From Candidatus Methanomethylophilaceae archaeon (GTDB taxonomy: Archaea; Thermoplasmatota; Thermoplasmata; Methanomassiliicoccales; Methanomethylophilaceae): a stretch of 44,587 nt of DNA. Both the position numbers and the translations under genes were made by a program. The notes below the pieces were generated by a model. That model was not told where the DNA came from. It did no database searches and saw only the letters and a program-made list of their open reading frames with translations. Position 1 is the stretch's first letter; each line of letters opens with the position of its first letter. Positions 1-44,587 of the stretch are shown here, in pieces. Location: positions 1 through 44,587 of the forward strand of contig JAFYAH010000028.1 of the NCBI GenBank assembly GCA_017540825.1, given 5' to 3'.

Positions 1-2
1 CG

Positions 3-713
3 GTTGTCCAGTACGTCCGCGAGCTGCCCTTCGAGAGCGCCGTGTATCCTGCCAATATGTACCATAGATTATCGGATGGCAGTGATGGCTGCAGGAAGGG
101 CCTGATCACCTGGTGCCCTTCCGGCCATGATCAGGAGCGCCCGAAGAGGAAGGGATGCGGGTTCATCAGGGAGAAGGGCTCCGTCGGCGACGAAGGGATT
201 CGCTACACCGCCTGCTCAGACGACAAGACCCATTATGCGAGGGGCAGGAGGTCCCACTGCTGGTCGCTCCATTGCCCCGAGTGCATGAACGACGTCGCCT
301 TAAGAGCGGGGACGAGGGTTGAGGAGCAGCTGAACGCCTACCGCATCTTAACAGAGAAGCAGGGAGGCGATCCGGGACCGCTGGGGCACTGGGTGGTCTC
401 CCCTCCCCAGAAGGAGGCCAAGAGGTGGGTGCAGACCATCGGCGTTTTCGGCGCCCTCAGGAAGCACGTGGAAGGCGGTCTCCAGGACGTGGAGGCGAAG
501 GCCGGATGCCTGGTCTTCCATCCCTGGAGGCAGACCCTTCAGCTGCTGGTATACTATCTGATGTGCCGGCGTTCCGACGACAGGGTGCTGAAAGGGGTCT
601 CGTCCTTCGGGATGTTCAACCCCCGCCTGAACGCCTCGTACAGTCTCCGTGCGAATCTGATTCCGTCAGCGATAATCGACACTGTGGCGAGGGACGTTAT
701 AGGATACAGATGA
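3..713 (+). CDS. Rep-like (rolling-circle replication type) protein, 5' partial and probably truncated
   Basis: The frame is open to the left edge of the window, so the gene may begin outside it; internal starts are GTG at 42 and ATG at 57. A Cys/His cluster (two Cys before position 240, then His-Cys...His-Cys-x-x-Cys) looks like the N-terminal zinc-binding part of archaeal plasmid Rep-like proteins. It is followed by the motifs HWVVSPPQ and GCLVFHPWR, which I associate from memory with that family. The downstream His-x-His motif expected in the family is not visible, and the protein ends about 50 residues after FHPWR. I infer a decayed or C-terminally truncated replication or transposition protein of an integrated element. 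The assignment is tentative. Confidence 0.45.
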   Translation, partial: VVQYVRELPFESAVYPANMYHRLSDGSDGCRKGLITWCPSGHDQERPKRKGCGFIREKGSVGDEGIRYTACSDDKTHYARGRRSHCWSLHCPECMNDVALRAGTRVEEQLNAYRILTEKQGGDPGPLGHWVVSPPQKEAKRWVQTIGVFGALRKHVEGGLQDVEAKAGCLVFHPWRQTLQLLVYYLMCRRSDDRVLKGVSSFGMFNPRLNASYSLRANLIPSAIIDTVARDVIGYR

Positions 714-805
714 GCTGACCGGGCGACGGGGTCGTCGACAAACCCCGCGCCCATGTTTCTTGTTTCGGAATAATTCGTACCGATAGGCCGTCACCCGAAA
801 AACGA

Positions 806-1162
806 TCACTCGATTTGCCTTTTGGGTTTCGTCCTCTTTTGGGAGCTCGCAAGCGCTTTCCGTCTCAGGTCGATGGTAACGTCGTCATCGAAAACGCTGA
901 GCGCACGCTTTGACCCCGATGCTTTATTGGTCACCTTACGAGAGCTGATCATCGCATCATCCCCATGGAATTTGGAACCGGCTGGAGGCCGCTCGCTATT
1001 GCCGATGCGCGTAGGATATTGTTTCAGGACTCTGACCTCCACATCCCCTTTGGCTATGCGAGTCTAGGCGTTGTGCGTATTGGTCTGGTGATGCTTTGTT
1101 CTGGCACCTCTCTTGATGCTGTCCGCTTCCACGGAGGCTCTTGAAGCTTTGAATGTAGCCAT
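806..1162 (-). CDS. Small basic protein with in-frame TAG (candidate pyrrolysine codon), function unknown
   Basis: Starts at ATG 1162, one base after the stop of the upstream gene, with a strong Shine-Dalgarno (GGAGGAGG). After 32 codons comes TAG (1066-1064). The same frame then stays open for 84 more codons to TGA at 808-806, giving 118 residues if TAG is read as an amino acid. The part after TAG looks protein-like (acidic FDDDVTIDL segment, basic C-terminal tail). A separate start for this part would have to be GTG at 1042, whose AAGGGG is only 2 nt away, which is poor spacing. No other gene in the window stops at TAG. The alternatives are a 32-aa peptide plus a remnant, or a nonsense mutation. 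I do not recognise the family. Confidence 0.5.
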
Positions 1163-1163
1163 A

Positions 1164-1487
1164 TCAAGTCCTCCTCCTTTTGCCATTCTCATCGAAGTGC
1201 TCTTTAAAGTATTCGTCAAAGAGTGCTTCTCCCACCGCCTCATCGACGCCCCAGGTCATCAGATCTTCATATCCGCCGTCCTTTACATTGGGGAATACAT
1301 AATCGGCGATCTTCTTCTGCCACTCTTTCGAGGGGATCTGCCCCGGAGCGCCGGCGTATTGTCCCTCTTCCTCGGACATGTATCTGAGTTGCAGTCTGAG
1401 ATCCTTGTACAGCCATCTCTGCCTTACCAGCTCGATTATGAGCTCGTCCTTGCTGAGCTTCTCCAGCTCCTCCCATTCGCTAGTCAT
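1164..1487 (-). CDS. Small acidic hypothetical protein (107 aa)
   Basis: A 107-residue soluble protein rich in Glu, Asp and Lys, with an N-terminal amphipathic helical stretch (EELEKLSKDELIIELVRQR) and a basic end (GKRRRT). The start ATG is preceded by GGGGAGGTGA. The last TGA of that sequence is the stop of the upstream gene, so translation is coupled. It is the middle gene of a three-gene minus-strand operon next to a Rep-like protein and a ribbon-helix-helix regulator, so it probably belongs to an integrated element. I recognise no family. Confidence 0.6.
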   Translation of the reverse strand: MTSEWEELEKLSKDELIIELVRQRWLYKDLRLQLRYMSEEEGQYAGAPGQIPSKEWQKKIADYVFPNVKDGGYEDLMTWGVDEAVGEALFDEYFKEHFDENGKRRRT

Positions 1488-1490
1488 TTT

Positions 1491-1763
1491 TCACCTCCCC
1501 TTACAGTATTGCACGCTGATGCTCTTCCCGCCACATATGTCTGACGGAAAGTCTGCCGACATGATCCGATCATCGCACCAATTGTCCCACGGCACGAGCG
1601 GACGGCATGTCACGGGCATCCCCCGCCTCAAAAGCGGATAGGTCATCGTGCGCGTTGTTTGCATGCCGTACCGCTGAATCTGATTGGACCGATTGCTCGT
1701 CCCCTCATGCGTTCTCATGCGTGTTCTTCTCGTCTGAATCGCCCTCATTCCATTCATGGACAT
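1491..1763 (-). CDS. Hypothetical protein (90 aa), first gene of small operon
   Basis: Starts at ATG 1763 after AAGGAGAAAA. The N-terminal 40 residues are basic and Arg/Thr rich. The C-terminal half has a Trp and three Cys (WDNWCDD, DICGGK, YCKGR). The stop codon overlaps the Shine-Dalgarno of the next gene, which supports a real operon. AT-rich DNA upstream (about 1800-1940) separates it from the divergent regulator at 1955 and probably holds both promoters. Function unknown; it could be a plasmid or virus-derived accessory protein. Confidence 0.5.
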   Translation of the reverse strand: MSMNGMRAIQTRRTRMRTHEGTSNRSNQIQRYGMQTTRTMTYPLLRRGMPVTCRPLVPWDNWCDDRIMSADFPSDICGGKSISVQYCKGR

Positions 1764-1799
1764 TTTTCTCCTTCGACTGTACGTTCAACCGCTGTCCTT

Positions 1800-1945
1800 T
1801 GATTGTATTTTCAATGTGATATTGATTCTATCTTAATTCACCTCAAGTCTTGATTAGATTAATAGTATATAATACATTTATTTTCTTAATTCATATTATA
1901 ATTCATATTCTAATTCGAATAGTTAAATATCAAAAAAGAGGTTGG
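1800..1945. promoter_or_regulatory. AT-rich divergent promoter region
   Basis: About 150 bp of very AT-rich sequence lies between the minus-strand small-gene operon and the plus-strand regulator. TATA-like stretches include tagtatataata (about 1862-1873) and gttaaatat (1922-1930). The second is about 27 nt before the regulator ATG at 1955, so that gene could be leaderless. This is a natural place for autoregulation by the ribbon-helix-helix protein, which is inference. Confidence 0.5.
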
Positions 1946-1954
1946 ATTCAGTAT

Positions 1955-2518
1955 ATGATAACCAGAACTGTCAGGGTCCCCAAAACGCTGGTGGACGAGA
2001 TAGACAAGCGCATCGACTCCCAGGAATACTCCACCCGTGCAGACTTCATACTGCATGCCATGAGGCAGATGCTGACAGTATTCGCTTCTAAGAAAAAGGA
2101 AATGATCGAGGCGGCCTCTCCGAACTACAGGATAACCGAGGAGAGAATCACAGAGCTGTTCAATTCGCTGGCGCAGTCCTATCTCAAGGGGTTCGACGAA
2201 TACGGCGGCGAGATGATGCAGATCAACACGCGCGTCCCGGAAGGGCTGGAGGACAAGACGATGATCCTGATGAAGCCGGAGTACGGATTCAAGAAGAAAA
2301 CGGACTACACTCGTGCTTCGATCATATGCCTGCTGTCAGTCCTGAGAGAGACCGACGACTCGTTCGAGGATGCCGAGAAGCTCATAGCCAAGCAGAGGCA
2401 GATGACAGAGACTGTCAACAAGGTCATCATCGAAGGGCTCAGCAAGGGCATGACTGCCAAAGAGATACTGGATGCCGCCTATGAGAAGCTGAAGGACACT
2501 GAGACTGGTGCGGAATGA
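1955..2518 (+). CDS. Tandem ribbon-helix-helix (CopG-type) DNA-binding protein
   Basis: 187 residues from ATG 1955. The open frame runs further upstream, but that extension is AT-rich, Ile-rich and promoter-like, so I reject it. Residues 2-45 form a classic ribbon-helix-helix: a strand ITRTVRVPKTLVDEI followed by two helices. Around residues 90-135 a second copy is seen (MQINTRVPEGLED strand, then helices with TDYTRASIICLLSVL). The protein thus carries two such units, which normally act as dimers, and could bind DNA as an internal pseudo-dimer. The C-terminal 50 residues are helical and charged. It is likely the regulator of the adjacent element genes, by location only. Confidence 0.75.
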   Translation: MITRTVRVPKTLVDEIDKRIDSQEYSTRADFILHAMRQMLTVFASKKKEMIEAASPNYRITEERITELFNSLAQSYLKGFDEYGGEMMQINTRVPEGLEDKTMILMKPEYGFKKKTDYTRASIICLLSVLRETDDSFEDAEKLIAKQRQMTETVNKVIIEGLSKGMTAKEILDAAYEKLKDTETGAE

Positions 2519-2753
2519 GCGTGCGAGCTCTAAGTCCTATGAGAGTTTGGGCAATCACAGGTGCTTCAACAGCTATCATACAATAGGATGATGAAGAGAG
2601 GTCCACGAGATCATCAGGCGCAGGTCCAACGACAAAAAGCCGGACCCACGTCTTCCCGAAGACCCAAAAAAACGACTTAGAAAAACGCAAACGCCATTAG
2701 CCAGACCGCGAGAAACAAGGTCGTCAATTGTGCTGAATAGCATAATGTATCAG

Positions 2754-2826
2754 TGGGCCCGCCCGGATTTGAACCGGAGTCAATGGCTCCCGAAGCCACA
2801 AGGATACCAAGCTACCCCACGGGCCC
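2754..2826 (-). tRNA. tRNA-Pro (anticodon CGG)
   Basis: The minus strand folds into a full cloverleaf: acceptor GGGCCCG/CGGGCCC (7 bp), D arm, anticodon arm GTGGC-loop-GCCAT with loop TTCGGGA placing CGG at 34-36, four-base variable loop, T arm TCCGG-TTCAAAT-CCGGG, discriminator A. CCA is not encoded. No intron is visible. The 3' end faces the accessory block at 1-2700, the usual geometry for an element integrated into a tRNA 3' end. Confidence 0.93.
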
Positions 2827-2971
2827 ACAGGACAGCTGATTTATTCGTCTGATATAATGATTTGCATAACGGCGACAAGCCCTCTTATGAAACGAGATGA
2901 CGATTCTAGCTCTTGCAGCACGAATGCCCGAGAACGTATCTGCGTAAATACGCGCATGCGGATTCGCCAGC

Positions 2972-3628
2972 GTGGGACTTATCGCAAGGAGCATAGTAAG
3001 CCGCACCGGCCCGGGGCTGGCTCTGCAGGAGATGATGTACGGGTTCATCATGGCCCTCCTCTTCATCACAGCAACGCGTTTCGGGATCCTGAATATAAAC
3101 TCCGCAATGGACATAATCATCCTCATGGTGGGCATGGACTTCACCTGGGGGGTCATAGACTGCATCCTGTTCTACACGATCGACGTCCTGGAGCAGCGCC
3201 GGATGCTTAACTACATGCGCTCGGACCTGCCGACGGACGCGAAGGCCGAGCTGATGTCCGACGACTTCGACTGCACGCCGCTGGACCTCGTATCTCCGGA
3301 CCAGAGACTGGAAGCCTGCAAGAGGATAGCTCTTCTGAACATGGAGAGCGAGGAGCAGCTGAAGGAGGACCGCAAGCGCATGGCCAGCAGCGCGTTCTTC
3401 TGCTTCATAGCCACCGTCCTGCCGCTCGTTCCTACGGTCCTCCCGCTGCTGCTGATAGATGACATCGACGACGCCCTGTTCGTGGCATCCTCCCTCTCCG
3501 CGATAACCATGTTCTTCGTCGGATGGAAGATGGGGAAGCACATCGGCATGAAAGGATGGCAGCTGGGCCTGACAATAGCCAGCCTGGCCTGGGCGATAAC
3601 CTTGATAGCCACCTTCACAGGCGGATGA
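2972..3628 (+). CDS. Integral membrane protein, VIT/CCC1-like
   Basis: 218 residues with about five membrane segments (roughly 21-40, 44-68, 138-160, 166-186 and 196-216). A charged cytoplasmic stretch between segments 2 and 3 is rich in Asp, Glu and Met. Five helices with a soluble insertion after helix 2, plus the motif EMMYGFIMAL near the N-terminus, resemble the VIT1/CCC1 Fe/Mn transporter superfamily; this is a fold-level impression only. The start is GTG at 2972, since an in-frame TAA lies at 2945. A taaata box about 25 nt upstream suggests a leaderless mRNA. Confidence 0.6.
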   Translation: MGLIARSIVSRTGPGLALQEMMYGFIMALLFITATRFGILNINSAMDIIILMVGMDFTWGVIDCILFYTIDVLEQRRMLNYMRSDLPTDAKAELMSDDFDCTPLDLVSPDQRLEACKRIALLNMESEEQLKEDRKRMASSAFFCFIATVLPLVPTVLPLLLIDDIDDALFVASSLSAITMFFVGWKMGKHIGMKGWQLGLTIASLAWAITLIATFTGG

Positions 3629-3680
3629 GGCCCAGCGCCTCAGTCTGAGATAAATACATCCTGCGTCATCGCCCGTGCTT

Positions 3681-5078
3681 ATGGACGGAGAGACGAAAGG
3701 CGTTGCGCTCCTGATAGGGAACCAGAGGAAGGGTATCGTAGCCATGGCTATACCCCTAGCCGTCGCTCTCCTGTTCCAGAACCTCAACAACATAGTCGAC
3801 AGCCTCTGGGTGTCCGACCTCGGCGGGACCTCCATGGCTGCGCTGGGGATCGTTTATCCCCTCTACTGCGTCCAGCTGGGCATCGGGAACGGCCTCGGAG
3901 TGGGGGTCTCAGCGGCAATAGCGCGCCACATAGGCGAAAAGGACAGGGAGAGGGCAGAGCGCTCCGCCTGCCAGGGGTTCGTCGTGGCGGTCCAGGCCTC
4001 ATTGGTGCTGACGCCGTTCCTGGTCGTCGTGGCGCCGTTCGTGATGCCTCTGATGGGCGCGGGGGACATAGCCGACGAATGCCTCGGGTACGCCTATCCG
4101 CTGTTCCTGACGACGTTCTTCATCATCCTCAGCGGGATAATGGCGGGGATGCTCCGCGGAGAGGGCGCGGCGAAGCGCTCCATGATAATGCAGGCTTCCG
4201 GGGCCGTGGTTAACATCGTCCTCGACCCGGTGATGATCTTCTGGCTGGACATGGGAGTGGCCGGCGCCGCCTGGGCGACCGCCATATCCTTCGCGGCTTC
4301 CTGCCTGATCGCGGTCATATGGTACATCCGCGGCAGAGGCCTCTTCGTCCGCATCAGGAAGGAGTACCTCAGGAGCGACAGAGCCGTCAGGAAGGACATC
4401 TTCTCCGTGGGGCTTCCGGAGGCGCTGGAGCTGTCTGTGATGAACGTGTTCAACATCGCCCTGAACTTCTGCGTCATCATGTGCGGAGGGACCGACGGCG
4501 CAGCGATATACTCGTCGAGCTGGAGGGTGTTCTACATCCTCATGGTCCCCGCCCAGGCCATGGGAGGTGCCCTCGTCAGCGTATGCTCCGCCGAGTACGG
4601 GATGGGTAGGTTCGACATGATACGCGACGGTTTCCGCTTCACCGCAGTCCGCGCCTTCGTCCTGCTCGTGCTGTTCTCCGCGATCACAGCCGCGTTCGCC
4701 GACCCGATATCTGCGGTCTTCACCCACAGCGAAGGGCTCAGGCAAATGCAGGGGGAGATGACGGACATGATCAGGATGTTCTGCGTGTTCCTGCCGATGA
4801 TGTCCTTTATCTACACTGGGTCCTCGCTGATGCAGGCCCTCGACCGCGCCCGCGGGGCCATGCTGAACTCCCTGGCGAGAAACCTTATGCTGACCGGCCT
4901 GTTCTTCCTGGGGGCGTACTGCTTCGGGACACTTGGGTCGCTGTGGACCCTCCTGGCCATAGGCGAAATCACAGGAGGCCTGATGATGCTGGCCCATGCT
5001 GTCGTTGTCTTTAAGAAGATAGAATCGAGAACTCCTCATCGAGCCAGATCGGCATTGTTTTGTTTCCTGCATCTTTAA
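3681..5078 (+). CDS. MATE family multidrug/sodium efflux protein
   Basis: 465 residues with about 12 hydrophobic segments and MATE features: NLNNIVDSLWVSDLGG near the N-terminus (typical N-x-x-D) and a second half repeating the layout (GLPEALELSVMNVFNIALN). It exports cationic organic compounds in exchange for Na+ or H+ (family knowledge). I prefer ATG 3681, with a gataaata box about 30 nt upstream, over GTG 3675. The last 15 or so residues after VFKKIESR are unlike a MATE end and are read from DNA that is antisense to the 56-aa gene at 5011-5181. The original stop may have been lost when the toxin-antitoxin island arrived. Confidence 0.88.
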   Translation: MDGETKGVALLIGNQRKGIVAMAIPLAVALLFQNLNNIVDSLWVSDLGGTSMAALGIVYPLYCVQLGIGNGLGVGVSAAIARHIGEKDRERAERSACQGFVVAVQASLVLTPFLVVVAPFVMPLMGAGDIADECLGYAYPLFLTTFFIILSGIMAGMLRGEGAAKRSMIMQASGAVVNIVLDPVMIFWLDMGVAGAAWATAISFAASCLIAVIWYIRGRGLFVRIRKEYLRSDRAVRKDIFSVGLPEALELSVMNVFNIALNFCVIMCGGTDGAAIYSSSWRVFYILMVPAQAMGGALVSVCSAEYGMGRFDMIRDGFRFTAVRAFVLLVLFSAITAAFADPISAVFTHSEGLRQMQGEMTDMIRMFCVFLPMMSFIYTGSSLMQALDRARGAMLNSLARNLMLTGLFFLGAYCFGTLGSLWTLLAIGEITGGLMMLAHAVVVFKKIESRTPHRARSALFCFLHL

Positions 5079-5181
5079 GCACCCGAAACAATTCCTGGAC
5101 TGCGCTCGGATTGCTTGCCATGCTCTCGAATCGTCCGTTTTCGCAATTTCCGAACCAAATCTTCGTTCCTGATGCTCTCAT
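5011..5181 (-). CDS. 56-aa protein, third gene of the Panacea toxin-antitoxin island
   Basis: ATG at 5181 overlaps the TGA of the preceding toxin frame as ATGA, so it is translationally coupled. The product reads like a folded small protein (IWFGNCENGRFESMAS, then a helix AVQELFRVLKDAG and WLDEEFSI). I do not recognise it. Its 3' end overlaps the convergent MATE gene by 68 bp. Position suggests a third component or a regulator of the toxin-antitoxin pair, which is inference. Confidence 0.5.
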   Translation of the reverse strand: MRASGTKIWFGNCENGRFESMASNPSAVQELFRVLKDAGNKTMPIWLDEEFSILSS

Positions 5182-5987
5182 AGGCTGATGATGTTGTGGT
5201 GCCAACAGATACAGATAGACAAATCTGCCATCATCATGATTATTATGATTGCATTGAACCATATGACCATGCGCTTGTATCCTTCTTCGCTGGTCATCAA
5301 CTTCATTCCTGCAACACGTTCTACCACACTCAGAAGCAACAACAACAGGTTGTATGTGACGAAACCACATAACAAGAGAAGAAACACGAGCTTGAACGTC
5401 TCTACGTTATCTGCCCCTGATATCGAACCTGTAAGGAATCCTGCGCCTCCGGTGAAGGTCAGGACTATTGCGGTGAACATTCCGAGGACTGTGACCAGAC
5501 GCAGATTGTTGTTGCTGGATTCGTCCCCAATGCGTTAGATTGTTTCCTCGAGAGCCGAAGTCTTGTTATCTAATTCATTCAGGGTCTTGTTCGATTCGTT
5601 GAGACTTTTTATGCTAGCTTCCGTTTCTATCTTGATGGATTTGCGTATTATCTCTAATGAAAGATGATCTTTAAGCTTCAACAGCTTCATACAGACGCCG
5701 TTGTCATCACACCTCTCGATGACGCTTTTCAAATTCCTCATGAGGTCGTCGCAGGACTCTTCCTGAAGATCTATCATCAAGGATGCCAAAGAGCTGTATT
5801 GATGTCTGAACTGGAATTCCTGAAACCGCATATTGTACAAGTCTTTTATTTCAATGACGATAGCGTCGATTTTATCGTTGTACCCTTCGCCATCCGAATC
5901 CAGAAGCTCGATTTCAGACAGCCTTCTTAGGATTCCGTTAAGCTTCGGCTGCTGTTCTTCATTCCACTCCAGCACATCTCTGCTCAT
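5178..5987 (-). pseudogene. Coiled-coil/two-TM toxin of Panacea system, interrupted by in-frame TAA
   Basis: The ATG at 5987 overlaps the antitoxin stop (ATGA). The first 150 codons encode a charged coiled-coil protein. An in-frame TAA at 5537-5535 interrupts it, and the same frame continues for another 118 codons without further stops to TGA at 5180-5178. That second part has two hydrophobic segments (VTVLGMFTAIVLTFTGGAG, then LVFLLLLCGFVTYNLLLLLL) and a third near the end. A long coiled coil followed by paired membrane helices is a known layout for membrane-acting toxins paired with Panacea antitoxins. The intact protein would have about 269 residues. TAA is not a pyrrolysine codon, so a nonsense mutation inactivating the toxin is the simplest reading. 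Confidence 0.65.
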
Positions 5988-6424
5988 TTCGACTCCAGAA
6001 AGCTGATAATATCCCCATAGGGAATGACCTCCCTCATGCCATCTCCGTTCTTGTATGCCTTATACCATGGAGAGCCGGCCTCATGGGTCTCCCTGACTAA
6101 CGAAGCGGATGACCTTCTGTTGTACCGTTCCACTAATGGAAAAAGAAAGTCCCTGTCGAGCTGATCCAGGCCATCTTTCTCGACCACGCAGATAGGATCG
6201 GCTATAAATGACCTGTATTTCATGTATACAGCAGGTATCACCGGACCGTACTTCCATGCTTCAATTCTATCGTCGAAGAGGACTCCCCTTCCACCTTTAT
6301 AATAATCGATCCAAAGGAAATACAGCATCTTCTGAAGCTTCAGATTGTCGACAGGCCTCTCAGAGCTATAGCACTGGCTGACCACATATTTCGCTACTTC
6401 CTGAGCCGTATACTTCGCGGTCAT
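5984..6424 (-). CDS. Panacea-domain (DUF4065/SocA-like) antitoxin
   Basis: 146 residues with family hallmarks: an N-terminal helix (AQEVAKYVVSQC), the LKLQKMLYFLWIDYYKG motif, then AWKYGPVIPAVYMKYRSF (the conserved W..GPV...Y motif) and a C-terminal helix. Panacea proteins are chaperone-like antitoxins that neutralise varied partner toxins, including membrane-active ones (family knowledge). The gene precedes and overlaps the toxin frame by 4 bp. Its DNA is clearly less GC-rich than its neighbours, suggesting transfer. AT-rich promoter DNA lies at about 6455-6480, and GGTGA sits just before the ATG. Confidence 0.85.
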   Translation of the reverse strand: MTAKYTAQEVAKYVVSQCYSSERPVDNLKLQKMLYFLWIDYYKGGRGVLFDDRIEAWKYGPVIPAVYMKYRSFIADPICVVEKDGLDQLDRDFLFPLVERYNRRSSASLVRETHEAGSPWYKAYKNGDGMREVIPYGDIISFLESK

Positions 6425-6587
6425 TCACCATCACTGCATGCTTCATGATACCAGAATAAAAAAATAGTTATCGTTTAGGTTCGATGCCTCTGCCTCACAT
6501 CATTCCAGGAATGGCACAACAAATGTCGCATAGGCTTCGATGTAGAATGATTTCACAGGGACCAGAAACATGCTCGGCACGAGAACT

Positions 6588-6658
6588 GCCTCGGATACAT
6601 GTTACACCAGGCATCCGAGGCAAGATGAAAGAGTCGGAGCCTAGGATATCCAGGCTCC
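6588..6658 (-). terminator. Two hairpins after acnA
   Basis: Just beyond the aconitase stop are two perfect inverted repeats: GGAGCCT/AGGCTCC (6636-6658, loop 9) and GCCTCGGAT/ATCCGAGGC (6588-6621, loop 16). They lie between the aconitase 3' end and the antitoxin promoter and probably end transcription. There is no long U-tract, so function is uncertain. The rest of 6425-6665 holds only the antitoxin promoter. Confidence 0.45.
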
Positions 6659-6665
6659 TGTTGTT

Positions 6666-9299
6666 TCATTCGGCCATCCTTCTCAGGACGTACTGGAGTA
6701 TCCCGCCGTTGGCGATGTAGTCCACCTCGGCGTCGATGTCCACCCTGCAGATGGTGTCGAACTCAAGCTTCTTCCCGCCCTTGTATGCGGTGACCCTGAC
6801 GGTCCCCTTGGGCTCCAGGCCCTCGAGGTCGATGTCGAAGGTCTCGGCCCCGTCGAGGCGCAGCGTCTCGCAGTTCTGTCCCGGGAGGAACTGGAGGGGG
6901 ACGATCCCCATGCCGACCAGGTTGGACCTGTGGATCCTCTCGAAGGACTCGGCGATCACCGCCTTCACACCCAGGAGGAGGGGCCCTTTCGCCGCCCAGT
7001 CCCTGGAGCTCCCGGTGCCGTACTCCTTCCCGGCAAGGATTATCAGAGGCGTCATGTCCTCCTCGTACTTGCGGGAGGTCTCGAATATAGTGTCGACGGA
7101 GCCGTCGGGGAGGTACACCGCCCTGCTGCCCTCCGTTCCGGGGACCATCTGGTTCTTGAGCCTCACGTTGGCGAAGGTCCCGCGGACCATGACCTCGTGG
7201 TTGGCCCTCCTGGACCCGTAGGAGTTGAAGTCCTCCTTCTTGACCCCCTTGGATATCAGGTACCTCCCGGCGTCGGAATCGGCCGAGAAGGCCCCCGCGG
7301 GGGAGATGTGGTCGGTGGTGATGGAGTCCCCGAGCTTGGCCAGGCATCTCGCCCTGCTTATACTCCTTATCTCGGGCTCCTCGAAGATCTCGTCGAAGAA
7401 CGGAGGGTTCCTGATGTAGGTGGAGCCCTCGTCCCAGGAGAAGAGAGGAGAGTCGCTGCACTTGACGGCGTCCCACCTCTCCGAGCCCTTGAATATGTTC
7501 CTGTACTTCGAGACGAAGGTGCTCCTGGTGACGTACTCGTCCACCAGCTTCTCGATCTCCCAGTCGGCGGGCCAGATGTCCTTGAGGTAGACGTCCTTCC
7601 CGTCCACGGTGGCCAGAGGCTCCCTGTCGAGGTCGATGTCCACCCTTCCTGCGATGGAGAAGGCGACCACAAGGGGCGGGGAAGCCAGGTAGTTGGCCCT
7701 GACCAGCGGGTGTATGCGCCCCTCGAAGTTCCTGTTGCTGGACGCTATGGCGGCCACCACGAGGTCGTTAGCCCTGATGGAGTTGCTGACGGCGTCGGAG
7801 AGCGGGCCGGAGTTCCCGATGCAGGTCATGCATCCATATCCGCAGACCTGGAACCCGAGCTTCTCCAGGTACACCAGCAGCCCGGAGTTCCTCAGATACT
7901 CTGTGACGACCCTGGATCCGGGGGCGAGGGAGGTCTTGACGTAGTCCTTGGGCCTGAGCCCGAGCTCTGCGGCCTTCTTGGCCACCAGCCCTGCGGCGAT
8001 CATGACGGACGGGTTGGCGGTGTTCGTGCACGAGGTTATGGAGGCGATGACCAAGGATCCGTCTCCCAGCTGCCCGGCGACCGGCTTCTTCTGCTCCTCG
8101 ACTCCCAGAGCCTTCAGGGCGTCCGCGAACCTCTCCTTCATCTCGGAGAGGAGTATCCTGTCCTGGGGCCTCTTGTGTCCGGCGAGGCAGGGCTCCACCG
8201 TGGAAAGGTCCAGCTCGAGGCCGTCCGTGTACTCCGGCTCCCCGTCGTACCACATCGTCTGCTCTTTCATGTACTTCTCGACGGCGTCGACGTGGTCGAG
8301 GTCCCTTCCGCTGAGCTTCAGGTATTCTATGGTCTTCTCGTCCACCGGGAAGAAACCCATGGTGGCTCCGTACTCGGGACCCATGTTGGCTATGGTCGCC
8401 CTGTCGGCGAGGTCGAGGCTCTTGTATCCGGGACCGTAGAACTCCACGAACTTCCCGACGACCCCTTTCTTCCTGAGCATCTGGACGACGGTCAGGACCA
8501 GGTCGGTGGCGGTTATCCCCGGCCTCAGCTTTCCAGTGAGCCTGAACCCCACGACGTCCGGGAGCTTCATGTAGCTGGGCTGCCCGACCATGACCGCCTC
8601 GGCCTCGATGCCGCCGACCCCCCATCCGACGACCCCGAGGCCGTCTATCTGGGTGGTGTGGGAGTCCGTGCCGAAGCACGAGTCCGGGTAGGCGATCCTC
8701 TTGCCGTCCTTCTCCTTGACGTGGACGAGCGGGGAGAGGTACTCGAGGTTCACCTGGTGGCAGATCCCGTTCCCGGGAGGCACAGCGCGGAAGTTCTTGA
8801 AGGACCTCTGGGCCCACTTGAACAGGGCGTACCTCTCCTGGTTCCTCTCGAAGTCCAGCTTCTCGTTCAGCTCCCTGGCGTCGTCCCTGCCCGCGTAGTC
8901 GGTGTTGACGGAGTGGTCGATGACGAGGTCCACAGGGACGAGCGGGTTGATCAGCTCCGGGTCCTTCCCCATGGCCGCCACGGCGTCCCTCATGGAGGCG
9001 AGGTCGGCGACGGCGGCCCCGCCGGTCAGGTCCTGCAGGAGGACCCTTGCGGGTATCCAGGGTATGTCGCGGTCGGTGTTCTTCTCAGGGTTCCAGGATG
9101 CGGCGGTGATAACGTCCTCGTCCGTGATGATCTTCCCGTCCCTCTGCCTGAGCATGGACTCGACGATCACCTTGATGCTGTACGGCATCTTGGAAAGGTC
9201 TTTGATAATACCCTTGGACTCCAGCTCCCTGAGGCTGTATATCTCGACGTCCCCCTCTGCGGTGGATATCGTCTTCATGCAATCTCCGATCTCTGCCAT
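6666..9299 (-). CDS. acnA: Aconitate hydratase (AcnA/IRP1 type)
   Basis: 877 residues, the full length for the AcnA family. It interconverts citrate and isocitrate using a [4Fe-4S] cluster. Cluster ligands are seen as Cys424 (SITSCTNT), Cys490 and Cys493 (GYGCMTCIGNSGPL). The substrate-site motif DSHTTQIDGLGVVGWGVGG is at about 212-230, and the C-terminal swivel domain has the AGKEYGTGSSRDWAAKGP signature. ATG 9299 is used; a catatacc box lies about 40 nt upstream and AGGGAAAA just before the start. In an anaerobic archaeon this likely serves 2-oxoglutarate and glutamate synthesis through a partial TCA cycle (inference). Confidence 0.96.
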   Translation of the reverse strand: MAEIGDCMKTISTAEGDVEIYSLRELESKGIIKDLSKMPYSIKVIVESMLRQRDGKIITDEDVITAASWNPEKNTDRDIPWIPARVLLQDLTGGAAVADLASMRDAVAAMGKDPELINPLVPVDLVIDHSVNTDYAGRDDARELNEKLDFERNQERYALFKWAQRSFKNFRAVPPGNGICHQVNLEYLSPLVHVKEKDGKRIAYPDSCFGTDSHTTQIDGLGVVGWGVGGIEAEAVMVGQPSYMKLPDVVGFRLTGKLRPGITATDLVLTVVQMLRKKGVVGKFVEFYGPGYKSLDLADRATIANMGPEYGATMGFFPVDEKTIEYLKLSGRDLDHVDAVEKYMKEQTMWYDGEPEYTDGLELDLSTVEPCLAGHKRPQDRILLSEMKERFADALKALGVEEQKKPVAGQLGDGSLVIASITSCTNTANPSVMIAAGLVAKKAAELGLRPKDYVKTSLAPGSRVVTEYLRNSGLLVYLEKLGFQVCGYGCMTCIGNSGPLSDAVSNSIRANDLVVAAIASSNRNFEGRIHPLVRANYLASPPLVVAFSIAGRVDIDLDREPLATVDGKDVYLKDIWPADWEIEKLVDEYVTRSTFVSKYRNIFKGSERWDAVKCSDSPLFSWDEGSTYIRNPPFFDEIFEEPEIRSISRARCLAKLGDSITTDHISPAGAFSADSDAGRYLISKGVKKEDFNSYGSRRANHEVMVRGTFANVRLKNQMVPGTEGSRAVYLPDGSVDTIFETSRKYEEDMTPLIILAGKEYGTGSSRDWAAKGPLLLGVKAVIAESFERIHRSNLVGMGIVPLQFLPGQNCETLRLDGAETFDIDLEGLEPKGTVRVTAYKGGKKLEFDTICRVDIDAEVDYIANGGILQYVLRRMAE

Positions 9300-9450
9300 G
9301 GCTTTTCCCTATGCAACGCGGTATCCGTGCTTGGTATATGATTATGGCGAATGAGCCTAGAACGTGCCGCCAGCTCCTGACAACGCATCGAGGCCCTACG
9401 GTTTATGCGAAAGGAGCAAGCTTAACATCGCAGGAGCCGATTCTTGCCTC

Positions 9451-10848
9451 ATGTCTGACCTGAAAGGCTCCGTCTTGGTGGGAGAGGCGTTCACCTTCGA
9501 CATCGATCCGAATCCGACCGCCGGCTTCAAGTGGGAAGTGGAGTCGGACGGCGGCCTTTCCTACGAGAGCTGGTACGCACAGGACGAGAATCCAGACCTG
9601 CTGGACGGCGTCGGCGGGACCATGACGTTCTCGGTGAGGTCCGACGTGCCTGGTAGGCATCCGTTCGTGCTGCGCTGCATCCGCGCTCCTGACGAATGCG
9701 TCAGGACGTTCGAGCTAGACCTCCAGGTCCGTCCCAGATGCGACTCCGTATACGCGAACACTTGGGAAGGGTTCCCCCTCTCGGTGCCCCTCTGGAAGGA
9801 GCCTGGCGGCGGATGGAAGGTCTCCGACGATGACGGGACTGGCTGCGAGATCCGCAAGGACGACGAAGAAAGAGATATATTGCGCCTCAGAGGCGGCGCT
9901 CCCGGCAGCTACTACGTCGTCCTGTCCGGTTCCGAAGGCGGACTGGTCGTCGAGCTGAGGATCCTTCCGGTCGACAGGAGGATTAGCGTCAAGGCCGTGG
10001 CCAGAGAGGGCGTTTCGTACGCGGCGGACGCCAACACTACCACCGGATACGAGTGGAATGTCGTCGACGGAGGAGGCCTGATGTTCAAAGACCGCTACGT
10101 CTCGGACCCGAACCCCGGCGCGCTATGCGGAGTAGGGGGTAGACACGTCTTCGAGATGATGGCGGAATCCCCGGGGACCTACATCCTTCGCGCGGTCTAC
10201 GCCCGCCCGTGGGAGGACTACAGCGACGACGCCTTGGAGATCGTCCTCGAAGCCAGCAGCAGGAAAGCCGACGCTCCCGTAAGGGCTTTCTGCGGAAGAT
10301 CGACGGACATCGTCCTGGACTCCGACGAGGATCGCGGATACCGCTGGGAGGCCTCCGCATCCGAAGGGCTGTCCGTGACCAGCGAGTACAGGCCCAGGGG
10401 CGACAGGTTCGGAACGAGCGGGGAGAGGGTGTTCCACATCCTCGTGACGAAGGACGGGAGGCGCGCCTTCGCCGCCGCCTATCTGGATCCCGACGGGAAT
10501 CCCGTAGACGAGTACAAGGTCGACGTGGAGGCCCTGCCTGCCGTGGACACGATCCGCGGAGAGGCCTTCGTCGGAAAGCCGTACGTCGTCGAGCTTAAAG
10601 CCAACCCGACGACCGGATTCCGCTGGTCCGTAGCGGACGACGGAGGCCTGAAGGTCGACGAGAGGTACGTCCCCGACTCCAGGAACAAGAGGATCTGCGG
10701 AAGCGGGGGCAGGACGGTGTACAGCCTGAGCGCGGATTCCCCCGGAGAGTACAGGTTCGTTGCGCAGTACGGCCGCAGCTGGGAAAGTCATCCTATAAAA
10801 AGCATAGAGGTCGTCCTCCTCGTTAAGCCCAAGAAAAGGCTTTTCTGA
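9451..10848 (+). CDS. Protein of five tandem chagasin-like (I42) protease-inhibitor domains
   Basis: 465 residues from ATG 9451, with a cttaacat box about 25 nt upstream; the open frame 5' of this is not protein-like. Five consecutive units of about 90 residues are seen (about 1-96, 97-180, 181-282, 283-373, 374-465). Units 1, 3 and 5 keep the chagasin loop motifs: NPTAGF (21-26), NTTTGY (195-200), NPTTGF (385-390); GVGG/GVGG/GSGG (53-56, 227-230, 417-420); and RPWE or RSWE (about 252, 442). Units 2 and 4 have lost most of these. Chagasins inhibit papain-type cysteine proteases through these three loops. No signal peptide is visible, so it is probably cytoplasmic. The natural target is unknown. 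Confidence 0.85.
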   Translation: MSDLKGSVLVGEAFTFDIDPNPTAGFKWEVESDGGLSYESWYAQDENPDLLDGVGGTMTFSVRSDVPGRHPFVLRCIRAPDECVRTFELDLQVRPRCDSVYANTWEGFPLSVPLWKEPGGGWKVSDDDGTGCEIRKDDEERDILRLRGGAPGSYYVVLSGSEGGLVVELRILPVDRRISVKAVAREGVSYAADANTTTGYEWNVVDGGGLMFKDRYVSDPNPGALCGVGGRHVFEMMAESPGTYILRAVYARPWEDYSDDALEIVLEASSRKADAPVRAFCGRSTDIVLDSDEDRGYRWEASASEGLSVTSEYRPRGDRFGTSGERVFHILVTKDGRRAFAAAYLDPDGNPVDEYKVDVEALPAVDTIRGEAFVGKPYVVELKANPTTGFRWSVADDGGLKVDERYVPDSRNKRICGSGGRTVYSLSADSPGEYRFVAQYGRSWESHPIKSIEVVLLVKPKKRLF

Positions 10849-10863
10849 CCCCTCTATGAACGG

Positions 10864-10882
10864 GACCGGGCCTTTTCCGGTC
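10864..10882 (+). terminator. Hairpin after the chagasin-repeat gene
   Basis: GACCGG/CCGGTC perfect stem with a 7-nt loop rich in T, starting 16 nt after the stop codon. It is a probable transcription end. The remaining intergenic DNA to 11021 is AT-rich promoter sequence of the next gene. Confidence 0.5.
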
Positions 10883-10977
10883 ATTGATTTGACAAGATAT
10901 TCGTTGATGCCGTCACAATTTATGCTGTTGACGACCTTATTTTTATTGCAAACTCAATAATATACTATTTTTTGACA

Positions 10978-10991
10978 AATTATTAAATATC
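10978..10991 (+). promoter_or_regulatory. TATA box of the universal stress protein gene
   Basis: The stretch ttattaaatatcc lies 32-44 nt before the ATG at 11022 in a strongly AT-rich region. With initiation about 25 nt downstream, the mRNA would have a short leader containing AGGGAT as ribosome site. Confidence 0.5.
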
Positions 10992-11021
10992 CAAAACGTG
11001 TCATTCATTCAGGGATATGAA

Positions 11022-11429
11022 ATGTTCCAAAAGATACTGTTAGCCGTTGATGGAAGCATAAAGAACAGAGCCGCAGTGACCAAGGCATTGAACATGGCGA
11101 AGGAGTCGGGCGGCAAGGTGACCGCGCTGTTCGTAGAGAACATAGGATACAAGCTCGTGCCCGTATACTACTCGATCGCGCAGATAGACGAGACGGCACA
11201 GAACGTGTTCTCCTTCGTAAGAGCCGAAGCCGAAGCGATGGGGGTCGAAGTCGACTACAAGGTAGTGATCGGCCATGCCGCGAAGGACATAGCGAACCTC
11301 TCCCGCGACTATGACGTTGTCGTATGCGGAACCAGAGGGCAGTCCGGAGTAAAGAAGATGGTCTACGGCAGCGTTTCGGACTACGTGGCGAAGAACTCGA
11401 ACGCGAAGACGGTCGTCGTGAACGGCTGA
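11022..11429 (+). CDS. Universal stress protein (UspA family)
   Basis: 135 residues, one Usp domain. The N-terminal strand KILLAVDGS and the ATP-type loop near the C-terminus (CGTRGQSGVKKMVYGSVSDYV, the G-x2-G-x9-GS pattern) are seen, so it is likely an ATP-binding Usp. Such proteins modulate stress responses; no specific partner can be named. ATG 11022 is chosen because AGGGAT precedes it and residue 1 starts the conserved strand; the frame is open 24 nt further upstream. It is monocistronic and convergent with the mevalonate operon. Confidence 0.9.
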   Translation: MFQKILLAVDGSIKNRAAVTKALNMAKESGGKVTALFVENIGYKLVPVYYSIAQIDETAQNVFSFVRAEAEAMGVEVDYKVVIGHAAKDIANLSRDYDVVVCGTRGQSGVKKMVYGSVSDYVAKNSNAKTVVVNG

Positions 11430-11500
11430 TCCAGAAAGAACGGCCATTTCGTATCCTGTAAGGGCAGCGGGGCGTGACGCCTCGGCCCTTGTCGGGAAGC

Positions 11501-11536
11501 GATTTTTCTTTTTCTTAAAAAAATAATAAGAAAAGG
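11501..11536. terminator. Bidirectional poly-T terminator between convergent units
   Basis: A T-rich run followed by an A-rich run (gatttttctttttctt, then aaaaaaataataagaaaa) provides U-tracts for transcripts from both sides: the stress-protein gene on plus and the mevalonate operon on minus. Oligo-U tracts are the usual archaeal termination signal. Confidence 0.65.
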
Positions 11537-11560
11537 CGCGGTTTCCCGCGTTTGGTCTGC

Positions 11561-11965
11561 TCAGTCCTCTGGAACGAACTTGAATCCGTAGTGGATCACT
11601 CCGCTCGCCCCGTCGGCGTCGAGCTTCCTGAGGACGGCGCGGACGCGCATGCCTATGGCCACGGACTCGAGGTCCACGTCCACCAGCTGTCCGGTGATCA
11701 TGACGCCGTCGTCGGTGCGCACCATGACGACAGCGTAAGGCTTCAGCCTGTTGTTGCAGTCTGGCGCATCGTAGATGACCGTGTACGTGAACACCTCGCC
11801 GGTGCGGCACACGCTGTGCTTCTCCATCTTCCCGAGGCTCTTCCTCCTGCATACGGGACAGAAGTCGCGGCTGGGGAAGAATATCTTGCCGCAGTTGGCG
11901 CACTTGGTCCCGATCAGGTTGTACCTCCCCGGGATCTCCCTCCATTCTCTCGCTACGGATGCCAT
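11561..11965 (-). CDS. DUF35 Zn-ribbon/OB-fold protein of the thiolase-HMG-CoA synthase complex
   Basis: 134 residues. An N-terminal zinc ribbon (Cys22, Cys25, Cys36, Cys39 in KCANCG...FCPVCR) precedes an OB-fold domain (VFTYTVIYDAPD...YAVVMV...VDLESVAIGMRV). In methanogenic archaea this protein bridges acetoacetyl-CoA thiolase and HMG-CoA synthase in one complex that channels acetoacetyl-CoA (established for a methanogen homologue). It is last in the operon; its ATG overlaps the thiolase stop by one base (TGATG). Confidence 0.92.
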   Translation of the reverse strand: MASVAREWREIPGRYNLIGTKCANCGKIFFPSRDFCPVCRRKSLGKMEKHSVCRTGEVFTYTVIYDAPDCNNRLKPYAVVMVRTDDGVMITGQLVDVDLESVAIGMRVRAVLRKLDADGASGVIHYGFKFVPED

Positions 11966-13134
11966 CAGATCGCCTCCAGGATCGAAACGGCCACAGTGGA
12001 GCCCGTTCCTCCGGAGCTCTGCGCCAGGCCGTACTTGGCGCCTTCCACCTGCCTCTTGTCCGCAGACCCTCTGAGCTGCTCGACGACCTCGACGATCTGG
12101 GCGACCCCGGTGGCCCCGATCGGGTGGCCGCGGGCCTTGAGCCCTCCGGACGTGTTGACGGTGACGGCGTCCCCTCCCAGCTGGCATCTTCCTTCCAGGA
12201 CGGCCTTCCCGGCCTCCCCCTTCTTGAAGAACCCGAGGTCCTGGAGGGCCATGATCCCCGAGACGGTGTAGACGTCGTGGACCTCCGCCACGTCGATGTC
12301 CGCCGCAGTTATCCCCGCCCTCCTGTAGGCCTTCTCCGCCGCCTTGACGGTCGCGCCGTAGGAGGTGATGTCGCTCCTCTGGAAGAGCCCCAGGCTGTCG
12401 CTGGCCTGCTCCGCCGCGGAGACCTTGACGTACGAGTCCGTGTGCTTCCTGGCATCCTCCAGAGGGCAGAGGACCAGTGAGGCGGCCCCGTCGGTTATAG
12501 GCGCGCAGTCGAACATCCCGAGAGGGCTGGCCACCGGGCCGGACTTCAGGACGGTGTCGAGCGTTATCGCCTTCCTGAACTGCGCGTTGGGGTTGAGCGC
12601 CCCGTGGAAGTGGCTGTTCACGGCGAAGGAGGCGATCTCCTCCCTCGTGGCGGTGCCGTCGTGTATCATCCTCTGGGCTATCATCGCGTGGAGCCCGGCG
12701 AAGGTCACCCCCATCCCCGCCTCCCACTCCGCGTCGGCGGTCGAGTCCAGGATGGAGTTTATGCTGACGTCGTCGAGGTCGGTCATCTTCTCCGCCCCTC
12801 CCACGAGGACCACGTCGTTGAGCCCCGAGGCCACGGCCATGACCGCCTGCCTGAACGCCACCGCTCCAGAGGCCCCTCCGGCCTCTATCCTGGTCGCGGG
12901 TACGTTGTTGCTCGCGAGCCCGGAGTAGTCCACTATCAGCGACGCGATGTTCTGCTGGTTGATGAAGCGCCCTGCGGACATGTTCCCGATGAATATGCCG
13001 TCCACCTCGCTTCCCGAGAGGTTGGCGTCCTCCATCGCCTTCATCCCGGCCTCTATCCCGAGGGCGCGGAACGACTTGTCCCAGAGCTCCCCGAACTTGG
13101 TGACTCCCACACCTATGATTGCTACGTCCCTCAT
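11965..13134 (-). CDS. Archaeal acetyl-CoA acetyltransferase (thiolase), nucleophile Cys replaced by Gly
   Basis: 389 residues from ATG 13134, preceded by GGAGTGATTCAG; GTG 13143 is the less likely alternative. The family condenses two acetyl-CoA to acetoacetyl-CoA, the first mevalonate step. Archaeal-type features are TKFGELWDKSFR, EVHDVYTVSG, the GHPIGATG active-site loop and the final SSGGTGST motif. At the place of the usual nucleophile (…EAACASG…) the codons read EAGGASG, so Cys is replaced by Gly at about residue 87. The neighbouring context AFRQAVMAVASG is otherwise intact. Gene order with HMG-CoA synthase and the OB protein strongly supports the complex role; the chemistry needs checking. 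Confidence 0.9.
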   Translation of the reverse strand: MRDVAIIGVGVTKFGELWDKSFRALGIEAGMKAMEDANLSGSEVDGIFIGNMSAGRFINQQNIASLIVDYSGLASNNVPATRIEAGGASGAVAFRQAVMAVASGLNDVVLVGGAEKMTDLDDVSINSILDSTADAEWEAGMGVTFAGLHAMIAQRMIHDGTATREEIASFAVNSHFHGALNPNAQFRKAITLDTVLKSGPVASPLGMFDCAPITDGAASLVLCPLEDARKHTDSYVKVSAAEQASDSLGLFQRSDITSYGATVKAAEKAYRRAGITAADIDVAEVHDVYTVSGIMALQDLGFFKKGEAGKAVLEGRCQLGGDAVTVNTSGGLKARGHPIGATGVAQIVEVVEQLRGSADKRQVEGAKYGLAQSSGGTGSTVAVSILEAI

Positions 13135-13139
13135 CTGAA

Positions 13140-14192
13140 TCACTCCGGCATCACTATCTTTCCCTTGTACTTGGCATAGGTCCCGTAATCGACGTAGACG
13201 GGGCTGGAGAGGATCTTCTCGAGGACCGGAGCCCTGCCCCTCTGGTAGCCCTTGATGGCGTCGGTGACGGTTATGTCGAAGGCGTCGCTTCCCGCTCCGG
13301 ACCCGTAGGAGGTGACGAAGATCCTGTCTCCCGGCTCGGCGTGGTCCAGGACGTTCGCCAGCCCGAGCGGGACGGCGCCGCTGTATGTGTTACCTATCTG
13401 CGGGGTCAGGAGGCCGTACTCTATCTGCTCCGGGGAGAACCCGAGCTGCTTGGCCACCCTGGTGGGGAACTTCCCGTTGGGCTGGTGGAACACCGCGTAC
13501 TTGTAGTCGGCGGCGGAGGTCCCCATGGCGTCGAACATCATCTTCGCGGCCGAGGTGATGTGCCTGAAGTAGGCTGGCTCCCCGGTGAACCTGCCCCCGT
13601 GGAGCGGGTAGGGCTGGCCCTCCCTCCTCCAGAAGTCAGGGGTGTCTGTGGTGAAGCTCAGCGTCCTGTTTATCCTGGCGATGACGTCCTCGGACCCGAT
13701 GAGGTACGCCGCGCCTCCTGCCGACGCGGAATACTCCAGCGCGTCGCCGGGCGCCCCCTGGGAGGTGTCCGCTCCGATGGCGACCCCGTACCTGACCATT
13801 CCGGACCCGACCAGGCCCATGCACGCCTGGATCCCCGCCGTTCCGGCCTTGCAAGCGAACTCCATGTCAGCCGCGGTCATGGCGGGGGTGGCCCCGATGG
13901 ACTCCGCGACTATCGTGGACGTCGGCTTCACGGCATAGGGGTGGGACTCCGATCCCACGTAGATGGCCCCTATGTCCGCGGGGTCCACCTGCGGCACCCT
14001 GGCCATCATGTGCCTCGCCGCCTCCGTCGCGATGGTGACCACGTCCTCGTCCGGGGACGGGACGGACTTCTGGCTTATCATGAGGCCTTTCCCCATGGCC
14101 TTCCCGTCCACTCCCCATATCCTCCCGATCTCCTCGGGCTTTATCCTGTACCTCGGGACGTACGCCCCATAGCTTACGATTCCTACTTCCAC
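13140..14192 (-). CDS. Hydroxymethylglutaryl-CoA synthase (archaeal)
   Basis: 350 residues, normal for the archaeal enzyme. It joins acetoacetyl-CoA and acetyl-CoA to HMG-CoA for isoprenoid lipid synthesis. Catalytic residues visible are Glu82 ([10 protein letters not shown]), Cys114 ([10 protein letters not shown]) and His236 (FHQPNGKFP). It starts 4 nt after the regulator stop and ends 5 nt before the thiolase ATG, so the genes form one operon (regulator, HMG-CoA synthase, thiolase, OB protein). Confidence 0.96.
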
Positions 14193-14196
14193 GTCA

Positions 14197-14886
14197 TCAG
14201 TCCTCTTTGAAAGCGTTCAGGTTCGCGACTATCTCGTCCACGCCCAGGTCGGTGACCACGAGCGGGATCCTCTCCAGATGGGCCAGCTTCACGGCCAGCG
14301 GGTCGACCTTCTCGGGCTTCTGGTAGACGACCATCGCAGGCGTGAGCGGGTGCGCGCGAACCGCGATCATGGGGGAGCGGCCGAAATGGACGTTCGTGAA
14401 GATGAGCGCCCTCTCGATGTTCCCTCCGTATATCTTCAGGTAGTCCTGGGACCCCAGGCTCAGGATGGCCTTGACGGAGTCCACAACGGTGTAGCCGTAC
14501 ACCATCTTCTTTGTGGTCATGTCCGGGTTCAGGTTCCTCCCGGATATGGACTCTATAAAACCGTCGATGTCGACCCCTCCAGGGAACTCGTCCATCGACG
14601 TGATGCACTCCAGCTTGAACTCCGGGTTGTATCTGGAGATGACCTGCGAGCCGTTCTCCAGATCGAGCTCGACGAACGCCTCCACCATCTTCTTGACCAC
14701 GTTCACCCCGGGGGACTTGCGCCTTCCGGACTCGTAGTCGCTGATGACGGAATGGGAGACGCCCATCGCGTCGGCTAGCTGGTGCTGGGAGAGGCCGAAC
14801 TCCTCCCTCCACTTCTTGATCGTACGGCCAGGGTTCGGGGAGAGGGCTATCTCTCCGGCGATCCTCTGCTTGAACTCGTCGACCAT
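14197..14886 (-). CDS. XRE-type HTH regulator heading the mevalonate operon
   Basis: 229 residues. An N-terminal helix-turn-helix of the Xre/Cro type (about 20-75: [34 protein letters not shown]) is followed by a conserved-looking alpha/beta domain of about 140 residues that could sense a ligand. Proteins of this layout commonly precede HMG-CoA synthase in archaea (family knowledge, from memory). It probably controls its own operon. A TATA box centred about 26 nt upstream of ATG suggests a leaderless transcript. Confidence 0.85.
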
Positions 14887-14894
14887 GGAAGGAG

Positions 14895-14949
14895 GATTCG
14901 GCGTCCGTATATAATATTGTCGTATATCTAATACGTCGTTCGCCGAATC
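14895..14949 (-). promoter_or_regulatory. Promoter of mevalonate operon flanked by inverted repeat
   Basis: The TATA-like core tatataatatt (14909-14919) lies about 26 nt from the regulator start. It is bracketed by the 9-bp inverted repeat GATTCGGCG (14895-14903) and CGCCGAATC (14941-14949); an inner pair CGTAT/ATACG also occurs. The outer right arm overlaps the ppk2 stop codon. A candidate operator for the adjacent HTH protein. Confidence 0.45.
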
Positions 14950-16315
14950 AGTCGAGCTCCTTGGAGAGGACCTCGACTATCTTCTTCAGGACCTTGATCC
15001 TCCCGTACTTCTTGTCCTCCGACTCCACCACGATCCAGGGGGCGAAGTCGGTGTTGGTGGCGGAGATCATGTCGTCGATGTAGCTCTCGTAGACGTCCCA
15101 CTTCTCGCGGTTCCTCCAGTCCTCGTCGGTGATCTTGTACTGCTTGACAGGGTTCTCCGCCCTGGCGTTGAAGCGCTTGAGCTGCTCGTCCGGGCTGATC
15201 TCCATCCAGAACTTCAGGACGATGCATCCGGTCTTGGTCATGAACTCCTCGAAGCCGCGGATCTCCTTCGCGGAGCGGCCGTACTCCTCCTCGGTGCAGA
15301 ACTTCTCTATTGGCTCCACCATCATCCTGCCGTACCAGGACCTGTCGTAGATGGCTATGTGGCCGGCCTTCGGCGTCTTCACGGCGAACCTCCACATGTA
15401 GGTATGGAGCCTCTCCTCCCCGGAGGGGGCCGCGACGGGGTTGACGTAGTATCCCCTCGGGTTCAGCGCACGGGTGACGCGCTTTATGGTGCCCCCTTTC
15501 CCAGCGGCGTCCCAGCCCTCGAACACCAGCGCGAGGCTCCTGCCGCTGGTGGCCAGCTTCCCCTGCAGCCTGTTCAGCTCCATGGAGAGCCTCTGCAGGT
15601 CCGACTTGTAGTTCTTCGCCTTCTTGGTCAGGTCCGCGTCCTTGCGGGGGTTCTTGTACAGCGGCTCCACCTTCTCCGTGGTACTGGGATACCCGGAGTC
15701 TATCCTGGCCTTCACGCGGTCCAGGAATATGCGGACCACGTTGTCAACCGTCTTTATGATGTTGTCGTCGACCTTCACTATGTCCCAGGGGGCGGCTGCG
15801 GTGCTGGTGCTGGATATCAGCTTGGAGGACAGCCGGCGGTTCCATATCTCGTACTTGGAGTCGTCGTAGAGGTATGAACCCTTGGGGCCGTTCATCCATC
15901 CGTTCTCGAGCACCCTCGTCTCGTCGCTGGAGTCGAGGAATATCTTGACCAGGATTATGCCGTTGTCCGTGAAGTAGCTCTCCAGGCCCTTGAGGAAGCC
16001 CAGGCGGTCCTTCTCCACGTCGGACTGCTTCAGCCACGAGTACCAGGACCTGTCGTAGACGGCGATCTTTCCTTTGGCGGGCTCGTGGCCCATCGTCTTC
16101 ATCGCCCCCCTGCAGTCCATCTTGTCCCCGGACATGAAATGGGAGTATGTGGCCACGCGGGGGTCCAGGAGGTTCATGAACTCGTTGACGACGCTGCCCT
16201 GGACCTTCTCGTCGCGGCACTCGAAGACCACCAGCACCGGCTTCTGCTTCTCAATGATGACGCGCTGGATGACCGTTATCTCGTCCTCCAGCTCCGAGCT
16301 GACGTTATAGACCAT
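14948..16315 (-). CDS. Two-domain polyphosphate kinase 2 (PPK2 class II-like, polyP:AMP phosphotransferase type)
   Basis: 455 residues with two tandem PPK2 domains. The C-terminal domain is intact: Walker A GWDAAGKGG (267-275), Walker B-like YDRSWYGR (323-330), lid motif ENPVKQYKITDEDWRNREKW. The N-terminal domain has lost Walker A (FECRDEKVQGS at 31-41) but keeps YDRSWYSW. This pattern is that of class II PPK2, which makes ADP from AMP and polyphosphate. ATG 16315 is chosen, 25 nt from a palindromic TATA; the upstream open frame is antisense to the neighbour and is rejected. Confidence 0.9.
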   Translation of the reverse strand: MVYNVSSELEDEITVIQRVIIEKQKPVLVVFECRDEKVQGSVVNEFMNLLDPRVATYSHFMSGDKMDCRGAMKTMGHEPAKGKIAVYDRSWYSWLKQSDVEKDRLGFLKGLESYFTDNGIILVKIFLDSSDETRVLENGWMNGPKGSYLYDDSKYEIWNRRLSSKLISSTSTAAAPWDIVKVDDNIIKTVDNVVRIFLDRVKARIDSGYPSTTEKVEPLYKNPRKDADLTKKAKNYKSDLQRLSMELNRLQGKLATSGRSLALVFEGWDAAGKGGTIKRVTRALNPRGYYVNPVAAPSGEERLHTYMWRFAVKTPKAGHIAIYDRSWYGRMMVEPIEKFCTEEEYGRSAKEIRGFEEFMTKTGCIVLKFWMEISPDEQLKRFNARAENPVKQYKITDEDWRNREKWDVYESYIDDMISATNTDFAPWIVVESEDKKYGRIKVLKKIVEVLSKELD

Positions 16316-16334
16316 AGCCACGTATCCGAACGCT

Positions 16335-16344
16335 TTTTTAAAGC
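16335..16344. promoter_or_regulatory. Single palindromic TATA box shared by divergent leaderless genes
   Basis: ttttttaaag with the symmetric core TTTAAA (16337-16342). Its centre is about 25 nt from the ppk2 ATG (16315) on the minus strand and about 25 nt from the GTG (16365) on the plus strand. There is no room for a second TATA, so one element probably serves both genes. Confidence 0.65.
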
Positions 16345-16364
16345 ATTGTCGACTATACCGGCCC

Positions 16365-17204
16365 GTGATCTCTGAAATCGAAGACATCGTGAGGCGCTCT
16401 GGGAAAAGGGTCAGAGAGGCGTCCGGGTTCACCGTCTCGGACAAGGGGACCAGGGAGAACCTGGTGACCTCCGCCGACGTGGAGAACGAGAGGTTCCTGA
16501 AGGAGGAGCTGCTCTCGCTCCTTCCGGGCTCCGTCTTCAAAGGGGAGGAGGGGGACGACGTCCCTGTCGCGAAGGAAGGGTACACGTGGATCGTCGACCC
16601 CATAGACGGAACCACGAACTTCTCCCGCGGGATACCGGAGGTCGGGATCTCCGTCGCCCTCATGAAGGACGCGAAGCCGTTAGCCGGCGTCGTCTACAAC
16701 CCGTTCACCGACATCCTGTACTCGGCGGAGGCCGGGAAGGGGGCTTTCAAGAACGGGAAGCCCATAACGGTGTCGAACCGTCCGCTGGAGGACGCCATCC
16801 TTTTCACAGCCTGGTGCGCCTACGACAAGAGCCTGTCCGCCCCGTGCTTCGAGGTGAGCGAGAGGCTCCACCCGGCATGCAACGACATCCGCAGGATAGG
16901 CACTGCGGCGGTGGAGCTGTGCATGATGGCCGAGGGCGCCGCCGAGCTGTACTTCGAGATCAGGCTGAGCCCCTGGGACTTCGCCGCGGCTTCCGTGGTC
17001 CTGACGGAGGCGGGAGGCCACATATGCTCCTTCGGCGGGCCGCTGGACTACGACCGCCCATGCCCCGTGATAGCCGCCAACACCCCTGGGAACCTGGCCT
17101 ATCTTGCCAGAGCCGTCGTGGACGTGTTCGGGGAGAGGCCGTACCGAGGTCAGGCCTTCAGGAGCTCCACGGAGGCCACGTTCTCGACGGCCTGGTCCTC
17201 GTAA
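16365..17204 (+). CDS. Inositol monophosphatase/fructose-1,6-bisphosphatase family phosphatase
   Basis: 279 residues with the metal-dependent phosphatase signature: EEG (61-63), WIVDPIDGTTNFSRGIP (75-91, Asp78 and Asp81 as metal ligands) and the second motif SPWDFAAASVVLTEAGG. Archaeal members dephosphorylate inositol-1-phosphate and often fructose-1,6-bisphosphate; the substrate cannot be decided here. The start is GTG 16365, set by the shared TATA. The 3' end overlaps the convergent cgi121 gene by 55 bp. Confidence 0.92.
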   Translation: MISEIEDIVRRSGKRVREASGFTVSDKGTRENLVTSADVENERFLKEELLSLLPGSVFKGEEGDDVPVAKEGYTWIVDPIDGTTNFSRGIPEVGISVALMKDAKPLAGVVYNPFTDILYSAEAGKGAFKNGKPITVSNRPLEDAILFTAWCAYDKSLSAPCFEVSERLHPACNDIRRIGTAAVELCMMAEGAAELYFEIRLSPWDFAAASVVLTEAGGHICSFGGPLDYDRPCPVIAANTPGNLAYLARAVVDVFGERPYRGQAFRSSTEATFSTAWSS

Positions 17205-17608
17205 GAGAGGAACCTGTCGTCCAGGCCCAGCGCCCTCGCCTTGGCGTCCGTCGCCTGGACGAGGCTGTCGTCCCTCTCCATGCCGATTTCGTCCAGCCTC
17301 GGGTCGTCCACGTCCAGCAGTAGGGCGACGTACTCGTCCCTGCCGTCCTTCGGCCGCATCTTGGCGATGGCCTTCCCGATCTGCCTCTCCCAGGCGCAGT
17401 ACAGGATCACCTCGGTGAGCAGGGTCTTCGACCTGTTCGTGCCCTGCTTCATGGACCTCTCAGCATGGAAGAGCGCCGATAGAACGTGGTCCTTCCCGCA
17501 GACCGTGTCCGGATCCATGAGGACCACGTCGCCGCCCATGGACGTGAAATGCCCCACTATGGCGTCGAATCCCGCGCCTCCCCTGATCCCGATGACTTCG
17601 GCTCTCAT
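17150..17608 (-). CDS. cgi121: KEOPS complex subunit Cgi121
   Basis: 152 residues. The family hallmark CAWERQIGKAIAKMRPKDG and the strand EYVALLLD are seen. Cgi121 binds Bud32 and recruits tRNA in the KEOPS complex that makes the t6A37 modification. The other KEOPS subunits are not in this window. The promoter aaactataaag is centred about 26 nt before ATG 17608, so the mRNA is leaderless. It overlaps the phosphatase gene tail-to-tail. Confidence 0.85.
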   Translation of the reverse strand: MRAEVIGIRGGAGFDAIVGHFTSMGGDVVLMDPDTVCGKDHVLSALFHAERSMKQGTNRSKTLLTEVILYCAWERQIGKAIAKMRPKDGRDEYVALLLDVDDPRLDEIGMERDDSLVQATDAKARALGLDDRFLSYEDQAVENVASVELLKA

Positions 17609-17707
17609 GGACGGGCATAGTCCGGATGGCTTTATAGTTTGACGGGACGGCGGTAGTCAAACTTATCTAATAAAGGAGGCATGGCGTGACAGGAACGTGT
17701 GAGCCTA

Positions 17708-18640
17708 ATGACCGACGAATGGATCAGGATAGCTGCGCCCGCCACCACTTCCAACATAGGCGCGGGCTTCGACATATTCGGAATCGCCCTCAAGGAGCCT
17801 TACGACATCATCGAGGGAAGGAAGATCGAATCGGGGATAGTCATCACCGAGGTCTCAGGGCCCGGATCCGACTCCATCCCTCTAGATCCGTCCTCCAACT
17901 CCGTCGGGATCGCGGCGGCCGAGGTCCTCAGGAGATGCGAAGCGGACTTCGGGATCGAGATCAAGATAAAAAAGGGGATAAGGCCGTGCAGCGGGATCGG
18001 CTCGTCGGGAGCTTCCGCCGCGGGCGGGGCGTACCTGGCGCACATCCTGTGCGGAGAGAAGCTGAACCTCACCGAGCTGGTGCTCTGCGCCGCGCATGCG
18101 GAGGACGTGACGTCCGGCGGGTTCCACGCCGACAACGTGGCCCCCTGCGTGCTGGGAGGGTTCACCATCATCAGGTCGTACGAGCCTTTCGAGGTCATAA
18201 GCATAAAGCCGCCGGAGGACCTGGGCGTAGTGGTCGCCATGCCCGACGTGCTGGTCCCCACCAAGGAGTCCAGGGCGGTCCTCCCGAAGGAGGTCGGCGT
18301 GAAGGACCTGGTGTTCCATGTCGGGAACGCCTCGTGCCTCGTGTACGCGATGATGTCCGGGGACCTGGGCCTCATCGGAAGGTCCGTCAAGGATGCGGTC
18401 TTCGAACCTGCCAGGGCGCATCTTGTGCCGCACCTGAAGCAGGCCGAGTCCGCCGCCATGTCCCACGGCGCCCTGGTGTCCTTCCTGGGAGGGTCGGGGC
18501 CCTGCATAATATCCTTCTACGACAAGGGCTCGCACAACGGCGACCAGATAGCCGACAGCATAAAGTCGCTGTATGCTGAGAACGGAATGAAATGCGACAC
18601 CTGGGTCACGGAATGCGGTTCCGGATGCAGGAGGATTTGA
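17708..18640 (+). CDS. thrB: Homoserine kinase (GHMP family)
   Basis: 310 residues from ATG 17708 (GTG 17699 is an alternative). GHMP motifs are APATTSNIGAGFDIFG at the N-terminus, the phosphate-binding loop PCSGIGSSGASAAGG (about residues 97-111) and a C-terminal GGSGPCIISF. It phosphorylates homoserine, the substrate for the next gene. The stop is one base from thrC, so the two form a thrBC operon. Confidence 0.94.
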   Translation: MTDEWIRIAAPATTSNIGAGFDIFGIALKEPYDIIEGRKIESGIVITEVSGPGSDSIPLDPSSNSVGIAAAEVLRRCEADFGIEIKIKKGIRPCSGIGSSGASAAGGAYLAHILCGEKLNLTELVLCAAHAEDVTSGGFHADNVAPCVLGGFTIIRSYEPFEVISIKPPEDLGVVVAMPDVLVPTKESRAVLPKEVGVKDLVFHVGNASCLVYAMMSGDLGLIGRSVKDAVFEPARAHLVPHLKQAESAAMSHGALVSFLGGSGPCIISFYDKGSHNGDQIADSIKSLYAENGMKCDTWVTECGSGCRRI

Positions 18641-18641
18641 A

Positions 18642-19859
18642 ATGGCAGCACACAAAGTCATCTGCTGGGACTGCGGAGCCGAGGTGGACGACCCGTTCGT
18701 CAACATCTGCCCCAGATGCGGCGGCCTACTGACCGTCAAGATGGACCTGGAGAAGGTCAAGGAGATGAGGCCGGAGGACCTCCGCAAGACCCCCATCGGA
18801 GTCTGGAGGTACGCCCCGTTCATGCCCGTGGACCCCGCCCACAAGGTATCGATCCAAGAGGGAGGGACCCCTCTGTACCCCACCAAGGCCCTCGGGGCCG
18901 AGCTCGGGGTGGAGAACACGTTCGTCAAGTTCGAGGGGCTGAACCCCACCGGGTCCTTCAAGGACAGGGGCATGACCATCGGCGTCTCCCACGCCAAGGA
19001 GCTGGGGGCGAAGGTGGTCGGATGCGCCTCCACCGGGAACACGTCCGCCTCGCTGGCGGCGTATGCGGCGAAGGCCGGGATCAAATGCGCGGTGTTCCTC
19101 CCCTCGGGGAAGGTCGCCATGGGGAAGCTCGCCCAGGCCCTGTTCTTCGGGGCCAAGGTCCTGTCCATCGACGGGAACTTCGACGACGCCCTCGCCCTCG
19201 CCAGGAAGATGGCCGACGAGAGGAAGCTGTACCTTCTGAACTCCATCAACCCCTACCGTCCGGAAGGCCAGAAGTCGGTCCTGTTCGAGATAATGGACCA
19301 GCTGGACTACGACGTGCCCGACAGGGTCATCCTTCCCGTCGGCAACGCGGCCAACATCTGGGCGGTGTACAAGGCGCTCACCGAGCTCAAGGAGGTCGGA
19401 TGGATCGACAAGGTCCCCATGCTCACCGGGATACAGGCAGAGGGATCCGCCCCCGTCGCCAAGGCGTTCGCGGCCAAGAGGAAGGACTTCGACCCCGAGC
19501 CCAACCCGGAGACGGTCGCCACGGCCATCAGGATCGGGAACCCCGTAAGCGGAAGGAAGGCCCTCCATGCGATCTACTCCACCGGCGGATGCAGCACCAC
19601 CGTCACGGACGAGGAGATCATCAAGGCACAGCAGCTCCTGGGAAGAAGGGAGGGAGTCTGCGTGGAGCCCGCGTCGGCGGCTTCCGTGGCAGGGCTGAAG
19701 AAGCTCCGCGACTGCGGCGTCGTCGACAGGGACGAGCGCGTCGTCTGCATATGCACCGGGAACGGCCTGAAGGACCCCGACACGATCATAAACAACTGCG
19801 CCCCGCCCATAAAGTGCGGGAACTCCGTGGCGGACGTGGAGCGCATCCTGTCCCAGTGA
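18642..19859 (+). CDS. thrC: Threonine synthase
   Basis: 405 residues. It converts O-phosphohomoserine to threonine with PLP; Lys107 in NPTGSFKDRG is the Schiff-base lysine. Other PLP-site motifs are CASTGNTSASLAAYAAKAG and the glycine-rich STGGCSTTV. An N-terminal zinc ribbon (Cys8, Cys11, Cys23, Cys26) occurs in many archaeal threonine synthases. It directly follows thrB and ends at a clear terminator. Confidence 0.96.
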   Translation: MAAHKVICWDCGAEVDDPFVNICPRCGGLLTVKMDLEKVKEMRPEDLRKTPIGVWRYAPFMPVDPAHKVSIQEGGTPLYPTKALGAELGVENTFVKFEGLNPTGSFKDRGMTIGVSHAKELGAKVVGCASTGNTSASLAAYAAKAGIKCAVFLPSGKVAMGKLAQALFFGAKVLSIDGNFDDALALARKMADERKLYLLNSINPYRPEGQKSVLFEIMDQLDYDVPDRVILPVGNAANIWAVYKALTELKEVGWIDKVPMLTGIQAEGSAPVAKAFAAKRKDFDPEPNPETVATAIRIGNPVSGRKALHAIYSTGGCSTTVTDEEIIKAQQLLGRREGVCVEPASAASVAGLKKLRDCGVVDRDERVVCICTGNGLKDPDTIINNCAPPIKCGNSVADVERILSQ

Positions 19860-19867
19860 GGACGAAA

Positions 19868-19906
19868 GCCGGGCGGGAATCCCGTTCGGCCCTTTCCTTC
19901 TTTTTG
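19868..19906 (+). terminator. Hairpin plus T-rich tract after thrC
   Basis: An 11-bp stem (GCCGGGCGGGA with TCCCGTTCGGC, including two G-U pairs), drawn with a minimal loop, is followed by cctttccttcttttt. It looks like an intrinsic-type terminator and lies between convergent thrC and the Hel308 gene. Confidence 0.65.
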
Positions 19907-19912
19907 CTCTCC

Positions 19913-22225
19913 TTATCGCGGCGATCGGAAATCGAACAGGTTCGACTGCGAAGGGCCGCCCTTCCCTTTCTTGGAGGGGCCCTTCGGCTTCGGGACGGCC
20001 GTCTCCTCGGGAGCCGCGGCCGCGCTCTCGCCGTACTCCGCGGCCATCGCGTCCAGCATCGCCTCTTCCTCCTCGTCGGTCATCTCCTGGGCAGGCTGCC
20101 TGGATTCTGTGGTACCGAAGCGGGCCTTCATGCTCCTGGCAAGCGCGTTGCCTATCCTGGGTATCGCTGCCAGGGCGGCCTCGTCCATCGCCATGACGTC
20201 CAGCTCGGAGACGACCCCGTTATCGAACAGGCTCCTGGCCCTGCTGCGCCCGACGCCCCTGAACCCGACCAGCTCCATCAGCTCCTCCTTCACCCCGTAC
20301 TTGATGCGGGTTATCAGAGGCCTTATCCTGACGACGGCGTCGGGGTTGAATATCAGCGCGATCTCGTTCATCGCGTAGAGCATCCAGTCCATCATGTCCA
20401 CCCTGGACCTGATGTCCCCGGGCCCGATGCCCATGGAGTCCGTTATCGAGTCCTCCGGGACCTCCTCTATCCACTTCTCGACCAGCATCGCAGTCTTCAG
20501 GTCGCTGAAAAGGAACTCGGGGTCGTAGTCCTCTATCTCGTCCGGATCCACAAGGTATCTCCCCTCCATCCTGTTGGCCAGCGCCGCCAGGGGCAGCTCG
20601 TCGCACTTCTTGGGATACATCCCCATGACGTCCGGGGTCATAGCGGCGGCGGCCAGGATCTGGATGGCCTCCGTGTCGTCCGTCATCTTCATGACCGCAT
20701 CCCTTAGCAGGGAGGCCGAGACCGGGTCTATGCACATGTCCGAGACCCTCTTCCCGAACGGGAGGGCTTCTATCCTGTCCCCGTCGCGGACCACCATGCA
20801 TTCCGTCTCGAGGAACTCGACCGTGCGGTCTATAACCGACTCTATGCCGAACATCTGCGACGTGGAGCCGAAGAAGGTGTCCCTCAGGAAGTCGAGGATG
20901 GAGTCCTCCGACCAGGCGTCCCCTGTGGCTATCAGGCCCAGCATGTGACTCCTCAGGACCTTCTCGCCGAACAGCTTGGATGTGAGCCTCTCTGTGTCGT
21001 GGTTGATGTAGTCGTCCATCAGATGGTCGAGATCGTTCGGGTTCTTCGCCACCAGGACGGCCTCCCCGTAGGGGTCGTACCTAGGCCTCCCCGCGCGCCC
21101 GCACATCTGCTTGATCTCCATAACAGGGAGCGGCACGTTCCCCGCGTTGGTGTCGAAGCGGGTGGTGTCGCGTATGACCACCCTTCTGGCCGGGAGGTTT
21201 ATCCCCGCTGCCAGCGTGGGCGTCGCGACGATGCACTTTATCCTCCCCTGGCGGAAGCCGTCCTCGATGAAGCGCCTCTGCCTGTACGTCAGCCCGGCGT
21301 TGTGGAAGGCCACCCCGCATCTCACGCATTCGGCCAGCTTCCTTCCGGAGGCGGTGGACTCCGCGTCCCCTTCGAGTATGTACTCCTCCGCCGGCGTCAG
21401 GCTCTTGCCGACCATGGAAGCCAGAGGCTTGCTGAACTTGACCGCCAGGGCCTCCGTGGAGCGGCGGCTGTTCACGAAGACTATGCTCTGTCCGCCTTCC
21501 TTGATCGTCTGCTCCACCAGGCCCCACACCTCGTCCCTGCTCTGGGAGGCGACGTCCCTCCTGCTGCCGTCCCCGAAGAGTATCTCCCCGTCGAAATACG
21601 CGCCTTCCTTGAGCGGGATGGGGCGCCAGTCGCTCCTAACCAGCTCCGCGCGCAGCCAGTAGGCTAGGTCGTCGGCGTTGGATATCGTGGCCGAGAGCGC
21701 GATTACCTGCAGGTCCCTGCTCCTGCGCATGAGCTTGGTCAAGGCTACCTCCAGCGTAGGGCCTCTGCCGGCGTCGTGTATCATATGTATCTCGTCCGCT
21801 ATCACCAGCCCCACGTCGCGCATCCAGTCGCTCCCGTGGCGGATCATCGAGTCTGCCTTCTCGGAAGTGGCCACCACCACGTTGGCGTCCGCCAGCCCCC
21901 TGTCCTCGGAGTCCAGGTCGCCGGAGCTCAGATGGACCTTCACACCTAGCCCGGAGAACCGTTCGAAATCGTCCTTCTTCTCGGACGCGAGAGCCTTGAG
22001 AGGGACGATGTAGAGGACCTTGCGCCTCCGCTCGACAATGGCCTTGAGGGCCGGGACGTACCCGATGAGTGACTTCCCGCTGGCGGTAGGTATGGCGGCC
22101 ACCAGGTTCCTCCCTTCGAGCGCGAGAGGGATCGCCTCCGCCTGAGGGGGATGGAGCTCCACGAACCCCTCTGCCATGAGCGCCTTGGCGACGCTCCCGG
22201 GTATGTCCAACTCGTCTACTCTCAT
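19913..22225 (-). CDS. hel308: ATP-dependent DNA helicase Hel308 with C-terminal PIP-box-like motif
   Basis: 770 residues, superfamily 2 Ski2-like. Visible motifs: Q-motif region (LHPPQAEAI), motif I AIPTASGKS (44-52), DEIH (144-147), motif III SAT, motif VI QMCGRAGRPR, then winged-helix and ratchet regions and a helix-hairpin-helix (LVGFRGVGRSRARSLF, IPRIGNALARSM). Hel308 unwinds lagging strands at stalled forks (family knowledge). The last residues after a Lys/Gly/Pro linker read QSNLFDF, matching Q-x-x-L-x-x-F, a likely PCNA-binding peptide. ATG 22225 is the start. Confidence 0.95.
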   Translation of the reverse strand: MRVDELDIPGSVAKALMAEGFVELHPPQAEAIPLALEGRNLVAAIPTASGKSLIGYVPALKAIVERRRKVLYIVPLKALASEKKDDFERFSGLGVKVHLSSGDLDSEDRGLADANVVVATSEKADSMIRHGSDWMRDVGLVIADEIHMIHDAGRGPTLEVALTKLMRRSRDLQVIALSATISNADDLAYWLRAELVRSDWRPIPLKEGAYFDGEILFGDGSRRDVASQSRDEVWGLVEQTIKEGGQSIVFVNSRRSTEALAVKFSKPLASMVGKSLTPAEEYILEGDAESTASGRKLAECVRCGVAFHNAGLTYRQRRFIEDGFRQGRIKCIVATPTLAAGINLPARRVVIRDTTRFDTNAGNVPLPVMEIKQMCGRAGRPRYDPYGEAVLVAKNPNDLDHLMDDYINHDTERLTSKLFGEKVLRSHMLGLIATGDAWSEDSILDFLRDTFFGSTSQMFGIESVIDRTVEFLETECMVVRDGDRIEALPFGKRVSDMCIDPVSASLLRDAVMKMTDDTEAIQILAAAAMTPDVMGMYPKKCDELPLAALANRMEGRYLVDPDEIEDYDPEFLFSDLKTAMLVEKWIEEVPEDSITDSMGIGPGDIRSRVDMMDWMLYAMNEIALIFNPDAVVRIRPLITRIKYGVKEELMELVGFRGVGRSRARSLFDNGVVSELDVMAMDEAALAAIPRIGNALARSMKARFGTTESRQPAQEMTDEEEEAMLDAMAAEYGESAAAAPEETAVPKPKGPSKKGKGGPSQSNLFDFRSPR

Positions 22226-22283
22226 GCTAATCCAGCCGTATCCCTGCGTCGTAGATAATATGATGCCGCGCCTTAATAATTAG

Positions 22284-22292
22284 ATTTAAAAG
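22284..22292 (+). promoter_or_regulatory. TATA box of secreted transglutaminase-fold gene
   Basis: atttaaaag centred about 27 nt before ATG 22315 implies a leaderless transcript. A second AT-rich stretch (ccttaataatta, 22271-22282) lies just upstream and could serve the divergent helicase gene. Confidence 0.5.
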
Positions 22293-22314
22293 TAACTCCC
22301 TATATCGCCTACTT

Positions 22315-23325
22315 ATGATTTCTAGGACCGGCATTCTCCTGACGCTGGCGGCGGTGGCGCTGCTGCTGTTGCCGACGTCGTGCGCGGATGCTACCAGCTC
22401 CTATAACGAATACGCTTCCCAGCTGGACGAGAACGGAAAGGCGGTCTACGACAGCCTCTCGGTCTTCGAGAGCAGCCAGAGCCCGGTCCTCGACCTCAGG
22501 GCAGGCTTCCCTCGCGTGGTCCTGTACGCGACTGAGGAGGAGGCGAAGGATGCCGCCGTCCGGACCGTGAACGACGCCCTCGCCGCCAAATACCTCAGCG
22601 ACCCGTACGGGATATGGCTCTGGAACCTCCCGACCAAGAGCGTCGAGGTGAAGCCCGACATCACTGCTGTCAAGATAGAAGGCGACCAGAAGACGTACTG
22701 CACCGTCGTCTCGGCGTCGTTCTCCCTTTCCGTTCCGGAGAAGTACCAGGACAAGGTGCCAGAGGTCCTTGAAGCCGTCAAGGACGCCGCCAAGACCTTC
22801 GGAGGGAGCGACTCCGACAAGGCGAAGGCCATAGCCAAGCACCTCTCCGGCATAACCAAGGAAGACGAGGAGGGGGCCGTGAGCGACATCTACGACGCGC
22901 TGGTGAAGAGGTCCTCGTCCTCGTTCGGGATTGCGGCCGCCTACACCTACCTCGCCGCCCAGAACGGGCTGGAGGCCATAACAGCCAAAGGAGCGTTCTA
23001 CGGTAGCTCGGACAAGGGAAGCGCGTGCTGCTGGAACCTGGTCCATACGGAAGGCGCATGGTACGCCGTCGACGCCTCCAAGGGCCACATCATGGTAGGA
23101 AGCTCCACCAGCGTCGGCTCGACTCCTTTCATATCCGCCTACTCGCCGGACCTGGACATGAAGGACCCGAACGACCTGGACGCGCCGGACCTGAATAGGA
23201 CGGCATACCCTTATCCGGATGAAACGCCATTCTTGGAAAAGCACGGGGCGTTCATCCTGGTCGCATTGATGGTCGCAATAGTAGTCGCGTCCCTGTTCTA
23301 CGGGGCGCGCAAAGGCTACGCATGA
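22315..23325 (+). CDS. Secreted, membrane-anchored transglutaminase-fold protein lacking catalytic Cys and His
   Basis: 336 residues. An N-terminal signal segment (1-25, ending LLPTSCADA, possibly a lipoprotein site) and a C-terminal membrane helix (about 308-328) place the bulk outside the cell. Residues 195-260 resemble the transglutaminase-like core (AAAYTYLAAQNGLEAITAKG, CCWNLVH, WYAVDASKG). The usual triad is Cys, His, Asp. Here Ser203 stands at the Cys position, Cys238 at the His position, and Asp253 is kept. It is probably a non-catalytic binding or adhesion domain. Function unknown. Confidence 0.75.
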   Translation: MISRTGILLTLAAVALLLLPTSCADATSSYNEYASQLDENGKAVYDSLSVFESSQSPVLDLRAGFPRVVLYATEEEAKDAAVRTVNDALAAKYLSDPYGIWLWNLPTKSVEVKPDITAVKIEGDQKTYCTVVSASFSLSVPEKYQDKVPEVLEAVKDAAKTFGGSDSDKAKAIAKHLSGITKEDEEGAVSDIYDALVKRSSSSFGIAAAYTYLAAQNGLEAITAKGAFYGSSDKGSACCWNLVHTEGAWYAVDASKGHIMVGSSTSVGSTPFISAYSPDLDMKDPNDLDAPDLNRTAYPYPDETPFLEKHGAFILVALMVAIVVASLFYGARKGYA

Positions 23326-23378
23326 AATAAAACAAAGTTTTTATACAAGTACAAACAGTTCCAAGGGGTCATCGAATC

Positions 23379-25493
23379 ATGAAAAAGAAAGACGATAAAA
23401 GGTCGGAGATGTCCGTCGAGGAATGGTCGGACAAGCAGACCTTCGAGTCCACCGCGGACATAGACATCCCCTCCGCCATGGCCGAGCGCGTCATCGGGCA
23501 GGACGAGGCCGTGGAGGTCATGCGCAAGGCGGCCTCCCAGAAGAGGCACGTCATGCTCATCGGCGAGCCGGGTACCGGAAAGTCGATGCTGGCCAACTCC
23601 ATGGTCGAGGAGCTCTCCCCCGAAGACCTGCAGGACATAGTGTCTTACCACAATCCCGAGGACTTCAACGAGCCCAGGATCAGGACGTTCCCTGCAGGGA
23701 AGGGGAAGGCGGTGGTGGCGGAGCAGAAGGCTGCGGCCGCTGCGAGGAAGAACCAGTCCAACACCTTCTGGGTCTACGCCTGCATGGGCCTCATAATCCT
23801 GGGGCTCATAGGCGCGTTTATGTTCAGCAACTTCACGATAGCCCTCGTGGCGATGCTGGGCGCGTTCATCATAATCATGCTCTTCAAGACCCCGATGCAG
23901 CAGAGGAACGATGTCGCGATCGTCCCCAAGCTCCTGGTAGGGCATGACCCGGGCGAGACCCCGCCGTTCGTGGACGCCACCGGGACCCATGCGGGAGCCC
24001 TTCTGGGAGACGTCAGGCACGACCCGTTCCAGTCCGGAGGGCTGGAGACGCCCTCGCACGACAGGATCGAGGCGGGAGCCATCCACAAGGCCAACAAAGG
24101 AGTGCTGTACATCGACGAGATCAACGTGCTCAGGATGGAGTCCCAGCAGGCCCTGCTCACCGCCATGCAGGAGAAGCAGATGTCCATCACCGGCCAGTCC
24201 GAGAGGTCCTCGGGAGCGCTCGTGAAGTCCGAGCCCGTTCCATGCGACTTCATCCTCGTCTGCGCAGGGAACCTGGACGCGATCCAGGGGATGCACCCCG
24301 CCCTGAGGTCGAGGATCAGAGGATACGGATACGAGGTGTACATGCGCAGCACGATGCACGACACCGACGAGAACCGCTCCAACATTGCCCGCTTCGTCGC
24401 CCAGGAGGTGAAGAAGGACGGGAAGATCCCTGCTTTCGACAGATACGCCGTCGGAGAGATCATAAGGGAGGCCCAGCGCCGCTCCGGGAAGAAGGGCGAG
24501 CTCACCCTCAGGATGAGGGAGCTGGGAGGGCTCATACGCGTCTCCGGCGACATAGCCTTCCAGAGGGGGGCGGACCTGGTCACCGTGGACGACGTCGTCG
24601 CCGCCAGGAGGACCGCCCGCAGCATCGAGCAGCAGATCGCCGACAGGTACATCGAGTCGAGCGCTGCCTACTCCATGTTCAGGACCGAGGGCAGCGAGAT
24701 CGGCATGATCAACGGCCTCGCGGCGCTGAACGCGAGCTCCAACATGGCGGAGTATTCCGGGATAGTCCTGCCCATAGTGGCCGAGGTCTCCCCGTCCCAG
24801 GTCCGCAAGGGCGGCCGCATAATAGCCACCGGGCAGCTCGGGACGATAGCCAAGGAAGCCGTGGACAACATATCCGCTGTCATCAAGAAGTACACGATGA
24901 CCAACCTCTCGGACAGCGACATCCACCTCCAGTACATCGGGACCTACGACGGGGTCGAGGGAGACAGCGCGTCGATAACCATGGCGACCGTCATAATCTC
25001 CGCCCTCGAGCGCATACCCATCCGCCAGGACCTCGCGATGACCGGGTCCCTGAGCGTCAGGGGCAAGGTGCTTCCCGTCGGAGGAGTCACCGCCAAGCTC
25101 GAGGCGGCCGCAGCATCCGGAATCAAGATCGCCCTCATACCGAAGGACAACGGCCAGGACGTGATGATCGAGAACAGGTACTACAAGACCATGGAGGTCT
25201 ACACCGTGGAGACCCTCAGAGACGTGTTCGAGTACGCCTTCGTGGACTGCCCCATGAAGCAGCAGTACATGGACAAGCTCCTCCCGCTCAACGAGGGCGG
25301 CGTGTCCACCGTCAAGAGGGTGGAGCCTCCGAAGGATTACGCGCTCGAGCCCAGGCCGACAGCCCGCAAGGAGCGCGTCAAGGAAGCCCGCTCCGAGGAG
25401 CCTGAGGCGGAGGAGGAGGTCCTGCCAGACGCGGATGTGCCCCCGAACCTCGGAAGAGGCCCCACCGATCCTCTGAAGCCGTTCAGAGGATGA
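23379..25493 (+). CDS. lonB: Archaeal Lon protease (LonB), membrane-anchored
   Basis: 704 residues. AAA+ domain with Walker A GEPGTGKS (62-69) and Walker [10 protein letters not shown] (241-249). Two membrane helices (about 129-149 and 151-169) lie between them, the LonB hallmark. The C-terminal protease domain has Ser530 (EGDSAS) and Lys573 (GGVTAKLEA), 43 residues apart as expected. It degrades damaged and membrane proteins in an ATP-dependent way. The last 60 residues are a charged Pro/Glu tail. Promoter tttttataca lies about 40 nt before ATG, with AAGGGG as a likely ribosome site. Confidence 0.97.
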
Positions 25494-25505
25494 GGCAAAA
25501 ACCGC

Positions 25506-26537
25506 TTAGACCAGATTCTTCCCGGGAGGGGAGAGGCCCGATTGGACGACCTCCGCCCCTTCCGGAACCCAATACCTCGACCCGATCGTCCCTTCCACAA
25601 CGATCCTGCGGAGGCTCTCGCACCCTTGGAAGACGTCGTCCGAGACGTGATAGACTTCCGGGGGGATGTTTATCTCCTCCAGGCTGCGGCAGCCTGCGAA
25701 CGCCTTCTCCCACATGGCTACGACCGTGCTGGGGAGGCGGACCTCCTTCAGACTGGAGCAGCCAAGGAAGGCGGAGTTGTTGACCTCTGCCACCCCCTCG
25801 GGTATCGACACCCTCTCCAGGGCCTCGCATCCGCCCAGGATGGCGTAATCCAGCTGATCGAACCCCGGAGGGATGTCGAACTCCTTCAGCATGGTGCAGT
25901 TGGCGAACGACTCGAACCCCAGATGGTCCAGCCTGTCCGGAAGCTCGGCCTCTTCGAGAGAATAGCAGCAGAAGAACGCATAGGACGGCACCTCCTTGAC
26001 GCCGTCCGGGATGCTGATGGATCTCAAGCTCTCGCACCATTCGAAAGCTCCTGAGCCGATGCTCTCCAATCCTTCCGGAAGGTCTATGCGCTCGAGCTTC
26101 CTGGCATAGGCGAATGCGTCCGGGGCGATGGACCTCACGGTCTCCGGGACCTCGTAGCTGGCTAGGTCCTTGCTCTGAGGGAACTGGATCAGCGTCCCCA
26201 TGTCCTTGGAGAACAGGACGCCGTCGACGGAACGGTAGGCCGGATTGTCAGGATGGACCGCGAACTCCTCCAGGATGCCCTCATATCCTATGAAGAACGC
26301 GTCCTCCTCTATTTCCGCCAACGTTGACGGTAGATGGAACCGCCTTATCAAAGGAGAATCCTGGAACGCGAAGCTGCCGATGGACTCCAGCCCTTCGGAA
26401 AAGGTAACCTCCTTCAGCGACCCGCATTCGCTGAAGGCGCGGCTCTCCACCCTTCTCACCTTTCCGCTGAGGTTCAGGGACCTGATCCTGCGACGGCAGA
26501 ACCGCCCCTCCTCTACCGTGTCGCATCCAATCCTCAT
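25506..26537 (-). CDS. BspA-type leucine-rich repeat protein
   Basis: 343 residues made almost wholly of LRR_5/BspA-like repeats of about 23 residues (pattern …AFxxCxSLxxIxIPxGVxxI…), for example SRAFSECGSLKEVTFSEGLESIG and NSAFLGCSSLKEVRLPSTV. Such repeats are common in gut-associated microbes and usually bind proteins. No signal peptide or membrane segment is visible, so it may be intracellular or leave by an unusual route. It is convergent with lonB, 12 nt apart. Confidence 0.88.
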   Translation of the reverse strand: MRIGCDTVEEGRFCRRRIRSLNLSGKVRRVESRAFSECGSLKEVTFSEGLESIGSFAFQDSPLIRRFHLPSTLAEIEEDAFFIGYEGILEEFAVHPDNPAYRSVDGVLFSKDMGTLIQFPQSKDLASYEVPETVRSIAPDAFAYARKLERIDLPEGLESIGSGAFEWCESLRSISIPDGVKEVPSYAFFCCYSLEEAELPDRLDHLGFESFANCTMLKEFDIPPGFDQLDYAILGGCEALERVSIPEGVAEVNNSAFLGCSSLKEVRLPSTVVAMWEKAFAGCRSLEEINIPPEVYHVSDDVFQGCESLRRIVVEGTIGSRYWVPEGAEVVQSGLSPPGKNLV

Positions 26538-26642
26538 GTGGGCCTCATCCGATTGTCCCTATTTCAAGCCGGCTGGCGCGGAGCGTCTCGGAACAGCCGT
26601 CCAGAAACTAGGATTTTATAGGGCATCGCATTACGCCAGAGC

Positions 26643-27164
26643 ATGACAAGGAAGGACTACAGCGCGTACTCGATGATAGTGGGGAGGTTCCAGCCTTTCC
26701 ACAACGGGCACATGGACGTCGTCCGCAAGTGCGCGTCTGAGTCGGAGCACCTGATCGTGGGCATCGGGAGCGCGCAGTACTCCCACCACCCGGAGAACCC
26801 GTTCACCGCCGGCGAGAGGTACATGATGATAGACGACTCCCTGACGGACGCCGGGATCGACAACTACAGCATCGTCCCCATGGAGGACCTGAACCGCTAC
26901 TCGGTATGGGTGGCCCACGTGGTCTCCATGTCTCCGCCTTTCAGAAGGGTGTACACGAACAACCCCCTCACCCGCCGTCTCTTCGAGGAGTCGGGATTCG
27001 AGGTCCGCGCCTCGCCCATGTACAACCGCAGCGTGTATTCCGGGACCGAGATCCGCCGCAGGATAGTGGCGGGGGAGGAATGGAGGTCGCTCGTACCCAA
27101 GGCCGTCTCGGAGGTCCTCGACGACATAGACGGCGTAGGCAGGCTCAAGGACATCACAGGAGGG
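26643..27164 (+). CDS. nadM: Nicotinamide-nucleotide adenylyltransferase, archaeal type; frame has no stop at its natural end
   Basis: About 174 residues of recognisable NadM, which makes NAD+ from NMN and ATP. Nucleotidyltransferase motifs are VGRFQPFHNGH near the N-terminus and YSGTEIRRRI near the C-terminus. Homology should end around GRLKDITGG, about nt 27164. The frame does not stop there: it runs on out of register with cinA (Arg-rich, shadow-like) and into the E1-like gene, to 28322. I place the end by homology. A TATA box (ttttata, centred about 26 nt before ATG) indicates a leaderless start. Confidence 0.85.
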
Positions 27165-27165
27165 A

Positions 27166-27654
27166 ACGACAACGCCCCTCTGCGAAGCCGAGAAGCTGCT
27201 CGGAATCCTGAAGGAGAAGGGGAAGACGCTCTCCACAGCCGAATCCTGCACCGGAGGCATGATAGGGGCGGCCGTCACGGCGATCCCGGGATCGTCCGAG
27301 TCGTACATGGGAGGCGCGGTCTCCTATTCCAACGACGTGAAGGAGAGGCTCCTCGGGGTCGGCAGGGGCACGCTGATGGAGCACGGCGCCGTGTCCGAGG
27401 AGACTGCCAGGGAGATGGCGGCGGGCGCGAGGGACTTCTTCCGCACCGACACGGCCATAGCCGTCACCGGGATCGCCGGCCCAGGCGGAGCCACTCCGAC
27501 GAAGCCTGTCGGCCTTGTGTACATAGCGGTGGCGGACGGCCCCAGGATCGTGGTGTCGCGCAACGTGTTCGAGGGAGGCCGCGAGAGCGTGAGGGAGCAG
27601 GCCGTCGCAACGGCTCTGGATCTCATGAGGGAGCTTCTGGAGGGGAAGCTGTGA
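27166..27654 (+). CDS. pncC: CinA C-terminal family nicotinamide-nucleotide amidase (PncC); no canonical start codon
   Basis: About 160 residues of the CinA/PncC family: STAESCTGGMIGAAVTAIPGSS, then YMGGAVSYSNDVKERLLGV, and TGIAGPGGATPTKPVGLVYIAV. The enzyme deamidates NMN to NaMN. In this frame a TAG lies at 27136-27138. Between it and the first conserved residues (about 27184) there is no ATG, GTG or TTG, only ACG codons at 27166 and 27172 after AGGAGGG. The first ATG (27259) would delete the conserved AESCTGG. It overlaps the next gene by GTGA. The start shown is provisional. Confidence 0.75.
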   Translation, partial: TTTPLCEAEKLLGILKEKGKTLSTAESCTGGMIGAAVTAIPGSSESYMGGAVSYSNDVKERLLGVGRGTLMEHGAVSEETAREMAAGARDFFRTDTAIAVTGIAGPGGATPTKPVGLVYIAVADGPRIVVSRNVFEGGRESVREQAVATALDLMRELLEGKL

Positions 27655-28322
27655 ACGGAGGAAGGTTCGAGCGCCAGCTCCCGCTGTTCGGCGAGGATGG
27701 GCAGAACAAGATCATGAACGCCACCGTAGGCGTCGCAGGATGCGGAGGGCTCGGCGTGACGCTTGTCACCATGCTGGCGGAAGCAGGGGTGAGCCACTTC
27801 ATCCTGGCCGATCCCGGATATCCCGAGATAGAGGACATCAGCACCCAGTTCATCTACGCCATGTCGGACCCCCGCCCTAAGGCACAGACGACAGCCCAAT
27901 GGATAACCGCGATCAACCCTCTGGCCGAGATAGAGGTGCACTGCGAGCCGTTCAGCAAGGAAACGGAGTCCATGTTCGGCTGCTGCGACGTCATAGCGGA
28001 CTGCATAGAAGACATCGAAGGCAGCCTCCTGCTCGCCGACTACGCCTGCAGGAGCGGGAAGACGCTCGTCCATGGGAGGGCATGCGGCCTAGAGGGGATC
28101 GTCGCAGTTGCGGCTCCGGAGAACGCCTCCGGCCTGAAGAGGGCTCTCGAAGAGGCGAGGGGCCATGACGAACAGCCGTCCGTCGGAGCCGCAGTCTCGG
28201 CGGTCGCGTCCTTGGAGGCGCTGGAGGTGCTGAAGATCGTCTCCGGGATCGGCACCGAGAACGTGGGGCTGATCGTCTCGCTGGACATGAGAGCAATGAC
28301 GGTCGAGAAGACGGGCCTCTGA
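27651..28322 (+). CDS. ThiF/MoeB/HesA-family E1-like protein
   Basis: 223 residues from GTG 27651, which overlaps the cinA stop; GGAGGGG precedes it. The N-terminus (FERQLPLFGEDGQNKI) and the nucleotide-binding motif GVAGCGGLG are typical of enzymes that adenylate ubiquitin-like sulfur carriers (MoaD, ThiS, SAMP). The Cys-x-x-Cys zinc pairs of MoeB/ThiF are absent. Cysteines at FGCCD and YACRSG could serve as catalytic thiol. The substrate carrier protein is not in the window. Confidence 0.85.
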   Translation: MNGGRFERQLPLFGEDGQNKIMNATVGVAGCGGLGVTLVTMLAEAGVSHFILADPGYPEIEDISTQFIYAMSDPRPKAQTTAQWITAINPLAEIEVHCEPFSKETESMFGCCDVIADCIEDIEGSLLLADYACRSGKTLVHGRACGLEGIVAVAAPENASGLKRALEEARGHDEQPSVGAAVSAVASLEALEVLKIVSGIGTENVGLIVSLDMRAMTVEKTGL

Positions 28323-28383
28323 CGCCTCGCTGGCATTCCGGACGTTGCAAGTCCTTATCTAAGACCTGCCTAATCACCGCCTT

Positions 28384-29286
28384 ATGGAGCACATAATGAC
28401 CGGCAAGGTCAAAGAAGTCTACAAGGTGGACGACGACACCCTCGAGTTCGCCTACACCGACAACATCTCCGTGTTCGACAAGATAATCCCTTCCAAGATC
28501 CCCCACAAGGGCGAAACCCTCTGCAGGACCGCAAAGTACTGGTTCGGAATCCTCTCCAAAGAGGGCATCCGCAACCACTTCATCAGCGAGCCCTCCAAGG
28601 ACAGGATGAGGGTCGAGAGGGTGGACATCATCCGCGACTACAGCAAGATCGACGGGAGCACCAGGAACTACCTCATCCCTCTGGAGGTCATCTGCAGGTA
28701 CTATGCGGCCGGATCCCTCCTGGACAGGCTGAAGTCCGGCAAGGTGAAGGCGGAGGACCTCGGGTTCCCCGCAGGGTACCAGGTGAAGAAGGGGGACAAG
28801 CTGCCAGTCCCGTTCATAGAGTGCACCACGAAGCTGGAAGCCCACGACGAGAACCTCTCCGACGCCGAGGCGAAGAAGATGGCGGGGCTGTCCGACGAGG
28901 AGTACGAGGAGATCAAGGCCACCGTCCTGAAGATCGACTCCATAATCGCCAGGGAGGCCGGAAAGCGCAACCTCATCCACTGCGACGGGAAGAAGGAGTT
29001 CGCCTACGACAAGGAGAGGAGGCTCATGGTCGTCGACACCTTCGGCACGCTGGACGAGGACCGCTGGTGGGACGCCGAGGAGTACGCCAAAGGCAACATA
29101 GTCGAGCTCTCCAAGGAGTTCGTCCGCCAGTACTACCGCGAGATCGGATACCACGAGGCCCTCTACTCCGCCCGCGAGGCTGGAAAGCCCGAGCCAGACA
29201 TACCGGCCCTCCCCCAGGAGATCGTCGACCGCGTGAGCAAGCTCTACGTCGACATGTACGAGAGGATAACCGGAGAGAAATTCTGA
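28384..29286 (+). CDS. purC: SAICAR synthetase (phosphoribosylaminoimidazole-succinocarboxamide synthase)
   Basis: 300 residues. It joins CAIR and aspartate in purine synthesis. Visible motifs: N-terminal GKVKEVYKVDDDTLEFAYTD, SVFDKIIPSKIPHKG, RNYLIPLEVICRYYAAGS, and LIHCDGKKEFAYD. The length is longer than the 235-240 residues of many bacterial forms, with a C-terminal helical extension. A cttatctaa box centred about 26 nt before ATG suggests a leaderless mRNA. It stands alone, away from other pur genes. Confidence 0.95.
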   Translation: MEHIMTGKVKEVYKVDDDTLEFAYTDNISVFDKIIPSKIPHKGETLCRTAKYWFGILSKEGIRNHFISEPSKDRMRVERVDIIRDYSKIDGSTRNYLIPLEVICRYYAAGSLLDRLKSGKVKAEDLGFPAGYQVKKGDKLPVPFIECTTKLEAHDENLSDAEAKKMAGLSDEEYEEIKATVLKIDSIIAREAGKRNLIHCDGKKEFAYDKERRLMVVDTFGTLDEDRWWDAEEYAKGNIVELSKEFVRQYYREIGYHEALYSAREAGKPEPDIPALPQEIVDRVSKLYVDMYERITGEKF

Positions 29287-29292
29287 AATTGT

Positions 29293-29736
29293 TTAATGAG
29301 GGCGGCCTCGGAAGAGGTCTACCCTCACCATCTTGTTCCCGATCGGGCACTCCATGTCGCCCTTGACCGAGCTCACGAGGTACTTGGAGCCTTCGGCCTT
29401 CCCCTCCGCATGGCAGAGCCGGTAGTTCTCGCAGCCGATGTTCTGGCACTTGGACTCCTGATACGTTATCATGCTTCCGTCTATCGCCTGCTTCTTAGGG
29501 ACAGCGGCGGGCGTAGGGATCTTCTCGACGACGACAGCCGTGGCCTCGTCGTCCATGAACTCGTGGCATTCGTGGGTCTGCGGCCGGACCTCGACCACCC
29601 TGTAGCGGGAGCCTGGCTCAAGGTTGAAGCACACCCCTTTCAGCTTGCAGTCTCTGCACTCGTTGAGAGGGCCGAGGTAATAGAACTCTTTGCCCGTCTC
29701 GGCCTGGGATTTGCCTAGAAGCGTTACCAATGACAT
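29293..29736 (-). CDS. UPF0179 family Cys-rich protein
   Basis: 147 residues, full length for this archaeal family of unknown function. Conserved cysteines fall in two clusters (Cys27, Cys30, Cys36 in CRDCKLKGVC; Cys97, Cys102, Cys108) plus Cys130, suggesting a metal or Fe-S site. ATG 29736 lies inside the 3' end of the G1P dehydrogenase gene (13 bp overlap) with GAGG upstream, so the two are co-transcribed. Confidence 0.88.
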   Translation of the reverse strand: MSLVTLLGKSQAETGKEFYYLGPLNECRDCKLKGVCFNLEPGSRYRVVEVRPQTHECHEFMDDEATAVVVEKIPTPAAVPKKQAIDGSMITYQESKCQNIGCENYRLCHAEGKAEGSKYLVSSVKGDMECPIGNKMVRVDLFRGRPH

Positions 29737-30788
29737 GTGAAACCTCGGATGACGCCTGTTTTCTTCGCTACGGTCTCGGCGACCTCTCTGCTGATCCCCG
29801 TGGCTCCGAGGATCGTGAAGCGGTCCGACCTTATCTCGTGGGCGTGGATCATGGCGTCTATGATCTCCTCGTCCGTGACGTTGAGCTGCTTCGCAGTGGT
29901 AGGCGCCCCTATCTTGCACAGCGCGTTCCTGATGCTCTTCCAGTCCCCTCCATGGAGGTACATGGTCAGTATGGACGCCACTCCGCATTGCTCCCCGTGC
30001 AGCGCGCGGCCGGGGCACTTCAGGTCGAGCGTGTGGGATATCATGTGCTCGGCGCCGCTGGTGGGCCTGGAGCTTCCTGCGATGCTCATGGATATCCCGG
30101 ACACTATGATCGGCTTTATGGCGAGCCAGACGCTCGTCTCCAGGCCGGGCTTGATCATGTCTGCAGAGCCCATGACCGAATCGGCGGCGTACTTCGACAG
30201 GGTGTACGCTGTGCCGCTGAACTCGTCGTTCTTGAGCCTCCTGGCGAAGTCCCAGTCGCGGAGAGCGGTGATGTTGGATATCACGTCGGCGCATCCGGAT
30301 GCCAGCAGACGGTACGGGGCCTTGACGATCACGGCGGTGTCAGCGATTATGCCCATGGGGGAGCCCGACTCGATGGACTTGGAGCCTGAAGGGCACTTGA
30401 GGGACGCCCTGTTGGAGGCTATCCCGTCGTGGGAGGCGGAGGTCGGTATGCTGATGAACGGGAGGTCCAGGTCCTTGGACACGACCTTGGCGGTATCGAT
30501 CTTGCTCCCTCCCCCGACGGCCAGGATCATCCTGGACCCGAACTCCTTTATCTGCTCCTCGGCGAGCCTGGCGTTCTCCATGGTTGCGTCTCCGATGAGG
30601 CAGACGTCGATGTCGTACCCGTCAAGATAGCTGATGACGTCCTTCCCTGCGGCCTTCATGGTGTTGTCGCCGGAGATGATGGTCAAGGACTTCCCGGCCT
30701 TCAGCTCGTCGCACATACCCTTGACGGAGCTGAGCACGTCATGGCCGGCGATGACGTTGCGAGGGAACTCCGCTACCTTCCATTTCAT
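29724..30788 (-). CDS. egsA: sn-Glycerol-1-phosphate dehydrogenase
   Basis: 354 residues. It reduces dihydroxyacetone phosphate to sn-glycerol-1-phosphate, the backbone of archaeal lipids. NAD(P)-binding GGGSKIDTAK, the substrate/metal motif SIPTSASHDGIAS and the zinc ligands in SGAEHMISHTLD and LHGEQCGVAS are visible. ATG 30788 is used with AAGGA upstream; an earlier in-frame start would add 11 unlike residues. TATA-like ctataaatcc lies about 50 nt upstream. First gene of a two-gene unit with UPF0179. Confidence 0.95.
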   Translation of the reverse strand: MKWKVAEFPRNVIAGHDVLSSVKGMCDELKAGKSLTIISGDNTMKAAGKDVISYLDGYDIDVCLIGDATMENARLAEEQIKEFGSRMILAVGGGSKIDTAKVVSKDLDLPFISIPTSASHDGIASNRASLKCPSGSKSIESGSPMGIIADTAVIVKAPYRLLASGCADVISNITALRDWDFARRLKNDEFSGTAYTLSKYAADSVMGSADMIKPGLETSVWLAIKPIIVSGISMSIAGSSRPTSGAEHMISHTLDLKCPGRALHGEQCGVASILTMYLHGGDWKSIRNALCKIGAPTTAKQLNVTDEEIIDAMIHAHEIRSDRFTILGATGISREVAETVAKKTGVIRGFTCHW

Positions 30789-30916
30789 GAATCCTTCCGT
30801 CAGCAAGCGAGCACCATCCAAGCACCGAATAGATGATTGGATTTATAGAATGCACGCTTTCGAGGGCGGCTTCATCAAAAAGGAACAGGCATATACGGGA
30901 CCGGCGATGGCACCCC

Positions 30917-31207
30917 ATGGACCTGAACTCGATATCCAAGGTCGCATCTGTGGTCTGGCTAGGGGTCCTGATGCTTCGTCTGGCCATGATGACGGTCCCA
31001 TTCGCCTCCACCCCTCAGGGCCAGGCGTTCATGGCCGCCGTCAACGCGGTCCTTCTGGGCGGACTGGTGCTTGTCGGCTTCTTCGTCGGCAGGAGCATCC
31101 TGGCGTACACCGCAGCGAAAACCATGAAGTCCACCCACTGCCAGCAATGCTATGCGAAGCTGGAGGAGGGCTCGGAGTTCTGCCCGAACTGCGGAAAGAA
31201 GATCTGA
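30917..31207 (+). CDS. Small membrane protein with C-terminal zinc ribbon
   Basis: 96 residues from ATG 30917. Two membrane helices (about 10-30 and 38-60) are followed by a zinc ribbon CQQCY...FCPNCGKK. A catatac box centred 25 nt upstream indicates a leaderless mRNA; the longer frame is not protein-like. Function unknown; zinc-ribbon membrane proteins of this size are frequent in archaea and may mediate protein contacts. Confidence 0.7.
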   Translation: MDLNSISKVASVVWLGVLMLRLAMMTVPFASTPQGQAFMAAVNAVLLGGLVLVGFFVGRSILAYTAAKTMKSTHCQQCYAKLEEGSEFCPNCGKKI

Positions 31208-31385
31208 CGCAGGTTCCCCGTACCCGCCCTCGCCGTTCCGGCCGGTGCACGGTAGTATAGGTTAGCTGTATGCGTATAATGTATCCGTCGGGACATGTAC
31301 GTAGACGTCCCGTCCTTGGGACACATAATGTCGCTGTACCCCGCGACCCGGGTTGCACCCGCTCCGGAACGGTTACCGTCCTGCG

Positions 31386-31841
31386 TCAGATAAGATCCGT
31401 GGTCCAGTTGAGCTCCTGTATGGTGTTGTCGGTGTTCCTGGCGAGCGCGGACAGCCGATCCACTTCCTTTCTCAGAGCCCTGACGTCCACCGTGCTTATG
31501 ATCCTGATCTCAGCCGTGGTGCGGCGCTCGGTCTTGCGGCTTGCGTCGTTCAGGAAGTTCCTGAGGATGTCGGCTTTCCTGATCGCTATGTCCCTGCGGG
31601 CGAGAAGGGCCGCCAGGGTCTCTCCGTTCTTGCTCACGGTGCGGCTGTTGGTGAGGTTTATCCTCGTTATCAGGTCCTCCATCTGCGAGGTGACCGTGTC
31701 CAGCTCCGCGAGAAGGGCCTTCGGGTCCTCGCTGGGCTCGTCCCCTTCCTGGACCTTCGAGTTGAGGCTGAGCCTGTCCGAGAGCTGCCTAAGTCTGATG
31801 TCCAGGTCGGACCTCATCTTCAATGCTTCCGCGAGCTTCAT
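31386..31841 (-). CDS. DIP1984/septicolysin-like helical protein
   Basis: 151 residues, almost all helical. Family features: N-terminal MKLAEALKMRSDLDIRLRQL, NSKVQEGDEPSEDPKALL, DLITRINLTNSRT, ALLARRDIAIRKA, and C-terminal IQELNWTTDL. Members are widespread in bacteria and of unclear role, some annotated as septicolysin. It is leaderless from the shared TATA at 31868. An inverted repeat (GGGAC/GTCCC around 31294-31313) lies in the 177-nt gap beyond its stop. Confidence 0.82.
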   Translation of the reverse strand: MKLAEALKMRSDLDIRLRQLSDRLSLNSKVQEGDEPSEDPKALLAELDTVTSQMEDLITRINLTNSRTVSKNGETLAALLARRDIAIRKADILRNFLNDASRKTERRTTAEIRIISTVDVRALRKEVDRLSALARNTDNTIQELNWTTDLI

Positions 31842-31863
31842 GCGGTGCGGGATGCGTTCCGCT

Positions 31864-31872
31864 CTTATAAAT
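31864..31872. promoter_or_regulatory. Symmetric TATA box shared by divergent leaderless genes
   Basis: cttataaat, centre about 31868, lies 25 nt before ATG 31893 (plus) and 27 nt before ATG 31841 (minus). The 51-nt intergenic DNA holds no second TATA, so both start codons are probably also transcription starts. Confidence 0.7.
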
Positions 31873-31892
31873 CCTAACTCGATTACCCCTCT

Positions 31893-32420
31893 ATGCGCGT
31901 GCTCATAGTGTGCGGAAGCGCAGACCTCGCCGGGACCACCGCGGAGATGTGCCGCGTAGCCGCGGAAGCTGTCCTCGAAGCTGGCTCCGAGCCGGAGGTG
32001 GTCTTCCCGGGGACGATGGAGATCGGCCATTGCACGGGATGCGGAAGCTGCAGGAGCGGCGCTTGCTCGATCAGCGACGACATGTCGGAGGTGATCTGCT
32101 CGCTGGACAGGTCCGACCTGCTGATACTCGCGTCCCCCATCCACTTCAGCGGGCCCTCCTCTCTTATAAAAACAGTGATAGACCGCCTCCAGCCCTACTG
32201 GTACAGGAAGAAGGGCCATGGAGGAGGCATGGCCGCGCTGCTCTGCGGAGGGAGCCCAGAGCCACGCTTCCACTGCGCCGTGTACTCTATGCGCGCGCTG
32301 TCCATAACCCTGGGGACGGAATGGCGCGGCCACCTGGAAATCCCTTGGACCGACAGAGAGGGCTTCTCGCTTCCGGAAGATCAGGTGAAGGAGTTCGTCA
32401 GAGGCCTGATCGGAAGCTGA
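31893..32420 (+). CDS. NAD(P)H-dependent FMN reductase-like flavoprotein
   Basis: 175 residues of flavodoxin fold: MRVLIVCGSADLAGTT (phosphate loop), a cysteine cluster HCTGCGSCRSGACS like that of iron-sulfur flavoproteins and related oxidoreductases, and ASPIHFSGPSSLIKTVIDRLQ as the flavin-binding motif. It is likely a redox enzyme using FMN. It overlaps the convergent gene at 32398 by 23 bp. Confidence 0.88.
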   Translation: MRVLIVCGSADLAGTTAEMCRVAAEAVLEAGSEPEVVFPGTMEIGHCTGCGSCRSGACSISDDMSEVICSLDRSDLLILASPIHFSGPSSLIKTVIDRLQPYWYRKKGHGGGMAALLCGGSPEPRFHCAVYSMRALSITLGTEWRGHLEIPWTDREGFSLPEDQVKEFVRGLIGS

Positions 32421-33042
32421 CGGGGACGATCCTGTCTGCGAACTCCGCTCCGGGAACGTCGATCCTACCTCTGACCGGGAAAGGCATGGCCGATGGGTAC
32501 TCGTCCGCTATGTACCGCCACTTCTCCTCGGATACGGACAGGTCCGTGTCCATGACGCAGGTCTTGTAGAACCCCATGTCGCGGAGGTCTCCCAGGATGT
32601 CCTCTATCTCTGCCCTCCTCCCCTTTCTGCGCACCCCCATGCCGGAGACCGCATAGACAGCTGGGACGAAGCTGTCCGAGACGTCGAGTATGTCCATCAG
32701 GTCCGAGTCCGACAGAGAGGCGTGATATGGCGAGATTATGCATTCCGCGTTGCCGTTGAAGGCATCGAAGAGGTCGTCGGCGGTCTCGATGTAGGTCATC
32801 ATCCACAGGTACGCTCCTCTGACCCTCAGATGCTTCATTATCTTCTCGCAGAAGTACCTCTGGGAGAGGCTGTTCATGTCCACGACGACCATGGGCATGC
32901 GCTTCTCGTGGTCTAGCTTGCCGGCCACGTCCGACAGCGGATGCGACGGGCCGTCGGCAACGGGGACCGTCCTCCTGAAGCGCGCCTCCGATAGCGTGAT
33001 CGCAGAATCGCGATGCCTTGCGAACACTGCCGGTATGTCCAT
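32398..33042 (-). CDS. Conserved-looking hypothetical protein (214 aa)
   Basis: Start ATG 33042, with a ccaaatacc box about 25 nt upstream; a longer frame exists but would include the promoter. Alternating hydrophobic strands and helices (MPMVVVDMNS, AYLWMMTYIETADDLFDAF, ECIISPYHASLSDSDLMDIL, FVPAVYAVSGMGVRR, FYKTCVMDTDL) suggest an alpha/beta or TIM-barrel fold, perhaps distantly like HisA-type isomerases. I cannot assign a function. Confidence 0.65.
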   Translation of the reverse strand: MDIPAVFARHRDSAITLSEARFRRTVPVADGPSHPLSDVAGKLDHEKRMPMVVVDMNSLSQRYFCEKIMKHLRVRGAYLWMMTYIETADDLFDAFNGNAECIISPYHASLSDSDLMDILDVSDSFVPAVYAVSGMGVRRKGRRAEIEDILGDLRDMGFYKTCVMDTDLSVSEEKWRYIADEYPSAMPFPVRGRIDVPGAEFADRIVPVSFRSGL

Positions 33043-33180
33043 GCTGCGCCCATCCGTTAAATGGTATTTGGATGTGTTGCACGTCGTCCGTCTGATTAGA
33101 GCCAGAGAGGACAACGACGGAGGGCCGGGCGTGGTAGATTATTTATCCGTTCCAAGCAACTGTACGCACGAGGTTCGTAA

Positions 33181-33555
33181 ATGAGCAAGATATTCGTCTG
33201 TTCGAAATGCGGCACCGCCGTGGAGCTGATCTACAAAGGCGGATGCAACCCCAGCTGCTGCGGCGCCCCCATGACGCCCGTGGAGCCCAAGACCGCCGAC
33301 TTCGCCAAGGAGAAGCACGTCCCCTACATCGAGAAGACCGCCGACGGGTTCCTGGTGAAGGTCGGGAAGGAGACCGCGCACCCGATGGCCGACGACCATT
33401 ACATAGTCTACATCCAGATCTGCGCCGACGGCATGCTTATGAGGAAATACCTCAAGCCCGGAGACGCTCCCGAGGCGTTCTTCAAGACCTCCGCAGAGAA
33501 GGTCACCGCCTGGGAGTACTGCAACAAGCACGGGCTCTGGAAGTCCAGCCAGTGA
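33181..33555 (+). CDS. dfx: Desulfoferrodoxin (superoxide reductase, two-iron class)
   Basis: 124 residues. The N-terminal desulforedoxin-type iron site is Cys7, Cys10, Cys26, Cys27. The C-terminal superoxide reductase centre has EKH (Glu44-Lys45-His46), His67, His73, Cys114 and His117, all present. It reduces superoxide to peroxide without making oxygen, protecting anaerobes. A gattattta box lies about 40 nt before ATG, with GAGGT as ribosome site. Monocistronic, followed by a GC-rich hairpin. Confidence 0.96.
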   Translation: MSKIFVCSKCGTAVELIYKGGCNPSCCGAPMTPVEPKTADFAKEKHVPYIEKTADGFLVKVGKETAHPMADDHYIVYIQICADGMLMRKYLKPGDAPEAFFKTSAEKVTAWEYCNKHGLWKSSQ

Positions 33556-33561
33556 ACAATA

Positions 33562-33578
33562 CGGGGGTTCGTCCCCCG
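33562..33578 (+). terminator. Hairpin after desulfoferrodoxin
   Basis: CGGGGG-ttcgt-CCCCCG, a 6-bp GC stem starting 6 nt after the stop codon. There is no U-tract, so it may act as a 3'-end stabiliser or pause site. Confidence 0.5.
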
Positions 33579-34062
33579 CAACCCTCACCCGCTCACCGGA
33601 GAGTAGGCCAATGTCTCCGGCGGCATCCTGCTCTCCGTCCCCCGGACGATGCTTATCGGATCGCTCCCGATGTAAGGTCTGGAGCGCCCGCTCCCGAGAT
33701 GCTTTAACCTGGATTGCAAACTCCCTCACGCGCAATTGCACGTGCGAGGGGCGCAATACAGTGCATAGTAGGAAAGTGAGGCACGTCTGGAAGCCATATA
33801 TGAAGCCCTCCAGCATAGAACGGACTTCCAGGCGTATTCGTCTACCTCGAATTTGTCAGTATGAATAAAGCCTGCATTGCAGGTGTGCGCGCACGAGCGA
33901 ACCTTTGTCATATTGGGAAACATCCCGATCCGCTCATCTAAATGAACACAATAAAGACTTCGGCAAATTATATCATATCAAATCGCTTTTTAAGTGTGTT
34001 TATCCGGTGCGAATCAATCTGAAGACCAACAAGCGCACCGAACATGAAATAGAGGCATCCGG
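33579..34062. other. Non-coding gap with small palindromes and a promoter
   Basis: No convincing gene is seen. Around 33724-33755 are clustered short palindromes (GCAATTGC, GCACGTGC) inside an imperfect CCCTC/GAGGG repeat. Further on are CCTGCATTGCAGG and GTGCGCGCAC (about 33872-33895). The last 120 nt become AT-rich, and ctttttaagtg (about 33987-33998) probably is the promoter of the next gene. An undetected small RNA is possible. Confidence 0.4.
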
Positions 34063-34479
34063 ATGGACATGAAAACAGCCAACATACTTATGATCGTAGG
34101 AGGCATCGTCACGTTGGTTTCTGTGTTCCTCGTATGGGCCACGGACGCCTTCGGCGACTACACCTTATGGGGTCTGCGCGACTACTTCAATTTCAGGGAC
34201 GGATGGCTAAGGGGCATCGCCCGCATATGCATAACCATCATCTTCTTCCTCGGATTTGGTTCCATCATCGCTGGGGTACAATTACTCAAAAGGACGGACA
34301 GGCCCAGGGAGCTCTTCATCTCGGCGCTGTTCAACAGCATCACGCTGCTCGTAACCACGATCATAGTCTTGGCCGCGATCAACGATGCGCACTTCGACAT
34401 AGGATACGAAGCCTACGTCGCCTTCGCCTCATTAGCAGCAACCCTGATTGCAACGGCGATCATACACAAAGAGGCATGA
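34063..34479 (+). CDS. Small four-helix membrane protein
   Basis: 138 residues with four predicted membrane helices (about 5-26, 50-72, 85-107 and 114-134) and short loops; it ends HKEA. ATG 34063 follows AGAGG. No motif identifies a family. It is alone on the plus strand between a long non-coding gap and the 3' end of the giant-protein operon. Confidence 0.65.
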   Translation: MDMKTANILMIVGGIVTLVSVFLVWATDAFGDYTLWGLRDYFNFRDGWLRGIARICITIIFFLGFGSIIAGVQLLKRTDRPRELFISALFNSITLLVTTIIVLAAINDAHFDIGYEAYVAFASLAATLIATAIIHKEA

Positions 34480-34801
34480 GAGCATAGGGATGAGGCCCGA
34501 CCAGGCGGTGACGGCCCCGCGCCAAACCTTTTGGCATTGATTTGCGTTTTTACCATCAGCAGACCTTTCCATAATCCTGACGAGAACTTCCGTAGAATAC
34601 GATGACTGCGTTTGCCGCAAGCGTCCCTCGCTTTGATGTGTGCTCGCTTGCGCGCTAATCATATGCGCAAGATCACACATTCTAGAAAGACATGGAGCGG
34701 CCGCTCGCTCTCCTGCTCTCCCTGACAAATAAGAGCGCATCTGCTAGGAACGATCCTTTTCTGACCAGGGATTGGGCTGAATCAGGCCCTGAGCCGACCT
34801 T
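34480..34801. other. Intergenic region between convergent units
   Basis: No convincing gene. It contains the palindrome GAGCGGCCGCTC (about 34695) and, next to the giant gene's stop, an inverted repeat CAGGG...CCCTG enclosing GGGC/GCCC (about 34767-34793) that may end the minus-strand operon. Several short open frames here have no ribosome site or protein-like composition. Confidence 0.4.
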
Positions 34802-37800
34802 TCATTCCTTTAGCTTGAATCTGTCCGGCCTCCGGGACCTGAAGAGCAGCAGAAGCGCCACAAGGGCCGCTGACAAGACTATGAACACGACGGACAGAGC
34901 GAGCGCGTTCCTCTCCGCCCAGCTCCTGCTCGGCTCCTTCCCGGACTCGTCCTTCATTATGTCCAGATGGCCTATGGTCTTCTCCGTGACCTTTCCGCTC
35001 TGGTCCTCGAGACGGAAGCTGGCTCCGTCCAGCGATATGCTCAGCGACTCGCCTCTCCTGAGGTCCGCCGACACCTTCTTGACGTCTATCTCCGCGTCCG
35101 AGAACGCGTTGAACGTGCGCGTGCGAGAATCCCCGTAGACGGCAAGGGAGTCAGTCGACACGAACATGGAGGACTCCAGCCTGAAGTCGTTCTTCTTGAG
35201 GCTGGGCAGAAGCGCCGCCAGACCCTCCTCCCTGTAGTCGTATCCGTCTACGTCGACGGCGCCATGGCTGAAGGACACCACGGACCCGGCGCAGTCCGCC
35301 TGGAGCTGGAGGTCGTAGTAGCTGAAATCCAGCTTCCACGGCATGAGCAGCCTTGCGGAGAAGCCCACTTCCTTCCCGTACTCCATCTCGAACGACCCGG
35401 ATACGTCCTCGGTTCTGAAAGCCAGGTCCATGACCCCGTCCGGTTCCTTCACCAGGGACCTGTTCGCTATCGCGACCGAGTGCCCTATGGAGGAGACGCT
35501 CCCGGATAGGGACACCGTGTCCCTGTATTGCGAATAGCCCATGGAAAGCGCCACCGTCATGTACCTCGGCGAGCCGTCCGAGAGCCTCTCGCTGACTACC
35601 GAGAAGGTGTCCTGACCGCCGTCGTAGCGCAGATCGAGCCATTCGTTGGAAAGGCGAATCTCGGATCTGGCCTCGGATGTGAACGCGACCCCGCGCGTTA
35701 TGGCGTCAATGCATTCGGACAGCGACCCGTCTGAAGCCACGAAGACCTCCGACGACCCGCAGCTGATCGACGCGACACCGTCCTTGAACGGCATCGAGCC
35801 GTCCAGGCGTCCGAACCCCATCGTTATCATGTTCTTGCCGCTGGGAGCCTTCTCGATCGATACCTGCAGGTCCTCGAACACGGACTCCTCCACCAGGTCG
35901 CCCTCGAAATCCATGTCGGCATAGGACGCTCCGATGCGAATCATGTCGCTGCAATCGAGAATCTGCTGCAGAGTAGGCTTCTCCCCGCCGGAGACCACCC
36001 TCTCCACGAAATCAAGATTTAGGCCTCTAGTATCCAAATACAGGTCGTCCAGGACGGCCGCGGACTGCTCCGCTCCGTATGCGCGCAGCTCGGTCCTGAA
36101 TCCTTCGGAGCCAAGGGAACCCCGGATGGTCGTAGAATCCCCAGAGCAGTCTATCGCGAAGGACATGACGATGCTTCCGCCCTCTCCAGCCCTCGGACGG
36201 GAAGACACCTTCAGAGACCCGGCCTGGCCTGTCCTCTCGGCCTCGAACCCGCCGCAGGACGCATCGACGCTCACATGGGCCCCTTCCTCGAGCTGCAGCC
36301 CATGGAAAAGCATGTCCAAGGTGTCCGAGAAGCTGGCATCCGATGCGAAGGACGCCTCCGTCTCCCGAACGGAAAGGCGCAGGCTCCCGCCATCCTGCAG
36401 CGCCGATGCGGAAAGGCTGCCCGTTCTCAAATATGCGACGTTCTGGCCTGCTGCGTTCTTGCGCATCTCGAAACGGGCTTCATCCATCTCGGCCTCGATG
36501 CCGTCCATGGCGACGTCGGCTCTGGAGGAAGCGAAGCGAAGAGAGTCGCAGCCATCGAGTATGTCCGCCAAACCCGGGCTGCCATCCTTCTCGAAGGAGT
36601 TGCGGAGTGACGACAGGTCGAGGCCCGAGACCCCTATGCCGGGATCGATGACGGACGCCCTCATCCCTTCTGCGACAACGAGGATGTCCGCCGAATAGCC
36701 GACCGCATCAATATCCAAATCAATGAGCGCCGAGGAGGCCTCCGAGCCTCCATGCATCGCCATGACAAGCGACATTGACGAAGACGACGAAGAGGGCGAC
36801 AGCGAGAACGACATCTCGTTTCCGGAATGCTCCGCGGCAGCGCCCGACAGAGTGCCCTTCAGCGACGCCTCCGCATCCGGATCCAGGCCGCCGCAGGCCG
36901 CATCCATCAGAATAGACAGAGGGACGCTCGAGTCCAGCGACAGGTCCATGGCAGAAGCGCTTGCGACCGTGCGGCTGCCTCCGGCCTCGAAGGATGCAGA
37001 TGCCGTCCCGGAACGGAGCGAAGCCGCATGCCTCGCTTTGCCCCATGTACTGACCGACAGGGACTCGAAGCCGGCTTCATAGCCTTCGCCCGATGACAGA
37101 CGCAAAGACGCTGCGTCGATTCCCGCCCACTCGACATCGTCCAGTATGCTCAGGTAGTCGGGATCGGAACCGGCTAGGACCTCCGCCAGCCTCTCCACGT
37201 CCAGGCCCTCGACGTCTATCGCAGGCCCCGACAGGATGATGTCGACGTCATCCGAGGGTATGCGGACTGAGACCGAATGACCAGGGGCGTCCAAAGAGAG
37301 GCCCATAGCCGTCGCAGAAGACCCCCTGCTGCGCTCGAACGAGAGGTCCAGGGAGGCTACGGACGAAACATGCTCGGCCGTGGCGGAGAGGCTCGCTCCG
37401 CTGCCAGAGTATCCGATCTGCATGCCGGCCAGGGTGCCTGTCAGAGACGCTCTTGCCCCTTCGTCCATTCCGTCTTCCGCGGCACGAGCCAAATCGGAGA
37501 ACGTGACGCTAGACTCCAGGAAGAGGCTGACAGCAGACGCGTCGAGGTCCAGACGCCCTCTTTCAGAAACGGACAAGACCTTCGCCTGTCCTGAGACCAA
37601 GGATGCGCTATGCGCCTCGAGGCCCCATGTCCTGACAGAGAGCGAGCCCAGAGCCGCATCGAACGCCCCGCCGCTTGCGGTCGCATGGGCCGACGAAGCG
37701 GAGAGGCTGGAGCCGAGCGAGCCGTCCAGGATGTCTAGGATCCCCAGAGACCCTTCATGGAAGCGAATGCTGAGCAGCCTGCCCATGTCAGCTCTGAACA

Positions 37801-39688
37801 GAGCCGCATCGAGGTCCGAGGCGATCACTCTCGCGGATGCTCCTTCTCCGGGATCCGTGACATCGGCCGATACCGTGAAGCCGATCGCCGACAGCCTGCC
37901 GTCGAGGAAAAGCCTGTTCTCGGACTGCCTTTCAATCGAGATGAACAGGATTATGTTGGATGACGCGGCGCCGGAGCGCTCCGTCTCGAGGCGGATGCCC
38001 TTGGAGACGTCCGAATAGCGGACGCCGATGCTGTCGAACCTCGCTTCCAGGCTAATGGAGGACCAGTCCCCGCTGAGCAGCCAATCCTCCGGGGACCTAT
38101 AAACGCCTGCAACGGAGCCGTCGGCGGTCAGGAACAGCGCGGTCCTTCCCATTTCCAGATCCATGTATTCGCCATGCAGCGACAGCGCTCCGGAGATCCT
38201 GTCGAACGCGACGGCTGCAGTATAGCGGCCCATCCCGTCCTTGGAAAGGATGACCTCCAGCCCTTCTGCGCCGATCTCGCGGCCGTCGAAGTATGCTGCG
38301 TGGGCGGCCGACAGGCGGATCTTCTGGCATATGTCCATAACCTGCTGAGGGCCGATAGATCCAGTCCTGGAATAGATCGACATCAGGCTCCTGACGTCTA
38401 GGCCGTCGATCTCCAGACGAAGCCCGTCGGCCGACGCCTGACGTATGGAACCGTCCTGGGACGTCATCTTGAACTTCAAAGACGGGATGCTGATCTCGAC
38501 GTCTGCAGTCAATGACGTGCTCATCCCGATGGAATCGACATAAAGCCTGGCGGCATCGATCTCGTACGACGTGCCGCCTTCGTTCCATCTGGCCACGAAG
38601 CGAAGGCAGGGCGGCGCGTCCCTCGAAATGACGGCGCTCAGCCTGGTGAGGTCCTTCCTCGTCCCCTCTGTTAAGTCCTCAAAGGTCGCAGATGCTGCGG
38701 TGACGCTGAGCCTCTGGAGGAGGTCCGACAACTGCGCCTCGCCGCCGTAGACAAGCGCCGCTACGAGCCTTGCGAGAGCCTTCATATCCAGGTCGGCCTC
38801 CCACCGGATGTCCTTGACGGATCCGCGCTCTTCGAGGACTCCGTCGCGAAGCCTCTCCGAGGTCACCGAGTCAATGGACGAGCCGATGCACAGGACCAGG
38901 TCTTCGCCGAGATCTGCGTCGATCCTGCCGATGCCGGAGATGAACAGAACGTCCGTGGCTCCGCTTTCCTCGTAGCGCGTCTCCACGATGACGTCCCTGA
39001 TATTGGCGGACTTCAGATATACGGGGGCTTCGCCGGCTTCTGCCGACACGGCTATGGTGAAGGCGTCGTCCTTGTCTCTGGAGAGGAGCCTGACGGCTTC
39101 GGTGCCGACCGTCTCCTTCCCGTCACGCCTATCCGACTCCAGGACGACGTCCGAGAACCCTGCTGTGATCTCGGCCCCTCCCGGAACGATCCTCTGGACC
39201 AGCTTGGGGTCGTTCACGGTCAGGCGCGCGTCTCCCCATTCGGCATGCACGCCGCGGTCCCAGCCTCCGGGAGCGTACCTGATCTCGGCGCGTCCTCCTG
39301 CGACGTCCAAGTCGGCGACTATGCTCCCGCTGAACGTGTAGGTCACATCCATGTCGAACGGGGGGAGAACGGCAGAGTTGACCACGAGGGCCGTGCCGGC
39401 TCCCAGCTTCACGTGCCCGCCGGAGCTGGATATGCTGAACGAGCCGAGCACGACTACTCTGGATCCTGGGCCTACGGACAGGCTGTAGGACGACATGTCT
39501 ATGGAAGAGTCCCCGAGGATCGCTATGACGGAGCCTTCCCCGAACTCCACGTCCCGGTCGAGCCTGACGTCGCCGTCCACCACTATAGCCCCTTCCTCGA
39601 TCCCTGACTCAGCGCAGGCGGATGGCATGAGCGCCACGGCCGATGCGACGGCAAGAAGAAGCACGAGCACGGCCATAGTCCTGTTCAT
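34802..39688 (-). CDS. Giant (1,628 aa) secreted, C-terminally membrane-anchored repeat protein
   Basis: Signal peptide 1-27 (MNRTMAVLVLLLAVASAVAL, cleaved near ACA/ES). Residues 30-130 are beta-rich, with polymer-forming-like strands. A repeating domain then recurs about every 195-200 residues from 430 to 1480, with a shorter unit near 300. Each unit opens with GLD(V/L)xxL, then an L.DILD helix near residues 450, 650, 846, 1040 and 1240. SLSVRTWG (682) and SLSVSTWG (876) show the register. A membrane helix (about 1595-1616) and a basic tail (RSRRPDRFKLKE) end the protein. The start overlaps the MFS stop (ATGA) after AAGGAGGAAG. The repeats vaguely recall AsmA/DUF945-type beta-rich proteins. 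Likely surface scaffold, adhesin or transport partner of the MFS protein. Confidence 0.85.
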   Translation of the reverse strand: MNRTMAVLVLLLAVASAVALMPSACAESGIEEGAIVVDGDVRLDRDVEFGEGSVIAILGDSSIDMSSYSLSVGPGSRVVVLGSFSISSSGGHVKLGAGTALVVNSAVLPPFDMDVTYTFSGSIVADLDVAGGRAEIRYAPGGWDRGVHAEWGDARLTVNDPKLVQRIVPGGAEITAGFSDVVLESDRRDGKETVGTEAVRLLSRDKDDAFTIAVSAEAGEAPVYLKSANIRDVIVETRYEESGATDVLFISGIGRIDADLGEDLVLCIGSSIDSVTSERLRDGVLEERGSVKDIRWEADLDMKALARLVAALVYGGEAQLSDLLQRLSVTAASATFEDLTEGTRKDLTRLSAVISRDAPPCLRFVARWNEGGTSYEIDAARLYVDSIGMSTSLTADVEISIPSLKFKMTSQDGSIRQASADGLRLEIDGLDVRSLMSIYSRTGSIGPQQVMDICQKIRLSAAHAAYFDGREIGAEGLEVILSKDGMGRYTAAVAFDRISGALSLHGEYMDLEMGRTALFLTADGSVAGVYRSPEDWLLSGDWSSISLEARFDSIGVRYSDVSKGIRLETERSGAASSNIILFISIERQSENRLFLDGRLSAIGFTVSADVTDPGEGASARVIASDLDAALFRADMGRLLSIRFHEGSLGILDILDGSLGSSLSASSAHATASGGAFDAALGSLSVRTWGLEAHSASLVSGQAKVLSVSERGRLDLDASAVSLFLESSVTFSDLARAAEDGMDEGARASLTGTLAGMQIGYSGSGASLSATAEHVSSVASLDLSFERSRGSSATAMGLSLDAPGHSVSVRIPSDDVDIILSGPAIDVEGLDVERLAEVLAGSDPDYLSILDDVEWAGIDAASLRLSSGEGYEAGFESLSVSTWGKARHAASLRSGTASASFEAGGSRTVASASAMDLSLDSSVPLSILMDAACGGLDPDAEASLKGTLSGAAAEHSGNEMSFSLSPSSSSSSMSLVMAMHGGSEASSALIDLDIDAVGYSADILVVAEGMRASVIDPGIGVSGLDLSSLRNSFEKDGSPGLADILDGCDSLRFASSRADVAMDGIEAEMDEARFEMRKNAAGQNVAYLRTGSLSASALQDGGSLRLSVRETEASFASDASFSDTLDMLFHGLQLEEGAHVSVDASCGGFEAERTGQAGSLKVSSRPRAGEGGSIVMSFAIDCSGDSTTIRGSLGSEGFRTELRAYGAEQSAAVLDDLYLDTRGLNLDFVERVVSGGEKPTLQQILDCSDMIRIGASYADMDFEGDLVEESVFEDLQVSIEKAPSGKNMITMGFGRLDGSMPFKDGVASISCGSSEVFVASDGSLSECIDAITRGVAFTSEARSEIRLSNEWLDLRYDGGQDTFSVVSERLSDGSPRYMTVALSMGYSQYRDTVSLSGSVSSIGHSVAIANRSLVKEPDGVMDLAFRTEDVSGSFEMEYGKEVGFSARLLMPWKLDFSYYDLQLQADCAGSVVSFSHGAVDVDGYDYREEGLAALLPSLKKNDFRLESSMFVSTDSLAVYGDSRTRTFNAFSDAEIDVKKVSADLRRGESLSISLDGASFRLEDQSGKVTEKTIGHLDIMKDESGKEPSRSWAERNALALSVVFIVLSAALVALLLLFRSRRPDRFKLKE

Positions 39689-41199
39689 AGCGTCTTCCTC
39701 CTTCCGACCAAAGCGATCGTGACAGGGACCGAGACCGCCACGAACAGGACCGCGCCGTACATCAGGCCTTGCGCCACCCCCTCCGCGTACACCCTCGCGA
39801 TCTCGTCGGTGAGCCCGGGCAGCATCATGAGCAGGTCCCTCAGCGGGGTGATGAGCAGGTTGGCCAAGGTCCCGTCGGTGGGGAGCTGGATGGAGAATAT
39901 GGAGTTCCAATGATCGACCGCCTGGCTGATCCCCTCGGTCATGCGCATGTCTATCACGTACTGGTAAAGGTTGTACCCGAGCCACAGGGCCGCGGTGCGT
40001 ATGAGTATGGCGAACCCCATGAATGCGCCGTTGTTGTCCCCCGTGGTCCTGTTCTGTATGGTGCCGTTCAGCATCGACACGAGGCACCCGTTGGCGAGGC
40101 CTAGGAGGAACAGGTGGACCCCCAGCATGAAGGAGGGGTCGTCCGCCCTCACCAGGTACATGGATAGCAATGCTATCGGGGACAGGACCGCGCTGAGGAG
40201 CAGCCAGGGCAGATGCCCGGTGCGGTCTATCGTCTTGGAGATGGTGATCGCGGTCACGGCCGCGCCCAGCACCAGCACGACGAAGTACGGGGCCGCGTCC
40301 AGGACGGACATCTGGTACGTGAAGAACGCTATCTTCAGGATGGCGCTGACGGCCGCCATGTCCACCGCCCCGAGCAGGACGATGAATATCATGCAGGCTA
40401 TCACAAGCTTCCTGTCGTACACCTTGCGCTGCAGCACCGAGTCCGGGTTCATCACCTCCGCGGCCACGAAAGCCAGGAACAGCATTAAGAGGAACGAGGC
40501 TCCCATAAGGCCTTCCGCGCTGAGGATGTCCCAGTCCAGATACAGCTTCTCCAGGAACAGCACGAACGCGCCGGACCAGACGGCCAGCGTTATCGCGCCG
40601 GGGAGGTCGGCCTTCCTGCCGCTCGGCTCCCCGCTTGATAGCACGCGGAGGCAGGGATACAGCACGATCGCCTGCAGCACGGCCATGGACCAGAACGTGA
40701 GAGGCCATCCCAGGCCGTCCACTACGGCTTTCCCGAGGAACACCCCGACCAGCATGCCCAGCCCGAACCCAAGGGACATTATCCCGTTGGCCATGTAGCG
40801 GAGCTTCCGGTCCTCCACGTCGTAGAATATCTGCGCGATGCAGGCCACTATCACTATGCCGGTCCCGAACCCCTGCACCGCCCTCGACGCCAGGAACATG
40901 TCCATTCCCGAAGACACGGCGCATCCCACCGTTCCTACGAGGAACGCGACGGAGCCGACCAGGAACGGGTTCTTCCTCCCGTACCTGTCGATCACGGACG
41001 CGCAGAGCGCCATGGACGAGCATTCCCCCGCGACGAAGACCGGGAAGGTCCATGCGTAGCCCTCGCTCGGGAACGCGTTGAGGTCTATCATCAGATCGAG
41101 CGAAAGTATCTGGGTGAAGGCTGCGGGGACGCACACCACGAACGTGCTGAATGACAGCAGGCACAGCCCCGGGAGCTTCTTTCTCATCATGTCGTCCAT
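39685..41199 (-). CDS. MFS transporter, 14-TM DHA2-like
   Basis: 504 residues with about 14 hydrophobic segments. Motif A-like DRYGRKNPF lies after helix 2, and motif C-like LGFGLGMLVGVFLG in helix 5 is typical of drug/H+ antiporters. It probably exports an amphipathic compound. The extracellular loop near the C-terminus (about 415-470) is unusually long. ATG 41199 is preferred over GTG 41208; cttta-tag TATA DNA lies about 40 nt upstream. Its stop overlaps the start of the giant surface protein, so both are made from one mRNA. Confidence 0.9.
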   Translation of the reverse strand: MDDMMRKKLPGLCLLSFSTFVVCVPAAFTQILSLDLMIDLNAFPSEGYAWTFPVFVAGECSSMALCASVIDRYGRKNPFLVGSVAFLVGTVGCAVSSGMDMFLASRAVQGFGTGIVIVACIAQIFYDVEDRKLRYMANGIMSLGFGLGMLVGVFLGKAVVDGLGWPLTFWSMAVLQAIVLYPCLRVLSSGEPSGRKADLPGAITLAVWSGAFVLFLEKLYLDWDILSAEGLMGASFLLMLFLAFVAAEVMNPDSVLQRKVYDRKLVIACMIFIVLLGAVDMAAVSAILKIAFFTYQMSVLDAAPYFVVLVLGAAVTAITISKTIDRTGHLPWLLLSAVLSPIALLSMYLVRADDPSFMLGVHLFLLGLANGCLVSMLNGTIQNRTTGDNNGAFMGFAILIRTAALWLGYNLYQYVIDMRMTEGISQAVDHWNSIFSIQLPTDGTLANLLITPLRDLLMMLPGLTDEIARVYAEGVAQGLMYGAVLFVAVSVPVTIALVGRRKTL

Positions 41200-41328
41200 G
41201 GTCCGCACTACCGATGATGTATGGACGCAGGAAGGCTATAAAGCGATGGCCAAGAAAGGGCCTTTCGATGTGTAAGAAACAAGATAAAAGGGGTTTGGAG
41301 GGCCGGAAACGAGTCCGACCCGTTTCGG

Positions 41329-44031
41329 TCAGCAGGCGAAGTACCCGTGGGTCCTGAGCATGCGCTTCTTGACCAGATGGGATCCCAGGAAGTAGAACAC
41401 CGCGATGAACGGCATCCACAGGAGGGACCAGAGCGGTATCTGGAGGACGTTCTCCATGCCTACGGACTCCGCGATGGCGAGCCACAGGTCCCCGGTGAAC
41501 GGAAGCAGGGTCCCGGCGGCGAGGGCCAGTATCGTGGTGACCACCAGTATGTTGGACGGCCAGCTCTTGAAGAACGGCAGCTTGTTGGTACGGACTATGT
41601 GGATGGCCCACACCTGCATCCAGTACTGCTCGATGCACCAGAGGGACTCGAAGAGGAGCTCCACGTTGGTGCCGCTGAGGTCCTCCCTGGCGAGTATCGC
41701 GGCGGCGGCGCTGTCGAACCCGTCGTAGGGGATGGTGGCGAACACGACGAATATCATGAATCCCCAGGTCATCAGGTCCGTCAGGGGGCACATCATCCCG
41801 TACCTGAACATGACGTTCTTCAGGTTGACGGCGTCCCACTTCCTCGGCTCGCGGACGAACTCGTCCTCCACCTTGTCCCATGGGATGACGAGGCACGCGA
41901 AGTCGTTGATCAGGTTGAATATCAGGATCATTATCGCGCCCATCGGCTCGAAGTTGAACAGAAGGGTGGCGAGGATCAAGGAGAACATGTACCCGAAGTT
42001 GATCGATCCGATCATCTTGACGTACTTTATGCTGTTGACGTAGACCTTCCTGCCTTCGATGGCCCCGTTCTTGAGGATGCCCAGGTCCTTCTCGAGGAGG
42101 ATCATGCTGGCGGTCTCCTTCGCGATGTCGCTGCCGGTGTCGACCGATATGCTGACGTCCGCGTTCCTCATGGCGACGACGTCGTTTATCCCGTCACCCA
42201 TCAGGCCGACGGTATGGCCGTTGTCGCGAAGCGAGGTAACGATGCGCGACTTGTTCTCAGGGGTGAGCCTCGCGAATACGTTGCAGGCCTCCACGGCCTT
42301 CTTGAGCTCCTCGTCCGACATGGCGTCGATCTGGTCCCCGACTAGGATAGTGGATCCCTCTATGCCGATCTCGTCGCACACGTATCCGGACACGTACTCG
42401 TTGTCCCCGGTAAGGACCTTCACCGATATGCCGTACTCGGCCATGTCCTTGATGGCGGACTTGGCGGTGGGCTTGACGGGGTCTATGAACACGACGAACC
42501 CGTCGAAGATCAGGTCGCACTCGTCGGCGGCGGTGATCCCGGTGCCGTCTGGGATGAACTTGTGGGCTACGGCGAGGACGCGCATGCCCTTGCTGCTGTA
42601 CCACTCCACGAGCCCCATGACGTCGTTGACGATGGTCTCGTCTAGGACCTGGATGTCCCTGTTCTCGTCTATGTAGCCGGTGGAGATGCCGAGTATCTCG
42701 GCGACGGCGCCTTTGGTTATCATCATGTCGACGTCGTCGTTCTTCTCGACCACGACCGTGGCCCTCCTCCTGATGAAGTCGAAGGGGACGTCGGCCACGA
42801 ACCTGTACAAGTCCATCTCCTCGGCGAGGCCCTCCTCCTCCGCGTACTCGTCGATAGCCCAGTCGATCTGGTTGGTGGACGAGGTCAGGTTCCTGCTGTT
42901 GAGGCAGGCGTAGAGCTCTATCGTGTGGCTGGGGTTGCCGTACACGTCGTTGCAGGACTGCAGGGATATCCTGTTCTGGGTCAGGGTGCCGGTCTTGTCC
43001 GAGCAGAGGACGTCCATGGCGCCGAAGTTCTGGATGGCGGTGACGTCCTTGACGATGACCTTGTTCTTGGACATGTCTATGGCGCCCTTCGCGAGGTTCG
43101 TGGAGACTATGGTCGCCAGCATCTCCGGCATGAGCCCTATGGCCAATGTCAGCGAGAATATGACCGCCTCCATCACGCCGTCGAAGGTGAACGCCCCCTC
43201 GTTGAAGTAGCTCTTCGCGAGCATTATCACGAAGACCGGGGGCACCATGTACAGCATGATCTTGATGAGGACGCCCGCGATGGCGTTGCTCCCCTTGTCG
43301 TAGGTGGTTGCGGTCTTCTTCATCGAGAGCTTCTCGGCCATGGATCCGAATATCGTGTCGTCCCCGACGGCCACGACTATCGCTTCGGCGGAGCCGCCGG
43401 TGACGTTGGTGCCCATGAACGCCATGTTGTTGCATCCGAGGATGTTCCCTGAGGACGCGGAAGGGTCGGAGACCTTGGTGACGGGCCCGGACTCTCCGGT
43501 GAGGGAGGACTGGTCCACCTGCAGGTGGTTTGACTTGAGTATCCTTACGTCCGCGGGGATCACGTCCCCGGTGTCGAGTATGATTATGTCGCCGACGACG
43601 AGCTCCTTGGAGTCCATCTCGACCTCGACGCCTTCGCGGCGCACGGTGATGATCGTGGTGACCATGCTGACGAGCTTGGAGGCGGCCTTGCTGCTCCTGG
43701 TCTCCTGGATGAAGGTCATGGTGCCGCTGACCAGAATGAGGGTGGTCAGGATGACGAAGTATATTATGTCCGGATCGAGGACCATCCAGAGGATGTCGAT
43801 CACAGCCAGCGCGATTATGAATATGTTGACGAATGAGTGATAGAGCCTCTTGAGGATCTGATGCTTGTTATGGTTCGTGACCTCGTTCCTTCCGTACTGG
43901 ATACGGGAAGTGGTCACCTCTTCGTTGTACAGGCCATCGTTGTTGCTTCCCAGAAGCTTAACCACCGTCTCCGCATCCAAGGACGCGGCGGACTTCATTC
44001 TTTGTTCAGGTGATATCGAACCATTTACCAC
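41329..44031 (-). CDS. mgtA: Magnesium-translocating P-type ATPase (MgtA/MgtB type)
   Basis: 900 residues, P3B class. Phosphorylation motif CSDKTGTLTQ, actuator motif LTGES, hinge MGDGINDVVAMRNADVSISVD, and the late membrane segment LIFNLINDFACLVIPWDKVE, all as in MgtA. It imports Mg2+ at the cost of ATP. ATG 44031 is chosen because gttttaaatc on the minus strand is centred about 27 nt upstream; a second Met at 43998 is less likely. No Mg-sensing leader is possible if the mRNA is leaderless. Confidence 0.95.
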   Translation of the reverse strand: MVNGSISPEQRMKSAASLDAETVVKLLGSNNDGLYNEEVTTSRIQYGRNEVTNHNKHQILKRLYHSFVNIFIIALAVIDILWMVLDPDIIYFVILTTLILVSGTMTFIQETRSSKAASKLVSMVTTIITVRREGVEVEMDSKELVVGDIIILDTGDVIPADVRILKSNHLQVDQSSLTGESGPVTKVSDPSASSGNILGCNNMAFMGTNVTGGSAEAIVVAVGDDTIFGSMAEKLSMKKTATTYDKGSNAIAGVLIKIMLYMVPPVFVIMLAKSYFNEGAFTFDGVMEAVIFSLTLAIGLMPEMLATIVSTNLAKGAIDMSKNKVIVKDVTAIQNFGAMDVLCSDKTGTLTQNRISLQSCNDVYGNPSHTIELYACLNSRNLTSSTNQIDWAIDEYAEEEGLAEEMDLYRFVADVPFDFIRRRATVVVEKNDDVDMMITKGAVAEILGISTGYIDENRDIQVLDETIVNDVMGLVEWYSSKGMRVLAVAHKFIPDGTGITAADECDLIFDGFVVFIDPVKPTAKSAIKDMAEYGISVKVLTGDNEYVSGYVCDEIGIEGSTILVGDQIDAMSDEELKKAVEACNVFARLTPENKSRIVTSLRDNGHTVGLMGDGINDVVAMRNADVSISVDTGSDIAKETASMILLEKDLGILKNGAIEGRKVYVNSIKYVKMIGSINFGYMFSLILATLLFNFEPMGAIMILIFNLINDFACLVIPWDKVEDEFVREPRKWDAVNLKNVMFRYGMMCPLTDLMTWGFMIFVVFATIPYDGFDSAAAAILAREDLSGTNVELLFESLWCIEQYWMQVWAIHIVRTNKLPFFKSWPSNILVVTTILALAAGTLLPFTGDLWLAIAESVGMENVLQIPLWSLLWMPFIAVFYFLGSHLVKKRMLRTHGYFAC

Positions 44032-44226
44032 GGCCGTTGTTATCGGACCATCGGATTTAAAACAATCCCTTTATATATTCGAAGAAAGGCCGGACAAGGT
44101 CGCAAAACAGAGTGGGCGTGCCTCCGTTCCCAGAGAGGAGCCTCTCACAGAGCGTAGGATCGCTGCATGCCAAAAACCGCGAGCGCGAGGATTCCGGCAA
44201 ATGACGTGCCGATTCCGAGCCTTTTG

Positions 44227-44472
44227 TTACAACAAAAAACAACACTCGAGCTGGGAATAGACGGAGTAGGACTGACGGGCGGATCTCTGCCTTCGCTCCC
44301 CCCACTCGAGCCAGAACCTCGCGGTGACGTCGCCTCCGCCGATTGCCCGCATGAGCCCGTCCCCTAATGTCCCTGAGATCCTCGCCAGAATCGCGGTGGC
44401 CCTGACCCCTTCCCCACAGCATATGGCTAGCACGTCCTGCCCGTGGTTGTAGATTCGATGTTCTCCATCCAT
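44227..44472 (-). CDS. Hypothetical protein (81 aa), doubtful
   Basis: The frame begins 17 nt after the upstream gene's stop. Its first 55 residues look protein-like (HGQDVLAICCGEGVRATAILARISGTLGDGLMRAIGGGD), while the last 25 (QSYSVYSQLECCFLL) do not. There is no Shine-Dalgarno. A perfect inverted repeat TTTTGTT-AC-AACAAAA (44222-44237) covers its stop codon. It may be a small operon gene or a frame-broken remnant. Confidence 0.35.
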   Translation of the reverse strand: MDGEHRIYNHGQDVLAICCGEGVRATAILARISGTLGDGLMRAIGGGDVTARFWLEWGERRQRSARQSYSVYSQLECCFLL

Positions 44473-44488
44473 GCGGGTAAACGTCGAA

Positions 44489-44587
44489 TTATCCTCTGGC
44501 TATGGGCTTTGGGAAGGTTCCCGTGCCCTTGTCTAGAAGGATACATCCGTCCGGCACGACCGCGATCGTGCCGTCCATGTCGTTTTC
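44489..44587 (-). CDS. C-terminal fragment of an unidentified gene (runs off the window)
   Basis: The last 32 codons of a minus-strand gene that starts beyond the right edge: …MDGTIAVVPDGCILLDKG and FPKPIARG, then TAA at 44491-44489. Its composition is protein-like, but it is too short to identify. Confidence 0.5.
   Translation of the reverse strand, partial: ENDMDGTIAVVPDGCILLDKGTGTFPKPIARG

Follow-up and report, generated by a model that had tools for sequence, protein, structure and literature searches.

A small translationally coupled gene with an in-frame TAG in a Methanomethylophilaceae archaeon, and the probable reading of this codon as pyrrolysine

Introduction

In this work, we will focus on a single codon and on the host that has to read it. 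Close to one end of a contig of a Candidatus Methanomethylophilaceae archaeon (44,587 nucleotides, hereafter the window, by which we mean the whole stretch of DNA that was analysed), a small gene that we term gene B carries an in-frame TAG. The question is whether this TAG ends the protein or is decoded as pyrrolysine (Pyl). We will examine the gene and its homologues, then the way in which the host lineage uses TAG, then the DNA around the gene, and finally the different manners in which the codon could be read.

In-frame TAG codons are well documented in this group. ISO4-H5, which resembles the organism studied here in belonging to the same order, in having a full pyl operon and in carrying amber codons within genes, has 46 genes with an in-frame amber, including 10 insertion-sequence genes, cas3, 17 hypothetical genes and an adhesin-like gene (PMC5011839). 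For Ca. M. alvus, 16 non-methyltransferase Pyl candidates are given, cas1 among them, and they were identified by the logic followed here, that of homology on both sides of the TAG; TAG makes up only 1.6% of its stops, and the authors propose a neutral route by which TAGs within genes are retained once they are suppressed by tRNA-Pyl (PMC4153887). The preliminary description of the present locus supposed that such a codon in a protein of an accessory element would be new, and the insertion-sequence genes, cas3 and cas1 just mentioned contradict it. Gene B is a fresh example of a kind of gene already known by dozens in these archaea. What is new, as far as the consulted portions of these two reports go, is the gene B family, which they do not mention among the amber genes named for ISO4-H5, all of them different from gene B (PMC5011839), and the conservation across species of a TAG in a PHP-domain phosphatase, which they do not describe for Ca. 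M. alvus (PMC4153887).

Gene B and its TAG codon

The preliminary description had announced, from the letters of the window, a coupled small gene that meets a TAG after 32 codons and then stays open. Translation confirms this and places the gene on the minus strand, which had not been specified (Table 1). From the ATG at 1162, 32 codons lead to the TAG and 85 more, rather than the 84 first counted, lead to a TGA (806-808), so that the product reads MATFKASRASVEADSIKRGARTKHHQTNTHNA, then the TAG, then TRIAKGDVEVRV...KPKRQIE. The coupling is also as described: gene A, immediately upstream, stops at a TGA (1166-1164) that is separated from the ATG of gene B by the single base 1163, and a strong Shine-Dalgarno, GGAGGAGG, stands 7 nt 5' of this ATG. 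The earlier count of 42 assignable stops in the window, none of them TAG, is matched by the gene calls, which end with 23 TGA, 4 TAA and no TAG.

Table 1. Features of the window around gene B
Feature	Position	Strand	Remarks
Gene B, predicted Pyl33 protein of an unnamed family	806..1162	minus	118-codon ORF; in-frame TAG is codon 33
In-frame TAG, codon 33 of gene B	1064..1066	minus	Gln (CAA/CAG), Glu (GAA) or Asn (AAC/AAT) in the other copies
Shine-Dalgarno of gene B, GGAGGAGG	1170..1177	minus	within the 3' end of gene A
Gene A, 107-aa acidic helical partner with the SEWEELEKLSKDELIIELV motif	1164..1487	minus	coupled in translation to gene B, which some genomes with gene A lack
90-codon ORF 5' of gene A	1491..1763	minus	no recognised relatives; coding status uncertain
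tRNA-Pro(CGG)	2753..2826	minus	3' end towards the A-B side
Rolling-circle-type Rep remnant	3..713	plus	residues 1-180 match the Rep of many relatives

Locally matched random sequence would give an open frame of 85 codons, free of TAA and TGA, with a probability of about 6%, so the case for gene B rests on homology. The codon score of the part after the TAG is -0.3 in the frame of gene B, whereas the two remaining frames score -16.8 and -16.2; on both sides of the TAG the scores are near zero, as they are in foreign genes.

Homologues across the TAG column

Gene B has 13 copies in 10 of the 147 genomes of the order, and within the scope searched its relatives were found only in this order. The window copy is the only one with an internal stop, and the other 12 run uninterrupted over the TAG column, where they have Asn, Gln or Glu. 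The nearest homologue (L056/L009, in genome G041) is 46-49% identical and has CAA at this column, which is two changes away from TAG. The 32-aa part matches it with an E value of 5e-11, and the 85-aa part alone matches the same protein with 2e-19, the two matches being colinear with one residue between them. In an alignment of eight copies, invariant columns stand on both sides of the TAG, those downstream being A37, P50, R58, P59, G62 and L99. None of the homologues ends at the TAG position or begins only after it, which answers favourably the check on conservation that had been proposed at the outset. Against the nearest homologue, pN is 0.31 before the TAG and 0.41 after it, for pS values of 0.88 and 0.79 that are saturated; pN lies far below pS in both parts, which argues for purifying selection on both sides. 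The homologues identify the 118-codon frame as the ancestral gene, which does not by itself give a date for the TAG. A search of gene B against all genome contigs confirmed no relative; there were none of gene A or gene B in the IMG/VR viral contigs, where the variability of the gene B profile precluded its use, none of gene A in phage records and none of gene B in plasmid records.

The protein itself has no significant match in Pfam, NCBIfam, PHROGs, PADLOC or among solved or viral folds, and fold comparisons (gene B against PDB and BFVD, gene A against PDB) gave nothing at E <= 0.001. It is basic, with a net charge of about +15, and its AlphaFold model is beta-rich (pLDDT 78, pTM 0.66). In this model, residue 33 follows a flexible loop and starts the strand 33-48, and a 32-aa product would contain the first strands only.

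The host lineage and its use of TAG

The genome to which the window belongs (G000) is a 2.37 Mb draft in 73 contigs, with an estimated contamination of 3.12%. A search for the pyl genes outside the window, called for by the preliminary description, found the whole pylT-pylS-pylB-pylC-pylD cassette. It lies on contig C68, in the order mtmB with an in-frame TAG, tRNA-Pyl (CTA anticodon, 15328-15398), pylS, pylB, pylC and pylD, the four proteins scoring 255, 433, 296 and 200 bits, respectively, each above its NCBIfam cut-off. A second mtmB with an in-frame TAG is carried by contig C57, and PylS exceeds its cut-off in 27 of the 31 genomes of the genus.

Genes other than methyltransferases carry such codons too. 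The clearest is a PHP-domain phosphatase (G000:C50:94154-94813, minus strand, L090; NF004981, 291 bits for a cut-off of 117), whose family is matched in 141 of the 147 genomes of the order and whose match, residues 3-208, spans a TAG at codon 105. Six species of the genus have the TAG at this residue, in the context EPV-TAG-QGTN/PGTN: G000 and, with proteins 82-91% identical, G080, G091, G085, G092 and G084 (L091-L095). In the 24 other genomes read in detail, residue 105 is Ala, Met or Ile. Pseudogenes do not account for a TAG that six species share at one site of a universal gene.

A sample of 407 kb of the genome served to assess TAG usage. Besides methyltransferases, six genes in this sample hold seven in-frame TAGs with coding sequence on both flanks: the PHP phosphatase, an NTP transferase, an AAA-ATPase-like protein, a HAD hydrolase, a pyruvyl-transferase/Sel1 protein and a repeat surface protein. 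Three of the six have a Pfam or NCBIfam match that extends over the TAG, and the AAA-ATPase and HAD domains run across it. The repeat surface protein (G000:C50:66420-69398, minus strand; 992 codons) has two TAGs and a strong coding signal in all three pieces. By sequence comparison, the host lineage reads TAG as sense in mtmB and in the PHP phosphatase, AAA-ATPase and HAD genes. Candidate TAG terminators amount to at most 9 of the ~242 remaining gene calls of the sample, and several of these ends are doubtful. Two apparently TAG-ended genes (G000:C57:6872-9523 and C23:90609-91757, both minus strand) have C-terminal stretches that resemble the antisense of another gene, so that their real ends, and hence whether they are real TAG terminators, are uncertain.

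Genes borne by related elements in congeners show the same feature. The gene A of G077 (C4:440275-440589, minus strand, L012/L039), with gene B directly 3', contains two TAGs in frame, each within conserved sequence (KDELII-O-LVYWKN and PCI-O-PMHRED). In G079, the rolling-circle Rep of a related element (L123, G079:C35:86105-86641, ~500 aa) has an in-frame TAG in its conserved core, at the Arg of 'AKRW'. From these two cases, TAG appears to have served as sense more than once in element-borne genes of the genus. One of the two TAGs of the G077 gene A lies in the SEWEELEKLSKDELIIELV region, where it takes the place of a Glu that is otherwise nearly invariant.

The neighbourhood of gene B

Gene A encodes an acidic protein (about -8) that is helical in its model (pLDDT 86). 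A search of all genome contigs gave 12 loci for it, and the order and coupling of A and B are preserved in other genomes. The gene A relative L055, 75-77% identical, comes without gene B; the 5.4-kb contig that carries it, with UvrA-like and helicase-like ORFs, was considered as a plasmid and rejected. At L062 and L063, in two genera, gene A (with or without gene B) is found a few kb from a ribosomal cluster of the rpl13-rps9-rpoN-like type, which suggests a common insertion site.

In the window, the A-B pair is flanked by a tRNA-Pro and a truncated Rep, which suggests that an element has integrated at the tRNA gene. The 3' end of the tRNA faces A-B, as would be expected if this segment had inserted there, on a contig without a second att site; a search for repeats of the tRNA-Pro 3' end that could mark the other end of the insert turned up just two further sites, at 1-2 mismatches. 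The homology of the Rep stops at 537-545, upstream of the HUH (HFH) motif; the 60-aa C-terminus that follows is a different one, and this break corresponds to a rearrangement or to a misjoin at the contig end. In other genomes, this C-terminus is part of other ORFs, and it matches the PADLOC model PDC-S61 (5.7e-17).

It could also be imagined that elements integrated next to tRNA genes carry, as their cargo, a complex of the acidic helical A with the basic beta-rich B. The binding is a guess drawn from the opposite charges and the coupling of the genes, and we regard the whole proposal as speculative and rather doubtful.

How UAG33 would be read

The reading that we favour, and consider probable with good confidence, is that UAG33 is decoded as pyrrolysine in a 118-aa protein, the codon having drifted neutrally at the boundary between a loop and a strand. 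Codon 33 of a functional small gene would have mutated to TAG in a host that routinely decodes UAG by tRNA-Pyl. Ribosomes would reach gene B through its coupling to gene A, that is, through the stop of A, the single nucleotide that follows, the ATG of B and the Shine-Dalgarno within A. At UAG33, the Pyl-tRNA(CUA), charged by PylS with the pyrrolysine made by PylBCD, would outcompete the release factor often enough for the protein with Pyl33 to be made, and the 32-aa product would probably be made in part as well. It is the neutral route put forward for Ca. M. alvus (PMC4153887). The sequences show the machinery, the conserved frame and the use of TAG as sense in other genes of the lineage, and from there we infer that this codon is read, that pyrrolysine is the residue, and the yield of decoding. 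Gene B presents several features expected of a Pyl protein, with tRNA-Pyl, PylRS and Pyl biosynthesis in its genome, homology on both sides of its TAG and a host that reads TAG as sense in other genes. A catalytic Pyl would go with a TAG conserved throughout the family; the other copies have N, Q or E. Pyl33 would thus be non-catalytic, standing in for Asn, Gln or Glu at the start of a strand, where the substitution is presumably tolerated.

Among the alternatives, the one that survives best is a recent nonsense mutation, by which gene B would have become a young pseudogene within an insert in decay, with termination as the main outcome at UAG33. The adjoining rep is indeed a truncated and rearranged remnant, the TAG is found in one copy of gene B only, and the nine candidate terminators of the 407-kb sample mean that TAG may still stop some genes. 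On the other hand, the 118 codons contain no second lesion and are conserved on both sides, and the universal phosphatase gene with its TAG in six species indicates that a TAG newly arisen in these hosts need not inactivate its gene. We therefore consider a pseudogene improbable. A sequencing or assembly error, or a mixture of strains, hiding a CAG or a similar codon, is very unlikely: the genome is a draft with some contamination and the contig ends 0.8 kb from the gene, next to the rearranged rep, circumstances that leave room for segment decay as well as for sequence error, but a substitution error yielding exactly TAG is a priori unlikely, and another TAG of the same genome, that of the PHP phosphatase, is backed by five other species. 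That gene B is two small proteins, a 32-aa peptide and a 78-aa product started at a downstream GTG (ORF 806-1042), is hardly credible, since the GGGG ahead of this GTG ends 2 nt before it, too near for a usual Shine-Dalgarno, all homologues have a single uninterrupted frame, and the split would sever the modelled beta-sheet past its first strands.

Relation to known pyrrolysine proteins

If UAG33 is decoded as pyrrolysine, gene B shares this with the methylamine methyltransferases MtmB, MtbB and MttB, in which the in-frame TAG is also decoded as Pyl. In these enzymes, the Pyl is catalytic and the TAG conserved, whereas neither holds for gene B. Another parallel is the tRNA-His guanylyltransferase of Methanosarcina, in which Heinemann reportedly described pyrrolysine in 2009. 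There too, the Pyl would be neutral, in a protein that has no need for it; unlike gene B, this is a housekeeping enzyme, and it was studied experimentally. Finally, a Science paper of 2025 is said to describe 'Pyl code' archaea, in which every TAG is read as Pyl. These archaea and the lineage of the window seem to have in common few TAG stops and the use of TAG as a general sense codon. In the genome of the window, by contrast, as many as 9 of the ~242 calls may still have TAG as their stop, and complete recoding is therefore not established for it.

Implications

Automatic annotation would truncate gene B, the PHP phosphatase and other proteins of these genomes at their TAG. The gene B family, with TAG in one genome and N, Q or E in others, is a natural experiment on neutral codon capture. 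For proteomics, the PHP phosphatase with its conserved TAG would be a better object than gene B, because the phosphatase gene is present nearly throughout the order.

More tentatively, and as a possibility towards which we do not yet lean, TAG may be a stably inherited general sense codon in this sub-clade, its orthologous sites persisting from species to species in housekeeping genes, and the integrated elements of the clade having adopted it in A, B and Rep. If this were true, the proteins of such elements would be truncated in hosts without the pyl cassette, and the integrated elements would be tied to Pyl-decoding hosts.
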